Shown: positions 1 through 64,000 of the stretch, one piece after another
How the letters are laid out: every line of letters starts with the position of its first letter
How positions within the stretch are numbered: position 1 is the first letter of the stretch
Origin: Natronococcus amylolyticus DSM 10524
Lineage (GTDB): Archaea; Halobacteriota; Halobacteria; Halobacteriales; Natrialbaceae
Reading direction: 5' to 3'
NCBI RefSeq assembly: GCF_000337675.1
Contig: NZ_AOIB01000014.1
Coordinates: 151,352 to 215,351 of the forward strand
DNA: 64,000 bases
Position numbers and translations under genes: made by a program
The notes under the pieces: generated by a model
Database searches by the model: none
What the model saw: the letters and a program-made list of their open reading frames with translations, nothing else
What the model was told of the DNA's origin: nothing

Positions 1-732
1 GAAGAGCTCGCGCCACTCGTGGAGCTGTTCCTCGTCGGGAACTCGAACCGCGACGTGGTGGATCGTTCCCGGTCCCTCGCGGCCGAACGGAGCGTCTCGA
101 GCGAGCACGTCGACGACGGTCGCCCGCGACCCCGACGCGCGATAGCGCACGCGGTCGCCCTCCTCGCCGACGGCGTCGAAGCCGAGCGTCTCGAGCGTGC
201 CCGCCGTCGCGTACGGGTTGACCGACAGGAGCGAGACGCCGTGGAGTTCCCGGATCGAGGCAGCGCGAGGAATCGTCGCCTCGGGTCGCGAGCGCTCGTC
301 GGTCAACGCTATCGCTTCCCGACCGTCGCCGTCGGAGGTGACGGCCAGCTCGAGGCGCGTTCCCGACGGATCCCGAAACTCGAGCGCCCGCTCGCCGAAT
401 CGTTCGGACGGCCCCTCGACCGCGACGTCGTAGCTCTCGAGTCGCGCTCGCCAGTACTCGAGGCTACCCTCGGGAACGGCGAACGCGACCGAGGCGACCT
501 GGGGCGTCCCGATCCGTCCCGGGTCGGCGTGGGGGTCGGGGAAGCAGGTGAACACCGTCCCCGGGGAGCCCCGCTCGTCGCCGAAGTAGAGGTGGTGCTG
601 GAGGATATCCTCGAAGTTCACCGTCAGTGCGGAAAGGTCGAGTCCGAGTACCCCGGCGTAGAAGTCGATCGCCGCCTGTCCGTCGCCGACGATTCCGGTC
701 ACGTGGTGGAGCCCGGGCGTGTCGGTGAGCAT
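1..732 (-). CDS. VOC-family ring-cleaving dioxygenase, 3' end cut by window edge
   Basis: The frame is open from an ATG at 732 to base 1 (244 codons) with no stop, so the C-terminus lies outside the window. The N-terminus has a vicinal-oxygen-chelate half (LHHVTGIVGD, then DFYAGVLGLDL). A second half begins near residue 145 (IRELHGVSLLSVNPYAT) and a further GTIHHVAVRVPD motif lies near residue 225. Repeated betaalphabetabetabeta modules with a conserved His at the start of each module are typical of the MhqO/YkcA-type ring-cleaving dioxygenases, usually about 310-320 residues. The family binds a divalent metal and cleaves hydroquinone- or catechol-like rings; the substrate cannot be told here. 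Glyoxalase-like relatives are the alternative. No partner gene is visible. Confidence 0.85.
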   Translation of the reverse strand, partial: MLTDTPGLHHVTGIVGDGQAAIDFYAGVLGLDLSALTVNFEDILQHHLYFGDERGSPGTVFTCFPDPHADPGRIGTPQVASVAFAVPEGSLEYWRARLESYDVAVEGPSERFGERALEFRDPSGTRLELAVTSDGDGREAIALTDERSRPEATIPRAASIRELHGVSLLSVNPYATAGTLETLGFDAVGEEGDRVRYRASGSRATVVDVLARDAPFGREGPGTIHHVAVRVPDEEQLHEWRELF

Positions 733-866
733 CGCTCGAGGGTTCGGGGGCGGCGCTGATAGCCCTCCCGGTCGTTCGCCCCTGCGTGGCGGTGCGTCGG
801 CAGCACCGGCGAACCGATCGCTCGTCTGACGAATCGTTAAGTATCGCGGCCGACGAGTATGGAGCG

Positions 867-1268
867 ATGGGCAACAAGAACAAAACGATCTCGTTTCGCG
901 TGAGCGAGGACGCCTTCGAGTCGCTCCAGGAGATCGCCGAAGAGCGCGACATCTCGTTGTCCGCCGTCTTCCGGGACTACGTCGACCAGCTCGTCGACCA
1001 CGACGGCCAGGTCGCGGTCGTCCCCGAGGCCGACCTCGAGGCCCGCGCCGAGGGAGACGAGGACCTCGCCTTTCCCCCGACCGTCGAGGTGCCCAAGAGT
1101 TTCATCCGCGAACACGAACGCCTCGAGCTCGAGGCCGACCACCTCCGCGAACAGCTAGACGAGTACAAATCCTACGTCACCGAGCTCCAGGACCGCCTCG
1201 AAGGCGAGGATGAGGTGCTCCTGCTAGACGATCTGGACGACACCGACGAACCCTCGCAGCTGCGCTAG
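867..1268 (+). CDS. Ribbon-helix-helix protein with coiled-coil tail
   Basis: The 133-residue product starts at the ATG at 867, preceded by GGAGCG. Residues 5-45 (NKTISFRVSED, then LQEIAEERDISLSAVFRDYV) fit the MetJ/Arc ribbon-helix-helix fold: a beta strand carrying the DNA-contacting residues followed by two helices. Residues about 70-118 are rich in Glu, Leu and Arg in a heptad-like pattern and probably form a coiled coil. The last 15 residues are an acidic tail. It is probably a dimeric DNA-binding regulator or a chromatin-associated protein. Targets are unknown and no antitoxin partner is adjacent. A longer upstream in-frame start (786) exists, but its translation is Arg-rich and unlike protein. 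Confidence 0.8.
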   Translation: MGNKNKTISFRVSEDAFESLQEIAEERDISLSAVFRDYVDQLVDHDGQVAVVPEADLEARAEGDEDLAFPPTVEVPKSFIREHERLELEADHLREQLDEYKSYVTELQDRLEGEDEVLLLDDLDDTDEPSQLR

Positions 1269-1348
1269 TACGGCCTACTGTAACTCATGCCGTGCAACCG
1301 CGACCGCCCTGCGGTTACATCGGTACAGTGGTACAGCAGACCGTCTGA

Positions 1349-1804
1349 CTACCTCGCGAGATCCCGCTTCGATCGCCGGATCTTCTCCTGGGTTTCCTGC
1401 GTTCCCTCGACCTCAGCGAGCCCTTCCGCGGCCTCGAGGGTACGGATACCGCTGTCCAGAAATGAGAGGACGTCGCCGGAGTACGCATAGACCATGTAGT
1501 CGTCGGTCATCACGTCGACGATGGCGTCGGGGCCCAGCCCCTGGGCGCGAAGCTCGAGTAGGTAACGGACGAACTTCCGCTCGGGACAGCCACAGTAGGG
1601 GTTGTTGTCGCAGCCGCAGTCGAGGAAATCACTCGAGAAGTCGAGCACCCGCTCCTGGGTGGCCTCGTCGAGTTTCTCGAGACCCTCACCCTGAAAGAGG
1701 ATGTCCAGCGTCGCGCCCTTGAACGCCCCCTTCGGGATGTTCGTCTCGAGCTGGGAGGCGAGCTGGCGGTGGTTCTTGACGTAGATCTTGTCGGTGATAG
1801 CCAC
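1349..1804 (-). CDS. Cysteine-cluster protein, DUF5814-like
   Basis: A 151-residue soluble acidic protein. Residues about 62-73 carry a compact CxC-x5-CxC cluster (CGCDNNPYCGC), suggesting a zinc or other metal site. A helical region follows with the motif KFVRYLLELRAQGLGPDAIV. I recall near-identical haloarchaeal proteins annotated with a DUF5814 domain, a segment also found as an extension of DEAD/DEAH helicases, but that is memory rather than a search. No enzymatic function can be assigned. It stands alone; the 5' side faces a repeat-rich gap before tRNA-His. Confidence 0.85.
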   Translation of the reverse strand: MAITDKIYVKNHRQLASQLETNIPKGAFKGATLDILFQGEGLEKLDEATQERVLDFSSDFLDCGCDNNPYCGCPERKFVRYLLELRAQGLGPDAIVDVMTDDYMVYAYSGDVLSFLDSGIRTLEAAEGLAEVEGTQETQEKIRRSKRDLAR

Positions 1805-1850
1805 GGCGTTGCTCGGGGTAGGGGCGGTCGGCCAAAAAGCGTCTCGGTTG

Positions 1851-1886
1851 CGCAGTTTGAAGCGAGCGTAGCGAGCGAGAACTGCG
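1851..1886. repeat. Hairpin with GAGCGTAGCGAG loop core
   Basis: CGCAGTT (1851-1857) pairs with AACTGCG (1880-1886). The loop contains two GCGAGC words around GTA. It resembles the hairpins found downstream of the tRNA genes in this window and lies about 200 bp upstream of tRNA-His. Confidence 0.7.
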
Positions 1887-1894
1887 TACGGCGA

Positions 1895-1915
1895 GCGGGG
1901 AACGAAGTGACCCGC
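1895..1915. repeat. Hairpin with GAACGAAGTGA loop
   Basis: GCGGG (1895-1899) pairs with CCCGC (1911-1915) around an 11-nt loop GAACGAAGTGA. The reverse complement of this loop, TCACTTCGTTC, matches the loop family seen in the tRNA 3' flanks. Confidence 0.7.
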
Positions 1916-1941
1916 GAGCGTGCGCGGAGAACTGAGAAGAC

Positions 1942-1986
1942 GAAGCCGAACAGGACGAAACCGAACAGGGCGAAGCCGAACCGCAA
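1942..1986. repeat. 15-bp tandem repeat, three units
   Basis: Three adjacent 15-bp units begin at 1942, 1957 and 1972 (GAAGCCGAACAGGAC and close variants). The third unit diverges at its end. The array lies in the non-coding gap 1805-2090, which otherwise holds the two hairpins above and no convincing gene. Confidence 0.75.
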
Positions 1987-2090
1987 TCGGAGACGTGGCG
2001 GTCGAAAACGCACGACATGGAGTCGCACGCTCCCGTCCTCGAGTCGTAACGTATTTCAGGCCAACCGCGTGTAGGAATAGGTGTAAGCGT

Positions 2091-2163
2091 GTCCGGGTTG
2101 GGGTAGTGGTTATCCTTCAGCCTTGTGGAGGCTGAGACGCGGGTTCGATTCTCGCACCCGGAC
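2091..2163 (+). tRNA. tRNA-His (anticodon GTG)
   Basis: A complete cloverleaf without intron. The acceptor TCCGGGT pairs with ACCCGGA, and the encoded extra G at -1 faces discriminator C73, the histidine identity pair. The D arm is GGGT/ATCC. The anticodon stem CAGCC/GGCTG has loop TTGTGGA, so the anticodon is GTG. The T arm is GCGGG/CTCGC with loop TTCGATT. CCA is not encoded. A run of six T follows at once. Confidence 0.97.
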
Positions 2164-2169
2164 TTTTTT
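2164..2169 (+). terminator. T-run terminator after tRNA-His
   Basis: Six consecutive T directly follow the last base of tRNA-His, as expected for an archaeal oligo-U terminator. It is the only clean T-run behind a tRNA in the window. Confidence 0.6.
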
Positions 2170-2208
2170 ACGACGACCGAAGGGAGGAGTGGAAAAGCCG
2201 GAAGGCGA

Positions 2209-2274
2209 GATCGAACTAGACGAGTCGCGCGCAGCGTAGCGAGCACGTCTCGGCGGAGTTCGATTCTCGCACCC
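2209..2274. repeat. Palindromic element carrying a copy of the tRNA-His 3' end
   Basis: Bases 2258-2274 repeat 17 nt of the tRNA-His T arm and acceptor (2143-2159) exactly. An inverted arm ATCGAACT (2210-2217) pairs with AGTTCGAT (2257-2264). Inside, AGACG/CGTCT encloses a GCGCAGCGTAGCGAGC core. The rest of the gap, 2275-2608, shows no gene or other structure that I can support. Confidence 0.75.
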
Positions 2275-2608
2275 AAATCTTCTGGCAACGAACCGAGCGA
2301 GAATCAGACAGGTCCTTGGAGAATCGATCGAAGCTGGTGTCCTCCGTCGAGAGCAGCGGAAAACCACTACAGGCCTCGTGCTTCCGGAAGAATATCGTTC
2401 GCTCTCTCCCTCGAGCCGAACACACGGGATCGCCACCCCCTCCCCAGCCGACTCGTTCGTTCGCGGTCTTCAACCGCTCGCTCACTCGCCCCTCACGTGG
2501 TTTCGAACCGCAGTTCGCCGTCGGCTCACTGCAGTTCAGCACGCGCCACCGCAATCACCAGCAAAACGGAACTCGTTCAGGGATCGGCCAGGCGGCCGTC
2601 TCACGACG

Positions 2609-2947
2609 TTACAGCGGTGCGCCGGCCAGCACAAGCGTCGCTCGCTTGTCCCCAGCATTGCGGATCTGGCGCGACTCCTCGGGGTCGAGTCGGATCGCGT
2701 CCCCGCCCTCGAGCGGGACCGACTCCTCGCCGACGCTCACCTCGACGCTGCCCTCGACGACGTAGTACACTTCCTCCTGGCCAGTCTCGGTCTCGTCGTG
2801 TTCCTTGCCCTCGACGCCGGACTCGAGCTCGAGCACCGAGAGGCCGAGTTCCTCGGTTTCGAGCCCCTCTTTCAGAAACCACATTCCGCCGGCGTCCTCG
2901 GGGATAATCGACTCGACGTCACTTCGCGAGGCAGTGTCGTAGCCCAT
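2609..2947 (-). CDS. Small single-domain cupin protein
   Basis: Starting at the ATG at 2947 gives 112 residues, beginning MGYDTASRSDVESI. The body is one cupin beta barrel: GKEHDETETGQEEVYYVVEG (motif 1, with the His and Glu metal ligands), then SVPLEGGDAIRLDPEESRQI (motif 2, where the usual His is not obvious). Such proteins are dioxygenases, isomerases or sensors; the specificity is unknown. An upstream in-frame start at 2974 adds nine residues and is less likely. It lies 3' of the aldo/keto reductase on the same strand with a 42-bp gap, so the two may be co-transcribed. Confidence 0.85.
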   Translation of the reverse strand: MGYDTASRSDVESIIPEDAGGMWFLKEGLETEELGLSVLELESGVEGKEHDETETGQEEVYYVVEGSVEVSVGEESVPLEGGDAIRLDPEESRQIRNAGDKRATLVLAGAPL

Positions 2948-2989
2948 AGCTGAACCGTCTCGAGAAGCGACCAAAAGGGTGCCGACGAC

Positions 2990-3838
2990 TCAGTTCTCGA
3001 GGTCCGTAATCCGAGCGACCTCGTCGTCGGACAACGAGAGCTGCGACGCCGCGAGGTTCGACTCGAGGTGGTCGGGATCGGAGGTCCCTGGAATCGGGAG
3101 GATCACGTCGGATCGCTCGAGCAGCCACGCCAGCGCGACCTGGCGCCGGGTCGCGTCGTGGTCCTCGGCGATCCCGTCGAGGGCCTCGCCGTGACTCCCG
3201 AGGTCGTCGCCGTTGATCGGCGCCCACGGAATGAAGCCGATGCCGTACTCCTCGCAGGCCTCGAGGACGTCGACTTCTTCGCGGTCGCCGACGTTGAATC
3301 GGTTCTGGACCGTCGCGACGTCGACGTGCTCGCGGGCCGTCTCGAGCTGGTCGACGGAGACGTTGCTCAGTCCGACCTGCTCGACGAGTCCCTCGTCTTT
3401 CAGCTCGGCGAACGCCCGTACCGAGTCCTCGAAGGGCGTGTCGGGGTCGGGGCTGTGGAACTGGTAGAGATCGATCGTGTCGGCCCGGAGCCGATCGAGC
3501 GAACAGAGGACCTGGTTGCGGATGTAATCGGGGTTGCCGTGGCTGAGCCACTCACCCTCGCGGTTGCGCAGCAGTCCTGCCTTCGAGGCCACGAGGACGT
3601 CGTCGGGATCGTCGAGCGCTTCACCGATGAGCCGTTCGCTGACGCCCGGGCCGTAGGAGTCTGCGGTGTCGATGAAGTCGACCCCTTGCTCGACGGCGGT
3701 CCGAACCAGCTCGCGGGCGGCATCCTCGTCGTCGGGCGGGCCGATGATCTCCTCGCCGCAGAGGCGCATCGCGCCGAATCCGAGTCGGTGGACGGTTTTC
3801 GAGCCGATCTCGAAGGTGTCGCTTTCATTCCGGGTCAC
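2990..3838 (-). CDS. Aldo/keto reductase
   Basis: A protein of about 282 residues with the complete AKR TIM barrel. The signature FIDTADSYG supplies the catalytic Asp and Tyr, VASKAG the Lys and LYQFHSPD the His of the tetrad. The NADP-binding C-terminal part has ILPIPGTS and SLSDDEVARI. It reduces carbonyls or oxidises alcohols with NAD(P)H; the natural substrate is not predictable. I chose the GTG at 3838 (VTRNESDTFEIG...), because the 21 residues added by the earlier GTG at 3901 are Pro/Arg/Ser-rich and absent from the family core. The gene follows the beta-helix gene on the same strand. Confidence 0.9.
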   Translation of the reverse strand: MTRNESDTFEIGSKTVHRLGFGAMRLCGEEIIGPPDDEDAARELVRTAVEQGVDFIDTADSYGPGVSERLIGEALDDPDDVLVASKAGLLRNREGEWLSHGNPDYIRNQVLCSLDRLRADTIDLYQFHSPDPDTPFEDSVRAFAELKDEGLVEQVGLSNVSVDQLETAREHVDVATVQNRFNVGDREEVDVLEACEEYGIGFIPWAPINGDDLGSHGEALDGIAEDHDATRRQVALAWLLERSDVILPIPGTSDPDHLESNLAASQLSLSDDEVARITDLEN

Positions 3839-3909
3839 GGTAGCAGTACCGGAACGAGGGGGGTTAACAGTTGACCGCTCGCTTGCCGGCTGCGGCCGCA
3901 CGGGGGTCG

Positions 3910-4809
3910 TTATCCAGTTTCTTCGACGTCCCCGTCGACCTCGGTTCGAGGACCGAGGGTTACCGTTCGGCCGACGACATCGTCGTCGACGTAGCTTCGG
4001 GTGCCGATCTCGACGCTGTCGGTAGCCTCGACGCTGTCGTCGACGTACCCGTCGGCGCCGATCGAGACGTCGCCGCTACCCTCCACGTCGTCGTCGAAGT
4101 ACGCGTTGTCGCCGACCTCGACGTTTCCGATAACGTCGACGCTGTCCTCGAACGAGACGTCGTCGTCGGCCAGCAACCCCCCAGTCGCTTCGACGCCGCC
4201 GACCGTCGATCCCGACCCGATCGAAACGGTCTCGACGGCGTCGACCTCGCCGCCGACCTCGACGACGTCGGCGAGGTCGATGCCGCGGGTCGTCTCCAGG
4301 TCACCGTCGACGGCGGTCCCGCGCTCGAGTCGTATCTCGCCGTCGCTCTCGAGGCTATCGTCGACGTATCCGTTGGTTCCGATCTCGAGATCGCCGCCAG
4401 CAGCGGCGGAGTCGTCGAAGTAGACGCCGTCGCCGACGGATAGCGCTCCGCCCGCGGAGACATCGTCGTCGAAGGATGCCTCGTCGCCAACGGTCAGATC
4501 GCCGTCGACGGAGACGCTGTCGTCGAACGTGACGCTCGAACCGGCGGTTACCGAGTCGGCGGTCAGTTCGCCGTCGATCACGACCGCGGACTCGAGCTCG
4601 ACCGCACCGGTCGCCTCGAGGTCGCCGTCGACCTCGACACCCCCGCGAACGACGACGTCACCGACGTGGTCGACGTCGTCGTCGGTATCGGTAGCGATCT
4701 CGAGCGCGCTCGGATCGTCCGCTGCGACGGAACCAGCGGCAGTTCCGATTCCGACGATGCTCGCTCCGAGTGCCGCCAGCGACTGTCGGCGGGACAGGTC
4801 TTGTTCCAT
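3910..4809 (-). CDS. Tat-exported parallel beta-helix protein (bactofilin-like repeats)
   Basis: 299 residues from the ATG at 4809. A twin-arginine signal (LSRRQSLAALGASIVGIGTA) is followed by more than a dozen short repeats of the type 'GDLEVGD.AYFDDDV', e.g. VYFDDSAAAG, GYVDDSLES and AYFDDDVEGSG. Alternating small/hydrophobic and Asp/Gly residues every 6-8 positions predict a long parallel beta helix, as in bactofilin/polymer-forming proteins. Bactofilins are cytosolic, so Tat export of such a repeat is notable. It has no catalytic motif and no Cys. The likely role is a surface or scaffold fibre (inference). The gap 4810-5078 has an AT-rich promoter-like stretch next to this gene. Confidence 0.8.
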   Translation of the reverse strand: MEQDLSRRQSLAALGASIVGIGTAAGSVAADDPSALEIATDTDDDVDHVGDVVVRGGVEVDGDLEATGAVELESAVVIDGELTADSVTAGSSVTFDDSVSVDGDLTVGDEASFDDDVSAGGALSVGDGVYFDDSAAAGGDLEIGTNGYVDDSLESDGEIRLERGTAVDGDLETTRGIDLADVVEVGGEVDAVETVSIGSGSTVGGVEATGGLLADDDVSFEDSVDVIGNVEVGDNAYFDDDVEGSGDVSIGADGYVDDSVEATDSVEIGTRSYVDDDVVGRTVTLGPRTEVDGDVEETG

Positions 4810-5078
4810 AGGATACAACCATTTCTATACATAATCAAAATAGATCGTCCGGAGAGTGCAAGTCGGCCATACGTTGCAATTCGTACGGGTCGAGGGGCCC
4901 GGCCGGGGACACTGTTCGGCAGCTGCTCGCCGCGAGAAACGCGTCGAAAAAGCAACGACGTTGTACGAAAGTCGTGCCGAATGTCCGACCCGATTCTGCG
5001 CGCTCCGATCACTTCGACTCGTTGCAAAACTGGAGGCCGTTCGATTGCGCGATTGCGCGGATCCGCCGAGGCTCTACG

Positions 5079-5471
5079 TCACAGTTCGGGAAACTCCCGC
5101 TGATACTCCGTACCGTCGAGTCGGTCCTCCCGCAGCGGCCAGAAGGCGAGCAGCGTCGCCGTCTCTCCCTCGAGCGCCCGCGAGGTGTGGGGAATCTCGG
5201 GCGGGATCGCCAGCGTGTCGTAGGGCTCGAGTTCGACCCGTTCGCCGTCGACGAGGAAGTCGAGCCGGCCCTCGACGAGCATGTTCATCTGCTCGTAGGG
5301 ATGGGTGTGTGGCTCGCCGTCGGGCTTCTCGGGGCCGATCTGCGAGAAGCCGATCAGCTGGTCGATGCCGCGAAAGACCACCTGCTGGAAGCCGGGCTCG
5401 TCGCGGTAGGGTTCGACGCTCTCGAGGTTGTACACCGACGGAATCTCCGATCGGTCGTAGTCGCGTGGCAT
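5079..5471 (-). CDS. Cupin-domain protein with HTHPYEQ metal motif
   Basis: 130 residues, a single cupin barrel. Motif 1 is EPHTHPYEQMNMLVEG, giving His-x-His and Glu/Gln metal ligands; motif 2 is LAIPPEIPHTSRAL with the final His. This set (two His, an acidic or amide residue, a distal His) fits a metal-dependent cupin of the quercetinase/phosphomannose isomerase-like class. The true substrate is unknown. It is transcribed alone and is not a close copy of the cupin at 2609, whose second motif is different. Confidence 0.85.
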   Translation of the reverse strand: MPRDYDRSEIPSVYNLESVEPYRDEPGFQQVVFRGIDQLIGFSQIGPEKPDGEPHTHPYEQMNMLVEGRLDFLVDGERVELEPYDTLAIPPEIPHTSRALEGETATLLAFWPLREDRLDGTEYQREFPEL

Positions 5472-5642
5472 GCGAAGGAATCTCGTTCATCCGGAGATAA
5501 GCGTATATGTTTCCGATCGAGACGGGCGGTGTCAGATCCCCGAGAAGCTCCGAATACCGTCGCGGTCCGGAGCCCGGAAGTGGCGAGCGCAGACGAAGTC
5601 AGATTCCACCGAATCGCGGCGGGCTCGGATCGACGTTTCGGG

Positions 5643-6059
5643 TCAGAACTCCTCGGCGGTGTCGATACCGACGACGACGCCGCGGTCGTCGTCCGCGAAG
5701 CGCTCGTCGACGTCGACGGCGTCGGCGAAGACGAGCTGGGCCTGTTCGGTGTGAGCGGATTCGAGCGCCGTCGCGACCTCGTCGGCGAACTCGAACTCCG
5801 CGAGTAGTTCGTCCCAGACGGCCGCCGGAACGCGGTACGCTCGCGTTCCGTCGACGGTAGCATAGTCGTGTTCTCGCTCGAGTTCGGCGTGGCGGCCGAT
5901 CAGCGTCGAGTGGAGAACGACGAGTCCGTCGGCGATCGCGGTCTCGTCGGCGTCCGAACGGTCCGCGACCCGCTCGAGTACGTCGTCGTCGATGGCCGAT
6001 TCGCCGGCTTCGGGCGACTGATCGTTGGACACGGGTGCGTCGACGTCCGCAGCGGCCAC
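5643..6059 (-). CDS. Hypothetical acidic haloarchaeal protein
   Basis: 138 residues from a GTG at 6059. The sequence is soluble, Ala/Asp/Glu-rich and helical at the N-terminus (DDDVLERVADRSDADETAIADGLVVLHSTLIGRH). A more ordered C-terminal part follows (TRAYRVPAAVWDELLAEFEF) and then QLVFADAVDVDERFADDDRG. Composition and third-position GC match real haloarchaeal coding sequence. I do not recognise the family and no motif suggests an activity. It sits between a cupin on the same strand and a divergent mini zinc-finger gene. Confidence 0.75.
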   Translation of the reverse strand: MAAADVDAPVSNDQSPEAGESAIDDDVLERVADRSDADETAIADGLVVLHSTLIGRHAELEREHDYATVDGTRAYRVPAAVWDELLAEFEFADEVATALESAHTEQAQLVFADAVDVDERFADDDRGVVVGIDTAEEF

Positions 6060-6147
6060 CAGTGTTGGGCTTGCAACCGTGTCGGTGCTCGGGCACGAAC
6101 GAGTTAGTCAACGGAAGCAACACCTACCTGAGAGTGGCGCATAGTCG

Positions 6148-6321
6148 ATGTCGATGCCCGGTTCCGACGACAGCCTCGAGTGTTCGAGCTGTACCACCGC
6201 GATCGACCGCGAGGACGCGATCCGAACGGAGACGATGGGCGGTCTCGATCCGATGCGGTGGCAGACGCTCTGCTGTCCGAACTGCGGGACTCGTCTGAAG
6301 ACGGTGTTCGTCGGGGAGTAG
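6148..6321 (+). CDS. 57-residue CPxCG-type zinc-finger micro-protein
   Basis: An ATG at 6148 opens 57 codons ending at TAG 6319-6321. Two zinc knuckles are visible: CSSC at residues 12-15 and CCPNCGTRL near residues 42-50. Together they form a four-Cys finger of the CPxCG type. Haloarchaea carry many such one-domain zinc-finger proteins of under 70 residues, some affecting swarming or biofilm; the function of this one is unknown. Composition is clearly protein-like (AIDREDAIRTET, then GLDPMRWQTL). It starts 88 bp after the divergent hypothetical gene and precedes the nitrile hydratase operon by 209 bp. It is easy to miss because of its size. Confidence 0.8.
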   Translation: MSMPGSDDSLECSSCTTAIDREDAIRTETMGGLDPMRWQTLCCPNCGTRLKTVFVGE

Positions 6322-6530
6322 CCAGCTACGCCACGGTCGGAGCTCGAACCAGAGTCTACGCGGGACGGTTCTCGAATCGCCGACGTGGGCGATTCATGCG
6401 CGTTGCACGTCGATCGCGCAGGCACGGGAACCGCCGGTGGATATGAACCCACTCGTTTGCGTCGAACGATCCTCGAACGGAGAGTCAGCGGGGCAAAGCT
6501 ACTTGCACGAGTGTTGCTAACACGACTGTC

Positions 6531-7226
6531 GTGAACGGTATCCACGACATGGGTGGGATGCACGGCTTCGGCCGCGTCCCCGTCGAGGACGACGCCCGGT
6601 TTCATGCGGAGTGGGAACGGATCGTCTTCGGGCTGGTTCGGACGGTACGCCCACAAGGTGTGTATAACATCGACGAGAGTCGATACGGGATCGAACGAAT
6701 GCCTCCGGCGGAGTATCTATCGGCCTCGTACTTCGAGCGGTGGCTGGCCAGTCTCGAGCGCAATCTCGTCGAAGCGGAGGTCCTCACCGAGGCGGAGATC
6801 GAAGCTGCTTACGAGCGTGCCCGTGACCTCGAGAAGCCGGGCGACCTCGTCCCCGAGCGCGAGGACCCCAAACTCGCCGCCCGCATCCGCGACGCGTTCG
6901 CGCAGCCGGCGTCGTTCGACCGGTCGGGAGGGGAGCCATCGTTTGCCGCGGGAGACCGCGTCCGGGTCCGGAACGCTCACCCGGAGGGGCACACGCGCTG
7001 TCCGCGGTACGTTCGGCGTACGTCCGGCGTGGTGCGGGAGGTCCACGGTCGACACGTCTTCCCCGATGCGAGGGTCGAAGGAGAGGACCGCGCCGAACCG
7101 CTGTACACCGTCGCGTTCGAGGCGACCGAGCTGTGGGGCCCCGACGCCGAGAACCCCGATGACACGGTCCACGTCGACCTCTGGGAACCGTACCTGCGAC
7201 CCGTCGGGGGTGGCGTCGATGAGTGA
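6531..7226 (+). CDS. nthB: Nitrile hydratase beta subunit
   Basis: 231 residues from a GTG, beginning MNGIHDMGGMHGFG, the hallmark N-terminus of nitrile hydratase beta. The N-terminal helical half (residues 1-110) wraps the alpha subunit. The C-terminal half is an SH3-like barrel: FAAGDRVRVRNAHPEGHTRCPRY, split here as GDRVRVRNAHPEGHTR and CPRYVRRTSG, ending VDLWEPYLRPVG. The alpha-beta enzyme hydrates nitriles to amides. The stop codon overlaps the alpha start by 8 bp, so translation is coupled. Beta-before-alpha order is the one known for cobalt-type operons. No amidase is visible nearby, so the fate of the amide is open. Confidence 0.95.
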   Translation: MNGIHDMGGMHGFGRVPVEDDARFHAEWERIVFGLVRTVRPQGVYNIDESRYGIERMPPAEYLSASYFERWLASLERNLVEAEVLTEAEIEAAYERARDLEKPGDLVPEREDPKLAARIRDAFAQPASFDRSGGEPSFAAGDRVRVRNAHPEGHTRCPRYVRRTSGVVREVHGRHVFPDARVEGEDRAEPLYTVAFEATELWGPDAENPDDTVHVDLWEPYLRPVGGGVDE

Positions 7227-8235
7227 CGGTCACGATCACGGCCACGACGACGAAACGGCCACGGACCCGCGTCCTCGTGTCCGGGCCATCCAGTCACTGC
7301 TCGTCGAGAAGGGGATCGTCTCGACGGACGCGGTCGACGAAGCCATCTCCGCGTACGAGCGTGATATCGGCCCGCAAAACGGTGCACGCGTCGTCGCCCG
7401 GGCCTGGACCGATCCCGAGTTCAAGCGTCGCTTGCTCGCCGATGCGGAGGCCGCACTCGACTCGTTCGACTTCGACGTCGGCATGCAACACATCCAGGTG
7501 AAGGAAAACACCGACGACGTACACAATGCGGTCGTCTGTACGCTCTGTTCCTGTTATCCGTGGTCGCTGCTCGGCCTGCCGCCGACGTGGTACAAGACGC
7601 CGTCGTACCGATCGCGGATGGTCCGGGAGCCGCGGTCCGTCCTTGACGAGTTCGGGCTCGAGCTCGAGGAGGACGTCACCGTCGACGTCTGGGACTCGAG
7701 TTCGGAGATCCGGTACATGGTGCTCCCGCAACGTCCCGACGGGACGGCAGGGTACGACGAGGACGAGCTCACGGACCTCGTCACTCGCGACGCGATGATC
7801 GGCGTCGAGCGACTCGACGCGTCCTCGTCGGCGTCCACGGAGCGGGTGACCGACGGCGGCAGCGACGAGAGCGAGGAGCCGTTCGCGGAGCTGCTCGGCC
7901 TCGAGACGGAGCCGACGTTCGCCGCTCCGTGGCAGGCACGCGCGTTCGGGGTGACGGTCGCACTGTACGAGAACGGCTCGGGGTTCGACTGGTCGGCGTT
8001 CCAGGAGCGATTGATCGACGAGGTCGAGGCGACGCCCGCCGATGCCGACGGCGTCGACTACGGGGACGCCGACGCGACCGAACGGACGTACTACGAGCAG
8101 TGGCAGGCAGCACTGGAGCGGCTACTCGTCACCCAGACCGACCTCGACACGGAAACGGTCGACGCGCGAGCGACCGAGTTCGCGTCCGGCGAGCGCACCG
8201 CCGAGGAGTTCGTCGGCGGTAGCCGCGTGCACTGA
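7219..8235 (+). CDS. nthA: Cobalt-type nitrile hydratase alpha subunit fused to activator domain
   Basis: 338 residues. Residues about 15-205 are a complete alpha subunit. The metal loop VCTLCSCYPW carries the three Cys (two become oxidised) and Ser backbone ligands; Thr in CTLCSC, rather than Ser as in CSLCSC, marks the Co(III) type. SYRSRMVREPR and the acidic strand DVWDSSSEIRY follow. After a Ser/Glu-rich linker (about 207-222), residues about 223-335 match the separate p14K/NhlE-type activator: APWQARAFGVTVAL, then FDWSAFQERL and TYYEQWQAALERLL. The activator normally delivers cobalt as its own subunit, so here it is covalently attached. I checked that one frame runs through both parts with no stop or shift. 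Confidence 0.93.
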   Translation: MSDGHDHGHDDETATDPRPRVRAIQSLLVEKGIVSTDAVDEAISAYERDIGPQNGARVVARAWTDPEFKRRLLADAEAALDSFDFDVGMQHIQVKENTDDVHNAVVCTLCSCYPWSLLGLPPTWYKTPSYRSRMVREPRSVLDEFGLELEEDVTVDVWDSSSEIRYMVLPQRPDGTAGYDEDELTDLVTRDAMIGVERLDASSSASTERVTDGGSDESEEPFAELLGLETEPTFAAPWQARAFGVTVALYENGSGFDWSAFQERLIDEVEATPADADGVDYGDADATERTYYEQWQAALERLLVTQTDLDTETVDARATEFASGERTAEEFVGGSRVH

Positions 8236-8377
8236 GCGGAAATGAACCGATCGGCCCTTGCTCGCGGCAAAGAGTCTCTCTGGTCTGTGAAACGAAGAAA
8301 GCGGTCGTCTCGCTCCGGTTACGGATCGGGGATCGCTCGGTCGTCAGTCGAGGGCACTCGAGCCAGCCGATGGGACG

Positions 8378-9484
8378 TCACTCGACCGGGAATCGAAGGA
8401 GTGCACCGACGCCATCGAAGGCCTCCTGAAGCTGCTCGGCGCGATCGAGTCCCGTCGGGACGATGATCGTACTTGCTCCCTCTTCTTCGGCCCGAGCCTC
8501 GAGGGTCTGGGCTTCCTCCGCGGAGAGTGACTCCGCGAGCAACAGCGTTTCGACGGCGCCGTACTCGAGCGCTTCCTCGACGTCTTCGACCCCGCCCGCC
8601 GCGGGCTCGTCCTCCTCGTCGAGCGCGTCGAAGAATCGGTCGAGCGCCTCGCGTGCGTCGGTGGCCTCGAGCGCACCCGCCGCCTCGGCCGCGTCCACGA
8701 GCTGACGAAGTCCCGTCTCGGCGGCGTACTCTACGTTGAACGGACCGAGAACCTCGTCAGCGAGGGTCTCAGGCAGGTGATCGCCGTCGTGGAACCGTTC
8801 GGCGGTGACCTCGCTCCCGCCGAGCAACAGCCCTTCGAGGTCGTGACTGGCAGGCTCTTCCCCTTCGGGAGGGGAGTCGAGGAACACCCGTTCGACCGCG
8901 TCGCCGACCGAGTCGAAGAACTCCGTTCGGCGCTCTTCGCTCCGGCCCTGGAACCGATCCTCGTCGCGGCCCGTGGCGTCCTGTTTGCTCGGAACGTCGC
9001 TTTCGACCGACTCGACCTGTTCGATCGTCTCCCCGTCGTAGCGACCGAGCGTCGCGCTCTCGCGTGCGACGATCAACAGCCCGTGAGTCGCCGTGCCGCT
9101 CGCACTGGGCTCGAGCGGCGTCGTATCGAACTCGTTAGCGTAGCCGTAGGTTCGATCACCGATCGGAGCCGGCGGGTCGTCGAAGACGACCTCGACGAGG
9201 TCGTCGCCGACAGTACCGACGTAGACTGCGAGGCCGTTCTCGGGCGTCTCGTCGTACTCGTGGAGAATTCGCCGTGTCTCTTCGAGTGCCTGTTTGAGGG
9301 GCTTTCGGACCTCTTCGCGGTCGTTCAGGTACTCCGCCTCGGCGTGGTCCTCCTCGACTCGCTGGCGCATTTCGTCGACCGGTTCCGTCGGCGGAACCGA
9401 AACCGAAACGAGCTGTTCGCCATCGGCATCCGCATTGGATATCGTTTCGAACCGCTCAGAAAACGTGGTATCGTCGGACATCAA
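8378..9484 (-). CDS. eRF1-domain paralogue (Vms1-like), degenerate catalytic loop
   Basis: 368 residues in the order of archaeal release-factor paralogues. An N-terminal helical/strand region is followed by a central domain with HGLLIVARESATLGRYDG and a long loop before RFQGRSEERRTEFF. A C-terminal domain has VEEALEYGAVETLLLAESL, the usual eRF1 domain-3 strand. In catalytic eRF1 and in Vms1-type peptidyl-tRNA hydrolases the loop carries GGQ or G-x-x-Q. Here the loop reads QDATGRDEDRF with no GGQ. Ribosome-associated quality control by tRNA-nascent chain release is the family role; activity of this copy is doubtful. It is monocistronic. Confidence 0.8.
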   Translation of the reverse strand: MMSDDTTFSERFETISNADADGEQLVSVSVPPTEPVDEMRQRVEEDHAEAEYLNDREEVRKPLKQALEETRRILHEYDETPENGLAVYVGTVGDDLVEVVFDDPPAPIGDRTYGYANEFDTTPLEPSASGTATHGLLIVARESATLGRYDGETIEQVESVESDVPSKQDATGRDEDRFQGRSEERRTEFFDSVGDAVERVFLDSPPEGEEPASHDLEGLLLGGSEVTAERFHDGDHLPETLADEVLGPFNVEYAAETGLRQLVDAAEAAGALEATDAREALDRFFDALDEEDEPAAGGVEDVEEALEYGAVETLLLAESLSAEEAQTLEARAEEEGASTIIVPTGLDRAEQLQEAFDGVGALLRFPVE

Positions 9485-9669
9485 GGGACCCGATCCTATC
9501 CGTGGCCGGAGTAAGTATCTTGGCCATGAACGGACTCACGAGGCCACAGCCCTACGGTTTGGTAGCAACGGACAGTCTCGATCGGATCGGTGGTTGGATG
9601 GCTCAGTTGTTGTTGGAGTCGCGGCTGTAGTAACGGTTGCTCGAGCAAGAAGCACGTAAAATCGGGATA

Positions 9670-9787
9670 CCGCCTCCCGGATTTGAACTACGCCTGAGAA
9701 CCTGCTCGCGTTGCTCGCAGAACCTCAGTCTAGTTCAAATCCGTTCGGATAGATTTCTCTCGCTCACGAGTTGTTCGCGAGAGAAAT
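9670..9787. repeat. Palindromic element and hairpin behind tRNA-Phe
   Basis: Bases 9670-9688 repeat 19 nt of the tRNA-Phe 3' end (9789-9807) exactly. CGGATTTGAAC (9678-9688) is matched by an 11-bp perfect inverted copy GTTCAAATCCG (9733-9743). Between the arms, CTGC/GCAG encloses loop TCGCGTTGCTC. A second hairpin at 9753-9787 has 11-bp perfect stems (ATTTCTCTCGC) and a 13-nt loop TCACGAGTTGTTC; its last base is the tRNA discriminator. The gap 9485-9669 holds only a doubtful 34-codon frame. Confidence 0.8.
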
Positions 9788-9860
9788 GCCGCCTCCCGGA
9801 TTTGAACCGGGGACAGCTCGATCTTCAGTCGAGTGCTCTCCCAGTCTGAGCTAAGGCGGC
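9787..9860 (-). tRNA. tRNA-Phe (anticodon GAA)
   Basis: A complete cloverleaf read on the minus strand. Acceptor GCCGCCT pairs with AGGCGGC; discriminator A73 is at 9787. The anticodon stem CTCGA/TCGAG has loop CTGAAGA, giving GAA. The T loop TTCAAAT is normal. There is no intron and CCA is not encoded. Confidence 0.97.
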
Positions 9861-10071
9861 TTACCCCTATCTCCGCCCATGATATAAAAAAGGATTTCGA
9901 ATCGACTCGAGCGAGTTCGATCGTCGATCTCGTCTACCCGATTCCATCCGAGAGAAAAGAACAAGCAATAATGGAGAGAATAATACCGAGTATACCATCC
10001 GTTTACCACTGTGTATTGGTTTTTCAGATATTCAAGACACCCTTTTCCGCTCGGGCGGGTAACAGTGTGTT

Positions 10072-10518
10072 ATGGAAGCGCTTGGCTCGGATCGGGACGC
10101 TCAAGAACTGTCAGCAGACACGATTCTCGAGTTGCTGGCAAACCGTCGGCGACGGTACCTCCTGTACGCGCTCCGCGGTCGGGAGGGACCGATCGAGCTC
10201 TCGAGGGTCGCCGAGCAGGTCGCCGGCTGGGAGCACGACGTTCCCCCGGATGAGGTCGCCAAAAACGAGTACAAGAGCGTGTACGTCTCCTCGGTACAGT
10301 GTCACGTGCCGAAGCTGGCCGACTCGGGTGTCGTCGATCACGACGAGGATAACCACACCGTCGTCCTCTCGGATAACTTCGAACAGCTCGAGCCGTACCT
10401 CCGGGTCGTTGTCAAGGACGAACCGGAGGATTCGACGCTCTACGCGGCCCTCGATGCCGACTCCGGAGAGGGAATCCTGAATCAGATCCGGGAGAACGTC
10501 GCCCGGCTCAAGCACTGA
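10072..10518 (+). CDS. DUF7344-type winged-helix regulator
   Basis: 148 residues. The start shows the family's typical LSADTILELLANRRRRYLLYAL, followed by RVAEQVAGWEHDVPPDEV. The wing-like segment KSVYVSSVQCHVPKLADSGV is next, then DEDNHTVVLSDNFEQLEPYL. This is the common haloarchaeal HTH domain (DUF7344 as I recall it) that predicts MarR/ArsR-like DNA binding without a known ligand. It is monocistronic with an AT-rich region upstream (9880-10050), including several poly-A tracts. The target is unknown. Confidence 0.85.
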   Translation: MEALGSDRDAQELSADTILELLANRRRRYLLYALRGREGPIELSRVAEQVAGWEHDVPPDEVAKNEYKSVYVSSVQCHVPKLADSGVVDHDEDNHTVVLSDNFEQLEPYLRVVVKDEPEDSTLYAALDADSGEGILNQIRENVARLKH

Positions 10519-10780
10519 CTTCTCGATCCTATGCTCGCGCTACTCCGGCCAACCCTCGGCTACGGGCACCGGAGATCCAGTTCCGATCCCGCAGTCTGAC
10601 TGATTTCCCCGTTTCGGATCCGGCGTTCCCGCTCGAGTTTCGAGGATGGGAGAGTCGGTTTCGACGCTCTCTCGACAGCCGACAGTCGTTCGAGACGCTG
10701 GCTCGGGACGAGCAAATCCAGTGTGTGCGACAACCCATTGCGGAAACGGCACATCGAAAACGGTCCTCGAGCAACAGGCG

Positions 10781-10898
10781 TGGGCTCGAGCGGGTTCGAA
10801 CTACGCCAAGACGTGCTCGCTTCGCTGCGCGCGTCTTGTCTCATTCGAACCGCCCTCGTATACATTTCTCTGGCTCACCGATTGTTCGCCAGAGAAAT
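10781..10898. repeat. Palindromic element and hairpin behind tRNA-Val
   Basis: Bases 10781-10801 match 20 of 21 nt of the tRNA-Val 3' end (10898-10918). An inverted arm TTCGAACC lies at about 10844-10851. Between them, AAGACG/CGTCTT encloses a GCTCGCTTCGCTG core. A second hairpin at 10864-10898 has perfect 11-bp stems (ATTTCTCTGGC) and a loop TCACCGATTGTTC. It is the same design as behind tRNA-Phe with a changed but compensated stem base pair. The rest of the gap from 10519 shows no gene. Confidence 0.8.
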
Positions 10899-10971
10899 GG
10901 GCTCGGGCGGGTTCGAACCACCGACCTCGGCCTTGTAAAGGCCGCGTCATAACCAGCTAGACCACGAGCCC
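10898..10971 (-). tRNA. tRNA-Val (anticodon TAC)
   Basis: Minus-strand cloverleaf. Acceptor GGGCTCG pairs with CGAGCCC; discriminator A73 is at 10898. Anticodon stem CGGCC/GGCCG with loop TTTACAA gives TAC. T arm GGTGG/CCGCC with loop TTCGAAC. No intron; CCA not encoded. Confidence 0.97.
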
Positions 10972-11031
10972 GTATCCGAAATCAGTGGCCCTGTCCGAAT
11001 AACCTTTACTTTCTCGAGTCGGATCCCCAGT

Positions 11032-11526
11032 ATGGCTCTCGAGCGAGTCTGGAAGGGGCTGCTCGTCGTTGCAGCAGTGGGCGTCGTCGCGCTGTTGCTC
11101 GTCCAGCTCGGCGTAGTCGGGGCGCCCTGGAGCGACGACCGGACCGAAGTCCGGGTGCTCGACGACGACGGGGAGCCGAAGGCAACGATCGACGCCGAGA
11201 TCGCGGATACGCCGGGCGAGCGCTACACCGGCCTGAGCGATCACGACTCGCTCGAGCCAGACGAGGGGATGCTGTTCGTCCACGACAGCGAGGGCGAGCG
11301 CACGTACGTGATGCGGGACATGGACTTCGGCATCGACATCGTCTTCATCGGCGCCGATCGCGAGATCACGACGATCCACAGCGCCCCCGAGCCCGGTCCC
11401 GACGAGGACGGCGAGGATCAGGAGTACACCGGCGATGCACAGTGGGTCCTCGAGGTCCCGATCGGGTACGCCGACGAGAACGGGATCGAACCCGGCGACG
11501 AGGTCGAGATCGGGTCCGAAGACTGA
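11032..11526 (+). CDS. Membrane-anchored DUF192 protein
   Basis: 164 residues. An N-terminal hydrophobic helix (about 8-29, VWKGLLVVAAVGVVALLLVQ) anchors the protein. The DUF192 domain follows: EIADTPGERYTGLSDHDSL, GMLFVHD and YVMRDMDFGIDIVFIG, ending with the conserved VLEVPIGYADENGIEPGDEV. DUF192 proteins are extracytoplasmic beta-barrel proteins of unknown role; they often sit alone, as here. A TATA-like stretch (ACCTTTACTTTC) lies about 30 bp before the ATG, consistent with a leaderless transcript. The first base lies 60 bp beyond tRNA-Val, which points away. Confidence 0.9.
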   Translation: MALERVWKGLLVVAAVGVVALLLVQLGVVGAPWSDDRTEVRVLDDDGEPKATIDAEIADTPGERYTGLSDHDSLEPDEGMLFVHDSEGERTYVMRDMDFGIDIVFIGADREITTIHSAPEPGPDEDGEDQEYTGDAQWVLEVPIGYADENGIEPGDEVEIGSED

Positions 11527-11583
11527 GCGATGTATTTCGATTCGTAGGGAACGCTTATTGGCGACGGTCCCGGAGACGAAGCA

Positions 11584-13530
11584 ATGAGTAGCGTCGACTG
11601 GGAGAAAGACGACCCCTTCGAGGAACAACGGGAGCAAGTCGAGAGCCCGATGCGCCGGTTGATCTTCGATTTCGGTCGTCCCTACTGGTTCTCCGTGACG
11701 ATCGGTCTCATCTCGAGCGTCTTCGCCCGGGCGCTGGATCTGCTGCCCGCCCTAATGCTGGCGGTCGCGATCGACGCGATCTTCAACGACGCCGTCTTCT
11801 CCGAGCAGGTTCCGCTGTCGGTGCTCCCGGACGCGTGGCTCCCCACGTCGCCCGAGGAGCAGTTCTGGTTCGTCGTCGCCGTCATCGCGGGCTCGTTCGC
11901 GCTGGGGGCGCTGTTTCACTGGCTGCGAAACTGGGGGTTCAACGCCTTCTCCCAGCACGTCCAACACGACGTCCGGACCGCGACCTACGACAAGATGCAG
12001 CGCCTGGACATGGAGTTCTTCGCGAACAAGCAGACCGGCGAGATGATGTCGGTGCTGAGCAACGACGTCAACCAGCTCGAGCGGTTTCTCAACGAAGGGA
12101 TGAACTCGGCGACCCGGCTGATCGTGATGGTCGTTGGAATCACGTTCCTGCTGTTCTGGCTCAACCCGCAGCTGGCGCTGGTCTCGCTGACCCCAGTTCC
12201 GCTAATCGCGATCTTCACCTACGTGTTCGTCAAGAAGATCCAGCCGAAGTACGCCGCGGTGCGATCGTCGGTCGGCAAGGTCAACTCCCGCCTGGAGAAC
12301 AACCTCGGCGGAATCGGGGTCATCAAGTCCTCGAACACCGAGGAGTTCGAGTCCGACCGCGTCGAGGACGTCTCCGAAAAGTACTACGACACGAACTGGG
12401 AGGCGATCGATCTGCGGATCAAGTTCTTCCCCAGCCTGCAGCTGATCTCGGGGATCGGCTTCGTCCTTACCTTCCTCATCGGCGGCTACTGGGTCTTTAC
12501 CGGAACTGGGCCCGGGCCGCTTACGGGGACGCTCCAGACTGGAACCTTCGTCGCCTTCATCCTCTACACCCAGCAGCTGGTCTGGCCGATGGCGCAGTTC
12601 GGCCAGGTGATCAACATGTACCAGCGCGCCGAGGCCTCGAGCGAGCGCATCTTCGGGCTGATGGACGAGGAGGGACGCATCGAGCGCGACGAGGACGCCG
12701 ACGAGCTCGAGGTACGGGAGGGCAGCGTCGAGTACGACGACGTCGTCTTTGGGTACGACGACAGCGAGCGCATCATCGACGAGATCAGCATCGATGTCGA
12801 GGGTGGCGAGACCGTCGCGCTGGTCGGACCGACGGGGGCCGGAAAGTCGACCGTCCTCAAACTGCTGCTCCGGCTGTACGACGTCGACGAGGGCTCGATC
12901 CGGATCGACGATCAGGATGTCAAGGACGTCTCCCTGGCGAGTCTGCGCCGATCGATGGGGTACGTCGGCCAGGACTCGTTCCTGTTCTACGGGAGCGTCG
13001 AGGAGAACATCACCTACGGCACGTTCGAGGCCGACCGCGAGGAGATCGTCGCAGCCGCGAAGGCCGCCGAGGCACACGAGTTCATTCAGAACCTCCCGGA
13101 CGGCTACGACACGATGGTCGGCGAACGGGGCGTCAAGCTCTCGGGGGGCCAGCGCCAGCGGGTCGCCATCGCTCGATCGATCCTGAAGGATCCGGAGATC
13201 CTGATCCTCGACGAAGCGACCAGCGACGTCGACACGGAGACCGAGATGCTCATCCAGCGCTCGCTCGACGAGTTAACGAAAGAACGGACCACGTTCGCCA
13301 TCGCCCACCGCCTGTCGACGATCAAGGACGCCGACCAGATCGTCGTCCTGGAGGACGGCCAGATCGTCGAGCGCGGCACGCACGAGGAGCTGCTGGCGAG
13401 CGACGGTCTGTACGCACACCTCTGGGGCGTACAGGCCGGCGAGATAGACGAACTACCGCAAGAATTTATCGAACGGGCCCAGCGTCGGCAGGCCCGTACC
13501 GAGGTCGACGTTGACGCGGACGACGACTAG
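11584..13530 (+). CDS. ABC exporter, fused membrane and ATPase domains
   Basis: 648 residues. The N-terminal six-helix membrane domain occupies about 25-340 and contains the MQRLDMEFFANKQTGEMMS coupling region typical of type IV exporters (MsbA/LmrA-like). The ATPase domain occupies about 375-615: Walker A GPTGAGKST near 415, signature LSGGQRQR near 518, Walker B ILILDEATSD near 538 and the switch His in AHRLST. It is a homodimeric exporter or half-transporter of lipids or hydrophobic compounds; the substrate is unknown. The last four bases overlap the 3' end of the convergent DUF5789 gene. Confidence 0.95.
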   Translation: MSSVDWEKDDPFEEQREQVESPMRRLIFDFGRPYWFSVTIGLISSVFARALDLLPALMLAVAIDAIFNDAVFSEQVPLSVLPDAWLPTSPEEQFWFVVAVIAGSFALGALFHWLRNWGFNAFSQHVQHDVRTATYDKMQRLDMEFFANKQTGEMMSVLSNDVNQLERFLNEGMNSATRLIVMVVGITFLLFWLNPQLALVSLTPVPLIAIFTYVFVKKIQPKYAAVRSSVGKVNSRLENNLGGIGVIKSSNTEEFESDRVEDVSEKYYDTNWEAIDLRIKFFPSLQLISGIGFVLTFLIGGYWVFTGTGPGPLTGTLQTGTFVAFILYTQQLVWPMAQFGQVINMYQRAEASSERIFGLMDEEGRIERDEDADELEVREGSVEYDDVVFGYDDSERIIDEISIDVEGGETVALVGPTGAGKSTVLKLLLRLYDVDEGSIRIDDQDVKDVSLASLRRSMGYVGQDSFLFYGSVEENITYGTFEADREEIVAAAKAAEAHEFIQNLPDGYDTMVGERGVKLSGGQRQRVAIARSILKDPEILILDEATSDVDTETEMLIQRSLDELTKERTTFAIAHRLSTIKDADQIVVLEDGQIVERGTHEELLASDGLYAHLWGVQAGEIDELPQEFIERAQRRQARTEVDVDADDD

Positions 13531-13871
13531 AACGACTCCTGTTCGCTCTGCCCGTCCTGATCGGGGCCACCTTCCTCCTGGCGCTGCTCGCCCGCCGCCG
13601 GAGGCGTTCGGTCGCTGTAGTTCTTCCGGCCGATCGCGTCGTCGCCGACCATGTTCATGATCGCCTGCTCAACCTCGTCGTAGGAGCCGTACTCGTCCTC
13701 GTTGAGCGGCTCGAGCAACTCCTCGAGCGTCGCGGATTCCTCGCCCATGTCGACCTCCTCCTCGCCGTACTCCTCGAGGAGCTCGTCCTGTTCGATCGGG
13801 TAGTCGAGGTTCTCGAGATCCTCTTCGACGTCGCTCAGGTCGACTCCGAGTTCGCGGCTTTCATCGGTCAT
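13527..13871 (-). CDS. DUF5789-type acidic protein
   Basis: 114 residues from the ATG at 13871. The sequence RELGVDLSDVEEDLENLDYP then EELLEEYGEEEVDM, SATLEELLEPL and YGSYDEVEQAIMNMVGDDAI matches the haloarchaeal DUF5789 pattern as I remember it. It is very acidic, has no Cys and no membrane segment, and ends in a disordered Gln/Glu/Asp tail. The function is unknown. It is convergent with the ABC exporter and overlaps it by 4 bp. A longer start at 13922 adds residues with no family similarity. Confidence 0.85.
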   Translation of the reverse strand: MTDESRELGVDLSDVEEDLENLDYPIEQDELLEEYGEEEVDMGEESATLEELLEPLNEDEYGSYDEVEQAIMNMVGDDAIGRKNYSDRTPPAAGEQRQEEGGPDQDGQSEQESF

Positions 13872-14011
13872 ACTCGAACAGTACGCCACGCGCTGCAAAC
13901 AAGTTGACCCTGCGTACGCCACGGCAGTTTGCCGGGCGTCACTGCGCTTGAGACCGATTCTGCGCTTCCGTCACCGGGAGTTTCATGGCCGCACGCTCGG
14001 TTCGGTTCGGT

Positions 14012-14749
14012 ATGGATCTCTCGGAGGCGACGTGGACGGAGGTACGGGAGCTCGAGACCGATCTCGCGGTCGTTCCCGTCGGCAGCACCGAACAGCACGG
14101 CCCGCACGCTCCGCTCGGAACCGACGTACTGACCGCCGAAGCGGTCGCCGACGCAGCGCTCGAGCGAAGCGACCGCGAAGTGGTTCGGGCACCTGCGATC
14201 CCCGTCGGGATCGCCGAGGAACACCGGCAGTTTCCGGGAACGATGTGGGTTTCCGAGGATACCTTTCGAAGCTACGTCCGGGAGTCAGTCGAAAGCCTCG
14301 CACACCACGGCTTCGATCGCGTCGTCCTCGTCAACGGACACGGCGGAAACATCGACGCACTTCGGGAAGTCGGCGGTCGGCTAACGCGAAGCGGCGACGC
14401 CTACGCCGTTCCGTTCACCTGGTTCGGGGCCGTCGGCGACCACTCAAGCGACATGGGTCACGGCGGTCCCCTCGAGACGGCCCTGGTTCGTCACGTCGAC
14501 CCGGATCTCGTTCACGAGGACCGACTCGAGGACGCCCGCGACGGTGGCGCCGATGGCTGGGGGGAGTGGACCAGCTACGCGAATCTGGCGTACGACTCGG
14601 CGGAGTTTACGGACAACGGCGTCGTCGGTGATCCGACCGACGGCGACGAACGGCGGGGCGAAGAACTGCTCGAGCTAGCTGCCGACGCCCTGGATCGGCT
14701 CCTCGAGGCCGTCGCCGAGCGGGACGTCTCGCGACCGGAGCGACGATAG
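14012..14749 (+). CDS. Creatininase-family amidohydrolase (ArfB candidate)
   Basis: 245 residues from the ATG at 14012; an in-frame ATG at 13985 adds nine. The creatininase fold is clear: VPVGSTEQHGPHAPLGTD with the Glu/His metal ligands, EEHRQFPGTMWVS, LVNGHGGNIDALREV and SDMGHGGPLETALV. Archaeal members include the FAPy deformylase ArfB, which hydrolyses the formyl group after GTP cyclohydrolase III on the way to riboflavin and coenzyme F420; other members act in mycofactocin maturation or creatinine use. ArfB is my favoured reading in an F420-using haloarchaeon, but no motif here proves it. Neighbours give no pathway hint. Confidence 0.88.
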   Translation: MDLSEATWTEVRELETDLAVVPVGSTEQHGPHAPLGTDVLTAEAVADAALERSDREVVRAPAIPVGIAEEHRQFPGTMWVSEDTFRSYVRESVESLAHHGFDRVVLVNGHGGNIDALREVGGRLTRSGDAYAVPFTWFGAVGDHSSDMGHGGPLETALVRHVDPDLVHEDRLEDARDGGADGWGEWTSYANLAYDSAEFTDNGVVGDPTDGDERRGEELLELAADALDRLLEAVAERDVSRPERR

Positions 14750-14770
14750 GGCAGCGACCGACGATATCGA

Positions 14771-15268
14771 TTACTCCTCGCTTTCGTCGTCGTCCGCAGC
14801 CGTCTCGTCGGCATCGTCCTCACCGTCCTCGTCGTCCGTCTCGTCGCTCGCCTCGTCCACCTCCGCTTCGGACTCGGTTTCGGCCTCCTGGAGCGCGCCG
14901 CGAAGCGCCGGGATCGTCGAGGCGAGATCACCGACCTGTTCGCCGGCCGCGGAGACGTCGGCGATCGTCTCCTCGAGATCCTCGATCTCGGCCTCGAGAT
15001 CGTCGGCGTCCTCGAAGGCGTCGGCGCGCTGGCCCATCGTGTACCACTTCTTCGCGTCCCGGAGGTGGGCCTCGGCGTCGCCGGCGTCGAGTGCGGACTT
15101 GAGCCCGTTGAGAACGCCGAGCGCGTTGTCGGCGTCGGTTTCCCAGACGTCGTCGGCCGCCGGCAGCTCGCTCCAGGCCTGCTCGAGCGAAGACTCGACG
15201 TCCTCGCGCATCTCGCTGGCCGCTTCGCCGAACAGTTCCTCGTCGTCACCGAGCGTCGCTTGACTCAT
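14771..15268 (-). CDS. DUF5790-type acidic protein
   Basis: 165 residues from the ATG at 15268. The N-terminal two-thirds are helical (LFGEAASEMREDVESSLEQA, then LPAADDVWETDADNALGVLN and AHLRDAKKWYTMGQRAD). The last 45 residues are a Glu/Asp/Ala disordered tail. The head matches the haloarchaeal DUF5790 family as I recall it. No enzymatic motif is present. It is convergent with the creatininase gene, 21 bp apart, and 129 bp separate its 5' end from the MptD gene on the same strand. Confidence 0.85.
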   Translation of the reverse strand: MSQATLGDDEELFGEAASEMREDVESSLEQAWSELPAADDVWETDADNALGVLNGLKSALDAGDAEAHLRDAKKWYTMGQRADAFEDADDLEAEIEDLEETIADVSAAGEQVGDLASTIPALRGALQEAETESEAEVDEASDETDDEDGEDDADETAADDDESEE

Positions 15269-15397
15269 GTCGTCCACTTCACCGGCGCTGCGTTTAAAAG
15301 GTAGCCCGAAAGTGAAAGTGAAAACGGGGGCTGGTAGGCCGGTACCGACGAAACGGCGGCCGAATTTCGAAAGGAAGGTCCTCCGAACGTGGCGGGA

Positions 15398-15760
15398 TCA
15401 GGTGGTGTCGCGAACCGACTCGAGTTTCATCAGCGGATAGCCGTCTTCCATCGCCATCCGGGTGACGACCTCGCGACCCTCGTAGTCGACGACGATCTCG
15501 ACCTCGAGGAATCGTCCCGTCAGCTCCGTGTAGTCGGCAGACGATTCGGCGAGCTCGGCCTCGAGCTCCTCGCGCTGGATCTCGACGGTCACGCCCGCGC
15601 AGTGCGGTTGGTTCTCGATCGACTCCTCGATAGCCGTCTCGAGGCTGGCTGCGCTCTCGAGCGACAGCGGCGTCCCCGCGAACTGGTGGTACAGCGAGCC
15701 GAACTTGATGCCGGCCTCGAAACACGCGGCCTCCGCCTCCGTCGGCGTCGAGTCTGCCAT
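15398..15760 (-). CDS. mptD: Archaeal dihydroneopterin aldolase (MptD family)
   Basis: 120 residues, the usual size of the archaeal MptD/DUF372 family. The start EAEAACFEAGIKFGSLYHQF, the central PLSLESAASLETAIEES and QPHCAGVTVEIQREEL, then YTELTGRFLEVEIVVDYEGR fit that family. MptD converts 7,8-dihydroneopterin to 6-hydroxymethyl-dihydropterin plus glycolaldehyde in archaeal pterin/folate synthesis. It is unrelated in sequence to bacterial FolB. No other pterin gene is adjacent. It is divergent from azf with about 100 bp between the starts. Confidence 0.87.
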   Translation of the reverse strand: MADSTPTEAEAACFEAGIKFGSLYHQFAGTPLSLESAASLETAIEESIENQPHCAGVTVEIQREELEAELAESSADYTELTGRFLEVEIVVDYEGREVVTRMAMEDGYPLMKLESVRDTT

Positions 15761-15861
15761 ACGGGACGGGTCGAGCGCGGGCGAGAAGGGGGTTGCGATC
15801 GATCCGTCGGTGCGGTGTGAACCGCACGTTACTTATCGACGCTTTCCCTCACACCGAACGA

Positions 15862-16620
15862 ATGGCACAGTCGGTCCTGCTGACGGGGGCTGCGGGGCGA
15901 GTCGGACAGGCCGTCCTGGGAGACCTCGCCGACGAGCACGAGTGGCGGCTGATGGATCGTGATCCGCCGACGGACGACCACCCCGGCGAGTTCGTCGTCG
16001 GCGACGTCACCGACGAGGAGACGGTCCGAGAGGCGATGGAGGGGATCGACGTCGTGATCCACCTCGCGGGCGACCCACGCCCGGAGGCGCCGTGGGACAG
16101 CGTCCTGACGAACAACATCGACGGCACCCAGACCGTACTCGAGGCCGCGGCGAACGCGGGCGTCGAGAAGGTCGCGTTCGCCTCGTCGAACCACGCCGTC
16201 GGGGCGTACGAAACCGAGGAGCGCACGCCCGAGATGTACCAACCCCACGACGACTACCTGCTCGACGGCACCGAGCTGCCGCGGCCGGGTAACCTCTACG
16301 GCGTTTCGAAGGCCGCCGGCGAATCCCTCGGCCGATACTACCACGACGAGCACGGGCTCTCGGTCGTCTGCGTTCGGATCGGAAACCTCACGCAGGGTCA
16401 CCCGCCGATCGACTACGAGCGCGGCCAGGCGATGTGGCTCTCCTACCGCGACTGTGCGCACCTGTTCGATCGCTGTATCCGGGCCGAGTACGACTACGAG
16501 ATCGTCTACGGTATCTCCGACAACGACCGCAAGTACTACTCGATCGACCGCGCCCGCGAGGTCCTCGGCTACGAGCCACGGGACAACTCCGCACACCACG
16601 ACGACGATTCGTCGGCGTAG
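15862..16620 (+). CDS. azf: NAD-dependent glucose-6-phosphate dehydrogenase (Azf), SDR family
   Basis: 252 residues. The extended SDR Rossmann motif LLTGAAGRVGQAVL is at the N-terminus; HLAGDPRPEAPWDSVLTNNI, SSNHAVGAYE and YGVSKAAGE (Tyr/Lys) follow. The sequence strongly resembles the haloarchaeal 'zwischenferment' Azf and the related uronate dehydrogenases. Azf oxidises glucose 6-phosphate with NAD+ in the oxidative pentose phosphate route of haloarchaea; the H. volcanii protein is about ten residues longer. Start: ATG at 15862, with a TATA-like GTTACTTATC about 30 bp upstream and a leaderless arrangement. The alternative is a uronate dehydrogenase. Confidence 0.87.
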   Translation: MAQSVLLTGAAGRVGQAVLGDLADEHEWRLMDRDPPTDDHPGEFVVGDVTDEETVREAMEGIDVVIHLAGDPRPEAPWDSVLTNNIDGTQTVLEAAANAGVEKVAFASSNHAVGAYETEERTPEMYQPHDDYLLDGTELPRPGNLYGVSKAAGESLGRYYHDEHGLSVVCVRIGNLTQGHPPIDYERGQAMWLSYRDCAHLFDRCIRAEYDYEIVYGISDNDRKYYSIDRAREVLGYEPRDNSAHHDDDSSA

Positions 16621-17238
16621 CTACTCGAACAGTCCCTCGACGTCCGCCTCTCGAGCCTGCCGTCGCTCGGCGTGTTGAGACAACCGTCGATAGACGAGTC
16701 CACGGTGATCGTCCTCGCGCACGAAGTCGAACAGCAGCGAAATAAATCGGCTGTCGTCGTCGCCGGCCTCGAGGTCCCGTCGTGCGTACGTCCGGGCCCG
16801 GTCGACCGGTTCCGGATCGAAGCCGAGTTCTTCGGCGAGGACGACTGCCGCGACCGCCGTCGCGTCGAGATCCAACGCAGCGAGTTGCGGCGCGCTCCCC
16901 TCGTGTTCGATCGGCGGCGGCGACCGACGCTCGAGGACGGACGGATCGTCGGCGAGCATCTCCAGGGCGCGGCGAATCGGCTCGAGGCGAACGTCCCGGT
17001 AGTCGGCCGGCAGTCCGGACAGGTACTCGAGGGCGCTCTCGGCGAGTCCGACCGCACCCTCCCAGTTGCGGTTGCGGGCGTGGTAGACGGCGGCGGTGTA
17101 CTGGATCAGCCCGTGAAGGAGCAACTCGTCGTCGGTTCCATCCTCGAGGTCGAGCCAGTGTTCCTCCCAGGCGTCGTGTGCCGCGTGGTAGTAGCCGTCG
17201 TTGTAGATCGCGACGCCGGCTCGGAGCCGATCGCGCAT
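16621..17238 (-). CDS. DUF309-domain protein
   Basis: 205 residues from the ATG at 17238. The DUF309 signature is near the N-terminus: VAIYNDGYYHAAHDAWEEHW, then LLLHGLIQYTAAVYHARNRN and ALEYLSGLPADYRDVRLEPI. This all-helical fold carries conserved His/Glu pairs that may bind metal. The biochemical role is unknown. The C-terminal 90 residues are less conserved in appearance. It is convergent with azf and the two genes abut. A longer start at 17334 adds 32 Pro/Gly-rich residues and is less likely. The gap 17239-17520 holds an AT-rich GGAGGTATTTATTATG stretch, possibly a promoter, but no supported gene. Confidence 0.87.
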   Translation of the reverse strand: MRDRLRAGVAIYNDGYYHAAHDAWEEHWLDLEDGTDDELLLHGLIQYTAAVYHARNRNWEGAVGLAESALEYLSGLPADYRDVRLEPIRRALEMLADDPSVLERRSPPPIEHEGSAPQLAALDLDATAVAAVVLAEELGFDPEPVDRARTYARRDLEAGDDDSRFISLLFDFVREDDHRGLVYRRLSQHAERRQAREADVEGLFE

Positions 17239-17520
17239 AGCTCCAGTAGGGACTCGAGGGGTGTCAACGTCACGAAAGCGGTGAGTGGCCGGATACGTTC
17301 CGCCTCCGGCGGGGCGGGCAGACAACTGTGACAAGCGGAGATCGGGACGTGCAGCGGTCGCCCCAACCGGTTACTGCCGCCACCGGTTATGGCGGTACTC
17401 GAATCGAACGACAGCGGAGGTATTTATTATGCAGTTGCTTCTGGCCCGATCTGACGGAAGTAACGATGCTAATGGACCCCTAACGGCCGATAACAGGGAG
17501 TTATACCCGCACTACCGACG

Positions 17521-18612
17521 CTACTCGAATCCGTCCTCCCAGCGGAAGCTGCCGTTCCGCTGGACGACCTCGCCGTCGATCTCGAGTCGGGACTCCTCGC
17601 CGACGTCGGTGATCAGATCGACGTGGACGGCCGAGTCGTTGCCCGACTCGCCGTCGGGAAGACAGGCGTCGTAAGCCCGCCCAACGGCGAGGTGGACCGT
17701 CTCGCCCATCTTCTCGTCGAAGAGGATGTTGTCCGTGTAGCGGTCGATGCCGCGGTTCATCCCGACGCCGAGTTCGCCCAGTCGCCGAGCGCCGTCGTCG
17801 GTCTCGAGGACTTCCTCGATAACCGATGCACCCTGCTCGGCGTCGTGGTCGACGACCTCCCCATCGGCGAACTCGAGGCGGACGTTTCTGACCGGTTCCC
17901 CGCGGATCGTCATCGGAACGTCGAACGTGACCTCGCCTTCGGTGCCGTACGGTGCGGTGAAGACCTCGCCGCTGGGAAGGTTGTGGGAGTCGTAGGCGAC
18001 GGATGCAGCGCTGTTGACGGCGGTTCGGCCGTCGATCCGCATCGTGAGGTCGGTTCCCGACGAGACCAGCCGGACCTTCGAGCCCTCGTCCAGCAACTCC
18101 TTCAGTCGATCCATCTCCTCGGCCAGCGACTCCCAGTCCCGGAGGATCGCGTCGTAGGCGAATTCGCGGTACTCCTCGTAGCTCATGTTGGCTTGCTGGG
18201 CGAGCGATCGGGTCGGATGTACGGTCGACACCCAGCGTGTGTCGTATCGCGCCTCGCGAACGGCCGTCCGCGCGCTGCGATAGGCCTGACGGGTCTCGCC
18301 AGGAACGTCCGCCGTCGCGCTCGTGTTGCGTCCGCCACCCAGCGAGAGGTAGACGTCGGTTTCCTCGAGCAGCGCCCGCTCGTGGTCCGGTGCCTCGAAC
18401 TCGTCGTCGTGAGCCCGAAGGTACGCCCGCGTCACCTCGCCGGAATCGTACGTCGCGAGCAGGTTCGCGCCGCGTTCGCCCAGCTCTTCGGCGACCGCGA
18501 CCGCCAGCTCGTGGGCGTCCGGGCCGACCGAGAGTACGACGTCGTCGCCGGCCTCGACACGGGCGCTCCACTCGACCAGCACCGCGGCGTGTTCGCGGGT
18601 GCGTTCGTCCAT
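17521..18612 (-). CDS. M29-family aminopeptidase
   Basis: 363 residues, the standard length for family M29 (AmpS/PepS/aminopeptidase T). Metal ligands of the two-metal site are recognisable: SGEVFTAP (Glu), GELGVGMN (Glu), GETVHLAVG (His), and SAVHVDLI (His, Asp), with Tyr in RAYDACLPDGE-like context. The N-terminal half is the substrate domain. It would remove N-terminal residues from peptides in the cytoplasm, with Co/Zn/Mn as cofactor. It is monocistronic and lies 47 bp from the 3' end of the transporter gene on the same strand. Confidence 0.92.
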   Translation of the reverse strand: MDERTREHAAVLVEWSARVEAGDDVVLSVGPDAHELAVAVAEELGERGANLLATYDSGEVTRAYLRAHDDEFEAPDHERALLEETDVYLSLGGGRNTSATADVPGETRQAYRSARTAVREARYDTRWVSTVHPTRSLAQQANMSYEEYREFAYDAILRDWESLAEEMDRLKELLDEGSKVRLVSSGTDLTMRIDGRTAVNSAASVAYDSHNLPSGEVFTAPYGTEGEVTFDVPMTIRGEPVRNVRLEFADGEVVDHDAEQGASVIEEVLETDDGARRLGELGVGMNRGIDRYTDNILFDEKMGETVHLAVGRAYDACLPDGESGNDSAVHVDLITDVGEESRLEIDGEVVQRNGSFRWEDGFE

Positions 18613-18659
18613 ACCCCGAGGCTGGATTGCGAGCTACTAAATCCCCCCGTTCGGGGCGA

Positions 18660-19379
18660 TCAGGCTACGTGTGAGTCTTCGGCCTCGTGGGACTCCCGTG
18701 AACGAACGAGCGCGACGACGGCGTAGACGATCGGCGTATCGAGCACCGCGATCGCGAGCTTGAGCAGGTACTGACCGACCGCAAGTGCGGCCAACACCTC
18801 GAGCGGGAGCACCTCGCCGACGCCGAGTGCGGCGGGTGCGATCGCGAAGGCGATCGAGACGAAGATGACGGTGTCGATGGCCTGGCTGGTTCCGGTCGAG
18901 ACGAGGTTGCGCAGCCAGAGCTTCTCGCGGCCCGTCCGCTCCCGAATCCGGTGGAAGAGCCAGACGTCCCAGTTCTGGCTGACGAGGTAGGCGAGCAGGC
19001 TGCCGAGCACGACGTTGGTCGAGGCGCCGAGGGCCGTCGCGAACGCGTCGGGGTCGACGCTCGTTTCGGCCGCCGGCGCCGCGATGGTCGACCAGACCAG
19101 CGCCAGCACGACGAAGTTGAGCGCGAACGCGACGTTGACGACGATCTGAGCCGCGCGGCGACCGTACAGCTCGGTGTAGCAGTCGCTCGCGAGAAAGGTG
19201 AGCGCGTAGGCGAGAGCCGCACCGGGGAGGACGAGTTCCGCACCCGTCACGGGAAGGGCGACGGGAAGGTCGAACGCGAGCACCTTCGACGCCGTCAGCT
19301 GAGCGGTAACGAGTGCTGCGACGAACAGCCCGATCAGCGAAACCTGGGCGATCGACGGCGCTCCACGACGGTCGTCCAT
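18660..19379 (-). CDS. Queuosine-precursor transporter (YhhQ/VUT family)
   Basis: 239 residues from the ATG at 19379 with six or seven predicted membrane segments: VSLIGLFVAALVTAQL, VTGAELVLPGAALAYALTFL, IVVNVAFALNFVVLALVWS, NVVLGSLLAYLVSQNWDVWL and others. The family motifs SDCYTELYGRRAA and SQNWDVWLFHRIRERTGRE then LVSTGTSQAIDTVIF identify DUF165/YhhQ carriers. In bacteria these import queuine precursors (preQ0/preQ1). In an archaeon the likely use is salvage of preQ0 for archaeosine, which is inference. The upstream region 19380-19787 has an AT-rich imperfect palindrome (about 19470-19497) but no gene. Confidence 0.9.
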   Translation of the reverse strand: MDDRRGAPSIAQVSLIGLFVAALVTAQLTASKVLAFDLPVALPVTGAELVLPGAALAYALTFLASDCYTELYGRRAAQIVVNVAFALNFVVLALVWSTIAAPAAETSVDPDAFATALGASTNVVLGSLLAYLVSQNWDVWLFHRIRERTGREKLWLRNLVSTGTSQAIDTVIFVSIAFAIAPAALGVGEVLPLEVLAALAVGQYLLKLAIAVLDTPIVYAVVALVRSRESHEAEDSHVA

Positions 19380-19469
19380 ACGTGATACCTCTCGAGTCGG
19401 AACGCTAAACGGTACCGTCTCGTCGTCCGCGTTCCGCAGTTCGATCCCCGCCGGAGCCGAACTTCCTCG

Positions 19470-19497
19470 ATATACCAAATATATTCGGTATCGTTCG
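19470..19497. promoter_or_regulatory. AT-rich imperfect palindrome upstream of the transporter
   Basis: GATATACC and GGTATC face each other around an AAATATATTC centre, about 95 bp before the chosen start of the queuosine-precursor transporter. It could be a TATA region or a repressor site. The rest of 19380-19787 is non-coding with several A+T tracts just before the PadR gene. Confidence 0.35.
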
Positions 19498-19787
19498 ATT
19501 TACGCAAACAGTCTCGAGTGTCGAACCATCTGCAACGGCGATAAAACATTGCTAAGTGACTGTTTCGAAGTCCAAGGTGCCGTATTTGGGTGTGCTGATG
19601 GGTATATAGCATAATTCGTCAAGAGAGGGGACGTGACGGAAACGATCGGTGTATCGTCCGATTACGGAGCGTATAGCCACCATCACGCCAGTTGCAAACG
19701 GCCTAGTGCATCACCAACCGCTGCAACGGACGTAATACGTGATTGATAACAAATAGAGTGTTTCTGGTAGGGGTTGATAGGTAACCT

Positions 19788-20063
19788 ATGGACGATTTGA
19801 CCGGCTTCCAGCGTGATCTCCTGTACGTCATCGCAGGGGCGGACCAGCCATCCGGCCAGGACATCAAAGAAGAGATCGAGACCTACTACAGTAGCGACAT
19901 CAACCACGGGCGATTGTATCCAAACCTCGACACCCTCGTCAACAAGGAACTCGTCGAGAAGGGAGAACTCGATCGCCGAACGAACTACTACGCGATCAGC
20001 GACGAGGGCCACGAAGCGATCGAGAACCGACGCGATTGGGAATCACAGTACGTCGATACCTGA
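19788..20063 (+). CDS. PadR-family winged-helix regulator
   Basis: 91 residues: LTGFQRDLLYVIAGADQPSG, EIETYYSSDINHGRLYPNLD, TLVNKELVEKGELDRRTNYY, AISDEGHEAIENR. This is a PadR-like winged helix, and the HGRLYPNLDTLV segment is the recognition helix region. Such short PadR proteins are common in haloarchaeal chromosomes, plasmids and proviruses. The DNA target and effector are unknown. No transporter is directly adjacent, but the gene next on the right is decayed. GC at the start is lower than in surrounding genes. Confidence 0.9.
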   Translation: MDDLTGFQRDLLYVIAGADQPSGQDIKEEIETYYSSDINHGRLYPNLDTLVNKELVEKGELDRRTNYYAISDEGHEAIENRRDWESQYVDT

Positions 20064-20200
20064 TCCGATCGGTACCGGCGACTTCGGAGGACACAGAGGG
20101 ATCACTCTCTCGTCAACTGATAGCCGACCTCGAGCAGGCCCAGCGGTTGTAACGGCCGACGCTTGTAGCGTTCGCATCCTCGCTACGTCCGGAGAAGGAC

Positions 20201-20400
20201 TCTACTGATCCCCGACGGGCCGAGGTCGAAATCTTTCGTCACCGGAAGGCAGCGAAGGACGAGTTCGTCGAACCGCCGCCACCGATGCAGCGGGACGGTC
20301 GAGCAACTCGACTCGGACTTCGAGCGGTTCTGCGAGACAGTTCTCGAGAAACTCTCGGAGGGAAAGCGACTCACTCGAGACGAGATCCGAGTAGCGATTC
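20201..20400 (+). pseudogene. Decayed, frameshifted remnant of an unknown gene
   Basis: Two frames read as protein-like and join at a +1 shift near 20296. In the first, TDPRRAEVEIFRHRKAAKDE then FVEPPPPMQRD runs to about 20296. In the second, VEQLDSDFERFCETVLEKLS then EGKRLTRDEIRVAIRTDPLA runs from 20298 to about 20405 before turning into nonsense. No start codon, upstream region or family is clear. I read it as the scar of a larger lost gene, not a working one. The rest of 20064-20569 shows nothing else. Confidence 0.4.
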
Positions 20401-20569
20401 GGACGGATCCCTTGGCGAGCCGGGCTCGGCCCAGCAGTGTGTTCGTGAATTCCAGTGATACTCGTCAGCTATCACACCGACTACCGATGTGGTATCCGAT
20501 CGCGTTCTCATTCACGATCCCAATGGGTGGTCTCGAGATAGGACGGGATCGGGGTATCGAACGAGACTA

Positions 20570-21007
20570 CTAGTCGTTGGCGTCGCTACAGTCGTACTCT
20601 CCGCTCCCGATTACGGTAGAGCTACCGCCGTCGATCGAAGCCGTGACGCTGACCGTCCCAGCTCCATCTAGATTACCGTCGCCACACGTGAGCGTAACAA
20701 CGTCGCCGGCGCCATCTACTTCGATCGGTTCGTCCTCAATATCACCGACAACCTCCCACTCGTCCGCGTTCCCTTCGGAGACGATCGCAACCGTCATCGC
20801 ATCCTCGTCAGCGTCGAAATCGAACGACGCCGCACCGGTGGCCTCCAGCGAGTCCTCCATTCCGTCGCCCATCTCCATCACAAATCCCGCGATCACTGCC
20901 GAGAGGACGACCGTCACCGCGACCATGAGCACGACCCCGATGACCGGCGAGACCGCTCGTTCGTATTCGATACCCCGTTCGCTCCGTGTAGATGCGTTCG
21001 AATCCAT
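20570..21007 (-). CDS. Type IV pilin-like protein
   Basis: 145 residues from the ATG at 21007. A short charged leader (MDSNASTRSERGIEYER) is followed by AVSPVIGVVLMVAVTVVLSA, the archaeal pilin N-terminal domain (DUF1628/PilN) with a prepilin-peptidase site just before the hydrophobic helix. The exposed C-terminal part is beta-rich, with Cys at about residues 111 and 141 (LTCGDGN, EYDCSDAND) that could form a disulfide. Haloarchaeal pilins assemble into adhesion pili. No pilin-secretion ATPase is near, so this is a lone pilin. Confidence 0.9.
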   Translation of the reverse strand: MDSNASTRSERGIEYERAVSPVIGVVLMVAVTVVLSAVIAGFVMEMGDGMEDSLEATGAASFDFDADEDAMTVAIVSEGNADEWEVVGDIEDEPIEVDGAGDVVTLTCGDGNLDGAGTVSVTASIDGGSSTVIGSGEYDCSDAND

Positions 21008-21133
21008 AGCTGTATCCCGCGCCGGCGACCGCGGCGCGAGCAAACGCGGTGGAAGCGTTCCCACCCGTCGTCACACCGTTGGCCATCGAACGCGGTCTCG
21101 CCGACATTACTGCCGTTATGAGTTATATAGTTC

Positions 21134-21337
21134 AGCGGTAGTGGATACAGCAACGGCTTGCTTCGCTCGTCGTTGTCCGATTCGAACCGCTAGTGGTCCC
21201 GTACTCGCGGCTCATGGATTGTTCCCGCGAACTACATGGACCCTGACGGATTCGAACCTCGGTCGGAGCAAAGCTCCTCCCTACTTCGAATCCGCAGGGA
21301 TCATCTCACGCCGTTCGCATCGCTCACGGCGTTCGAA
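21134..21337. repeat. Two palindromic elements behind tRNA-CAT
   Basis: Proximal unit: 21241-21258 repeats 18 nt of the tRNA 3' end (21342-21359) exactly. It is mirrored by 21285-21299 with one bulged base, around GGAGC-AAA-GCTCC (21265-21277). A further hairpin ACGCCGT/ACGGCGT (21308-21332) has loop TCGCATCGCTC. Distal unit: AGCGGT (21134-21139) faces ACCGCT (21186-21191) around CAACG/CGTTG with a GCTTGCTTCGCTC core. CGCGG/CCGCG (21206-21229) encloses CTCATGGATTGTTC. Confidence 0.75.
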
Positions 21338-21412
21338 TGGGCCCTGACGGATTCGAACCATCGACCACTCGGTTATGAGCCGAGCGCTCTAACCAGACTG
21401 AGCTAAGGGCCC
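21338..21412 (-). tRNA. tRNA with anticodon CAT, probably tRNA-Ile2 or elongator Met
   Basis: Minus-strand cloverleaf. Acceptor GGGCCCT pairs with AGGGCCC; discriminator A73 is at 21338. Anticodon stem CTCGG/CCGAG with loop CTCATAA gives CAT. T loop TTCGAAT. It is not an initiator, whose acceptor begins AGCGGG in haloarchaea. The elongator tRNA-Met known from H. volcanii contains an intron and this gene does not, so tRNA-Ile(CAT) with modified C34 is the better guess. Confidence 0.95.
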
Positions 21413-21484
21413 TCGAGTCGAACGAACCCGGTCACAATAGTTAACGCTTGCTGTCTGTTTTGCCCGCGAAAAGCGGCGGTTCGA

Positions 21485-21613
21485 CTACGCGGTTAGTGAC
21501 TCGAGTTCGTCCTCGCTCAGCTCCGCTTCGAGCTCCGCGTCGCTGTGGGACTCGAGGACGTCCGCCCGTTCCTCGGCGTCGAGTTCGTCGACGGATTCGA
21601 AGTGGTGGCACAT
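21485..21613 (-). CDS. 42-residue acidic micro-protein
   Basis: ATG at 21613, TAG at 21485-21487. The product begins MCHHFESVDELDAEERADVL and ends LEAELSEDELESLTA. It is helical and acidic, with a Cys-His-His cluster at residues 2-4 that could bind metal. Amino-acid composition is that of a real haloarchaeal protein, unlike the Arg/Pro/Ser-rich shadow frames, and I have the impression that similar 40-residue proteins recur in haloarchaea. Function unknown. It sits between tRNA-CAT and moaB on the same strand as both. Confidence 0.6.
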   Translation of the reverse strand: MCHHFESVDELDAEERADVLESHSDAELEAELSEDELESLTA

Positions 21614-21713
21614 AGCAACAGATACTGGAGTCCGAGCGCCAATAAGGGCTATTCAGGCGTTCCGACGGCTGCTAGCGAGCGCGTTCGAAATAGCAACATC
21701 GGGATGGGAATCG

Positions 21714-22301
21714 CTACTCCTCGTAGTCGTCGAGCGTCTGCTCGGTTGTGCCCGCGCGGTGGCGCGTCGCCAGCCCTGCAAGGTGGGGTGTCTCAGGGAC
21801 GATCAGCTCCTCGCAGGCCGTACTACAGGCGCCCGTGCTCCCGGGGAGACAGAAGACGGGCGTGTCGACGGCGATCCCCGCGGTCGCCCGCGAGGCCATC
21901 GCTCGAGTGCCGACCTCGTCCCAGGACAGCGAGCGGAACAGCTCGCCGAAGCCGGGTAGCTCGCGCTCGAACAGCGACGACGTCGCCTCGGGAGAGACGT
22001 CGTCGGCGGTGACGCCGGTGCCGCCGGTCGTGCAGACGACGTCGATGTCCTGGCGGGCAACGAGGCCCCGAACCGCGGTGCGGATCGCGGAGTAGTCGTC
22101 GCGGACTAGCACGCGCTCTTGGACCTCGTGGCCCTCGTTCTCGAAACACTCCTGGATCGTGTCGCCGCCCGGGTCGTCGGGGTCGGCGTCGGCCTCCGCA
22201 GCGCGCGAACTCGAGACCGTGACGATCCCGACGTACAGGGGATCGATGACGTCGTGGCCGTGGTCGTCGGTGCTCCGTCGGTCTGCGCGGTCGGTCGTCA
22301 T
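21714..22301 (-). CDS. moaB: MoaB/MogA-family molybdopterin protein
   Basis: 195 residues. The MoCF-binding fold shows VGIVTVSSSRAAEADADPDD near the N-terminus, VVCTTGGTGVTADDVSPEA (the conserved TTGGTG loop) near residue 90-108, and FCLPGSTGACSTACEELIVP near 150-170. These proteins adenylylate molybdopterin or act as a scaffold in molybdenum/tungsten cofactor synthesis. A 20-residue His/Asp/Arg N-terminal extension precedes the domain. It is the last gene of a minus-strand run after the two COG0523 genes (53-bp gap), so co-transcription with metal-handling proteins is possible. Confidence 0.93.
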   Translation of the reverse strand: MTTDRADRRSTDDHGHDVIDPLYVGIVTVSSSRAAEADADPDDPGGDTIQECFENEGHEVQERVLVRDDYSAIRTAVRGLVARQDIDVVCTTGGTGVTADDVSPEATSSLFERELPGFGELFRSLSWDEVGTRAMASRATAGIAVDTPVFCLPGSTGACSTACEELIVPETPHLAGLATRHRAGTTEQTLDDYEE

Positions 22302-22353
22302 ACGCGTACCTCCATACCGGAGGGCGATAATTCCTGCCCCCGAAGCGGTGCGG

Positions 22354-23649
22354 TCATCGGGACGATCCCTCCGGGTCGTCGGTGCTCGAGATCGTCACTG
22401 TCTCGCCCATTCCCGTCGGGGCGGGGTTCTCGTAGTCGCTCCAGTCGGCGTCCATCTCCTCGTCGGTCAGCAGACAGTTGTCGAGCCGAGACTCGAGGGC
22501 GTCCCAGTCGACGTCGCGGCCGATGAGCGCCAGCCGGATCTCCCGGTCGCCGTGCTCGTCGTCCCACGCGAGGTCGGGCTGGCCCTGGCGGTACGTCTCC
22601 TGGCGTTCCTCGGAGAAGCTGGCGATCCAGCGCCCGGTCACCTCGAGCGTGGTCTCGGCGCCGGCGGTGCTCGTCGTGATCGCCTGCTTCTCGCGGCCGG
22701 CGATCCACGTGAGTCCCTTCGCGCGAACCAGTCCGTCGGGCAGCGACCGCAGTAGCTCGGCGAACCGCTCGGGGTGGAACGGCCGACGGCAGTGGTAGCC
22801 TTCGACCTCGATCCCGTACCGTTCTGGGGGGTGGGCGTGGTCGTGAGCGTCTGCGTCACCGTGCCCGTGTTCGTCTGCTCCGTCGTGATCGTGAACGTGC
22901 TTCTCTCCACGATCATCGTGGTCTTGCTCGTCCACCTCCGCGTCGGCCTCGATCTGGCGCTTCCAGCCCGCCGAATCCCGGACCGTCTCGAGCTCGAAGC
23001 GTTCGCTGCCGAGCAACGTTTCGGGCTCGAGGTCGCCGTACTCGCTCGTCACGATCTCGGCACGCGGCTGAAGCGTCTCGAGCAGGGCGACGACCCGCTC
23101 GCGTTCCTCGTCGTCGACGAGGTCGCACTTGTTCACCACGAGCAGGTCACAGAACTCCACCTGCTCGAGGATGAGATCCGAGAGGGGACGCGTTCCCTCC
23201 TCGTCGGCCCCCTGCTGGACCGGTACGTCGTCGCCGTCGGCGAACCGGTCGTGGAACCGCCTGGCGTCGACGACGGTGACGACGGCCTCGAGATCGTACG
23301 GTCCGCCCGCGGGACCGCGAACGAACTGTCGGGCGATCGGTTCGGGCTCACCGACGCCCGACGCCTCGACGACGAGGTGGTCGAACTCGTGTTCCTTCCA
23401 GAGCCGGATCACGGCCCGCGAGAGTTCGCCGCCGAGGCTACAGCAGATACAACCGTTCTCGAGGGCGACGACCTCGTCGCCGGTTTCGAGATCGGTGCGC
23501 GCTTCCACGAGATCGGCGTCGACGTTGACCTCGCCGACGTCGTTGACCAGGACGGCGATCTCGCTATTCGCGGTCTCGAGCAGCCTCGAGAGCAGCGTCG
23601 TCTTCCCGGCGCCGAGCTCGCCACAGAGGATGGTAACCGGAACGGCCAT
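22354..23649 (-). CDS. COG0523/CobW GTPase with His-rich loop
   Basis: 431 residues. N-terminal G domain: Walker A GELGAGKTTLL (residues 10-20), the CxCC metal motif ENGCICCSLGG near residue 68, VVEASGVGEPEPI, and VVNKCDLV (NKxD). A long histidine/aspartate-rich loop about residues 245-275 (HVHDHDGADEHGHGDADAHD) precedes the CobW C-terminal domain (YHCRRPFHPERFAELLRSLP). The family inserts or stores Zn, Co, Ni or Fe. Its stop is next to the MoaB gene; its start shares one base with the upstream paralogue's stop, so the two are co-translated. It is probably controlled by the divergent NikR. Confidence 0.93.
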   Translation of the reverse strand: MAVPVTILCGELGAGKTTLLSRLLETANSEIAVLVNDVGEVNVDADLVEARTDLETGDEVVALENGCICCSLGGELSRAVIRLWKEHEFDHLVVEASGVGEPEPIARQFVRGPAGGPYDLEAVVTVVDARRFHDRFADGDDVPVQQGADEEGTRPLSDLILEQVEFCDLLVVNKCDLVDDEERERVVALLETLQPRAEIVTSEYGDLEPETLLGSERFELETVRDSAGWKRQIEADAEVDEQDHDDRGEKHVHDHDGADEHGHGDADAHDHAHPPERYGIEVEGYHCRRPFHPERFAELLRSLPDGLVRAKGLTWIAGREKQAITTSTAGAETTLEVTGRWIASFSEERQETYRQGQPDLAWDDEHGDREIRLALIGRDVDWDALESRLDNCLLTDEEMDADWSDYENPAPTGMGETVTISSTDDPEGSSR

Positions 23650-24854
23650 TACTCGTTCGCGAGCGCGAGTTCACGTCGTTCTTCCGGTTCGAACGGATCG
23701 GCGTACGTCGACCAGTCGTCGTCCAGCTCCCTATCGGTAAGCACGCAGTCGTCGAGTCGCTCGATCAACGCTTCCTCGTCGAACTCCCGGCCGATGAACA
23801 CGAGGCGAGTCATGCGATCGCCCCACTCCTCGTCCCAGTCCTCCTCGAGGCCGGGTCGAGCGGCGAAGTACTGTTCGCGTTCGGCCTCGGGGAGATTCGC
23901 GAGCCACTGGCCCGACGGGCCCGCGCGGACGGAGGTGCCCGCCTTGTCGACGCCCATCGCCACGTCCTCTCGGCCGGCGCTCCAGAAGAACCCCTTTGCG
24001 CGGATCAGCTCGTCGGGCAGCTCCGAGAGCAGCTGTGCGATCCGCTCGGGGTGGAACGGCCGATTACGCTCGTAGACGAAGGAGGTGACGCCGTGTTCCT
24101 CCTGCGGATCGTGGTGGTGGTCGTGCTGGAGCTCGTGTTTCCAGCCCGCCGAGTTCGAGGCGTCCTGAAAGTCGAACCGCTCGGTGCCGAGAATCTCGTC
24201 GGGATCGACGTTCCCGAACTCGGTACGGACGATCTTCGCGCGCGGCTGCAGCCGTTCGAGGACCGCCTCGATCTCCTCGAGCGCGTCGTCGGGGACGAGG
24301 TCGCACTTGTTCAACAGGAGGACGTCACAGAACTCGATCTGATCGAGGAGCACGGTCTCCGGAACCCGGCCCGACTCGCCGGTAGGGACCTCCGCCGCCA
24401 GCGCCTCTCCGGCGTCGAACGACTCCCAGAAGCTGTGAGCGTTCGCGACCGTTACCATCGTGTCGAGTTCGTAGGTGTCGGTCGGATCGAACGACGCGTC
24501 CTCGAAGCCCATCGCGAACGTCTGGGCGACCGGGATCGGCTCGGAGATGCCCGAGGACTCGACCAGCAGGTAGTCGAACTCCCGTCGATCCGCGAGTCGC
24601 CCGACCTCGTCGAGCATGTCCCCGCGAAGCCGACAGCAGATGCAGCCGTTGGACATCTCGATGATCTCCTCCTCGCCCCCCAGGTCAGACTGTTGGGTGA
24701 CGTGCTCGGCGTCGACGTTGACGTCACCCATATCGTTGACGACGACGGCGACCTCGAGGCCGTGATCCGCGGTTAGCACGTGGTTGAGTACGGTCGTCTT
24801 GCCGGCCCCGAGGCTGCCGCTCAGCACGGTCACCGGGATGCGTTCGTTGCTCAT
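23649..24854 (-). CDS. COG0523/CobW GTPase, second paralogue
   Basis: 401 residues. Walker A SGSLGAGKTTVL, metal motif SNGCICCRLRG near residue 70, LVESSGISEPIPV, LLNKCDLV, and the C-terminal NRPFHPERIAQLLSELPDEL. The linker has only a short His cluster (LQHDHHHDPQEEHG), so it differs from its neighbour mainly in the metal-binding loop. Two tandem GTPases suggest handling of one metal by two steps or of two metals. It is the first gene of the operon; 104 bp separate it from the divergent nikR gene. Confidence 0.93.
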   Translation of the reverse strand: MSNERIPVTVLSGSLGAGKTTVLNHVLTADHGLEVAVVVNDMGDVNVDAEHVTQQSDLGGEEEIIEMSNGCICCRLRGDMLDEVGRLADRREFDYLLVESSGISEPIPVAQTFAMGFEDASFDPTDTYELDTMVTVANAHSFWESFDAGEALAAEVPTGESGRVPETVLLDQIEFCDVLLLNKCDLVPDDALEEIEAVLERLQPRAKIVRTEFGNVDPDEILGTERFDFQDASNSAGWKHELQHDHHHDPQEEHGVTSFVYERNRPFHPERIAQLLSELPDELIRAKGFFWSAGREDVAMGVDKAGTSVRAGPSGQWLANLPEAEREQYFAARPGLEEDWDEEWGDRMTRLVFIGREFDEEALIERLDDCVLTDRELDDDWSTYADPFEPEERRELALANE

Positions 24855-24892
24855 AGACGCGTTGTGAATACATCCCGGAGTCTTGTTAATGT

Positions 24893-24940
24893 TAGTTATT
24901 ATATCTCGCTCCGACTCTGAATAACAAATTCTATTAAGTC
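24893..24940. promoter_or_regulatory. Divergent promoter and candidate NikR operator
   Basis: The 104-bp space between the GTPase operon and nikR is very AT-rich for this genome. It contains GTTATT (24895-24900) and AATAAC (24920-24925), an inverted repeat with a 19-bp spacer, flanked by TTAAT and ATTAA. NikR proteins bind widely spaced 6-bp inverted half-sites, so this is a reasonable operator candidate; the exact spacing differs from the E. coli site. Confidence 0.5.
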
Positions 24941-24958
24941 AATCCTGTATTTTAGTAT

Positions 24959-25381
24959 ATGGCCGTCGTCAGCCTCTCGATGCCCGAGGAACTGCTCGAG
25001 CGACTCGACGACCACGCGTCGGCTCACGAGTACTCGGGTCGAAGCGAGGTCGTCCGGGAGGGGACGCGGTCGTTACTCGAGGCGTTCGAGGACGACCGGT
25101 CAGAGGAGGGACCCCTCGCGGGAACCGTCACCGTACGCTACGACTTCGGAACGCAGCGTATCGAGCGCCGCGTCGCGGCGCTTCGCCACGAGTTCGACGA
25201 CGTGATCGCGGCCAACGATCACAGCCACGTTGCCGACTACTGTCTCGATCTGTTCGTACTCGAGGCCGAGATCGACGCGATCGCCTCGTTCGTCGAGAAG
25301 CTACGGGCGATCGGGGGCGTCGAACACGTCAACCACTCGCTCGTCCCACTGGGCGGACACGATCGCTCGGGCGGTGGGTGA
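24959..25381 (+). CDS. nikR: NikR-type metal-responsive regulator
   Basis: 140 residues. A ribbon-helix-helix N-terminus (VVSLSMPEELLERLDDHASA, then GRSEVVREGTRSLL) is followed by the NikR ACT-like domain. The metal ligands are all present in order: His in ALRHEFDD, His-x-His in NDHSHVADY, Cys in YCLDLFVL. In E. coli NikR the equivalent His, His, His and Cys give square-planar nickel. Metal-bound tetramer represses by binding operator DNA. Divergence from two CobW GTPases suggests that it controls them and itself; nickel or cobalt is the likely signal. Confidence 0.92.
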   Translation: MAVVSLSMPEELLERLDDHASAHEYSGRSEVVREGTRSLLEAFEDDRSEEGPLAGTVTVRYDFGTQRIERRVAALRHEFDDVIAANDHSHVADYCLDLFVLEAEIDAIASFVEKLRAIGGVEHVNHSLVPLGGHDRSGGG

Positions 25382-25518
25382 GATCGAACCGGGAGAAACG
25401 CGGGTTCGGCAAGCGCGAGCAGTCAACGTGGCTCGGTCGCCGACGGAGAGGTGTCTCGGCTCCGGTTTCTTTCCCCGCCGACGCGTGGGTTCATGTAGGA
25501 AACCGAGGAATCGAACCT

Positions 25519-25689
25519 ATGTCAACGTCCACTCCCCCATCCGCCGACGCCGATCCGGAGCTTCCCGGCCCTTCCTCCGCGATCGGGACCTACAATACGC
25601 AGGATGACGAGACCGTCATCTACGACGAGAACCGCTCCGAGGCGTGGATCAGTTCGACGTACGCCCTCTCGCTCGGCGAGGTCGAGTGA
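25519..25689 (+). CDS. DUF7331-like 56-residue protein
   Basis: ATG at 25519. A Pro/Ser/Asp-rich head precedes the ordered tail IGTYNTQDDETVIYDENRSE then AWISSTYALSLGEVE. The ETVIYD...AWI pattern matches a small haloarchaeal family I recall as DUF7331. Function unknown. It is monocistronic, 137 bp after nikR on the same strand. A longer frame from 25378 overlaps nikR and is not supported. Confidence 0.7.
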   Translation: MSTSTPPSADADPELPGPSSAIGTYNTQDDETVIYDENRSEAWISSTYALSLGEVE

Positions 25690-25769
25690 CGATCCGGACC
25701 TCGGATACCGGCTTCGGCGGTACGGCTACGTCCTCGAGCCTCGCTCGATACTTGGCATATCGGACGGAC

Positions 25770-26099
25770 TCAGAGCCGTACTTCGTCCATCGCGAACGTG
25801 ACCATCCTGCCCTCGACGTAGTATGTACAGCTTCGACAGTACCCCTCGAGGAGGAGCCGAGCGCTCAGCTCGTCGTCGTAGCGAACCTTGAGTCGACTCT
25901 CGAGTCGGTCCCGACAGCGAGGACAGCGTCCCCCGAGGTTCCTCGAGCCCGTCGGCGGCTCGCTCGCGTCCTCGGTTCGACCCCGGGAGAGCGACGGATC
26001 CGTCGCGTCGGCCGCGGATCGACGGAATCGAGCCGACGTACCGGAATCCGGCTCACCAACTCGACGACTCTCGGTTCCGGCTCGACCGTCAGCGCTCAC
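25770..26099 (-). CDS. Zinc-ribbon-like hypothetical protein
   Basis: 109 residues as drawn, but only the last 55 look ordered: GGRCPRCRDRLESRLKVRYD, then DELSARLLLEGYCRSCTYYV and MVTFAMDEVRL. CPRC and CRSC form a four-Cys zinc ribbon. The first half is Arg/Ser/Gly-rich and may be untranslated or disordered, so the true start may be further in. Unknown family. It is followed by the non-coding gap 26100-26273. Confidence 0.6.
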   Translation of the reverse strand: MSADGRAGTESRRVGEPDSGTSARFRRSAADATDPSLSRGRTEDASEPPTGSRNLGGRCPRCRDRLESRLKVRYDDELSARLLLEGYCRSCTYYVEGRMVTFAMDEVRL

Positions 26100-26273
26100 G
26101 TCAGCCCACCCCCGTGATCGTGTCGTCGAATCGGATCATCTACGCTTCCTACTCGCTCCGGCCGCTTTAGCCCCCCACCGACGTCGTTCGATCGGCCGAA
26201 CCGACGGACGTCGGTCATAGTCGACCGGGACCGATCTAGTCCGGTACCGAGACGGTACCATCTTTGTCAGCGT

Positions 26274-28727
26274 CTAAACGTCGAGCGTCACCCGCTTGGT
26301 CTCGGTCGTGGTCTGCTCGAAGTAGTCGGTGACCGTGATCGTGACCTCGTGCTCCCGGCCCGCACCGTCGTCAGCTCCGGTGAGACGGTGGTCTCCGGCG
26401 TCTTCGTCCCCCCTGGCCATCGAACTCGCGTCGTCGAGCACGTCGTCGTCGTCCGCGAGGCGCAACTCGAGCTCGAGGTCCCAGAGCTCGCCGCCCTCGT
26501 CAGAGACTTCCCATTCGACATCGGCGGCGGGCGTCCCGAGGAAGTCCGTCGCCTCGACCTCGAAGGAGTCGATCGAGGGCGCCGGGGACCGCTCGTCGAG
26601 CGTGACCTCCTCGCTCGCGTCGACCGCGTTGTCCTCGTGATCCGTCGCCCTGATCGTGATCTCGTACTCCTCGCCGGCCCCCTTGATCCGATCGGTGTTT
26701 CTGAGGGTGTGTGTTCCGCTCTCCTCGCCGCCCTCGAGCTCCGAGGTCGCGCTGTGGAGCACCTCCTCGTCGTCGGCGTACCGGAGCTCGGAGGTGATCT
26801 CCGCCAGGTCACTATCCCGGTCGGTGACAGTCCACTGGACCGACGCGCCGACGGAATTTTGCGAGCTGTTGTCCGACACCTCGAACGCCTCGAATTCGGG
26901 GACGCCGGGCTCGGGATCGGTCTCGACGGAGACGGCGTCGCCCGTCGCGGTCTCGTCGCCGTCCGTCACGACGGCGCGAACCTCGTAGGCGGTCTCGGGC
27001 TCGAGTCCCGACAGCTCCTCCTCGAACTCGCCGATGCCGGACCGTTCGGATCCCTCAGTATCGGTCCAGGAGTCGTCGTCGCCGTCGGCCGCCCGCCACT
27101 GGAACCCCGCCTCGACGGCGTCGGCATTAGCGACCCCCTCGAGATCGCCGACGCAGTGTATCGAGCCGTGATCGACGGGACTCGCGTCGTCGGTTTCGAC
27201 CGTCAGCGAGTCGGCGCCAGTGGTAAACGCCGTGGCTTCTCCGGTTTCGTTTCCGGAGTCCGACTCGACGACGGCCCGGAACTCGTACTCGGTCTCGGGC
27301 TCGAGGTCCTCGACGGTCGCCTCGAACGTCTCGTCCTCTTCGACAGCCTGCGAGTCGGTCTCGGACCAGTCGTCTCCGTCCGCCGGCCGCCACTCGAAGA
27401 ACCCGTCGGCGGTCCCGTCGTCCTCGAGCGATCGGACCGCTCCGGTGAGCGTCGCCCTCGAGGCCCGCACCGCAGTCGCCTCCTCCGTGGCGACGGCCTC
27501 GATTGCCTCGGCTGCGCTCTCAGCGTCGATCAGTCCGTACCCCTGTTCGGTCTCGTCGACACCGATGTCCTCAGCGGTCTCCCGAAGGATGCCGCGGACG
27601 CCGCCCGGATCGTCCGGATCGTCGGTATCCTCGGCGTGGGGAACGCCAGCCTCGAGCAGTCGCACCGCGAGCCCCGCGACGTGGGGCACGGCCATCGACG
27701 TTCCGTCCATCGTCTCGTAGTCGTCGCCCGGTGTCGTCGACACGACGTCGACGCCGGGGGCGACCAGCTCGAGACCCGCCCCGCGCGCGGAGAAGTCCGC
27801 GATCTCGTCGCGGGAGTCGGTCGCCCCGACGGCGATGCAAGCGTCGTACGCGGCGGGGTAGTCGACGGTGCCCTCGTCGGGCCCGGCGTTGCCCGCGGCC
27901 GCGAAAACGAGGGTGCCGTTCTCGTAGGCGTATTCGATGGCGTCCTCGAGGATCGGCCCCGGCTCGGGCCCGCCCAGACTCAGCGTGAGGACCTCGAGCC
28001 CCTCGTCGGCACACCACTCGATGGCCGCGGCGATTTCGGAGTCACGGCCCCCACCGTCGCCGTCGAGCACCTTGACGGCGCACAGTTCGGCGTCGGGCGT
28101 GACCCCGACGACGCCGACGTCGTTGTCCGCGGCCGCCGCCGTCCCGGCGATGTGTGTGCCGTGGGTGCCGTCGTCCTCCCAGTCGTCGTCGCAGCCGTCC
28201 TCACAGTCGACGAACGAGGCGCCGTCGTCGACCTCGAGGCTCTCGTGGTCCGGGTCGATCCCGGTGTCGAGGACGGCGATGGTCGCCTCGCGACTCGAGT
28301 CGGTCTTCGACGGCAGCGAGTCGACGCCGAGCCGTTCGATCCCCCAGGGAACGACCTGGTCGTCGCCCGGATCGGGCTCGAGTGCGGTACTCGTTCGCCC
28401 GCTCGAGACGGCGGCGGGACCGATCGCGTGTCTGCGGTGGTCGGGAACGACGTACCGCACGTCGCTTCGCGTCTCGTACTCGGCGGCCACGTCGTCGGTG
28501 CACGTACAGACCGTCGCACCGCCGGCCGAACCGAACGAGAGCGTTCGGTGGACCGCGACGGCGTCGCTCGAGATCGATCTGGTCGAGGCGTCCGGCGACG
28601 TTCCGACGACGTACCGGTGGCAGTCGTCGGAGTCGTCTCCCGCGGCCGCTCCGATACCGGAGCCGGCGACGGGGGTGCTTGCCATCGTCTTGAGTACGTC
28701 TCGACGCGAAAAGTTGGTGGGGATCAT
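26274..28727 (-). CDS. Secreted subtilisin-like serine protease (S8) with C-terminal beta domains
   Basis: 817 residues. Tat signal FSRRDVLKTMAS, then a propeptide-like segment to about 125. The S8 catalytic domain spans about 130-430: Asp154 in AVLDTGIDPD, His189 in GTHGTHIAGT, Asn290 in AAAGNAGPD, Ser354 in DGTSMAVPHVAG. From about 445 onward come two fibronectin-like repeats with the repeated LEPETEYEFRAVV / LEPETAYEVRAVV strands, then two more beta domains (SVQWTVTDRDSDLAEI, ADVEWEVSDEGGELWD). It is like halolysins but with a much longer C-terminus, which may bind cell surface or substrate. Numerous paired Cys in the catalytic half suggest disulfides. Confidence 0.95.
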   Translation of the reverse strand: MIPTNFSRRDVLKTMASTPVAGSGIGAAAGDDSDDCHRYVVGTSPDASTRSISSDAVAVHRTLSFGSAGGATVCTCTDDVAAEYETRSDVRYVVPDHRRHAIGPAAVSSGRTSTALEPDPGDDQVVPWGIERLGVDSLPSKTDSSREATIAVLDTGIDPDHESLEVDDGASFVDCEDGCDDDWEDDGTHGTHIAGTAAAADNDVGVVGVTPDAELCAVKVLDGDGGGRDSEIAAAIEWCADEGLEVLTLSLGGPEPGPILEDAIEYAYENGTLVFAAAGNAGPDEGTVDYPAAYDACIAVGATDSRDEIADFSARGAGLELVAPGVDVVSTTPGDDYETMDGTSMAVPHVAGLAVRLLEAGVPHAEDTDDPDDPGGVRGILRETAEDIGVDETEQGYGLIDAESAAEAIEAVATEEATAVRASRATLTGAVRSLEDDGTADGFFEWRPADGDDWSETDSQAVEEDETFEATVEDLEPETEYEFRAVVESDSGNETGEATAFTTGADSLTVETDDASPVDHGSIHCVGDLEGVANADAVEAGFQWRAADGDDDSWTDTEGSERSGIGEFEEELSGLEPETAYEVRAVVTDGDETATGDAVSVETDPEPGVPEFEAFEVSDNSSQNSVGASVQWTVTDRDSDLAEITSELRYADDEEVLHSATSELEGGEESGTHTLRNTDRIKGAGEEYEITIRATDHEDNAVDASEEVTLDERSPAPSIDSFEVEATDFLGTPAADVEWEVSDEGGELWDLELELRLADDDDVLDDASSMARGDEDAGDHRLTGADDGAGREHEVTITVTDYFEQTTTETKRVTLDV

Positions 28728-29086
28728 CGTTCAGTGTGAAGTGGAGTGGAAACGGAGCCGGTCCCGAGACGCCCCGGAACCGCGACGATACAGACGGCCG
28801 CGGTCAGGACCGCGTCGCTCGAGGCCGTCCGCGCTGATGCGATCGTGGCGAGCGGGGGCTCGAGCGCCGGGGGTAGCCATCACTCGGTGGTCGTGAGGCC
28901 GACGCGTCGCTTGGTTCGATAGTCTCATTGGCGCTGGTCTCCGTCGATCGCTCCCGACGGTCGAACCGTCGGCCGATCCGACTGGTCCGCCCGCACGGGG
29001 CGATCGTCGTCGTTTCTTCGACATCCGACCCGGTTCGTCGCTATTCGGTGCATTTGGAGCGACCCACAAAGCGGTGGTAGCTGTTT

Positions 29087-29117
29087 GGATAGCCCCTGCT
29101 CGAGGGCAGGGCTATCC
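29087..29117. repeat. Isolated perfect-stem hairpin
   Basis: GGATAGCCC with CTGC pairs with GCAGGGCTATCC through about 12 bp with one bulged C and a TCGAG loop. It lies in the 594-bp non-coding gap 28728-29321 between the protease and orc1 genes. The loop is unlike the tRNA-flank family. It may be a terminator or an RNA element; nothing else is visible in the gap. Confidence 0.5.
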
Positions 29118-29321
29118 GTATCGGCCCCGGGCTCGAGCAACTGAGGGTTATCGAACGGAAACGCTCCGTTTCGATCGATTTGGGCGGTGAGATAGCGGTT
29201 GTCGGTTGCGCTCGATCGGAGTGAGTGGAGGCGTATCCAGAGTTGCGCTGACCGTACGCGAGAAGAGAGGCGTCCTCGGTTCGTTAGAGTCGGGTTTCGC
29301 TGGAGGTTGACTCCAAGCGAA

Positions 29322-30671
29322 TCACGTGTCGCGGAGAGACTGGCGGGCGATCGACCGAGCGGTGGCTAGTTCGATCTCGTCGAATACGTCGTCGGCCTCG
29401 AGCGTCTCGATGACCGCGTCGACCGGTTCGGTAAACGCGAACACGAGATGAACGCCGCTCTTGAAGCCGTCGCTCGTTCGCTCGCTCTCGAGAACGCCGT
29501 ACGTTCCCGCTTTGTTGATATGGCTGTTGACGGTTTCCTGCGTGTAGACGTCGCGGTCGGTGCGCTGACAGATCTCTCGGTACAGCGTATAGACCGCCGG
29601 ACTCGGTGCCGTCCCGTCGCTTACGTCCGCGACGACGGCCGCGGCGTACAGCGAGAGTTTCTTCTGGAGGGACATTCCGCCGACGATCTCCAGCACGCGG
29701 TTCTTGACGACCGAGTCGTTGGCCGCGTGTACGTGTTGCTCCGTGACGACCGTCTCTCCGCCCCTGTTCGCGATCTCTCCCGCGTCGCGAAGCAGGTCGA
29801 TCGCTCGTCGTGCATCACCCTCGTTTTTCGCCCCGTACGCAGCGACGAGTTCGATAACGCCCTCCTCGAGGGCGTCGTCTTTGAACGCATCACGTCGGCG
29901 GTTGAGAATCTCGATGAGCTCGTTTGCATCGTAGTCGGAGAAGTGGATACCGGTCGGGTTGTACGAGCTGTCGGTCCGACTATCCAGGTTCTCACGGAAT
30001 TTGGGGTGGTTCGTAATAACGACCGTCGAGACGAGCGTATCGACGTGTTGCTCGGCCATGACTCGACTCAAACTGTACAGCAACCGGGAGTACGCAGGTT
30101 CGTCGTCACCGGCGTGACCGGTGAGGGTATCGATCTCGTCGAGGACGAACACGAGTGCGTCGAAGTGTCGATCGACGATCTCGTACAGTCGGACGTACTT
30201 CGCGTCGGTAGAGACGCCTTTTCGAGGGATGTCCCACGCGATTCCGGCTTTTTTCGCGGTTTGATGGCCGAGCTTCCAGACGGCGCGGTCAAGCGAGTGT
30301 GACTCCATCGTTTTGAAGTTGACTGCGACGAAGTCGAACTCGATACTGTTCTGGACGGCGCGATCTTTGACCTTCTCGGCGACCGCTTTCACAGTGAGGC
30401 TCTTTCCGGTGCCGCTCGGACCGTAAAGCAGGAGATCCGGGGGACGTTCGCCGTCGAGCGTGTCACGAAACGCGCGGGCCTCGGCCGCAAGTTGTTCGTC
30501 TCGACCGTAGATCCGATTGTGATCGACGATCGTATTCGAGTCGACGAGCTGTTTGTTCTCGAAAACCGTCTTCTGCTCCCCGTCCAGGATGTCGTCGACG
30601 ATAGAGGGCTCGGAAGCGGGATCTGATCCATCATCGTCCCCGTCGCACGTCTCTGATGGATTGTGATTCAC
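29322..30671 (-). CDS. orc1: Orc1/Cdc6 origin-recognition and helicase-loader protein
   Basis: About 449 residues from a GTG at 30671. AAA+ module: Walker A LLLYGPSGTGKSLTVKAVAE, Walker B VFVLDEIDTL, sensor-1 region STVVITNHPKF and sensor-2 EGDARRAIDLL. The C-terminal winged helix (about 370-440: KLSLYAAAVVADV, VYTLYREICQ, VNSHINKAGTYGVLE) binds origin repeats. It recruits MCM. A GTG 24 codons upstream (30743) is in frame, but its translation comes from origin repeats (HFEIG), so I start at 30671. The origin repeats lie directly upstream, the usual haloarchaeal arrangement. Confidence 0.93.
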   Translation of the reverse strand: MNHNPSETCDGDDDGSDPASEPSIVDDILDGEQKTVFENKQLVDSNTIVDHNRIYGRDEQLAAEARAFRDTLDGERPPDLLLYGPSGTGKSLTVKAVAEKVKDRAVQNSIEFDFVAVNFKTMESHSLDRAVWKLGHQTAKKAGIAWDIPRKGVSTDAKYVRLYEIVDRHFDALVFVLDEIDTLTGHAGDDEPAYSRLLYSLSRVMAEQHVDTLVSTVVITNHPKFRENLDSRTDSSYNPTGIHFSDYDANELIEILNRRRDAFKDDALEEGVIELVAAYGAKNEGDARRAIDLLRDAGEIANRGGETVVTEQHVHAANDSVVKNRVLEIVGGMSLQKKLSLYAAAVVADVSDGTAPSPAVYTLYREICQRTDRDVYTQETVNSHINKAGTYGVLESERTSDGFKSGVHLVFAFTEPVDAVIETLEADDVFDEIELATARSIARQSLRDT

Positions 30672-30700
30672 GGCTCGTGATGCACACTGGTCCGTAATAC

Positions 30701-31186
30701 CTATTTCGAAATGAAGGGGCCGTGGTCGAATTGAAACGGGCATCTCCGAAATGAGGACACCGATTTCGAAATGACCTGTACTCGGACCGGTGTCGAAGTG
30801 AGGGGGTCATCATCGAGATGAGAACACCACAATCGAAATGAAAAGTCGGTATCGAACCTTCGTCGAAATGAGGGGGCCAGCATCGAAATGAAATACGTGG
30901 ACTGACTCACACACACCGTTGTCGAAATGAAATGGGGGAATGGAAGGGGAGGAAGTCGTTTCGTCGCCGCTCGAGGGACCGATGGCTGGCCGAAACCGGT
31001 CGAGCGAGACACCGGAATCGAAATGATCTCCGAAGACAGACACACAGCGGCGAGGTCTTCGGCTCCACCGCCGGTGAACCGCTGCATCTGTATTCGGCCG
31101 GAAGATTTCATTTCGAGAACGGTGTGTGAGGGAAATCAGTCTAGACCTTCCAAAGTAGATTTCATTTCGACAATGGTGTGTGAGAG
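30701..31186. other. Replication origin: ORB-like repeat array
   Basis: Eleven direct copies of TCGAAATGA (four with one mismatch) start at 30706, 30726, 30746, 30766, 30793, 30813, 30833, 30863, 30883, 30922 and 31018. Two inverted copies start at 31108 and 31162. Three extended elements add a TCACACACC-type arm: 30907-30933 forward, 31105-31129 and 31159-31183 inverted. The two orientations and the closeness to orc1 identify an origin whose repeats the adjacent Orc1 probably binds. Confidence 0.85.
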
Positions 31187-31270
31187 AACCCTACTCTAGA
31201 TGGTAGCTAGTCCTTTTAGCAGTGTACTTTGTTAGTACAATTATCCGTACATCTATCTAGATTGCTTCAT
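31187..31270. other. AT-rich tract, candidate duplex-unwinding element
   Basis: Directly after the last inverted origin repeat lies about 85 bp of much higher A+T (TCTAGA, CCTTTTAGC, GTTAGTACAATTAT). It is bracketed by CTAGA words near 31195 and 31257. In archaeal origins the unwinding region lies between or beside extended ORB elements. The stretch 31271-31400 holds no gene that I can support. Confidence 0.6.
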
Positions 31271-31400
31271 CAGTGAACCTACCGACGTAGTTCAAGAGTG
31301 AATACGAGATGGACCGGGAGTCGTACTGGTTCTCCTGTCTGCGTTGGCTGTTTGTACCGGCGACAGCGTGAAATCCTACGGCTTCAGTTGTAGGAGGAAG

Positions 31401-31871
31401 TCACTCGCGGGTAGCTGACGACGAGTCGTCGCTCCGGACCGGCTTCTCGACCTCGAGGACCTCGAGTTCGAAGTCGGGAAACGTTTCCTCGGTGCGAAGC
31501 GACCAGCTCCCGCGGACGTCGACGCCGTTCCGACACGCCTCGGAGACGAGTCGCTGGGCCGACGTGGCGAACGCCGATCGCGAGTGCACCGCCGACCCGC
31601 TTCGGGAGGGGGCCGAGAGCGAGTCCACGGAACAGAGGAGGACGACGCCGGATATGGGCTCCGAGAGCGGAACCGCCTCCTCGAGACGGGGTGCCCGTCC
31701 GCCGAGATCCGATAGCTGGTCGGCGGGGTCGACGGGAGCCGGGAGCCCGCTCGAGCCGCCCGGCCCGGCAGCTCGTCCTCCGGCGAACTCCCGGATCGCG
31801 TCGGCGATTACGGTCGGGAGTTCGTCCGCTCCCGCGGCCGGGTTCGCGTCGGTATGGCGATCTGTCGTCAT
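31401..31871 (-). CDS. Hypothetical haloarchaeal protein
   Basis: 156 residues. The N-terminal part is acidic and Gly/Pro-rich. The middle has a hydrophobic strand PISGVVLLCSVDSLSAPSRS. The C-terminus reads SWSLRTEETFPDFELEVLEV. It has two Cys (in LLCSVD and SEACRNG). No family is recognised. Protein-like composition and normal codon positions support it. It is transcribed toward the origin and away from the giant regulator at 32337, with which it may share a control region. Confidence 0.65.
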   Translation of the reverse strand: MTTDRHTDANPAAGADELPTVIADAIREFAGGRAAGPGGSSGLPAPVDPADQLSDLGGRAPRLEEAVPLSEPISGVVLLCSVDSLSAPSRSGSAVHSRSAFATSAQRLVSEACRNGVDVRGSWSLRTEETFPDFELEVLEVEKPVRSDDSSSATRE

Positions 31872-32138
31872 CCTCGGGCTCTACTCGGTAGTAGCGCCGC
31901 GAACGGGAAAACGGGATAACTGAATGAGTAGCCCCCCGCGTGCGGCGCCATCGACCAGTAGTACGGCACGTACGTCGGTAGCACGTCGGCGGGTAGCGCG
32001 TTGGCGACGGTAGCTGCCGTCGCGACTACCGAGTACCCCATCCAGCCCAACCCTCGCGGGTTCGACAGGGTTGGCGACCGATCCTCGGTATCGGGCGGTG
32101 GCGACCGGGCTAGCCACGTCGGTCCCGCCGTTCAACGA
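31868..32138 (-). pseudogene. Possible remnant of a small hydrophobic protein
   Basis: The minus strand from about 32138 to 31868 is open in a frame that reads NPRGLGWMGYSVVATAATVA, then NALPADVLPTYVPYYW and SMAPHAGGYSFSYPVFPFAA. It is rich in aromatic and hydrophobic residues, unlike the Arg-rich shadows. The only starts are TTG (32050) or an internal ATG after GLGW, and no upstream ATG exists before the stop near 32139. It may be a decayed or very small membrane protein. The rest of the gap 31872-32336 shows nothing. Confidence 0.3.
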
Positions 32139-32336
32139 TCGAAGGCCCTCCTTTCTCGAGCCTGCCGGTGAAATCCACGTCTAGTACAGACTCCGTTCCG
32201 ACGGAGTTCGGACGGTTCCGGCTCGAGCCAGCGCTCGCGGATCGTCGTTCGCGGGGAACGGCGGTCCCGTTCTCGCGAAACGGCCGATCGCGCCGAGAGT
32301 CCTCGAGCGAGGAGCGCCCGCACCACGAAAGAAACA

Positions 32337-35297
32337 ATGGTACCGCACACGAGCCCGCAGTCGACTCGCCCCGTTCGGTTGCTCTACGTCGATCCGGACC
32401 GCGAGGCGGCCGCCACGACGACGAGCGCGCTCGAGGCGAGCGGGGCGATAGACGTGACGATGGCGACAGGGGCGGGCGACGCGCTCGAGCGACTCACCGA
32501 CGGCGGGTTCGACTGTCTCGTGACCGACACCGACCTCCCCGGACGGGACGGCGTCGACCTGCTCGAGGCCGTCCGCGAGCGTCAGTCCGACCTCCCCGTC
32601 GTCTTGCTCGTCCGAACGGCTGACGACGCGACCGTCGACCGGGCGCGGGCGGCGGGCGCGACCGACGTCCTGCGAAAGGAGGACGCGACGCGGGGACGAT
32701 GGCTCGCATCGCGTATCGCGTCCCTGGTCGACGAGCGGGATCTCGGGATCGCGCCCGGCGACGACAGTGCGGACGAAGGGTCCCTTCCGGCGGCGGGCGG
32801 GAGCTGCCTGTTCGACGACCGGCTTCGCGTGATCGAGGTCAGCGAGCTGTTTGCGAACCTGTACGGCTACGAGCCGGACGCGCTGCTCGGCGAACCCTGG
32901 ACCGTGCTGTTTCCGGACGATCGAGGCCCGCGGACGGCCGAGACCGTCCGCGGGACGATCGATCGCCGGGGGTCGACGATCGACGACACGCTCGGCGTAC
33001 GGACGGACGGCCGCGCGATTCCCGTACAGCGGTCGGTGACGGCGACCGACTCGGAAACGTACCTGTGTAGCGTGCTGGATCTCAGCGGAACCGACAGGGG
33101 GAGCGTTCCGATCGAACGGAACGCGCGCCGAGAGCGCGCGCTCGCGGCGCTCTCGAGGGAACTCCGCGAGGAGTCCGATTCGGACGCGTTCTTCGAGCGT
33201 GTCGCGACCGCGGTCGCTGACGCGGTCGGCGCCGACTGCTGTGGGCTGTTCGAGTCGCGCCCGGACGCGGTCGTCCTCCGGGCTGTCGCGGGCTGGCGGG
33301 ACGGTGTCGGCCGACTCGTCGGTCGGCCGACGACCCCATCCCATCCAAACCGAAAGGCTCGACCCGGCGACTTCGTGACGTTCCTCGATCGGGAAGCCGA
33401 CGACCGCTCCGCGCTGTCCTCGCTGTTGCGCGAGCACAGGATCGAGGACGGTTTCGAGGCTCCCATCGGAACCACCGCCGACCGACCGTGGGGGTTCCTC
33501 GGGGTCTACACGGCGGTGCGCCGGGACTTCTCGGCAGCCGAAATCGCGTTCGTCCGGGGCGTAACGTCGCTGCTCGGCGCCCGCCTCGAGCGCGATCGGG
33601 CGGACGCGGCGTGGACGACTGTCGTCGCGCTCCCAACCGAGGTTCGTCGCGGCGAGTCGCCCCGCGACGTCATCCGCCGAACCGTCGACGCACTGGCCGA
33701 GATCCCCGGCGTCTCGGCCGTGACGGGCTACCTGTACGACGAGCGCGAGGACGCGCTCGAGCGCTCCGCCCGCGCCGGAACGTTCACCGAGGCCGACGGT
33801 CAGCCAGCGTCGACGCTCGAGGGAGAAACGGCCTGGCAAGCGTTCGTCGACCGCGATCGGACGCTCGTCCGCGAAGTCGCGCCGGAGCCCGACGAGGTGG
33901 TCTCGGAGCCGGGACTCGCTCGCGGCGTCGTCCTCCCGCTCGGGGAACACGGGGTCCTCGTCGCGGCGGTCGACGGCGTCGACGAGCTTCTCGAGCCGCT
34001 CGCAACCGCCACCTCGATCGCACGGGCGGCGCTGGAACGGCGCGAAGGCGAGCGGTTGCTGGCGGCTCGTGAGGAGACGATCGGCGCTCAGGCGAAACGC
34101 CTCGAGCGGCTCGGGGCGAGCGCCGCCCTCGGGCGCCGGATCGACGGGGCGATCGCCACCGCTGCCTCGAGAGCGGAGCTCGAGGCGGCAGCGTGCGATC
34201 GACTGGTCGACCACGAGCGGGTCGCGTTCGCCTGGATCGGCGCGTACGACGTCGTCGGCGAAGTAATCGAACCTCGGGCGTGGGCCGGCGCCGAGCGAAG
34301 CTACCTCAACACCGTCTCGATCGACACGACCGCTCCGCCGGACGAACAGGATCCGACTGGTGCCGCAGTTCGGACGGGGAAATCGCAGTGCCGCAAGCGG
34401 CTCCTGGCCGGCGACCGTCAGGAACGCTGGCGACGCGAGGCAGCCAGACGGGGCTACCGGTCGGCTCTGAGCGTGCCGATCGGCTACGCGGAGCTCCGGT
34501 ACGGCGGGCTGACGGTTTACGCCGACCGTCATGACGCGTTCGCCGACGAGGAGCGATGCGCGCTCGAGGCGATCGGCGAGCGGCTCGGCCACGCGGTTCA
34601 CGCCCTCGAAGTCACCCGTTCGTTACTGGAGACGACCGACGTCGTCGAGCTGGAGTTCCAACTGCGGGACGCCGATCTCGCCTTCGTTCGGTGGGCTGTC
34701 GAGGCGGACGCCCGGATCGAACTCGAGAGCGTCGTCGCCCGGAGCGACGGCTCGATCCGCGGGCTGTTCACGGTCGAGGGGACGTCGGTCGAGCGCGTTC
34801 TCGAACTCGCGGGCCGGGCACCGGAAGTAACCGAGACGTCGTTCGTCACCGAGCGCGACGATACGCGACTGTTCGCGTGTCTGTTTACCCGGGACAGCAT
34901 CGTCTCTCGACTGCTCGAGTACGGCGCCGTCGTCCGGTCACTGGAAAGCGCTCCGGACGGCGCGACGGTCGTCGCCGAGCTGCCGGGCGATGCCGACGTC
35001 CGACGGGTCGTCGACGCGGTTTCGGCGTCGTTTCCTGGCGCGAAGCTCGTCCGTCGTCGTCACGAGGATCGCCGCTCACGGACGCGGTTCGAGTTCCTGG
35101 CGGAGGTCGAGCGCCGGCTCACGGACAGACAGTACGAAGTGCTGCGAACCGCGTACGCCAGCGGCTACTACGAGACGCCCCGCGAGAGCAGCGGCGCGGA
35201 GGTCGCCGCGCTGCTGGACATCGCCCAGCCGACGTTCAACCATCACCTCCACGCTGCACAGCGGAAGCTCCTGACGGTGCTGTTCGCCGACGACTGA
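32337..35297 (+). CDS. Giant REC-PAS-GAF regulator with bat/HTH-10 output
   Basis: 986 residues. Receiver domain about 12-125: acidic Asp in LLYVDPD, phospho-acceptor in CLVTDTDLPGRDG, Lys in VLRKEDA. PAS domain about 150-250 (FDDRLRVIEVSELFANLYGY). GAF-like domains about 265-420, 430-580 and 590-755 (VAFAWIGAYDVVGEVIEPRA). Bacterioopsin-activator (bat) module about 765-910. C-terminal HTH-10 about 930-985: LTDRQYEVLRTAYASGYYET, then EVAALLDIAQPTFNHHLHAA. It probably binds DNA after sensing a small ligand or a phosphorelay. A paralogous design lies at 44275. The targets are unknown. Confidence 0.93.
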   Translation: MVPHTSPQSTRPVRLLYVDPDREAAATTTSALEASGAIDVTMATGAGDALERLTDGGFDCLVTDTDLPGRDGVDLLEAVRERQSDLPVVLLVRTADDATVDRARAAGATDVLRKEDATRGRWLASRIASLVDERDLGIAPGDDSADEGSLPAAGGSCLFDDRLRVIEVSELFANLYGYEPDALLGEPWTVLFPDDRGPRTAETVRGTIDRRGSTIDDTLGVRTDGRAIPVQRSVTATDSETYLCSVLDLSGTDRGSVPIERNARRERALAALSRELREESDSDAFFERVATAVADAVGADCCGLFESRPDAVVLRAVAGWRDGVGRLVGRPTTPSHPNRKARPGDFVTFLDREADDRSALSSLLREHRIEDGFEAPIGTTADRPWGFLGVYTAVRRDFSAAEIAFVRGVTSLLGARLERDRADAAWTTVVALPTEVRRGESPRDVIRRTVDALAEIPGVSAVTGYLYDEREDALERSARAGTFTEADGQPASTLEGETAWQAFVDRDRTLVREVAPEPDEVVSEPGLARGVVLPLGEHGVLVAAVDGVDELLEPLATATSIARAALERREGERLLAAREETIGAQAKRLERLGASAALGRRIDGAIATAASRAELEAAACDRLVDHERVAFAWIGAYDVVGEVIEPRAWAGAERSYLNTVSIDTTAPPDEQDPTGAAVRTGKSQCRKRLLAGDRQERWRREAARRGYRSALSVPIGYAELRYGGLTVYADRHDAFADEERCALEAIGERLGHAVHALEVTRSLLETTDVVELEFQLRDADLAFVRWAVEADARIELESVVARSDGSIRGLFTVEGTSVERVLELAGRAPEVTETSFVTERDDTRLFACLFTRDSIVSRLLEYGAVVRSLESAPDGATVVAELPGDADVRRVVDAVSASFPGAKLVRRRHEDRRSRTRFEFLAEVERRLTDRQYEVLRTAYASGYYETPRESSGAEVAALLDIAQPTFNHHLHAAQRKLLTVLFADD

Positions 35298-35560
35298 CCG
35301 GCGCTCCGGGTGGTTACAGATACCGATGACGTGTAGAGGGTGACGGCCGACGACGGATGGGAACGCCGACCGACAACAGTACCGAAGGGCGTCGGTTGGG
35401 GAACGTCCGACTACATAGGCCGCCCGTTCTTTGCCATTCGGGGCGTTCGAGTACTCGGTGATCGGACGAGCGGGGACTCCCGACCGCCCCGTTCCGCGCC
35501 ACCGACCGAGGCGGCTCGGCGATCAGTCGACCCACCGATCGAACGCGAAAGGAGAGACCG

Positions 35561-35743
35561 ATGACATCACACATCAAACTGTACGGATCGAAGAGCGACC
35601 GATTCGAGGAGATCAAACACCGAATGGAAGAACAGCTCGGCTACGAGCCATCGAACCCGGAGGTCGTCGGGCTAATGATGGCAACGTACGAGTCCGATGG
35701 CACCGACGGACTGCAGGTGAACAGGCACAGTCCCCGGATGTAG
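35561..35743 (+). CDS. 60-residue helical protein, possible DNA-binding regulator
   Basis: MTSHIKLYGSKSDRFEEIKH then RMEEQLGYEPSNPEVVGLMM. The pattern of one beta strand (HIKLYG) followed by two helices with conserved Pro-Ser (PSNPEVV) resembles short haloarchaeal ribbon-helix-helix-like proteins. The last 18 residues look disordered. No partner is visible. It lies between the giant regulator and a convergent lipoprotein gene, and 264 bp of non-coding DNA precede it. Confidence 0.65.
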   Translation: MTSHIKLYGSKSDRFEEIKHRMEEQLGYEPSNPEVVGLMMATYESDGTDGLQVNRHSPRM

Positions 35744-35784
35744 CGAGCAGGTTTTTCGGTCGCGGTTCGATCGAGGAGTTCCGG

Positions 35785-36903
35785 CTAGCGCAGCCGCCAG
35801 AACTCCTTCTCACCCTCCCACTCCGGCGGCTCGAGCAGCCAGTAGAGCTCCTCCCGGTCGCGCTCGAGGTGGTAGGCCATCGACCCGTCGTACTGCTCGC
35901 CGTCGGTGAGGGAGACCGTCTCGTCGAAGCGCTTGAGCGACGACAGCGCGTCGGGCTCGGCCGGGTAGCTCCAGCCCGTTTCGTCCTTGAGCCGCGTCCG
36001 GTCGCCGAGTTCGAACTCCCGATCCCGGCCGGAGTCGTTCGTCACGGTGACGCCGACGACGACGTACTCGTGGTCCGCCTCGGGATCGAAGAACGGGCCG
36101 AGATCGTTCCCGGAGCCCAGTCGATCGACGCTGATCTCGAGCCCGTCGCGTTCGACCCCGGTTCCGAACTCGGCGATCGGAACCCGAAGCTCCTGCTCGA
36201 GGGTCGCGACCTCGTCGGCCTCGGTCTCGAGGTCGACGACGACGCCGTCGGCTTCGAACGCCTCCGGAGCCTCGCCGTCGATCGCCAGCGACGAGACGGC
36301 CCGGCCGCGCGGGAGTTCGTAGGCGAACTCGCCACGTTCGACCTCGCCGGGCGCCAGCGAGCCGTCCGCGAGTGCGGTCTCGCTCACCGACCGAGCCTGC
36401 GAGTACGTCCGCTCCCGCGCGTCCTCGAGCACCAGCTCGAACGCGTCGCCCGTGGAGACGAACTCGTCGCCCGCGTTCTTGAGGGCGAACTCGACGACGA
36501 GGAACTCCTCGTCTGCGCTCGCCTGCCGTCGCTCGTCGTCGTCCAGGAGCGGTCGATCCGCCTCGTCGACGACGAGCCCGTCGAAGGAGCGCCGACGGCT
36601 GACGTCGCTGACGACGAACTCCAGGTCCTCGCCCTCGACGAGTTCGCCGACCGCGGCCGTCCGCTCGCCCGTTTCGTCGTCACCGTCCCCGTCGTCATCG
36701 TCGTCGCCCGTGTCATCATCGTCATCACTCGTGTCGTCCGACCCCGAGCCGTCGCGTTCGTCCGTCGGTGCCGCCGAGTCGGTCGTCCGACTCGAGTCGT
36801 CGCTTCCGTCGGCATCCGAACCCGTCTCCGTGCGGGTCCCCGTACAGCCCGCGAACGCGAGGAGGCTTCCTCCGGCGAGGCCGACGAACGTTCGTCGTTT
36901 CAT
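35785..36903 (-). CDS. Tat lipoprotein with two DUF4352-like domains
   Basis: 372 residues. Signal MKRRTFVGLAGGSLLAFAGC has twin Arg and a lipobox (LAFAGC), so it is a lipid-anchored exported protein. A 65-residue Asp/Ser/Gly linker follows. Two immunoglobulin-like DUF4352 domains: about 85-205 (EDLEFVVSDVSRRRSF, EEFLVVEFALKNAGDEFVST) and about 240-365 (LEISVDRLGSGNDLGPFFD, EYVVVGVTVTNDSGRD). DUF4352 proteins are surface or periplasm-like lipoproteins of unknown ligand. The gap 36904-37081 is non-coding. Confidence 0.88.
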   Translation of the reverse strand: MKRRTFVGLAGGSLLAFAGCTGTRTETGSDADGSDDSSRTTDSAAPTDERDGSGSDDTSDDDDDTGDDDDDGDGDDETGERTAAVGELVEGEDLEFVVSDVSRRRSFDGLVVDEADRPLLDDDERRQASADEEFLVVEFALKNAGDEFVSTGDAFELVLEDARERTYSQARSVSETALADGSLAPGEVERGEFAYELPRGRAVSSLAIDGEAPEAFEADGVVVDLETEADEVATLEQELRVPIAEFGTGVERDGLEISVDRLGSGNDLGPFFDPEADHEYVVVGVTVTNDSGRDREFELGDRTRLKDETGWSYPAEPDALSSLKRFDETVSLTDGEQYDGSMAYHLERDREELYWLLEPPEWEGEKEFWRLR

Positions 36904-37081
36904 TGGCCGTACGGACGGCTGCGAGGAGCCTATAGGGTCGGTGAAAGATGGGGTCGAATCGGGGTTTGCCGAGCCGAGACGGTGGCGAACTTGCTCGCCG
37001 ACCCGGGCGCCCGCTGGTAGGGTGGTCAGCTCGAAGAAAGAAAGAAACGAGTGGTCGGTTCGCGTCCGTTACGGGACGGTG

Positions 37082-38935
37082 TCAGTTCGCCGCTGCAGCC
37101 GCGAGTGCTGCGGTGGCCATCGCGGGCATCATCGAGGCGTTGAGATCCGAGTCGAAGTAGTCGCAGTCGTCCTCGGAGCCCGAGGAGGAACTCGAGTCCT
37201 CGCTCGTCGACTGGGAGCTCTTCCGGTCGCTGTCGACGTCGCTGCTGCTTCTGGTCGTCTCGCTCTCGTCGCGGTCGGCGTCGCTCTCGCTCTCGTCGAG
37301 TTCGCTCTCGGCGTCGCTCGAGTCGTCGCTCTCGCTTTCGGTCCGGTCGCTGGCGCTCGAGTCGCTCTCGCTGTCCGAGCTGCTCTCACTGTCCGAGCTG
37401 GAGCGTTCGATCTCGTCGACGCCGGTGTCGCTCTCGCTGTCGGTGTCGAGTTCGGACTCGGAGCTCTCGCTGCGGTCGCTCTCGGTCGTGTCGTTGTCGA
37501 TCGTGTGGGTGCTGCCGTCGCGCTCGGTGGTGAGACTGGAGCTGCTGCGCTCGCTCTCGTCGGACTCGCTCGAGTCGCGCTCGGCGTCGCTGTCCGACGT
37601 CTCGAGTTCGCTCTCGGCGTTGTCGTTGTTCGTCTCGCTCACGCTGCGATCGCTCTCGTCGCTGCTGCTCGCGGCGCTGTCGCGCTCGTTGTCGCTCTCG
37701 CTGGCGTCGCGCTCGCTCTCGTCCGATTCGCTCTCGGAGCCCTGATCGCTGGACTCGCTGACGTCGCGCTCGCTCTCGTCGCTGGAGCTGCTGTCGCGCT
37801 CGCTGTCGCTCTCGCGGTCGTCGAGTTCGCTCTCCTCGCGTTCGCTCTCGTCGCTCGCGACGTCGCTCTCGTCGCTGTCACTGGAGCTGCTGTCGCTGGC
37901 GCTCTCCGTGCGGTCGCTCGAGCTGGACTCGCTCTCCTCGCTTTCGCTCTCGCTGTCGATGACGTCGAAGCTGTCGCGGTCGGCGTCGTTGCGCTCGACG
38001 AGGTCGCGCTCGTCGTGCTCGGAGTCGCTCTCGCTTTCCTCGCGGTCGCTCTCGTCGCTCTCGGTCAGCTCGGAGTCACTCTCGTCGCTCTCCGAGTCGC
38101 TCGTCGTGGACTCGCTGTCGCTGGCGTCGCGCTCGCTCTCCTCGCGGTCGAGGGAGCTCGAGGCGGCGTCACGCTCGGAGTCGCTCTCGTCGCTGGCGTC
38201 GCGCTCGCTCTCCTCGCGGTCGAGGCTGTCGTTGTCGACGTCGCGGTCGGAGCTGTCGCGCTCGCTCTCGCTCGAGTCGCGGTCGCTCGAGCTCGCGCTT
38301 TCGTCGCTGTCGCTCGCCGTGACCTCCGTCTCGTCGAGGCTGCTGTCGTTGTTGGAGCTGTCGCGCTCGCTGTGCGTGCTGTCGCTCTCGCTCTCGCTGT
38401 CGGAGGCGTCGCTAGCATCGCGCTCGCTATCGCGGTCGTCCTGGACGTTCTCGACGTCGCTCTCGTCGCTCTCGCTCTCGCTCGAGTCGCGGTCGCTCTC
38501 GTCGCTCTCGCTGACGTCACGCTCGCTCGAGCTGTCGCGCTGTTCGTCGCGGTCGTTCAGCTCGGAGTCGGTCTCCTCGCTGTCGCTGTCGCTCGAACTG
38601 TCGCTCGCGCTGTCGCTCTCGTCGCTCTCGCTGACCTCGCGGTCGCTCGAACTGTCACTCGAGCTGTCGCGCTCGGAGACGTCTCGCGTACTATCGCTCT
38701 CGCTGACGTCGCTACTGGAGCGATCTGACTCGCTCTCGCTGTCGCTCTCGCTCTCGTCCGATTCGTCGGCGGAGCTGCTCTCTTCGTCGTCGTGTTCGCT
38801 CGAATCACATCGGTCGGTGTCCTGTGCGCTGAGTGCGGCCGGGCTGGCGTCGCCGCCGAGGACGCCTCCCGCTCCGACTGCACCGGCTAACACGAGAAGA
38901 CCGACGAATGTGATAACAATGATTTTTCGACTCAT
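37082..38935 (-). CDS. Ser/Asp/Glu/Arg-rich low-complexity surface protein A
   Basis: 617 residues. A hydrophobic N-terminal helix (IIVITFVGLLVLAGAVGAGG, 5-24) acts as signal or anchor. Residues about 43-590 are built almost only from Ser, Asp, Glu, Arg and Ala in irregular SESD/SERD words (e.g. DVSESDESDRDSSESESDES). Only two Cys exist, at 43 (DRCDSSE) and 591 (DDCDYFD). The last 20 residues are Ala/Met-rich and hydrophobic (MMPAMATAALAAAAA). The design recalls Ser-Asp repeat adhesins or a glycosylated stalk, but no adhesin domain is present. It is paralogous to the protein at 41382, sharing blocks such as DSELNDRDEQRDS and SDESDRSVSET. Confidence 0.85.
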   Translation of the reverse strand: MSRKIIVITFVGLLVLAGAVGAGGVLGGDASPAALSAQDTDRCDSSEHDDEESSSADESDESESDSESESDRSSSDVSESDSTRDVSERDSSSDSSSDREVSESDESDSASDSSSDSDSEETDSELNDRDEQRDSSSERDVSESDESDRDSSESESDESDVENVQDDRDSERDASDASDSESESDSTHSERDSSNNDSSLDETEVTASDSDESASSSDRDSSESERDSSDRDVDNDSLDREESERDASDESDSERDAASSSLDREESERDASDSESTTSDSESDESDSELTESDESDREESESDSEHDERDLVERNDADRDSFDVIDSESESEESESSSSDRTESASDSSSSDSDESDVASDESEREESELDDRESDSERDSSSSDESERDVSESSDQGSESESDESERDASESDNERDSAASSSDESDRSVSETNNDNAESELETSDSDAERDSSESDESERSSSSLTTERDGSTHTIDNDTTESDRSESSESELDTDSESDTGVDEIERSSSDSESSSDSESDSSASDRTESESDDSSDAESELDESESDADRDESETTRSSSDVDSDRKSSQSTSEDSSSSSGSEDDCDYFDSDLNASMMPAMATAALAAAAAN

Positions 38936-39234
38936 CTGTGCGGTCTCTGTACCTAGCTGTCCATCTCGACTGATCGGCCGCTAGGCTACTCGAACATCCG
39001 CGCAACGGCTACAAAAACCGGCGACGAAGGGCGACGAAGGATCGGCCCGATCGACGCCGTATGGGTTCGCTCCGACACCGACGGAGCCGCCGGCCCGGTG
39101 GCCGGAACGGCCACAACGATCCGAGGTCCTCTCCGGTGACCCGTGGCGTTTCGCCGACGACCGACCCGATTCCGCGCCGTTGGCGGTCAGGATCCACCCA
39201 CGGCTCAAGGGTGCGCTCCGCCTTCGGTCGCTCG

Positions 39235-39921
39235 ATGAACCGGCGCGAGTTTCTCGGGGCGACAGGAGCGCTCGGAATAGCAGGGCTCTCGGGCGGCGCG
39301 CTCTCGACGGCGGCGAGCCAGGATCGGGACCAACGTTCGGACTCGGACCCGGACGACGAGGCGATTCTCGAGGTCACCGACCACGAGCTCGTCGCCGCGG
39401 ACGATGCAACCTATCTCGCGGCGACCGTCGAGAACGGCGGCGACGTCGCCGCGGGCTGGATCACCCTCGAGGTCGACTGGATCGACGCCCGCGACGAGCG
39501 CCTCGAGACCGACCTCGCCCACCTCGGTACCCTCGGTCCGGGGCAGAGCTGGCAGGCGCGCGCGTACTACAGCGGGTCTGAACCGGAACTGATCGCGGAC
39601 TACACCCTCGAGGGTCGGGCCGATCTCGAGCCCCTGCCCGTCCCCTCCGGGCTCGAGGTGCTCGAAAGCGACGTCGCCCTCGAGGGCGAGGAGGTCGTCG
39701 TGACGGGCCGCTTCGGGAACGGAACGGGCGAGGCACAGCCGAACGTCGACGTGATCGCGCTGCTGTCCGACGACGCCGGAACCGTCTTGGGCGACGTCTG
39801 GACAAACGAAGCGGACGTTCCGAGCGGGGAGTCGCGCTCGTTCGAGGGGCGCTGCAACGGACGCGACCGGGCGGACGACGTAGTCGATCACGAGGCTATC
39901 GTGACGAGTTCGGCGTTCTGA
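39235..39921 (+). CDS. Tat-exported FxLYD-like protein
   Basis: 228 residues from the ATG at 39235. Twin-Arg signal MNRREFLGATGALGIAGLSG. The mature part has two immunoglobulin-like beta sandwiches: about 45-125 (LEVTDHELVAADDATYLAAT, VAAGWITLEVDWIDARDERL) and about 145-225 (LEVLESDVALEGEEVVVTGR, SRSFEGRCNG). Such FxLYD/DUF3426-type domains are extracytoplasmic and of unknown ligand. There is one Cys near the C-terminus. It lies between the two low-complexity paralogues and could belong to the same surface region. The 299-bp gap 38936-39234 in front shows no gene. The adjacent gap 39922-40248 holds no gene either. Confidence 0.8.
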   Translation: MNRREFLGATGALGIAGLSGGALSTAASQDRDQRSDSDPDDEAILEVTDHELVAADDATYLAATVENGGDVAAGWITLEVDWIDARDERLETDLAHLGTLGPGQSWQARAYYSGSEPELIADYTLEGRADLEPLPVPSGLEVLESDVALEGEEVVVTGRFGNGTGEAQPNVDVIALLSDDAGTVLGDVWTNEADVPSGESRSFEGRCNGRDRADDVVDHEAIVTSSAF

Positions 39922-40248
39922 GACGGAAACGTGAGTCCGAGAATCCGATCCGAACTCCGCTTCGACCGCGCCCCTTCTTCCACGGACGTTTCCGCGCGAA
40001 CCGCGGCGTAAACGCGGTTTGCTCGACCCTCTCGAGGATCAGTGCTACGTTCCACGCAGGAAGGCGATGGATCGCAATAGCGTATGACGATACATCAGCC
40101 GAAAGGCAGCCTGCAGCGGTCAGAGGCAGTGTGTAGCACGACACTGGAAGTGGAAAACAGCGCCAGCATATTTTGCGAGATTTCGATAGAAATTGGCCGT
40201 CCGACGGTTCGAGAAACCTATTTGGTATTTGGTGGCATATAGCATTCG

Positions 40249-41324
40249 ATGAAGTATTTTGTCACCGGTTCGACCGGATTGATCGGATCGCGCGTAACGA
40301 CGGAGCTTCTCGCAGCCGGTCACGATGTAGTTGGGCTGACCCGTTCGCGATCGAACGCCGATCACCTGCCCGAGTCGGTCACGGTGGTCGAAGGCGACAT
40401 CACCGACAAAGAGAGTCTGCGGGATGCGATGACCGGTGTGGACGGCGTGTTTCACATCGCTGCATGGTTTTATCTCGGCCCGGGCCCCCGTAACGCCGAA
40501 AAAGCCGAACGGATCAACGTGGAGGGGACCCGGAACGTTCTCGAGTTGATGAACGAACTGGAAATTCCAAAGGGCGTATACACCAGCACGCTCGGCGTGT
40601 ATCCACCCCGAGGGTTCGATTATATCGACGAAACGGTTGAGCCGGCGTGTATCCACCCCGAGGGTTCGATTATATCGACGAAACGGTTGAGCCGGCGTGC
40701 CCGAAGTCGGCCGTGTACTATCGGACGAAATGGGAGGCCCACTACGAAGTCGCCAGACCGCTGCTCGACGATGGACTCCCACTCGTCATCGTTCAACCGG
40801 GTGTCGTCTACGGACCTGGAGACAAGTCCTACGGATCGATTCGAGGGATGTTTCGGAACTACCTTCGGGGCGACCTTCCGATGATCCCACGCAACCACTA
40901 CGTACCCTGGGACCACGTCGGAGATATCGCTGCCGGGCACCTTCGCGCCATGGAACGGGAAGCGCCCGGAGAGACGTACATCATCTCGGGGAAGCCCCGC
41001 GACGCCGTCGACGTGCTCGAGTGTGCCGAGGAGATAACGGGCGTTTCGGTCCCTCGAGTCGTCTCCCCGAAGGTATTCGCAGGGCTCGCCAGCATAATGG
41101 GGATAACAGAGCGGATCGTTCCGCTACCGGAAGGATTCGAAGCCGAGGCGCTTCGGTTTTTCACCGATGTGCGATGGCCGGTGGATAACAGCAAGGCGTC
41201 GGAGGAACTAGGAATTACACATCGGCCGCTCGAGGAAGGCCTCCGGGATTATTTGGAGTGGGAGCTGGCTCAGTTGGACATGCGGGGCGACGCGAAAGGC
41301 GAGCCCCGGGAAGTCGCTCCCTAG
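40249..41324 (+). pseudogene. NAD-dependent epimerase/dehydratase split by a 50-bp tandem duplication
   Basis: The front part (40249 on) has the Rossmann start YFVTGSTGLIGSRVTTELLA, then VVEGDITDKESLRDAMTGVD and VFHIAAWFYLGPG. The back part has YYRTKWEAHYEVARPLLDDG (YxxxK), LPLVIVQPGVVYGPGD and a C-terminal substrate domain. The two halves are in different frames because 40593-40642 is repeated exactly at 40643-40692; 50 bp is not a multiple of 3. Removing one copy restores a single frame of 341 codons. As it stands translation from 40249 stops at 40884. This extended SDR resembles nucleoside-sugar epimerases or flavonol-reductase-like enzymes. Its GC is lower than that of its neighbours. Confidence 0.9.
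40593..40692. repeat. Exact 50-bp tandem duplication
   Basis: Copies at 40593-40642 and 40643-40692 are identical base for base. Each begins with CGGCGTG, and the same 7 bp follows the second copy at 40693-40699, the footprint of a duplication between two 7-bp microhomologies. Absence of any divergence suggests a recent event, a population variant or an assembly artefact. Confidence 0.95.
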
Positions 41325-41381
41325 CAACGCCGACATTCAGCAGGACGACAGAAAGGAAAACGACCGCAAAAGAGGCGACGC

Positions 41382-43262
41382 TCAGAGCTTGGAGACGTCG
41401 ACGTCGAACGTTCCGTCGTCGTTCTCCTCGATAGCGCCCTTCTCCCGCAGCTCGTCGTAGCTGTCGTCGGTCACGAGCAGGCGCTCGGAGACCGTCTCGC
41501 AGTCCTCGTCGGACTGCTGTTCGCGGGTCGTGTCCTCCGTTTCGCTCTGTGAGGTGCGCGTGTCGCTGTCGCGGTCGCTGTCGTTCCGGGTCGTCTCGCG
41601 CGTGTCGAGGTCGCTGTCGGCCTCGCTGAGGTCGCGCTCGCTCTCCTCGGTGCTGTCGCGCTCGCTCTCGCTGAGATCGCGGTCGCTCGAGTCGTGGGCG
41701 CTGTCCCGGTCGCTCGCCTCGTCGCTCGCGGACTCGGACTGGTAGCGCTCGTCGGTGCCGGTGTCGCTCTCGCTGTCGGCCTCGCGTTCGGAGGCGGTCT
41801 CCTCGCTGCGGTCGCGGTCGCTCTCATCGAGCTCGTCGGTAGCGGTGCTGCCGTCGCGCTCGGACTCGCTGCTCGAGCTGGCGCGCTCGTGCTCGTCGGA
41901 CTCGCTGGCGTCGCGCTCGGCCTCGCTGTCGGCCGTGTCGAGGTCGTACTCGGCGGAGTCGTTGTCGGTCTCGCTCACGCTGCGATCGCTCTCGTCGCTG
42001 CCGGAGGCGGCGCGCTCACGCTCGGACTCGCCCTCGCTGGCGTCGCGTTCGCTCACGTCGCGGTCGCTCTCGGCACCCTGGTCGCTGGACTCGCTGCGCT
42101 CGGCGTCCCGTTCGGTGCCCGCCTCGGCCTCCCGATCGGACTCGGTCTCGCTGGCGTCGCTCGCGGTTTCGTCGCGCTCGCTCTCGTCGGACGCGCGTTC
42201 CGCCGAGTCGCGCTCGCTCTCGCTGAGGGCCGACTCGGCCTCCTCGCGGTCGATCTCGTCGCGGACCGTGCGGTCGCCGACGTCCTCGCTCTCGACGCTG
42301 TCGAAGCGCTCGCGGTCGCCGTCGTCGATCCGATCGCGCTCGTCGGTTTCGGCGCTGCTCTCGCTTGCGTCGCGCTCCTGGGATTCGCTCTCACTCGAGT
42401 CGCGCTCACTGGCGTCGCGCTCGGCGTCGCTCTCGGCCGATTCGGTCTCGGCGGCGTCACGCTCGCTCTCCGCGCGGTCGCTCGAGTCCGACGCCCGCTC
42501 GGCCTCGCTCTCGCTCGAGTCGCTCCGCTCGGACTCGCTCTCCTCGAGATCGGCCCGGTCGGCGTCGACCTCGCTCTCACTTGCGTCGCGTTCGGACTCG
42601 GACGACTCGCTGTCGCTCGCACCCTCGCGTTCGTCGTGATCGCTCCGGGTCGTCTCGTCCTCGTCGTACGTGCTGTCCCCGTCGCGGCTGTCGTGTTCGC
42701 TGTGGGTGCTGTCGCTCTCGCGCTCGCCCTCGCTGGCGTCGCTCGCGTCGCGTTCGTGCTCACGGTCGTCCCGCTCGTTCTCGACGTCGGTGTCGTCGAC
42801 CGTCCGCTCGGAGCGGTCACTGTCGCTCTCGTCGACGGCACTGGCGTCACGCTCGCTTGCACTGTCGCGCTGTTCGTCGCGGTCGTTCAGCTCGGAATCG
42901 ATCCGTTCGTCCTCGCTGGCGCTGTCACTGGCGCTGGCGCGGTCGCTGCGCTCGCTCTCGGAGAGATCCCTGTCGCTGGCGCTGTCACTGGCGCTGTCGC
43001 GTTCGCTCAAGTCGCGCTCGCTGTCGCTCTCACTGTGGTCGAGATTGCCACGCTCCCGGTCGCTCTGGCTCTCGCTCTCCCGTTCGTCGAGGTCCGTCTC
43101 GGTGGCGATTTGCTCGTCCGTCTGTTCGCTCACGTCGCATCGTTCGTCGTCCAGTGTGTAGACGACGACGTGGTCGTCGGGACCGACGACGCTGCCGGCG
43201 CCGATGGCGCCGGCGAGCACGATGAGTCCGATGGCCGTGAGCACGCTGAGTTCCTGAATCAT
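41382..43262 (-). CDS. Ser/Asp/Glu/Arg-rich low-complexity surface protein B
   Basis: 626 residues. N-terminal hydrophobic helix SVLTAIGLIVLAGAIGAGSV (6-25), then a 560-residue Ser/Asp/Glu/Arg/Ala region. As in protein A there are only two Cys, at 42 (ERCDVSE) and 588 (DEDCETVS), 546 residues apart versus 548 in A. Unlike A, the C-terminus is a short ordered soluble tail: LLVTDDSYDELREKGAIEEN then DDGTFDVDVSKL. Shared blocks with A (ERDASESDE, SDQGAES/SDQGSES, RDGST) show common origin by duplication. The protein is highly acidic and predicted disordered. A role as stalk, spacer or adhesin of the envelope is inference. Confidence 0.85.
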   Translation of the reverse strand: MIQELSVLTAIGLIVLAGAIGAGSVVGPDDHVVVYTLDDERCDVSEQTDEQIATETDLDERESESQSDRERGNLDHSESDSERDLSERDSASDSASDRDLSESERSDRASASDSASEDERIDSELNDRDEQRDSASERDASAVDESDSDRSERTVDDTDVENERDDREHERDASDASEGERESDSTHSEHDSRDGDSTYDEDETTRSDHDEREGASDSESSESERDASESEVDADRADLEESESERSDSSESEAERASDSSDRAESERDAAETESAESDAERDASERDSSESESQERDASESSAETDERDRIDDGDRERFDSVESEDVGDRTVRDEIDREEAESALSESERDSAERASDESERDETASDASETESDREAEAGTERDAERSESSDQGAESDRDVSERDASEGESERERAASGSDESDRSVSETDNDSAEYDLDTADSEAERDASESDEHERASSSSESERDGSTATDELDESDRDRSEETASEREADSESDTGTDERYQSESASDEASDRDSAHDSSDRDLSESERDSTEESERDLSEADSDLDTRETTRNDSDRDSDTRTSQSETEDTTREQQSDEDCETVSERLLVTDDSYDELREKGAIEENDDGTFDVDVSKL

Positions 43263-43520
43263 GTTCCTGTTCGTCGCCTCGTCTGATAGGCTGCGCTGCC
43301 GAGCAGCTCACCACCATCTCCGCACGGCACGCTCAAGAACGGGCGGCGAAGCTTCGGGAAGAACGGCGGCGATCTGCGGTTCTTGACCCCGATCGGCGCC
43401 GTCGATACCGGATAACGACCGCCCCGTTCCGAACGAACGTGACCGCTGTCGAAGGATCCGCCCGGATCTTCCTCTCCAGTTCATGTCGGTTCGAGGAGTG
43501 ACCGTTCGTATCGAACGGCG

Positions 43521-44135
43521 ATGACGAAACGATGCCCCTACTGCGACGAGTCGGTTGCCGACGAGAAGTACGTCTCACACCTCGAGCGAGCCCACGACGG
43601 CGAGCTCGAGGGTCTGGACCGCCGGCTCGTTGACGAACACGGCCGCACCATATCCAGAAACGTCAAGCCGTACGTTCTCGGCGTCGCCGTCCTCGTCCTG
43701 TTCGTCGTCGCGTACCTGGCGATCTTCCTGATGCCTGCACCGGTCGAAACCGCAGCGGTCCAGCAACCCGATGCGGACAGCCCGACCCACCTCCACGGCG
43801 ATATCCTCCTCGAGTACGACGGGACGGTCGTCGACTTCGACGATCCGCAGTACATCGAGCAGGACGGCTGCTTCCACTTCCACGACTACGACAACGCCGA
43901 GGTCTGGCACGTCCACTGCGAGGGCGTCACCCTCGAGTACGCCATGGCGACGCTCGGGATGGAGCTCACCGAGGACTCCCTCGTCGTCGGCGGCGAGGCG
44001 TACGACGAGGACGACGCCGGAACCACCGTCTCGGTGACCGTAAACGGCGATCCCGTCGATCCGGAGCGGTACGTCCTCGAGGACGGCGACGACGTTCGCA
44101 TCGTCGCCGAAACGGATCGGGGGGCGGATTCGTGA
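43521..44135 (+). CDS. Membrane protein with N-terminal C2H2-like zinc finger
   Basis: 204 residues. Residues 5-26 form a zinc finger (CPYCDESVADEKYVSHLERAH: two Cys, two His). One transmembrane helix lies at about 50-72 (PYVLGVAVLVLFVVAYLAIF). The C-terminal domain (about 85-200) is beta-rich with a His cluster (THLHGDILLEYDG, CFHFHDYDNAEVWHVHCEG) and Cys residues that may bind a metal. A ubiquitin-like turn DPERYVLEDGDDVRIVAE follows. The finger would be cytoplasmic and the His-rich domain outside. Function unknown. The gap 43263-43520 is non-coding. Confidence 0.8.
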   Translation: MTKRCPYCDESVADEKYVSHLERAHDGELEGLDRRLVDEHGRTISRNVKPYVLGVAVLVLFVVAYLAIFLMPAPVETAAVQQPDADSPTHLHGDILLEYDGTVVDFDDPQYIEQDGCFHFHDYDNAEVWHVHCEGVTLEYAMATLGMELTEDSLVVGGEAYDEDDAGTTVSVTVNGDPVDPERYVLEDGDDVRIVAETDRGADS

Positions 44136-44274
44136 CGACAGCGCAAACTCCTCACGAGCGGAGAACGTCTCACAAGCGGAGAACGTCCACTGAAGTTACC
44201 CAGCAGCATCGGAGTGTGCGGAAAACATGTCTATTGGTGTACGGTTATGCGCCATGGCGACCTTCTAGAGACAC

Positions 44275-47200
44275 ATGACAACACATTTTCCCTCGTCCGT
44301 CGACGATCCCCTGTTCAGGGACGTAGCGGAGACCGGTGCCGACGGGCTGGTCGTCCTCGATACCGACGGCACGATCGTCTTTACGAGTTCGCACGTCCCT
44401 GACCTCCTCGGTTACGACGCCGAGGAACTCCTCGAGGGGCCGGTCGATCGTCTGCTTCCGGACGGCGGCACGAACCCGCTCGATCCCGTTCTCGATCGGG
44501 CGCCGGCGGCCGACGCCAACCGAACGCGCGACCGGATCGACTGCGAACTCGTCCACCGCACCGGGCGTTCGATCCCCGTAGAGCTGGCCGCGGCGACGGT
44601 CGACATCGACGGTGAGCGCTACCTCACGGTCGTCGTTCGGATGGACCCCGAACCAACCTCAAACCGGCGACCGAGCCGCGATCGTCCGCCGACGAGAATC
44701 GAGATCGACGGCCGCCGTTCGGACTCCGGACCCCAAGCGCGAACGGAACGCGACGTCGACGAGAGCCGGCTCGAGGCGCTCTACGACGCGAGCCGGAAGC
44801 TCCACGCGGCCGAGACGAGAGGTGACGTCGGACGGATCGCCGTCGAGCTCATCCAGACGGTACTCGGTCGATCCTACGCCGCGGTGTGGCGGTTCGACGC
44901 CGACGGCGAGGTGCTCGAGCCCCTGGCCGCCAGCAGATCGGTTCGCTCGTCCGCCGTCGACGACGGCGCCGCGACCGACATCGCGCCGATCCCGTCGGGG
45001 ACGGTCGAGATGGAGGTCTTCCGCGAGGGAGACGCCAGACTCGTCGAGACGTACCACGCCGTCGACCGATCGGCACATCCGGAGATCGGGCTCGAAGAGC
45101 GACTCGTCGTGCCGCTGGGCGAGACCGGGCTCCTGACCGTCGGCTCGACCGACGGCGAGACGATCGACGACTCGCTGCGCAACCTGATCGGAATCCTGGC
45201 GTCGACGATCCAGGCCGCGTTCGACCGCCTCGACGCCGAGGACGCGATCCGACACCGGTCGGCGGCGATGGAGTCGGCGATGGATGGGATGGCGATCTCC
45301 GACGAGTCTGGCGAGCTTCGATACGTGAACCGCGCGCTCGCCGACCTGCACGACTACGACGTCGACGAACTCGTCGGCTCGTCGTGGCAGATCCTCTTTC
45401 CGAGCGAAGAGGTCGAACGAATCGAGCGGGACGCCATTCCCGCCGTACTGGAGGCAGGCTACTGGCGCGGGGAGGCGGTGGGACGGCAGTCGGACGGCAC
45501 CCGTTTCTACCAGGAACACTCCCTCACCGCGCTCGAGGACGGGATCGTCTGCGTCGTGCGCGACGTCACCGACCGGAAATCCTGGGAGCAGCGACTCGAG
45601 GCGCTCAACGTCGTCGCCCGCGAGCTGATGTGCGCCGAGACCGCAGCGGACATCGCTCGAACCGGTGCCGAGGCCGTCGAGACCGTCCTCGAGTTCGAGA
45701 TCGCCTGCGTCCGACTGTTCGAGCCGGAGACGAACCAACTCGAGTGCGTCGCGATGACCGACGGGGCCAGGGAGCTCCTGGAGATGCGAACCGCCTACGA
45801 CCTCGAGGCGACGCTGGCCGGGCGCGCGTTCAGAAACCGGGAGCCGGTACGGAACGCAATCGTCGAGCAGGAACGGACCGATCCGGAGCTGTTCGAACAC
45901 TCGAGCATCCACGTTCCGATCGGAGCCCACGGCGTTCTTACGGTGCTCGCACGGGAGGACGAGAGCCTCGACGGCAGCGACCTGCATCTCACGGAGATGC
46001 TGGCGATGGGCATCGGCGCGGCGCTGACCCGGGCCGAGCGAACCCAGCTCCTGCGCACCCAGGAGCGAGAGCTCCGCCAGCAGCGCGATCAGCTCGAGAC
46101 GCTGAACCGGATCAACGCCGTCAACAACGACCTCGTCACCGGACTGGTGGCAGCGACGACTCGCGAGGAACTCGACCGAATGATCTGCGAGCAGCTGGTC
46201 GCGTCGGACCTCTACCGAAGCGCCTGGATCGGCCGCGTCGAGGGAGTCGACGATCGGATCGGATCGCCCGTCGCTGCCGGCGTCGAGGACGGCTACCTCG
46301 AGACCGTGACGAAAACCCGACTGGGTTCGATCGCCGGCGGCACCGTCGAACGGGCGGTCGAAACCGGTGGCGTTCACGTCGTCCGGCAGTACCAGATCAC
46401 GGAGAGCCACGAGGCCGACGACGAGCCCATCAGGGACGTCGAAGCGATCGCCGCGGTCCCGCTACTGTACGGCGACCAGACCGTCGGCGTGCTCGTCCTC
46501 AACAGCGTTCGCGACGACGTCTTCACTGAGGACGCCATCGCGGGGTTCGAGTCGCTCGGCAGGATCGTCGGCTTCGCCAAGAACGCCCTCAAGAGCCGGG
46601 AGCTGCTGCTGGCCGATTCCATCGTCGAACTCGAGTTCTCGCTTCGCGACCGGGCCGTCTTCTACGTCCGGCTCACGGCCGAGTACGACTGTCGCTGCGA
46701 GTTCCGGCGTGCGATCCCCCTCGAGAACGGTCGCGTGATGCTCTACCACCGGGTTTCGGGCGTGGAACCGGCGACCGTCCTCGAGGCCGCCGAGGCGGCC
46801 TCGGAGATCGAAAGCGCCCGCGCGGTCTCGGAGCGCCACGACGGGTTCGTCCTCCAGACGGTCACCGAGAACTCGATGATCCAGCTCGCCCTCGAGTCCG
46901 GAACCGCGGTCCGCTCGGCGGTCGCCGAGGGCGGCGAGGGAACGGTCGTCATCGAGGCCCCCCAGAGCGCCGACGTCCGCGACGTCGTCGCGACGTTCGA
47001 CGGCGAGTTCGACGGCCTCGAGCTCGTCGCCAAACGCGAGCGCGAGCGCTCGGTGACGACCGCCGACACCTTCCGGGAATCCGTCGGCGATCAGCTGACC
47101 GACAAGCAACGCGCGGCCCTCGAGTCGGCGTACTTCGCCGGCTACTACGACTGGCCCCGGAAGATCACGGCCGAGGAGCTGGCCGACTCGATCGGGATCT

Positions 47201-47310
47201 CCTCCTCGACGCTCCACCAGCACCTCCGCCGCGGGAACTGGTGTCTGCTGTCGGCGTTTTTCGCCACCGGCGAGGACGACTCGGATGTGGAGGCGCCTCA
47301 CTCGAGGTGA
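44275..47310 (+). CDS. Giant PAS-GAF sensor regulator with bat/HTH-10 output
   Basis: 1011 residues. No receiver domain. PAS-like about 10-125 (DGLVVLDTDGTIVFTSSHVP), GAF about 165-315, second PAS about 328-440 (AMDGMAISDESGELRYVNRA), GAF about 445-590, third GAF about 620-775, bat module about 790-930. HTH-10 at about 945-1000: LTDKQRAALESAYFAGYYDW, then ELADSIGISSSTLHQHLRRG. It would sense redox, oxygen or a ligand through PAS/GAF pockets and bind DNA directly. It is related in layout to 32337 but has its own sensor set. It is monocistronic, with a 139-bp gap after the zinc-finger membrane gene. Confidence 0.93.
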   Translation: MTTHFPSSVDDPLFRDVAETGADGLVVLDTDGTIVFTSSHVPDLLGYDAEELLEGPVDRLLPDGGTNPLDPVLDRAPAADANRTRDRIDCELVHRTGRSIPVELAAATVDIDGERYLTVVVRMDPEPTSNRRPSRDRPPTRIEIDGRRSDSGPQARTERDVDESRLEALYDASRKLHAAETRGDVGRIAVELIQTVLGRSYAAVWRFDADGEVLEPLAASRSVRSSAVDDGAATDIAPIPSGTVEMEVFREGDARLVETYHAVDRSAHPEIGLEERLVVPLGETGLLTVGSTDGETIDDSLRNLIGILASTIQAAFDRLDAEDAIRHRSAAMESAMDGMAISDESGELRYVNRALADLHDYDVDELVGSSWQILFPSEEVERIERDAIPAVLEAGYWRGEAVGRQSDGTRFYQEHSLTALEDGIVCVVRDVTDRKSWEQRLEALNVVARELMCAETAADIARTGAEAVETVLEFEIACVRLFEPETNQLECVAMTDGARELLEMRTAYDLEATLAGRAFRNREPVRNAIVEQERTDPELFEHSSIHVPIGAHGVLTVLAREDESLDGSDLHLTEMLAMGIGAALTRAERTQLLRTQERELRQQRDQLETLNRINAVNNDLVTGLVAATTREELDRMICEQLVASDLYRSAWIGRVEGVDDRIGSPVAAGVEDGYLETVTKTRLGSIAGGTVERAVETGGVHVVRQYQITESHEADDEPIRDVEAIAAVPLLYGDQTVGVLVLNSVRDDVFTEDAIAGFESLGRIVGFAKNALKSRELLLADSIVELEFSLRDRAVFYVRLTAEYDCRCEFRRAIPLENGRVMLYHRVSGVEPATVLEAAEAASEIESARAVSERHDGFVLQTVTENSMIQLALESGTAVRSAVAEGGEGTVVIEAPQSADVRDVVATFDGEFDGLELVAKRERERSVTTADTFRESVGDQLTDKQRAALESAYFAGYYDWPRKITAEELADSIGISSSTLHQHLRRGNWCLLSAFFATGEDDSDVEAPHSR

Positions 47311-47418
47311 CCGTTCGCTCGGAGCGACCGCTCCTCGCGAGTGGTTGGTTTCGCAAAAGCCCGACTGGAACGCTCGACGTCCCAGTCAGCCCGAAAAATT
47401 TCGCAGAAATTTGTCGGA

Positions 47419-47572
47419 CGCCGAAGCCAGGACTCGAACGGATGCGAGACGGTCGGCCTCACTCCGTTCGGCCGCGTGCGACTCGCGTGCTCGAGTCCTG
47501 TTTGTTTCGCTGTTCTTCTCACCGAATTCGTTCGGAGCTATCGCTCCTCACAAGTAACGTTCGAAGAACAGC
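47419..47572. repeat. Palindromic element and nested hairpin behind tRNA-Asn
   Basis: Bases 47419-47439 repeat 21 nt of the tRNA-Asn 3' end (47572-47592) exactly, including the discriminator. CAGGACTCGA (47428-47437) is mirrored perfectly by 47491-47500. Inside, CGGCC/GGCCG (47454-47474) encloses loop TCACTCCGTTC. A second hairpin GCTGTTCTTC/GAAGAACAGC (47509-47518, 47563-47572) contains TCACCGAATTCGTTC and a nested GGAGC/GCTCC. Confidence 0.8.
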
Positions 47573-47644
47573 GCCGAAGCCAGGACTCGAACCTGGGACA
47601 ACCTCGTTAACAGCGAGGTGCTCTACCATCTGAGCTACTTCGGC
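47572..47644 (-). tRNA. tRNA-Asn (anticodon GTT)
   Basis: Minus-strand cloverleaf. Acceptor GCCGAAG pairs with CTTCGGC; discriminator G73 at 47572. Anticodon stem CCTCG/CGAGG with loop CTGTTAA gives GTT. T loop TTCGAGT. No intron; CCA not encoded. Confidence 0.97.
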
Positions 47645-47739
47645 TCATCATCTGGTAATCGGGTAGGTTTGATAGGGCTTTCGTTTTTCCCTCCCCGAGT
47701 TCGACACGCTTTCACGCGGCGCTGCAGTACTCCGACGCA

Positions 47740-49137
47740 ATGAGCGAGGACGAGGCCGACCGCGACGGCGGGCCGGACGGGGCGAACGACGATTTCGAGT
47801 CGGTGCTGTCCCGAGTCCGAGATCGGATCGATCCGGACGCCGACGAACGAGCGCGGCTGCGCGCGGTCGCGGAGACGCTCACCGAGCGAGCCGAGGACGC
47901 GGCGACCGACCTGGCTCCCGGCGCGGACGTCCTGCAGGTCGGCTCGTCGGCACGGGGGACCTGGATCAGCGGCGACCGAGACATCGACGTCTTCGTCCGC
48001 TTTCCGCCGGAGCTCGACCGCGAGACGCTCGAGGAGTACGGCCTCGAGGTCGGCCACGACACGGTGCCCGACGGCCACGAGGAGTACGCCGAACACCCCT
48101 ACGTCAAGGGCGAGGTCGAGGGGTTCGACGTCGACGTCGTCCCCTGCTTTCGTCTCGGGTCGGCGACCGAAATCCGCTCGGCCGTCGACCGGACCCCGTT
48201 TCACAACCGCTACCTCGAGGAGCGCCTCGACGAGGAGCTGGCGGCCGACGTGCGCCTCGCCAAGCAGTTCCTGAAGGGGATCGGCGCCTACGGGAGCGAC
48301 CTTCGGACCAGCGGGTTCAGTGGCTACCTCACCGAGTTGCTCGTCGCCGAGTACGGCGGGTTCCGACCGCTGCTCGAGGCCGCAGCCGACTGGCAGCCAC
48401 CGGTCGAACTCGATCCCGAAGATCACGGACGGGCGTCGTTTTCGGATCCGCTAATCGTTATCGACCCGACCGATCCCGAACGCAACGTCGCCGCCGTCTG
48501 TGCCGCCGAAAACGTCGCCCGGCTCCAGCACTACGCCCGCGAGTTCCTCGCTTCCCCCTCGGTCGACTTCTTCGAACCCCGCGAGCCCGAGCCGCTGACG
48601 GCCGCGGCGCTTCGCGACCGACTTGCGGATCGGGAGGCGACCGCCATGGCGGTCCGATTCGAGGCACCCGACCTCGTCGACGATCAGCTCTACCCGCAGC
48701 TCCGAAAGTCACTCGAGGGGATCGTCGGCGGGCTCGACGACCGTGGGTTCGACGTTCTTAGAGCGGACACGTTCGCCGACGAGACGGCCGCGGTCTTCGC
48801 CGAACTGGCTGTTGCCGAGCGGCCGGCGATCGAGCGTCACCTCGGGCCGCCGATCCACGTCCGCGACCACGCCGAGGGGTTCTACGACGCCTACGACGAC
48901 GACCCCGACGTCTACGGTCCGTTCATCGACGGCGACCGCTACGTCGCGGAGCGAAAGCGGGACTGCACGACCGCTCGAGGGTACCTCGAGAGCGACCGCC
49001 TGTTCGACGTCGGGCTCGGTGCACACGTCGAGACGGCCCTCGAGGAGGGGTACGACGTACTCGTCGGGGACGAGACGACGGCGCTGCTCCCCGAGTTCGA
49101 CCGCCAGCTGGGTGCGTACTTCGATCCGCGACCCTGA
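47740..49137 (+). CDS. cca: Archaeal CCA-adding enzyme (class I tRNA nucleotidyltransferase)
   Basis: 465 residues. The nucleotidyltransferase motif VGSSARGTWISGDRDIDVFV (G-S with the two catalytic Asp) is near residue 67-86, with the third Asp in DVDVVPCF near 130. Then come LAKQFLKGIGAYGSDLRTSG and FSGYLTELLVAEYGG, and DPLIVIDPTDPERNVAAVCA. It adds CCA to tRNA 3' ends, needed here because none of the six tRNAs in the window encodes CCA. A 20-residue acidic N-terminal extension precedes the fold. It lies 95 bp from tRNA-Asn, divergently transcribed. Confidence 0.96.
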   Translation: MSEDEADRDGGPDGANDDFESVLSRVRDRIDPDADERARLRAVAETLTERAEDAATDLAPGADVLQVGSSARGTWISGDRDIDVFVRFPPELDRETLEEYGLEVGHDTVPDGHEEYAEHPYVKGEVEGFDVDVVPCFRLGSATEIRSAVDRTPFHNRYLEERLDEELAADVRLAKQFLKGIGAYGSDLRTSGFSGYLTELLVAEYGGFRPLLEAAADWQPPVELDPEDHGRASFSDPLIVIDPTDPERNVAAVCAAENVARLQHYAREFLASPSVDFFEPREPEPLTAAALRDRLADREATAMAVRFEAPDLVDDQLYPQLRKSLEGIVGGLDDRGFDVLRADTFADETAAVFAELAVAERPAIERHLGPPIHVRDHAEGFYDAYDDDPDVYGPFIDGDRYVAERKRDCTTARGYLESDRLFDVGLGAHVETALEEGYDVLVGDETTALLPEFDRQLGAYFDPRP

Positions 49138-49158
49138 GAAATCGATCCGCTCGAGCGC

Positions 49159-50178
49159 TCAGTCCAGTTCCAGCTCGAGGTCGTGTGCGTCGGCGACCTC
49201 CTCGAGCAGTTCGACCGCGTCGGGGCTGCAGTCGTCGTCGGGTTCGATCGGCTCCCGTCCGTCGAACGTCTCGTGGACGAGCGCGACGCTGTCGGCGAGC
49301 ACGTCGAGGCCGTACCCACCCTCGAGGACGAACGCCAGCGCCGCGTCGGTCCGGTCGGCGACGCTCCGGAACCGATCGGTCAGCAGGGCGTAAGCCTCCG
49401 TCGAGAGCCTGATCCGCGAGATCGGGTCGTGGCGGTGGGCGTCGAAGCCGGCGCTGATCAACAGGAGGTCCGGATCGTACGCCTCGAGCGCGCTCGAGAC
49501 GGGACCCTCGACCGCCTCGAGGTAGTCCCGGTCGTCCGTGCCCGCGGGCATCGGGACGTTCATCGTCGCTCCCTCGCCGTCGCCCTCGCCCGTCTCCTCG
49601 ACCTGTCCGGTACCGGGGTAGAGCCCCTCCTCGTGGATGGACGCGAAGAAGACGTCCTCACGGTCGTAGAAGATGTCCTGCGTGCCGTTGCCGTGGTGGA
49701 CGTCCCAGTCGACGATCGCGACTCGATCAACGTCCCGGGTGTCGAGGGCGTGCTGGGCGGCGACGGCGACGTTGTTGGCGAAACAGAAGCCCATCGCGTC
49801 GTCGTAGACGGCGTGATGGCCCGGCGGTCGGCCGATCGAAAACGGCGTCTTTCTGCCGTCGGCGCCGTCCAGCGCCGCCTCCGCGGCCCAGCAGGCCTGC
49901 CCGGCGCTGTACTTGACCGCCTCCCAGGTCTCCTCGACGGCGGTGGTGTCGGGGTCCCAGTTCCCCCCGCCGTCGGCGCAGAACTCCCTGACCGACTCGA
50001 GGTAGTCGCGGTCGTGGACCCCCTCCATGACGTCGACGCCGACGGGGTCGGCCTCGACGTACTCGACGCCGTGCTTTCGCTTCAGCCGTTCGCGGATCGC
50101 GCGCAGTCGGTCCGGCGACTCGGGGTGGCGCGCGCCGGGATCGTGTGCGAGACAGACCTCGCTGTAACCAAACTGCAT
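49159..50178 (-). CDS. Class II-like histone deacetylase family protein
   Basis: 339 residues, full-length. Motifs: HPESPDRLRAIRERL, FSIGRPPGHHAVYDDAMGFC (tandem His), AIVDWDVHHGNGTQDIFY (Asp-x-His zinc ligands), SAGFDAHRHDP (Asp ligand) and VLEGGYGLDVLADS (catalytic Tyr). It is a zinc-dependent deacetylase of acetyl-lysine or acetylpolyamines. The gene starts one base after the histone gene ends, an operon seen in other haloarchaea, so histone or other chromatin proteins may be substrates, although archaeal histones lack long tails (inference). Confidence 0.95.
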   Translation of the reverse strand: MQFGYSEVCLAHDPGARHPESPDRLRAIRERLKRKHGVEYVEADPVGVDVMEGVHDRDYLESVREFCADGGGNWDPDTTAVEETWEAVKYSAGQACWAAEAALDGADGRKTPFSIGRPPGHHAVYDDAMGFCFANNVAVAAQHALDTRDVDRVAIVDWDVHHGNGTQDIFYDREDVFFASIHEEGLYPGTGQVEETGEGDGEGATMNVPMPAGTDDRDYLEAVEGPVSSALEAYDPDLLLISAGFDAHRHDPISRIRLSTEAYALLTDRFRSVADRTDAALAFVLEGGYGLDVLADSVALVHETFDGREPIEPDDDCSPDAVELLEEVADAHDLELELD

Positions 50179-50179
50179 C

Positions 50180-50611
50180 TCACTCGAACAGCGAGAAGTA
50201 CGTCTCGATGTCGTCGTCGGTGATCGTTCGCCGGTCGGCGTGGCGAGCGAGAACCGCCGCGGCCTGGGCGACGTTGTCGGCGTAGTCCTCGAGGATGTCC
50301 GCCAGCGCGATCCGGGCGTCCATCGAGACCCGGTATCGGGAGTCGATCTCGAGGCGAGCGATGCGGTCGACGGGTGCGACCGGCAGCTCGAGGTCGTCCT
50401 TGTTAACGACGGTTTCGACCTCGAAATCCTGGGCCATCAGCGTCTTGCGCCCCTCGGCGTTCGCCCGCTCGGCGGCCTCGGTCGCGAGTTCGCTCCCGCG
50501 CTCCTGGATGCGCTTTGCGAGCTCCTCCGATGCGTCGGCGCTCACCCGAAGTTCACCCGCGTTCCGCCGGATGATCGTATCGACCGGCGCGAACGGGAGT
50601 TCGACGTTCAT
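50180..50611 (-). CDS. hpyA: Archaeal histone doublet (two histone folds)
   Basis: 143 residues from the ATG at 50611, carrying two histone folds in one chain. The first (about 5-70) reads LPFAPVDTIIRRNAGELRVS, EELAKRIQERGSEL, NAEGRKTLMAQD. The second (about 76-142) reads LPVAPVDRIARLEIDSRYRV, ARIALADILEDYADNVAQAA, ADRRTITDDDIETYF. End-to-end doublets are the halobacterial form and would build a histone dimer alone. It is very acidic for a histone, as in other haloarchaea. Its promoter lies in the gap before RPA (50612-50674). It is co-transcribed with the deacetylase gene. Confidence 0.93.
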   Translation of the reverse strand: MNVELPFAPVDTIIRRNAGELRVSADASEELAKRIQERGSELATEAAERANAEGRKTLMAQDFEVETVVNKDDLELPVAPVDRIARLEIDSRYRVSMDARIALADILEDYADNVAQAAAVLARHADRRTITDDDIETYFSLFE

Positions 50612-50674
50612 ATCATGATAGCCGGAGTTAACTCCCTTAACGCTTTTCCTCACGATTCGGCGTTTTTCGCCGTC

Positions 50675-52105
50675 TCAGAACACGTCACTCGCCTCGAGCC
50701 GACCGTCACGGACGACACCGCGGGCGGTGATCTCCTCGCCGAGCCCGACGGTGGCCTCGGTGGTGACGCTCATCGTCGTCTCGCCGTCGTCGAGCACGAC
50801 CGGATCCCCCGCTTGGACGACGACGCCGGTGAACTCGATCTCCTCGCCGGGTTCGGGCTCGTCCGGGCCCGCGTCGTCACCGTCGTCGGCCGTCGATGCC
50901 GCCTCGTTCGTCGACGCTCCGTCGTCACCCTCCGCGAACGACGACAGGCCCGCGTTCCCGTCGCTGTCCGCCCCGTCGTCCGCGTCTGCGCTCGAGCCGG
51001 CCTCCGAGTCCAGCACCGTCACCGTCGACTGCCAGCCCGCGCTCGCCTCGAGGTCGTCCTGCCAGCCGTCCTGGATCTCGACGTCGGCCAGCGCGACCTC
51101 GTCGCCCGGTCCGAGATCGGTGTCGGCCTTCGAGCCCCAGAGCGCGACCCGGATGTCGCCGGTCGCGTCCTGTACCCGAATGTTCCGGACCTGCCCCTCA
51201 GAGCCGTCGTCGCGGTCGAACGTCCGCTTGGGGTCGGCCGATCGAACGACGCCCGCAATGTCGACCGTCTGGCCGATCTCGACGTCCTCGATCGGTACGC
51301 TCTCGGGAACGTACTCGACGTCGGCGTCGACGGCCTCGAGCGCACCTCGGTTGCCGACATGAAGCTCGAGCGAGCCGTCTCGCTCGCGGACGTAGCCGTC
51401 GACGACCTCGAGGGTGTCGCCGGCCTCGAACTCGGTCACCTGTTCCGCGCGTTCGTCCCACATCGTCACCCGGATACGCCCCGTCGAGTCGCCGACGACG
51501 AGGTTCGCGACCTTCCCCTCGGAGCCGTCGTCGCGGTCGAACGTTCGAATGGTATCGGTGTCGAGGACGACGCCGACGAGGTTCACGCTCGAGAGCCCGA
51601 GCGACAGCGCCTCGACGGTGTGAACGTCGGAAACCTGGACGTCGATCTCGGTGTCGGGGTCGGGTTCGACCTCGTCGACGCTGACCTCGACGCCCGAAAA
51701 TCCCTCCTTCGGCCGTCCCTTGATCCGTAACACCTGGCCCTCCTCGAGCTCCTCGAGGGTCGCCGCGGCGTGGTCATCCCAGAACGCCGCCCGGATCGAG
51801 CCCGTCTCGTCGGCGACCTCGACGTTGACGACGCGGCCGTCTTCGTCCTCGCCGTCGCGCTCGAAGGTCCGCATCTCGCCGATGTCGATCACCTTCGCGA
51901 CGAACTTGGCCTCCTCCATTCCGGGTTCGACGTCGGCGACGCCGCCGACCTCGCTCTCGCCGATCTCGTGGGCGATGAGCATCGCCGCCGTCTCCTCGTC
52001 GGCGAGCCCGCCCATCTGGTCGACTTTCTCCTCGACGGCCTCGCGAAACTCCTCGAGAGAAACGTCCGCCTCGAGGTCCTCGTACACGCCCTCGATGTCG
52101 CTCAT
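50675..52105 (-). CDS. Replication protein A-like single-strand DNA-binding protein
   Basis: 476 residues from the ATG at 52105. Three OB folds can be seen: about 60-160 (VAKVIDIGEMRTFERDGEDE), about 165-265 (LVGVVLDTDTIRTFDRDDGS, GKVANLVVGDSTGRIRVTMW) and about 270-360 (DIAGVVRSADPKRTFDRDDG, GQVRNIRVQDATGDIRVALW). A Ser/Asp/Gly/Ala linker (about 375-425) precedes a fourth OB-like C-terminal domain (EEIEFTGVVVQAGDPVVLDD). It coats ssDNA in replication and repair. No zinc-finger Cys cluster is present, which fits the RPA1-type haloarchaeal proteins rather than RPA41. Longer in-frame starts upstream are possible (52135). Confidence 0.93.
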   Translation of the reverse strand: MSDIEGVYEDLEADVSLEEFREAVEEKVDQMGGLADEETAAMLIAHEIGESEVGGVADVEPGMEEAKFVAKVIDIGEMRTFERDGEDEDGRVVNVEVADETGSIRAAFWDDHAAATLEELEEGQVLRIKGRPKEGFSGVEVSVDEVEPDPDTEIDVQVSDVHTVEALSLGLSSVNLVGVVLDTDTIRTFDRDDGSEGKVANLVVGDSTGRIRVTMWDERAEQVTEFEAGDTLEVVDGYVRERDGSLELHVGNRGALEAVDADVEYVPESVPIEDVEIGQTVDIAGVVRSADPKRTFDRDDGSEGQVRNIRVQDATGDIRVALWGSKADTDLGPGDEVALADVEIQDGWQDDLEASAGWQSTVTVLDSEAGSSADADDGADSDGNAGLSSFAEGDDGASTNEAASTADDGDDAGPDEPEPGEEIEFTGVVVQAGDPVVLDDGETTMSVTTEATVGLGEEITARGVVRDGRLEASDVF

Positions 52106-52325
52106 TCTATGTTCGTTCATGAGTAGCCCGCGCATAAGAATTGCTCATTCGACGGCTCCGGGAGCGAATGACGAACACGGCAGGGCGAGACGACGGCGGT
52201 AACTCGAGGCTGTGTCGACGGTCCGAGTGCATACGATCGTTGGCCGCCCCTTCCGGGATAAACGTACGCGGTTCGCGTGACACTCCCTCCCGAAATCGGC
52301 GTCCAGCGGCCGAATGCTTTCGAAA

Positions 52326-52333
52326 GGGCTTTA
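52326..52333 (+). promoter_or_regulatory. TATA-like box of tRNA-Arg
   Basis: The A+T-rich word GGCTTTAATG lies about 30 bp upstream of the first base of tRNA-Arg, the distance of an archaeal TATA box from a transcript start. The gap 52106-52325 has no other clear element. Confidence 0.5.
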
Positions 52334-52359
52334 ATGTCGACGGCGGTACGTAGAGATGA

Positions 52360-52432
52360 GTCCTGATAGGGTAGTGGACTATCCTCTTGGCTTGCGGAGC
52401 CAGGGACCGGAGTTCAAATCTCCGTCAGGACG
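52360..52432 (+). tRNA. tRNA-Arg (anticodon GCG)
   Basis: Acceptor GTCCTGA pairs with TCAGGAC; discriminator G73 at 52432. Anticodon stem TTGGC/GCCAG with loop TTGCGGA gives GCG, reading CGC and CGU. T loop TTCAAAT. No intron; CCA not encoded. Confidence 0.96.
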
Positions 52433-52790
52433 CTCACTTATCGCGAGTGCTTCACGTTGTTCAGCACTCGCTCTTGTGTTCGGTCCTGACGTGCCTCACG
52501 CTCACTTCGCTCGCGTGAGACTCCGTCAGGACGTTTCTGTCGACACCAAACCGCGAGCAAAGCGAGCGACTGGTGTCGGCGAAACTCCGATACGGAGATT
52601 TGAGCAGGAAAGTCGCAGCGGCTGAGCGAAACGAGGCCGAACGTCTTTCCGAGTTCAAATCTCCGGAGCGTCTCCGACGCTCCGTGCCCAACGCTCATTT
52701 CGTCACCGGCGGCGAAGCCGCCGGTTTCCAGCGGGACCGAAGGTCCCGCCCGGTTCGTGTGAGACTCCGTCAGAACGCTTTCTGTCAAGT
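52433..52790. repeat. Dense hairpin array with tRNA-Arg 3'-end copies
   Basis: Partial tRNA copies: 13 nt at 52521-52533, 15 nt at 52651-52665 and 12 of 13 nt near 52764. Hairpins in order: GCGAGTGCT with loop TCACGTTGTTC (52443-52471); acceptor palindrome GTCCTGACG/CGTCAGGAC around CTCACGC/GCGTGAG with loop TCACTTCGCTC (52483-52532); GACACCA/TGGTGTC (52542-52577); CGGAGATTTGA/TCAAATCTCCG (52593-52665); GGAGCGTC/GACGCTCC (52665-52683); ACCGGCGGC-GAA-GCCGCCGGT (52705-52725); GCGGGACC-GAA-GGTCCCGC (52731-52749). No gene lies in 52433-52913. Confidence 0.85.
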
Positions 52791-52913
52791 ATCCTCGAGC
52801 GCTCGCTCCGGTTACCGACGGTACGAGAAACGGCTCGAGCCTACTCCGCAGTGATCCGCCGACACCCCGCCCGGGCACAAAGCTCATTCCGGAACGGTGG
52901 CGAGTCGAACCGA

Positions 52914-54113
52914 ATGCGATCCAGACGCGACGTCCTTCTGGGGACCGGAGCTGCCGGTACTGCGGCGCTTGCGGGCTGTCTCGGGAGCACCGACGCCGAG
53001 CCCGGTAGCGACGACGACTACACGTGGTCGACGCCCGGCGCCGACATCGGGAACTCGAGGGCCGTCGCCGACGGCGCGGCGCCCCGCGAGGAGCCCTCGC
53101 TCAAGTGGCGCCTCGAGTTCGACTCGGCGTTCATCACGGCCGAGCCGATCGTAACCGACGACACCGTGCTGGTCACGACGGGGACCGATGTCGTCGCCGT
53201 CGACCGGGAGACAGGCGAGCGACGGTGGTCGATCGATCCCGACAACGACGCCTACACGTACAACGGTGCGCCGACCGTCGTCGGCGATACGGCCTACCTC
53301 CAGGAGGTGGACACGCTGACCGCCCGCGACCTCGAGACGGGCGAGGTAGAATGGAGCCACGAGTTCGAGTCCACGATCGGCACCGGGTCGGTGACGGTGT
53401 CGGAGACGGACGACGGCCGAATCTACGCCGCCGCCGGCGACGCCGTCCACGCCCTCGAGGCCGAAACGGGCGACCACCTATGGGAGCAGAAGCTGCTCGG
53501 CGTCCCGCGGTACGCCCTCTCGAAGTACGCCGACTCCCTGTACGTGGCGACGCGAGGCGGCGAGTTGTACGACGTCAAGCGGTGGGGTGCCGTCGAGTGG
53601 CGGCGAACGATCGAGGCCGGAATCGCGAGCGCACCAGTTGTGCTGACCTCGGAGGACCGCCGCACCGGACACGGTGTCGCCGTCGCCGCCAACGACGGTA
53701 CGATCACGTACTTCGACATCGGCGGGAACCGGGAGTGGGAGACCGAACTCGGCGGCTTCGGGACCGACGGGCTCGCGATCGGTCACCGAACGCTGCTGGC
53801 GCGGTCGGGGTCGACGCTGTACGCGCTCGACGCGAACGAGGGCGGCGAGCGGTGGCGCGTTTCCCTCGAACGGGGCGACTCCGGCCCGCCGATCGTCGTC
53901 GGCGACACGGTCTACGTCGGGGACGACCGCCTCCGCGCGATCGATATCGACGGCGGAGTCGGGATTCGCTCGTTCCGAGTCGGCGAACGGCGGTTCGAAC
54001 GCGAGACCGACGGCAACGTCGGGTTCGTCACCGCGGCCGACGGGAAGCTGTTCGCGACCACCGACGCCGGCTGGGAGGAGGACGGCTCGACGGAGCTGCT
54101 GGTCCTCTCGTGA
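52914..54113 (+). CDS. PQQ-like beta-propeller lipoprotein (Tat-exported)
   Basis: 399 residues from the ATG at 52914. Signal SRRDVLLGTGAAGTAALAGC combines a twin-Arg motif and a lipobox, so the mature protein is lipid-anchored outside. The body is a PQQ-enzyme-like beta propeller: repeated blades with D...G..RW or VYALDA signatures (TDVVAVDRETGERRWSIDPD, VHALEAETGDHLWEQK, STLYALDANEGGERWRV). Haloarchaea have many such PQQ-domain proteins; most are not quinone enzymes but binding scaffolds. No catalytic Glu/Asn pair is visible. It precedes the lipase-like gene at 54204 by about 90 bp on the same strand. Confidence 0.9.
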   Translation: MRSRRDVLLGTGAAGTAALAGCLGSTDAEPGSDDDYTWSTPGADIGNSRAVADGAAPREEPSLKWRLEFDSAFITAEPIVTDDTVLVTTGTDVVAVDRETGERRWSIDPDNDAYTYNGAPTVVGDTAYLQEVDTLTARDLETGEVEWSHEFESTIGTGSVTVSETDDGRIYAAAGDAVHALEAETGDHLWEQKLLGVPRYALSKYADSLYVATRGGELYDVKRWGAVEWRRTIEAGIASAPVVLTSEDRRTGHGVAVAANDGTITYFDIGGNREWETELGGFGTDGLAIGHRTLLARSGSTLYALDANEGGERWRVSLERGDSGPPIVVGDTVYVGDDRLRAIDIDGGVGIRSFRVGERRFERETDGNVGFVTAADGKLFATTDAGWEEDGSTELLVLS

Positions 54114-54203
54114 GAGCGAGCGTCCCGGAGCGTGCCTGCACGGAACGTACCCGCGCTCGCCACAAAACCTGCCTCGAGTCGCGATTCGAACGACGAGGTA
54201 TCC

Positions 54204-55079
54204 ATGAACGACCGACACTCGAGAGCCGACGACAGCAGGGGAGACGAAGAAGAGTCGGCGCCCGTCAGCCGACGGCAGCTTCTCGGCGCCACGGCGGGCG
54301 CGGCTGCGGGAGCAACGGGCCTTGGCGCCGCGTCGAGGTCGGCTTCGGCGAGCGAACTTACGGGCTGTGACGACTGGCTCGAGGCGCCCGCCGACTACCC
54401 GGAGATCGACCTCACCGACGCGGAGCCGGCCGCCGAGAACCTCGAGGACGTCGGCGAGGAATTCGTCGTCTTCGTCCATGGCTGGCTTGGCCTCGAGAGC
54501 AGCACGGACCAAGCCAACACCCTCCGGGAGGCCCTCGAGCAAAACGGCTCCGACCAACCCGTCGTCGCGGCGTCGTGGGAGGCCGACAGCCACAACTACT
54601 GGCGCGCCGAGAACACCACCGAGACGGCCGGCGAGCGCCTCGCCGCCTGGCTCGAGGACGAGGCCGACGACGCGACGGTCCACCTGGTCGGCCACTCGCT
54701 GGGCGGTCGCGCGTGTCTCGAGGCGCTGGCCGCCCTCGAGAGCCCCGTCGAGACCGTCTCGCTGCTCGGCACCGCGGCCGACGACGATGCGGTCTGTACG
54801 GCCGGCGCGTACGGCCCCGGGATCGAACATGGGGCCGACGCGGTGTACAACTACCACTCCGGGAACGACGCCAGCGTCTGTTACGGCTACGACGTCCAGT
54901 CGTTCTCGAGCGGGCTGGGCTGTGCCGGCAGCGACTGCGGCGGCGGCTGGTTCCGCAGCGGGAGCTCATGTCCCGAGAACTATGTCGACGTAGACGTCAC
55001 CGACGGCGTCGGCGACCACTGCGCCTACGCGAAACCCGACGTCGGCTGTGCGAACCTGATCGCCGACACGCTCGAGTGA
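54204..55079 (+). CDS. Secreted alpha/beta-hydrolase (lipase-like)
   Basis: 291 residues. Tat signal VSRRQLLGATAGAAAGATGL. Alpha/beta-hydrolase core: oxyanion motif VVFVHGWLGLESS near residue 93, nucleophile elbow VGHSLGGRACLEAL (Ser near 168), and further strand VSLLGTAADDDAVCT. The acid and the His of the triad are probably Asp and His in ADDDAVC and GVGDHCAYAK. There are several Cys near the C-terminus (LGCAGSDCGGG, SSCPEN, DVGCAN), so disulfides are likely. It resembles triacylglycerol lipases; substrate unknown. 55080-55320 downstream shows no gene. Confidence 0.88.
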   Translation: MNDRHSRADDSRGDEEESAPVSRRQLLGATAGAAAGATGLGAASRSASASELTGCDDWLEAPADYPEIDLTDAEPAAENLEDVGEEFVVFVHGWLGLESSTDQANTLREALEQNGSDQPVVAASWEADSHNYWRAENTTETAGERLAAWLEDEADDATVHLVGHSLGGRACLEALAALESPVETVSLLGTAADDDAVCTAGAYGPGIEHGADAVYNYHSGNDASVCYGYDVQSFSSGLGCAGSDCGGGWFRSGSSCPENYVDVDVTDGVGDHCAYAKPDVGCANLIADTLE

Positions 55080-55324
55080 GGGCTCGAAGAAATCGGAGCG
55101 AGACTCGCTCGGTTCGAATCAGCGGTACAGACCAGAAAATCAACGAGTTCGATACGACATGAATCCTGCAACATGGCGTCCGCGAACTGATCGCTCGAGA
55201 GTGGGATTCCCTCGAGGAGTACGGACAACAGACGTAGTTGACGCGTTCCTGGAGCCGATCGCACGTCGCCCGGAGAACCGCTCGAGAGAGATTTGAACGG
55301 CGTCGCCACTCGAGGACGAAAACT

Positions 55325-55865
55325 GGGTGAGAGGAGTAAGCCCCCTTCTGTTCGATCCGGCATTCGGCTGAGCGTCCGCGCCGTCCGCGAAATCGCGGAG
55401 CGTTCGGGCTACCACGGCGCGGACTTGCACCGGTGAGGATTCGCCGTTCCATCGATCCTCGGCCGTCTGTGTGTGGTCGACCGCGCCAGTCGACGTGAAT
55501 CGCGCGGTCCATGGATTCGAACCACGTGTGTACGACCACACTCGACTCGGCGGTTTGCACCGCCTCGTCTTCGACGACTCGTGCGCCGGAGGCGCTCCGA
55601 GTCGCCTGTTCGACGGCTCGCGCCGTCTCACGTTTCGCGGTCCGTCGGACCGCGCATCCCTCGGCGGGTCAGCTCCCCTTCCTCGCGGTCGGGTTCGCGC
55701 GCCTCATCGGTCGGGCCGAGACGTGTCGTTTCTGTTCCAGAGCCGGCGGTCTCCCGCCCCGGACTTGCGTCCGGTCACCCGCCCGAACGGGTGGGGGGAC
55801 TTTCCTCGCGAGCGTTGGACACCTCGGGGAGGTGGCCAACGTGGGGGCACGACGCGACGTCGAGT
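55325..55865 (-). ncRNA. rnpB: RNase P RNA
   Basis: Read on the minus strand. The universal CR-I sequence GAGGAAAGTCC lies at 55797-55807, and the CR-V sequence ACAGAAGGGGGCTTA at 55337-55351. GCCCCC (55843-55848) pairs with GGGGGC (55340-55345) as helix P2. The hairpin between P2 and CR-I (55814-55840, GTTGG/CCAAC) is P3. The internal GGTGCAAGTCC-like CR-IV region is near 55420-55430. It is the ribozyme that makes tRNA 5' ends. Ends are estimated; a possible longer 5' pairing CTGGGAGAG (55925-55933) with the 3' CCCAG end would extend it to about 610 nt. Confidence 0.85.
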
Positions 55866-56036
55866 CGCCTCGTGCCATGGTGACCCCGCCGTCGCCGGCG
55901 AGGTCATCGCGGCAGCCGGGCTCTCTCTCCCAGCGTGACGTAGGGGCGGCAGGCGAATAAGTCCCGCGGTCGCCCCCCAGCCGGGCCTCGAGCCGAATGG
56001 AAGCGTTTTAGGACGTCAATTCCCATGTGCATTCGT

Positions 56037-56636
56037 ATGTCCCAGCGACAGGGCGTTGACCTTTCCTACGAGGACGGCGTGCGCGCCGTCGAGCTCGCGC
56101 GCGAATCCGTCGAATCCTACGTGCAACACGGACAGCGAGAGCAACCGGGCAGCATGCGGGAGGCTTTCTACGAGCGAACGGGGGCGTTCGTCCGACTCGA
56201 GTCGACCCGCGGACGGGGGAGCCTGCGGGGCTGTGCCGGGGGGTACCGCTCGGGCGACCAGCTCGGCCACGTCATCGTCGACGCGGCGATCGAGGCCGCG
56301 AGCGAGGACTCCTGTGGCTCGGAGGTGAGCCCCTCGGAGCTGCCGAATCTTACCGTCTCGGTCTGTACGGTCAAGAACGTCGTCCTCACCGACGACCCGC
56401 TTGCGGACCTCGAGCTGGGGACCCACGGCGTCGCCGTCGACGCCGGCGAGGGCGGCTGGCTCTACCCGACCGTTCCCGTCGAGAACGGCTGGAGCGAACA
56501 CGAGTACCTCGATCGAACCTGTCGGAAGGCCAGGCTCGCACCGGGCGCCTGGCAGGACGACGACGTCGTCGTCACCCTGTTCGAGGGGCAGGTCTTCCGC
56601 GAGCGGGAGGCCGACGGCAGCATCGAGGAGCTGTAG
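56037..56636 (+). CDS. AMMECR1-domain protein
   Basis: 199 residues from the ATG at 56037. The AMMECR1 signature is present: GRGSLRGCAGGYRSGDQLGH (the LRGCIG-type motif), then LPNLTVSVCTVKNVVLTD and GTHGVAVDAGEGGWLYPTVP, with LDRTCRKARLAPGAW at the end. AMMECR1 proteins are conserved in all archaea and in eukaryotes. Their biochemical role is unsettled, and the conserved Cys, Ser and basic residues suggest a small-molecule or redox enzyme. Another in-frame ATG at 56025 adds four residues. It is followed by a 138-bp gap with a clear TATA box for the ABC genes. Confidence 0.93.
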   Translation: MSQRQGVDLSYEDGVRAVELARESVESYVQHGQREQPGSMREAFYERTGAFVRLESTRGRGSLRGCAGGYRSGDQLGHVIVDAAIEAASEDSCGSEVSPSELPNLTVSVCTVKNVVLTDDPLADLELGTHGVAVDAGEGGWLYPTVPVENGWSEHEYLDRTCRKARLAPGAWQDDDVVVTLFEGQVFREREADGSIEEL

Positions 56637-56689
56637 CTGGCCGTCAACGAGCCGTCGCGAAGAGCGAAAGAAGACCGATCGCCACGGAC

Positions 56690-56704
56690 GTAGTATATAA
56701 GCTT
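56690..56704 (+). promoter_or_regulatory. TATA box of the ABC transporter operon
   Basis: GTAGTATATAAGCTTTT, an unusually A+T-rich word for the region, matches an archaeal TATA element. A transcript would start near 56725 and include a 5' leader of about 50 nt before the micro-ORF at 56775. Confidence 0.6.
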
Positions 56705-56774
56705 TTCTCGCAGGTGTCGAGCCGACAGCCGTGACTCGGATTATACGATCGTTCCGGCTGACTCGTGAGTCGTG

Positions 56775-56846
56775 ATGGTCGCAACCGATACCGAACCGAA
56801 CGAACCAACGACGGACCGCCCGCTGCTTCCGGAGGTGGGTCGATGA
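56775..56846 (+). CDS. 23-residue leader peptide overlapping the ABC start
   Basis: ATG at 56775 reads MVATDTEPNEPTTDRPLLPE then VGR and stops with TGA at 56844-56846. The stop and the ABC start share bases (CGATGA). The end of this ORF (CCGGAGGTGGGTCGATGA) nearly repeats the sequence around the ABC/permease junction (GCGGAGGTGGGACGATGA). It may be translated for coupling or be a start-site artefact; no homologue is known to me. Confidence 0.35.
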   Translation: MVATDTEPNEPTTDRPLLPEVGR

Positions 56847-57871
56847 CGGCGATCGAGACGACGGGACTGACGAAGCGCTACGGGGAGCAGACGGCCCTTG
56901 AGGACCTCTCACTGACCGTCGAGTCCGGCGAGGTGTTCGGCTTCCTCGGGCCGAACGGCGCTGGCAAGACGACGACGATCGACCTGCTGCTCGATTTCGT
57001 CCGGCCGACCGACGGCTCTGCGACGGTACTCGGCTACGACGCCCATGCGGAGACCGATGCCGTCCGCGACCGCGTCGGCATCCTCCCGGACGGGTTCGAC
57101 CTCTGGGAGCGCTCGTCGGGGTATCGACACCTCGAGTTCGCCCTCGAGTCGAAGGAAGGGACGGAGTCGCCGGACGCCCTGCTCGAGCGGGTCGGCCTCG
57201 ACCGGGACGACGCCGAGCGGCCCGTCGGCGACTACTCGAAGGGGATGCGCCAGCGTCTCGCGATGGCGATGGCAGTAGTGGGTGATCCCGACCTGCTGAT
57301 CCTGGACGAGCCCTCGGGCGGCCTCGACCCCCACGGTATCCGGACGTTCCGGGAGATAATCCGCGAGGAGGCCGCCGACGGAACGACCGTCTTCTTCTCG
57401 AGTCACGTCCTCGGGCAGGTAGCGGCCGTCTGCGATCGAGTCGCCATTCTGGACGACGGCGAGCTCGTTACCGTCGACACGATCGAGGGACTGCGCGAGC
57501 GTTCGGGCGTCGGCTCGAGGCTGATCGTCGACACCCCGAACACGGGGCTCGATGCTACCATCCTCACCGGTATCGACGGCGTCACCGACGTAACTGCTGA
57601 CGGTGATCAGGTGCGGATCAGCTACGCCAATCCGGCCGTGAAGGCGCCCGTGATCCACCGGCTCGTCGAGTCGGGCGTGTCGGTCCTCGACTTCGAAATC
57701 GAGGAGGCCACGCTCGAGGACCTCTTCGCCGCGTTTACGGGATCGGACGGCGATCCGAGTCGAAACCGGCCCGAGGCGACTGCCGAGACCGAACGCGTCG
57801 GAACGCCCGCGATCGACGGCGGAGCCGCGGCTCCCGAAGCGGTCGAGAGGGACGCGGAGGTGGGACGATGA
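56843..57871 (+). CDS. ABC transporter ATP-binding protein
   Basis: 342 residues from the ATG at 56843, behind a GGAGGT ribosome-binding site. Walker A GFLGPNGAGKTTTIDLLL, signature YSKGMRQRLAMAMAV (SKGMRQR in place of SGGQ), Walker B LLILDEPSGGLDP, and SSHVLGQ (switch His). The extra C-terminal region (about 235-342) is the accessory domain of the multidrug/sodium-type DrrA/CcmA family, ending in an Arg/Glu tail. It pairs with the permease that starts at an overlapping ATG, so together they form an efflux or membrane-remodelling ABC-2 transporter. The substrate is unknown. Confidence 0.94.
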   Translation: MTAIETTGLTKRYGEQTALEDLSLTVESGEVFGFLGPNGAGKTTTIDLLLDFVRPTDGSATVLGYDAHAETDAVRDRVGILPDGFDLWERSSGYRHLEFALESKEGTESPDALLERVGLDRDDAERPVGDYSKGMRQRLAMAMAVVGDPDLLILDEPSGGLDPHGIRTFREIIREEAADGTTVFFSSHVLGQVAAVCDRVAILDDGELVTVDTIEGLRERSGVGSRLIVDTPNTGLDATILTGIDGVTDVTADGDQVRISYANPAVKAPVIHRLVESGVSVLDFEIEEATLEDLFAAFTGSDGDPSRNRPEATAETERVGTPAIDGGAAAPEAVERDAEVGR

Positions 57872-58767
57872 GCGCGACCGCGATCGCCCGCAAGGACTTC
57901 GAGGACGCGGTCCGCTCGCGGATGGTCTGGTCGGTGATGGGCGTGTTCGTCTTTCTGATGGCGCTGGTCGCGGTCAGCGCCGCCACGGACGATCTCTCGG
58001 GGACGGAGCCGACCGAGATCATCGTCACCGTTACCAACATCGGCGGGCTGTTGTTCGTGCCGATCGTCGCCCTGCTGGTCGGATACATGGCGATCGTCGG
58101 CGAGCGCGAGTCGGGCAGCCTCCGACTACTGTTCGGCCTCTCGCACGGCCGTCGGGACGTCTTCGTCGGGAAGTTCGCGAGCCGGCTCGGCGTCATCGCC
58201 CTCGCGACCCTTCTGGTCGGTGCGATCGCCGTGGGGACGGGGCTGGCGCTGTTCGACACCGTGCCGCTGGGTACCTTCCTCGCTTACGCCGGCCTGACCG
58301 TGCTGCTGGGGATGGCGTTTACGGCGATCGCCGTCGGCGTCTCCGGGATCGCGACCTCGCGGATGCAGGCGATGGCAGGCGCGATCGGCAGCTACGTCGT
58401 CTTCACCCTGGTATGGCATCCGATCGTCGCCGGCGTCCACTACCTCCTCGAGGGGAGCCTGCCCGGACTCGAGGCGCCCGAGTGGTACTTCCTGCTGTTG
58501 CGGCTGAACCCACTCGAGGCGTACCTGCAGGTCTCGAGCGAGCTGGCCGGCCAGTTCATCTGGGGGATCGTCGGCATGCAGGGAATCGTCGAGGACGTCC
58601 CCGAGGAGTCGCTTCAGGAGCCCGACGCGCTCATGCTCTCGAACCGCGTGGGTGGAGAGCTCCCGTTTTATCTTCAGGACTGGTTTGCCGTAGTCGTCCT
58701 GGCCGTCTGGATCGCGGTGCCGCTTCTGGTCGGCTACTGGCGCTTCGTGCGAGCGGACCTGAACTGA
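57868..58767 (+). CDS. ABC-2 type permease
   Basis: 299 residues with six predicted membrane helices: VWSVMGVFVFLMALVAVSAA, LFVPIVALLVGYMAIV, LGVIALATLLVGAIAVG, LGTFLAYAGLTVLLGMAFTA, MAGAIGSYVVFTLVW and DWFAVVVLAVWIAVPLLVGY. The N-terminal ATAIARKDFEDAVRSR amphipathic stretch is typical of ABC-2 permeases, and a long external loop (about 195-260, SLPGLEAPEWYFLLLRLNPL) is present. The start overlaps the stop of the ATPase by 4 bp, indicating translational coupling. It is the transport pore of the pair; the substrate is not deducible. Confidence 0.93.
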   Translation: MSATAIARKDFEDAVRSRMVWSVMGVFVFLMALVAVSAATDDLSGTEPTEIIVTVTNIGGLLFVPIVALLVGYMAIVGERESGSLRLLFGLSHGRRDVFVGKFASRLGVIALATLLVGAIAVGTGLALFDTVPLGTFLAYAGLTVLLGMAFTAIAVGVSGIATSRMQAMAGAIGSYVVFTLVWHPIVAGVHYLLEGSLPGLEAPEWYFLLLRLNPLEAYLQVSSELAGQFIWGIVGMQGIVEDVPEESLQEPDALMLSNRVGGELPFYLQDWFAVVVLAVWIAVPLLVGYWRFVRADLN

Positions 58768-58773
58768 ATCGAG

Positions 58774-59976
58774 CTATCGAGTCCCGAATCCGACGGCGTC
58801 GGCGTCCGCCAGACAGCGCTCGCTGGCGGCCTCGAGGTCGAACTCTCGGACGATCTCGCCGTCCCGGACCAGCGGCTCGAGCAGCGCCTCGCCGTTCTCG
58901 GGCCCGTCGCGGTCGGCCAGCGCGACGTGGTGGCCGCCGTCTGCGGTCCGATACACCTCCTTTACGCCCGAGAGCTTGCCCCGTTTGGAGATCGGCTCGT
59001 ACCGGTTTCCGGACTGCGTCCCGTCGCTCGAGGATCCGTCCGATTCCTCGCCGATCGCGACGATGTCGAGGCTGAAGTCGACCGAATCGGCCTCGGTGAT
59101 GTGGCTGCCGACGCCGAAGCCGTCGGCGACGTCCCGCAGCTCGCGGATGTTCTCCGGACCGAGCCCGCCGCTGCAGAAGATGTCGACGTCCTCGCGGCCG
59201 CGCGCGTCGAGCTCCCAGCGCACCTCGCGGATGATGTGTCTGAAATCGCCCCGGCGGGAACCCGTGGTGTCGATCCGGACGCCGTCTAACTCTTCGCCGA
59301 GGGTCTCCGCTGCCAGCAGGCTCTCGCTTTTCTCGTCCCAGAAGGTGTCCGCGAGCGCGATCCGCGGCGTCTCGTCGGGGACGGCCTCGTCGAACGCCTG
59401 CCAGGCCTCGTCTTGATTCCCCTCGCCGAAACAGAACATGAGTGCGTGGGGCATCGTCCCGCCGGCCTCCCGACCGAGGATCTCGCCCGCGGCGACGTGG
59501 GAGAAGCCATCTAACCCCGCCAGCAGGGCGGCCCGTTCGACCGTCGCCGTGATCGCGGGGTGAACGTGGCGAGCACCGAAGGAGAGCACCGTCGCGTCGG
59601 GCGCGGCGAGCCGGGCCTCGAGCGCGGCCGTCGCGAAGCCGCTGGGCTGGGAGAGAAAGCCCAGCAGGGCGGTCTCGAGCTTGGCGAACTCGAGGTACGG
59701 ACCCTCGATCCGCAGGACGGGGCCGCCGTCGAACAGCTGCCCGTCGGGGAGCGCATCGACGTCGACGTCGCGGCCCTCGAACAGCGTCGCGACGTCCTCG
59801 ATGCCCGTGAAAACCTCGAAGGAGCCGGTCGGGAACTGGTCGGCCGTCACCTCGGCGACCACGCGGGGGTTCTTCCCCGCGTGCTCGAGGGTGGTCCGCG
59901 TTCGTTCGAAGTAGGCGTCCGTCGCGGTGCCCTCGAGGATCGCCTCCGAGGACACGATTCCGAACGGATTCGTCAT
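58774..59976 (-). CDS. pncB: Nicotinate phosphoribosyltransferase
   Basis: 400 residues. Motifs: TDAYFERTRTTLEHAG near the start, LSFGARHVHPAITATVERAA, LGREAGGTMPHALMFCFGEG, RIALADTFWDEKSESLLAAE, RIDTTGSRRGDFRHIIREVR, FCSGGLGPENIRELRDVADG and GVGSHITEADSVDFSLDIVA. It converts nicotinate plus PRPP and ATP to nicotinate mononucleotide in NAD salvage. The C-terminal 90 residues contain a disordered Ser/Asp/Gly insert (about 320-330). The nicotinamidase-like hydrolase at 63302 would supply nicotinate, 3.3 kb away. It is convergent with the permease with 6 bp between. Confidence 0.94.
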   Translation of the reverse strand: MTNPFGIVSSEAILEGTATDAYFERTRTTLEHAGKNPRVVAEVTADQFPTGSFEVFTGIEDVATLFEGRDVDVDALPDGQLFDGGPVLRIEGPYLEFAKLETALLGFLSQPSGFATAALEARLAAPDATVLSFGARHVHPAITATVERAALLAGLDGFSHVAAGEILGREAGGTMPHALMFCFGEGNQDEAWQAFDEAVPDETPRIALADTFWDEKSESLLAAETLGEELDGVRIDTTGSRRGDFRHIIREVRWELDARGREDVDIFCSGGLGPENIRELRDVADGFGVGSHITEADSVDFSLDIVAIGEESDGSSSDGTQSGNRYEPISKRGKLSGVKEVYRTADGGHHVALADRDGPENGEALLEPLVRDGEIVREFDLEAASERCLADADAVGFGTR

Positions 59977-60006
59977 ACGGTCGGTTTCAGGCGGCGATCA
60001 GATAAG

Positions 60007-61491
60007 CTACCCGTCTGCCGGCGCGCTCGCGGTCGGCGGTTCGGAACCCGCAGACGGCGGGGAACTTACCGTCGGTGAGATGGGTGTCGCGGGCGACTCG
60101 GCCAGCCGATCGGCGCGCTCGAGCGAGGCCTCGGCCTCGATCGGATGGATCGCCTCGAGGTCGTCGATCGCGGGCGCGCCGACGATTTCGACCCGATCCC
60201 CGTCGACCGCGACGCGGTAGGCGCCGGCGAAGGGGTCCTCGTCGTCGATCAGGTAGGTGTCGGTGTCGACCCCGTCGACGGCCGCGTCGGGACCGTCGAC
60301 CGGTTCGGCGTCGTTGGCCGCGAGCAGGTCGCGATAGGCGTCGGCGAACGCCTCCGCGTCGGCCTCGCTCTCCCAGGCGAGCGACCAGACGTGTGCCGTT
60401 TCGTTGTCCGGCCCCTCGTACACCCGGAACTCGTCGCCGGCCCAGCCGTCGGTCGCGGAGTCGGAGTAATTGTACGGCACCGGCTCGGTCCCGCCCTCGT
60501 CGATCGGGCGGTCGATCACGCCGTCGGCCCAGAGAGTTCCAAAGAGGGTCGCCTCGCCGACCGTCTCGGTTCGGGGTTCGCCGTCGCCGTCCGTCTCGAG
60601 TTCCCACTCCTCCGAGGAGCGATCCTCGAGATCGATCTCGACGGGTTCGTCGGGATAGCGCACCGGGTGGATCAGTTCGGAGGTAGTGGTCGGTCGCTCG
60701 TCGTGAGCGCGGTCGACGGCCTCCCAGCCGCCGGTCTCGTGGAGGTGGGAGACGAACGACGGCCCCTCGGCGTAGGGGACGTAGATCGAGAGGAAGAGGC
60801 CGACGTTGAACGGCTGCTCGGCGATCTCGGCCGTCGGTTCGGGTGGGTCGGCGAGGCAGTCCCACTCGCCATCGCAGCGCTGGTCGTACAGGTACGGCAC
60901 GTAGTTCGCCTCGCCCTCGAGGACGCCCTCCTCGGCCCGTCGCTCGTCGAGCGTCTCGCCGTGGCGCTCGAGGCCGAAGCGCTGGTCCTGCAGGGCGTGG
61001 ACGAGTTCGTGGACCAGCGTCCCGCGGTCGACCCGGAGCTCGTCGCTGCCGTCGGTTACGAGGACGATCCGATCGCTCGAGTAGTAGCCCTGCACCGAGT
61101 CGCCGTACAGGTCGTCGAGTTCGTGGTTGACGTCCGTCTCACCGTCGACGACGAACGCCCCCCGCCAGAGCTCGTTTTGGAACGCGGAGGCGTTCGCCGG
61201 CTCCTCGCGCTGCTCGCGGTACTCCTCGCGGCTGATCACCTCGAGTTCGACGTCGTGGTCGAAGGGGAGTCCCCGGATGACCTCGATCCGGGCCATCGAC
61301 CGGTAGGTCGCGGCCTCGAGCTGTGACGCCGTCAGTCGGTCCTCGCCGTCGAACGCGAAGCTGTCGTCGTACGCGTAGTCGCCGATCTGCCCGAGTTCGC
61401 GGTCGTCGTCGAACTGATCCGGCGAGTAGGGAAGCGTACACCCCGACAGCACGACGAGCGCGACCACGGCCAGCAGTGCCCCCCGACGCAT
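60007..61491 (-). CDS. Hvo_1808-family surface lipoprotein, HExxH type
   Basis: 494 residues from the ATG at 61491. The signal ALLAVVALVVLSGCTLPYSP ends in a lipobox, so it is a lipoprotein. The signature LVHELVHALQDQRFGLERHG (HExxH with an extra downstream His/Glu region) indicates a zinc metalloprotease-like fold, and VLVTDGSDELRVDRGTLV precedes it. Conserved elements shared with its neighbour: QCDGEWDCLADPP, DEPVEIDLEDRSSEEW, DGWAGDEFRVYEG, YLIDDEDPFAGAYRVA. Its C-terminus ends in a Pro/Ser/Ala tail without PGF-CTERM. The function of this family is unknown; peptidase activity is inferred from the motif only. Confidence 0.88.
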   Translation of the reverse strand: MRRGALLAVVALVVLSGCTLPYSPDQFDDDRELGQIGDYAYDDSFAFDGEDRLTASQLEAATYRSMARIEVIRGLPFDHDVELEVISREEYREQREEPANASAFQNELWRGAFVVDGETDVNHELDDLYGDSVQGYYSSDRIVLVTDGSDELRVDRGTLVHELVHALQDQRFGLERHGETLDERRAEEGVLEGEANYVPYLYDQRCDGEWDCLADPPEPTAEIAEQPFNVGLFLSIYVPYAEGPSFVSHLHETGGWEAVDRAHDERPTTTSELIHPVRYPDEPVEIDLEDRSSEEWELETDGDGEPRTETVGEATLFGTLWADGVIDRPIDEGGTEPVPYNYSDSATDGWAGDEFRVYEGPDNETAHVWSLAWESEADAEAFADAYRDLLAANDAEPVDGPDAAVDGVDTDTYLIDDEDPFAGAYRVAVDGDRVEIVGAPAIDDLEAIHPIEAEASLERADRLAESPATPISPTVSSPPSAGSEPPTASAPADG

Positions 61492-61568
61492 CGATGGCCC
61501 ATTCGGCGGGAGGGAGAAAGCTCCGTCGCTCGGAACGGCGGGAAACCGGCCTGTGACTCGACCGCGGG

Positions 61569-63215
61569 CTACCGATTCGAGCGGACTCGAGCGACGGTCG
61601 CGACCGCGACGACGATTGCCGCCGCGACGACCGCAGCGGAGACGCCGAAGCCGGGAATCGAGTCGTCTTCGTCGCCGTCGTCGCTCGCCTCGGCATCGTC
61701 GTTCGCCTCGGGCTCCGGAGCGTTGTCGATCTCGATCGTATCCTCGCCCTCGGGCGCGGCACCGTCGTCGACGGCCGCAAGCTCCTCGACGGCGGGCGCG
61801 TTGACGATCGTCACCGTCTCGCCGTCGTGATCGACGTAGTAGGCGCCCGGGTACGAGTCGTCGATCACGTACGTGTCCTGACGGTCGTCGACGGCCTCGG
61901 CGTCCTGCAACTCGAGTTGCTGCTCGTAGCCCGCGAGGAACTGCTCGGCCTCCTCGCTCGAGGTCCACTCGGTCTCCCAGACGTAGCCGGCCCGATCGGC
62001 GGCCACAGTCGGCTCGTCGGTGTCGGCGTCGTCGGCGACGTAGGTGACGAGTTCGTCGCCGGCCCAGCCGTCGGTGTAGGGCTGATCGTAGTCGTACCCG
62101 CCGAGATCCGCCTCGAAGAACGCGTCGGGGCCGATCACCGACGGCTCGTCCGAGTCGTGGGCGTCGCCGGCGAACATCGAGACCAGCCCCGCCTCGCCGT
62201 ACGTTTCTGCCGCGGGCTCGCCGTCGATCTCGAGCTGGCTCCAGCTCTCGTTCGATCGGTCCTCGACGTCGACCTCGGCGGGCTCGCGGTCCTCACCCGG
62301 TCGAATCACCTCGGAGGTGCTGGCCGGTGGGTCGTCGTAGGCCGCGTTGACGGCGTCCCAGTCCTCGCCCTGCTCGCGCAGGTGGTCGACGTAGTCGGGG
62401 CCGTCGCTGTAGGGCTGGAAGATCGACGCGTACAGCACCCAGTTCACGTCGGGCGGATCACTCGCGGCGTCGGCGGGCTCGAGGCAGTTCCACTCCTCGC
62501 CGCAGCGCTGTTCGTAGGCGGTCTCGACCCAGACCGCATCGCCCTCGATCAGTCCGTTCTTGGCGTTGTCCTGGTCGATCGTCTCGCGGTCGTAACTCGA
62601 GAGGTCGAACTGCTGGTCCTGCAGGGCGTGGAGGAGTTCGTGGCCGAGGATGGCCTCGTCGACCTCCGGCGTCTCGGCGCTGTCGGAGACGAGCACGACC
62701 TGGTTCGTCGCGGGCTCGTAGTAGCCGCCGACGGTGCCGCCGTACAGCGCCTCCTGGGCCTCGGTCGCGTCGGTCTCGCGGTCGACGGCGAACAGCGCCT
62801 CGGCGTTGACGTTCAACTGGATCCGCTCGTCGCCCGCTGTGTCGGCGAAGAGGTCGTCGTTGTCCGCCTCGAACTCCTCGCGGGAGATAACTTCGACGGG
62901 GACGTCGTCCTCGAAGGTCAGCCCCCGAATCTCCTCGACACGGGCCATCGACCGGTAGACGACCGCCTCGAGTTCGTCGTCCTCGACGACCGCGTCGTCA
63001 TCGTCGTCGACCGCGAGCTCGTCGTCGTACCAGTAGCCTTCGACGTAGCCGACAGTTCCGTCGGTCGTCGGATCGTCCGCTCGGTCGGCCTCCGTCGTCT
63101 CGCCGATCGGTCCGAGTGAGAGCGCTCCGGGGACCGCGCCGCCGACGGCCGCGACCAACAGCAGTGCCGACACCGCGAGGAGGACGGCGGCCGTCCGCGT
63201 TCGCCTCGAGTTCAT
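61569..63215 (-). CDS. Hvo_1808-family surface protein with PGF-CTERM anchor
   Basis: 548 residues from the ATG at 63215. The N-terminal hydrophobic signal reads AAVLLAVSALLLVAAVGGAV. Same family motifs as its neighbour: ILGHELLHALQDQQFDLSSY, CGEEWNCLEPADA, DGWAGDELVTYVA, YVIDDSYPGAYYVDHDG. The end has a Asp/Glu stalk then IPGFGVSAAVVAAAIVVAVA and Arg residues, a PGF-CTERM signal for archaeosortase ArtA, so it is lipid-modified and surface-anchored. It lies 77 bp upstream of its paralogue on the same strand. It shares the family's HExxH, so it may be a zinc peptidase. The gap before it is small. Confidence 0.9.
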   Translation of the reverse strand: MNSRRTRTAAVLLAVSALLLVAAVGGAVPGALSLGPIGETTEADRADDPTTDGTVGYVEGYWYDDELAVDDDDDAVVEDDELEAVVYRSMARVEEIRGLTFEDDVPVEVISREEFEADNDDLFADTAGDERIQLNVNAEALFAVDRETDATEAQEALYGGTVGGYYEPATNQVVLVSDSAETPEVDEAILGHELLHALQDQQFDLSSYDRETIDQDNAKNGLIEGDAVWVETAYEQRCGEEWNCLEPADAASDPPDVNWVLYASIFQPYSDGPDYVDHLREQGEDWDAVNAAYDDPPASTSEVIRPGEDREPAEVDVEDRSNESWSQLEIDGEPAAETYGEAGLVSMFAGDAHDSDEPSVIGPDAFFEADLGGYDYDQPYTDGWAGDELVTYVADDADTDEPTVAADRAGYVWETEWTSSEEAEQFLAGYEQQLELQDAEAVDDRQDTYVIDDSYPGAYYVDHDGETVTIVNAPAVEELAAVDDGAAPEGEDTIEIDNAPEPEANDDAEASDDGDEDDSIPGFGVSAAVVAAAIVVAVATVARVRSNR

Positions 63216-63301
63216 TTCAGGATACGAACCCGTAAGCGAGGGCGGATGAAAAGACCGACGGTCGGGCGAACGTTTAGTTGGTCGATCGCCTACGCTCGTG
63301 T

Positions 63302-63880
63302 ATGCACCTCGATCCAGCGACCACCGCCGTCGTGGCGGTCGACATGCAAAACGCCTTCTGTCACCCCGACGGCTCGCTGTACGCGCCGGGCAGCGAGGAC
63401 GCGATCGAACCGATCGCCGATCTCGTCCAACGAGCCCGCGAGGCCGACGCACAGGTGATCTACACCCGGGACGTCCACCCGCCCGAGCAGTTTGAGGAGA
63501 GCTACTACTACGACGAGTTCGACCAGTGGGGCGAACACGTCCTCGAGGACTCCTGGGACGCCGAACTCGTCGACGACCTCGAGGTTCGGAAGGAAGACCA
63601 CGTCGTCGAAAAGCACACCTACGACGCCTTCTACAACACCGAACTCGAGGGCTGGCTGAACGCCCGCGGCATCCGTGATCTCGTCATCTGTGGCACGCTC
63701 GCCAACGTCTGCGTACTCCACACCGGCGGCAGCGCCGGCCTGCGAGATTTCCGTCCGATTATGGTCGAGGACTGTATCGGCTGTATCGAGCCCGACCACC
63801 GCGAGTACGCCCTGGAACACGCCGACTGGCTGTTCGGGGAGGTTCTCGAGAGTGCCGACCTCGAGTTCGACGCCGCGTAG
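63302..63880 (+). CDS. Isochorismatase-like cysteine hydrolase (nicotinamidase candidate)
   Basis: 192 residues from the ATG at 63302. Fold signatures: AVVAVDMQNAFCHPDGSLY (Asp of the triad), VVEKHTYDAFYNTELEGWLN (Lys), LVICGTLANVCVLHTGGSAG (catalytic Cys) and a cis-peptide loop. The triad Asp-Lys-Cys is complete. Isochorismatase-fold members include nicotinamidases, which yield nicotinate for the phosphoribosyltransferase at 58774; other members hydrolyse carbamoyl compounds or ureidoacrylate. Metal-binding DxH residues typical of PncA (e.g. Asp and His near WPxHC) are not clear, since this protein has TRDVHPPEQF. NAD salvage is likely but not certain. Confidence 0.88.
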   Translation: MHLDPATTAVVAVDMQNAFCHPDGSLYAPGSEDAIEPIADLVQRAREADAQVIYTRDVHPPEQFEESYYYDEFDQWGEHVLEDSWDAELVDDLEVRKEDHVVEKHTYDAFYNTELEGWLNARGIRDLVICGTLANVCVLHTGGSAGLRDFRPIMVEDCIGCIEPDHREYALEHADWLFGEVLESADLEFDAA

Positions 63881-63963
63881 GTGGCTCCCGCACCGAACCG
63901 CGAGCCGCCGACGGACGACGCCTCGAGGAGAGCGCTTTTGGTCTCTCCTTCGAACGATCCAGT

Positions 63964-64000
63964 ATGAGCGTTTTCCGGCGGCGCGTCAGGACGCGAGCGA
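63964..64000 (+). CDS. Start of an unidentified gene, cut by window edge
   Basis: ATG at 63964 opens MSVFRRRVRTRA to the right edge. The Arg-rich beginning could be a membrane-protein or Tat-like N-terminus. Only 12 codons are visible, so the product and even its reality are uncertain. Confidence 0.35.
   Translation, partial: MSVFRRRVRTRA

What the first reader, a model, noticed from the sequence alone, without database searches (positions are those of the whole stretch)
9753..9787. Family of hairpins with conserved loops but changing stems next to tRNAs
The tRNA-Phe and tRNA-Val flanks have 11-bp perfect stems differing by one compensated pair, with loops TCACGAGTTGTTC and TCACCGATTGTTC. 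The tRNA-CAT flank has CGCGG/CCGCG around CTCATGGATTGTTC (21206). The tRNA-Arg flank has TCACGTTGTTC (52452) and TCACTTCGCTC (52502). The tRNA-Asn flank has TCACTCCGTTC (47459). Related loops are TCGCATCGCTC (21315) and TCGCGTTGCTC (9705). Consensus: TCRC-N3-5-GYTC. A loop kept constant with stems changing in a base-paired way is the signature of a recognised RNA or ssDNA hairpin, e.g. REP-like elements or a nuclease/transposase target.
Basis: partly seen in the sequence, partly recalled or inferred. Interest (0 to 1): 0.75.

Follow-up and report, generated by a model that had tools for sequence, protein, structure and literature searches.

The report
tRNA-anchored hairpin cassettes in haloarchaea
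Behind most tRNA genes of salt-loving archaea sit short gene-free DNA units, each carrying a copy of the end of that tRNA plus conserved hairpins; they come and go precisely between close relatives and occupy the same sites as larger integrating elements, so they look like miniature mobile cassettes that no paper I could search describes.

Summary
Each of the window's six tRNAs is followed by a unit of about 90-150 bp: hairpin A, a T-stem-like arm plus TTTGAA, hairpin B, then a direct copy of that tRNA's own 3' end starting exactly at G53 of the T-loop (GTTC). In the whole genome (a Natronococcus), 28 of 44 tRNAs tested carry such a copy. A covariance model of the B half matches 77 of 81 Halobacteriales genomes sampled and 0 of 312 others in the phylum. 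In three complete genomes, 101 of 112 hits lie within 700 nt 3' of a tRNA on the same strand. Arms match the host tRNA and covary; the tRNA-sense strand folds best, with tandem G.A and GNA triloops. Close relatives show precise filled and empty sites. Gene-bearing elements with SNJ2-type tyrosine integrases occupy the same position. Best reading: non-autonomous mini-cassettes inserted by tyrosine recombination at the tRNA T-arm. A folded, attC-like single-stranded site is plausible but unproven. The recombinase is inferred. RNA function is not excluded but is disfavoured by fast turnover.

The parts
9787..9860 (-). tRNA-Phe(GAA); its 3' part GTTCAAATCCGGGAGGCGGCA (9787-9807) is the proximal (intact) repeat
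   Evidence: ARAGORN and Rfam; exact position
9753..9787 (-). hairpin A of the Phe unit (the finding): 11-bp stem, tRNA-sense loop GA-AC-AACTC-GT-GA
9678..9743 (-). module B of the Phe unit: T-stem-like arm + TTTGAA, CTAG/CGTAG box, hairpin B, GTTCAAATCCG
   Evidence: model R1 hit 9675-9745, E=5e-12
9668..9688 (-). distal direct copy of the tRNA-Phe 3' end (20/21)
10863..10899 (-). hairpin A of the Val unit, 12-bp stem
10790..10853 (-). module B of the tRNA-Val(TAC) unit
   Evidence: (E=8e-15)
10781..10801 (-). distal copy of the tRNA-Val 3' end (20/21)
21308..21332 (-). hairpin A-type hairpin of the tRNA-Met(CAT) unit
21247..21294 (-). module B of the tRNA-Met unit (short hairpin B GGAGCTTTGCTCC)
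   Evidence: (E=8e-4)
21237..21257 (-). distal copy of the tRNA-Met 3' end (20/21)
21206..21229 (-). second hairpin A (CGCGG-GAACAATCCATGAG-CCGCG), start of an older, decayed unit
47428..47500 (-). module B of the tRNA-Asn unit, hairpin B with GGA triloop (47459-47469)
   Evidence: (E=7e-5)
47419..47439 (-). distal copy of the tRNA-Asn 3' end (21/21)
52443..52471 (+). first hairpin behind tRNA-Arg; GA-type loop on the opposite strand (possibly an inverted unit)
52495..52533 (+). second opposite-strand hairpin (52495-52519) followed by the tRNA-Arg 3'-end copy ACTCCGTCAGGACG (52520-52533)
   Evidence: weak minus-strand R1 hit
52595..52664 (+). module B of a normally oriented tRNA-Arg unit, ending GTTCAAATCTCC
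   Evidence: (E=5.5e-5)
2207..2268 (+). module B of the tRNA-His unit
   Evidence: (E=1.9e-13)
2258..2278 (+). distal copy of the tRNA-His 3' end (18/21)

Best explanation
The hairpins are parts of gene-free, roughly 90-150-bp cassettes that integrate into the T-arm of tRNA genes. Each cassette supplies a new tRNA 3' end (T-loop to discriminator), so the tRNA stays intact, followed by hairpin A and module B; the host's original 3' end is left at the distal side. SHOWN: the architecture; the sharp duplication start at G53; tailoring to each host tRNA; covarying, strand-asymmetric folding; precise filled and empty sites between close relatives; at tRNA-Val an extra unit next to the tRNA with the shared unit pushed downstream; use of the same position by gene-bearing elements with SNJ2-type tyrosine integrases. 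INFERRED: recombination is done by a tyrosine recombinase, most likely of SNJ2 type supplied in trans. The T-stem would serve as its arms and the 7-nt T-loop as its overlap. Module B would be the cassette's att site, possibly used as a folded single strand (R-like box = T-stem, L-like box = NNAG/CGTNG with a bulged G, hairpin B as the variable end), much as integron attC sites are used.
For: Tailored tRNA 3'-end copies. Copy begins at G53: mismatch 0 at G53 versus 0.66-0.87 two or more positions upstream. Acceptor-side match to host 7.27/8 versus 3.96 permuted, T-stem 4.78/5 versus 2.71; left arm 3.66/5 versus 2.68. Covariation: 277 double-changed cells versus 106 shuffled, 90.9% paired versus at most 54% when slid. 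GNA/GA loops 57 sense versus 2 antisense; the sense strand folds better in 104-108 of 119. 101 of 112 hits sit 3' of a tRNA on the same strand. Empty/filled pairs for Lys, Ile, Thr and Pro, plus one extra Val unit. Six of 11 distant hits lie 117-345 bp from a SNJ2-type integrase gene. Integrase loci carry tRNA 3'-end copies just upstream of the gene with unit arrays behind them.
Against: No excised form, strand exchange or enzyme was observed. Unit number does not correlate with SNJ2-type integrase number (rho 0.20, p 0.12). Nine genomes with units have no integrase at E<1e-20, and the window's genome keeps only one such match, where I found a 113-aa fragment. Several integrase-bearing elements have a seamless tRNA copy without module B. 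Loss could occur by recombination between the ~21-bp repeats without any integrase. How a cassette retargets from one tRNA to another is unexplained. One unit (tRNA-Arg) seems partly inverted.
Confidence: 0.62

Rival explanations
1. The units are scars: what remains after larger tRNA-integrated elements (proviruses, plasmids) lost their interior, keeping attL/attR-proximal hairpins. They are not mobile themselves.
For: Gene-bearing elements with SNJ2-type integrases occupy the same position and end near tRNA 3'-end copies, sometimes with module B (own contig C31; G008). Repeat-mediated deletion is described in Haloquadratum (PMC3119063).
Against: Units have a constant compact architecture, including hairpin A next to the tRNA, which the intact G008 element lacks at its left end. 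Independent deletions would not be expected to converge on this. Precise units are present against empty native flanks between close relatives.
Confidence: 0.18
2. Functional RNA: the hairpins are a conserved tRNA trailer acting in 3' processing, termination or regulation.
For: Strand bias matches transcription from the tRNA; arms covary; present behind most tRNAs in nearly all haloarchaea. Units conserved between G000 and G004 are more alike than their flanks (0.927 versus 0.856).
Against: Several tRNAs have none, and relatives differ in presence, number and hairpin type at the same tRNA. The T-arm-like arm would pair with the tRNA itself. Module B also occurs 5-20 kb from tRNAs, next to integrase genes.
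Confidence: 0.09
3. The tRNA-end duplication is a long target-site duplication made by another integrase (casposase/Cas1-like) or an HUH/REP/PATE-type transposase, with the hairpins as the transposed element.
For: A duplication of about 21 bp at the tRNA 3' end with leader-side insertion resembles Cas1-type integration (general knowledge); haloarchaea have transposase-free palindromic repeats (PATE, SMR; PMC3119063).
Against: The T-stem-like arm inside the element also matches the host tRNA and covaries with it, which a target-site duplication does not produce. Tyrosine integrase genes are found at the same junctions, although Cas1 and HUH genes were not searched for.
Confidence: 0.07
4. Compositional artefact: GCGAAC/GAGCGA-type words are common in haloarchaea and fold by chance.
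For: GA-type hairpins with short stems also occur elsewhere in the window at about shuffled frequency.
Against: tRNA association 90% versus 0.4% expected, tailoring to the host tRNA, covariation and precise indels.
Confidence: 0.01

Closest known systems
SNJ2-type tyrosine integrase elements of haloarchaea (pleolipovirus SNJ2 and relatives)
   Same: Same target region (tRNA 3' end), direct repeat of the tRNA 3' end, same chromosomal position behind the same tRNAs; 6 distant module B copies lie next to such integrase genes. The review PMC8371274 gives a 13-14-nt att site for SNJ2.
   Different: The units are about 100-150 bp, carry no gene, occur behind most tRNAs and contain covarying hairpins; that review calls the SNJ2 att site 'stem loop-free'.
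Integron attC cassettes
   Same: Cassette array anchored at one site, extra cassette next to the anchor, a candidate recombination site at the distal end of each cassette that can fold into a hairpin with two boxes, a bulged base and a variable terminal hairpin, one strand favoured.
   Different: No IntI shown, no attI, no genes in the cassettes, core is GTTCRAAT rather than GTTRRRY, and the anchor is a tRNA T-arm.
PATE/SMR/MITE transposase-free repeats of haloarchaea (PMC3119063)
   Same: Short, gene-free, palindromic, mobile, dependent on an enzyme in trans.
   Different: Those are described as targeting other mobile elements or copying IS605 ends; these are tRNA-specific, tailored to each tRNA and duplicate the tRNA 3' end.
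REP/BIME elements
   Same: Short strand-specific hairpins in intergenic DNA.
   Different: Not scattered; bound to tRNA 3' ends; contain tRNA-derived arms.

Membership tests
tRNA-integrated element of tyrosine recombinases | Direct repeat of the tRNA 3' end flanking the insert, tRNA left intact | tested here: met
   28 of 44 own tRNAs; precise empty/filled sites
tRNA-integrated element of tyrosine recombinases | Integrase encoded by, or acting on, the element | tested here: inconclusive
   Units too short to encode one; SNJ2-type integrase genes at 6 of 11 distant sites, but no copy-number correlation
tRNA-integrated element of tyrosine recombinases | Excision and integration shown | not testable with these tools
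   Needs experiment
Integron / attC cassette | Folded site with paired boxes, bulge, variable end | tested here: met
   Covariation and conserved folding; CGT/AG boxes in most units. Potential to fold only; use as a folded site is not shown
Integron / attC cassette | Core GTTRRRY | tested here: not met
   Core is GTTCAAATC or GTTCGAATC
Integron / attC cassette | attI anchor and gene cassettes | tested here: not met
   Anchor is a tRNA gene; units are gene-free
Integron / attC cassette | Integron integrase IntI in the genome | not tested
   No specific search for intI was made
REP elements | Scattered intergenic hairpins (with a RAYT/HUH transposase, not searched for) | tested here: not met
   90% of copies lie 3' of tRNAs
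Known Rfam RNA family | Match above gathering score | tested here: not met
   Only tRNAs and RNase P found in the window

The most novel reading that the evidence does not exclude
Haloarchaea have an integron-like system anchored on tRNA genes. Gene-free (and sometimes gene-bearing) cassettes are inserted at the tRNA T-arm by tyrosine recombinases that use a folded single-stranded att site whose arms track the host tRNA.
Probability: 0.25. Interest if true: 0.92.

Novelty: new variant of a known kind. Interest (0 to 1): 0.74.

Why it matters
If right, nearly every haloarchaeal genome carries dozens of overlooked miniature elements on its most conserved genes, at the landing sites of proviruses and plasmids. 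It would explain what follows haloarchaeal tRNA genes, give a record of past integrations, and offer a candidate in archaea for recombination of folded single-stranded sites by a tyrosine recombinase outside classical integrons. It makes open points testable: how SNJ2-type integrases recognise such a short att site, and how integrative elements change their tRNA target.

Tried and rejected
1) First viral-contig pattern was mis-spaced and hit only an unrelated AT-rich phage. The corrected pattern gave 8 viral contigs that I did not follow up. 2) Phage-record search gave only weak chance hits to Pseudomonas phages. 3) Idea that hairpin A's stem copies the host's terminator T-run: rejected, because in empty/filled pairs the native flank is displaced and hairpin A comes with the unit. 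4) Kink-turn reading of the tandem G.A: set aside, since the R:Y covariation shows the pairs form and no 3-nt bulge is present. 5) Dosage link between unit count and SNJ2-type integrase count: none. 6) First permutation test of the distal end had an off-by-one error; redone. 7) In an early notebook entry I counted 31 tRNAs with a copy; recounting one search gives 28, leaving out tRNA-Asp, whose 'copy' is a second full tRNA gene.

Full report
1. THE OBSERVATION. On the tRNA-sense strand their 'loops' read GA-RC-N(3-6)-GY-GA: a tandem G.A mismatch and two Watson-Crick pairs, the first alternating G-C/A-T. So part of the supposed constant loop also covaries. In the window, 6 of the 8 such hairpins with a stem of 4 or more lie 3' of a tRNA.

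2. Printing the flanks of all six tRNAs shows that each is followed by a direct copy of its own 3' end. The order on the tRNA strand is: tRNA ... GTTCRAATCC-acceptor 3' strand; hairpin A; a stretch matching the T-stem followed by TTTGAA or TTCGAA; hairpin B; GTTCRAATCC-acceptor 3' strand again. Distal copies in the window: Phe 9668-9688, Val 10781-10801, Met 21237-21257, Asn 47419-47439, His 2258-2278, and a partial one behind Arg at 52520-52533. Some units are in tandem.

3. WHOLE GENOME. The window lies in a 4.42-Mb, 44-contig genome with 45 tRNAs. The closest named sequences are Natronococcus contigs (96.6-96.8% over 1.6 kb). Of 44 tRNAs with a scorable T-loop, 28 have a copy of their own 3' end (15 of 21 or better) within 400 bp downstream; shuffles reach at most 13-16 (tRNA-Asp left out because its copy is a second full tRNA gene). 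I aligned 25 units from the T-stem-like arm to the distal T-arm ('module B') and built a covariance model R1. In this genome R1 gives 32 hits with E<1e-3, of which 30 lie just 3' of a tRNA on its strand (compared by eye with the tRNA list). The other two, on contig C31, lie about 1.7-2 kb behind a tRNA-Val with an integrase remnant between. None of this is an Rfam family at gathering threshold.

4. DISTRIBUTION. R1 matches 57 of 61 relatives, 1-44 hits each. In a sample of the phylum it matches 77 of 81 Halobacteriales genomes and none of 312 other genomes (stricter filters). A plain pattern scan of 84,980 species gave mostly haloarchaea among the loci listed, including Haloferax, Haloarcula, Halorubrum, Natrinema and Natrialba; the few bacterial hits were not examined. 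In three complete genomes, 101 of 112 hits lie within 700 nt 3' of a tRNA on the same strand, a space covering about 0.4% of the genome; 71 of 131 tRNAs carry at least one.

5. TAILORING AND FOLDING. In 104 units with an identified host tRNA, the distal T-stem strand matches the host at 4.78/5 positions (permuted 2.71) and the acceptor strand plus discriminator at 7.27/8 (permuted 3.96). The left arm matches the host T-stem at 3.66/5 versus 2.68. The copy starts sharply: mismatch is 0 at G53 and 0.66-0.87 at two or more positions upstream; T-loop position 57 matches the host in 98 of 101. Over 119 distinct units 90.9% of cells pair, with 277 double-changed cells against 106 in shuffles; slid registers pair at 54% or less (A2 was fitted to this structure, so these counts lean towards it). 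The boxes next to the core are NNAG on the left and CGTNG on the right in most units, so the right strand carries a bulged G. The GA-WC2-N3-WC2-GA motif occurs 57 times on the sense strand (46 with GNA triloops) and twice on the antisense strand. The sense strand folds better in 108 (RNA) and 104 (DNA parameters) of 119. From general knowledge, d(GNA) triloops and tandem G.A are unusually stable in DNA; this is suggestive, not proof, of a DNA role.

6. MOBILITY. Comparing this genome (G000) with a close relative of the same genus (G004): tRNA-Lys(UUU) is empty in G000 and carries a 138-bp unit in G004 with the native flank intact behind it. tRNA-Ile is empty in G000 and filled in G004. tRNA-Thr (L033) and tRNA-Pro (L038) are filled in G000 and empty in G004. 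At tRNA-Val G004 has an extra unit next to the tRNA, with the shared unit pushed outward. At L018, L034 and L039 hairpin A is kept while hairpin B is swapped, the break being at the left arm. Other tRNAs carry entirely different units in relatives of the genus. So units are gained or lost precisely and turn over quickly, although units that are shared are somewhat better conserved than their flanks (0.927 versus 0.856). Direction (gain or loss) is not proven for individual cases.

7. LINK TO INTEGRASES. In G008 a 3.8-kb element lies between tRNA-Phe and an older unit. It encodes a tyrosine integrase with phage-integrase and SAM-like domains, which I call SNJ2-type from the domain architecture and class distribution given in PMC8371274; I did not compare it with the SNJ2 protein itself. 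Its att junction is a tRNA-Phe copy split by two hairpins between T-stem and GTTC. Close integrase relatives occur in 49 of 61 genomes. Of 30 such loci, 13 have a tRNA 3'-end copy just upstream of the integrase gene: 5 seamless, 6 split by hairpins, 2 inside ordinary units. Several have unit arrays behind. Six of the 11 R1 hits far from tRNAs in the complete genomes lie 117-345 bp from such an integrase gene. This places the units at the same recombination site. Against a simple dependence, unit and integrase counts do not correlate.

8. MECHANISM. A T-arm is a 5-bp inverted repeat around a 7-nt loop, the geometry of a tyrosine-recombinase core site. A cassette inserted there must bring a new 3' end that fits the host tRNA, which explains the tailored right side. 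Why the left arm also tracks the host is best explained if both arms pair in one strand, i.e. the site is used folded, as attC sites are. That step is inference. Alternatives are ranked in the Rival explanations section.

9. KNOWN OR NEW. Integration of haloarchaeal viruses and islands into tRNA genes with partial 3' copies is well known (PMC3119063, PMC7230728, PMC8371274). Transposase-free repeats are known in Haloquadratum (PMC3119063). Full-text searches found no description of gene-free, hairpin-bearing tRNA-tailored units; most subscription journals and all preprints are not covered, and the original SNJ2 integrase paper was not read. I file it as a new variant of tRNA-targeted integrative elements; the integron-like reading would be categorically new.

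Noticed in passing
window 55325-55931 (-): Archaeal RNase P RNA gene matched over the full model but spanning 607 bases, with two large insertions (94 and 227 positions hidden in the alignment), i.e. unusually long helices/insertions.
   Followed up: partly
window 52443-52533: First hairpins behind tRNA-Arg have the GA-type loop on the strand opposite to the tRNA, unlike the other units in the window; possibly an inverted or rearranged unit.
   Followed up: partly
L112 and L113 (relatives G002, G003), behind tRNA-Phe: Partial tRNA-Phe copies starting at the anticodon arm and split in the T-arm by hairpins: attR-like junctions lying inside unit arrays.
   Followed up: partly
L280-L324 and L001-L044, distal copies: A recurrent one-base insertion in the distal T-loop (GTTCACAATC, GTTCATAATC) at different tRNAs and species, suggesting that the distal T-loop is carried by the element.
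   Followed up: no
L120 (G000 contig C31) 2000-4100: Remnant of an integrated element behind tRNA-Val: integrase fragment and a 229-aa protein without Pfam match, ending in module B fused to a tRNA-Val copy.
   Followed up: partly
window 1900-1910 and 2515-2527: Two further GA-type hairpins (5-bp stems) near tRNA-His but not in a unit.
   Followed up: no
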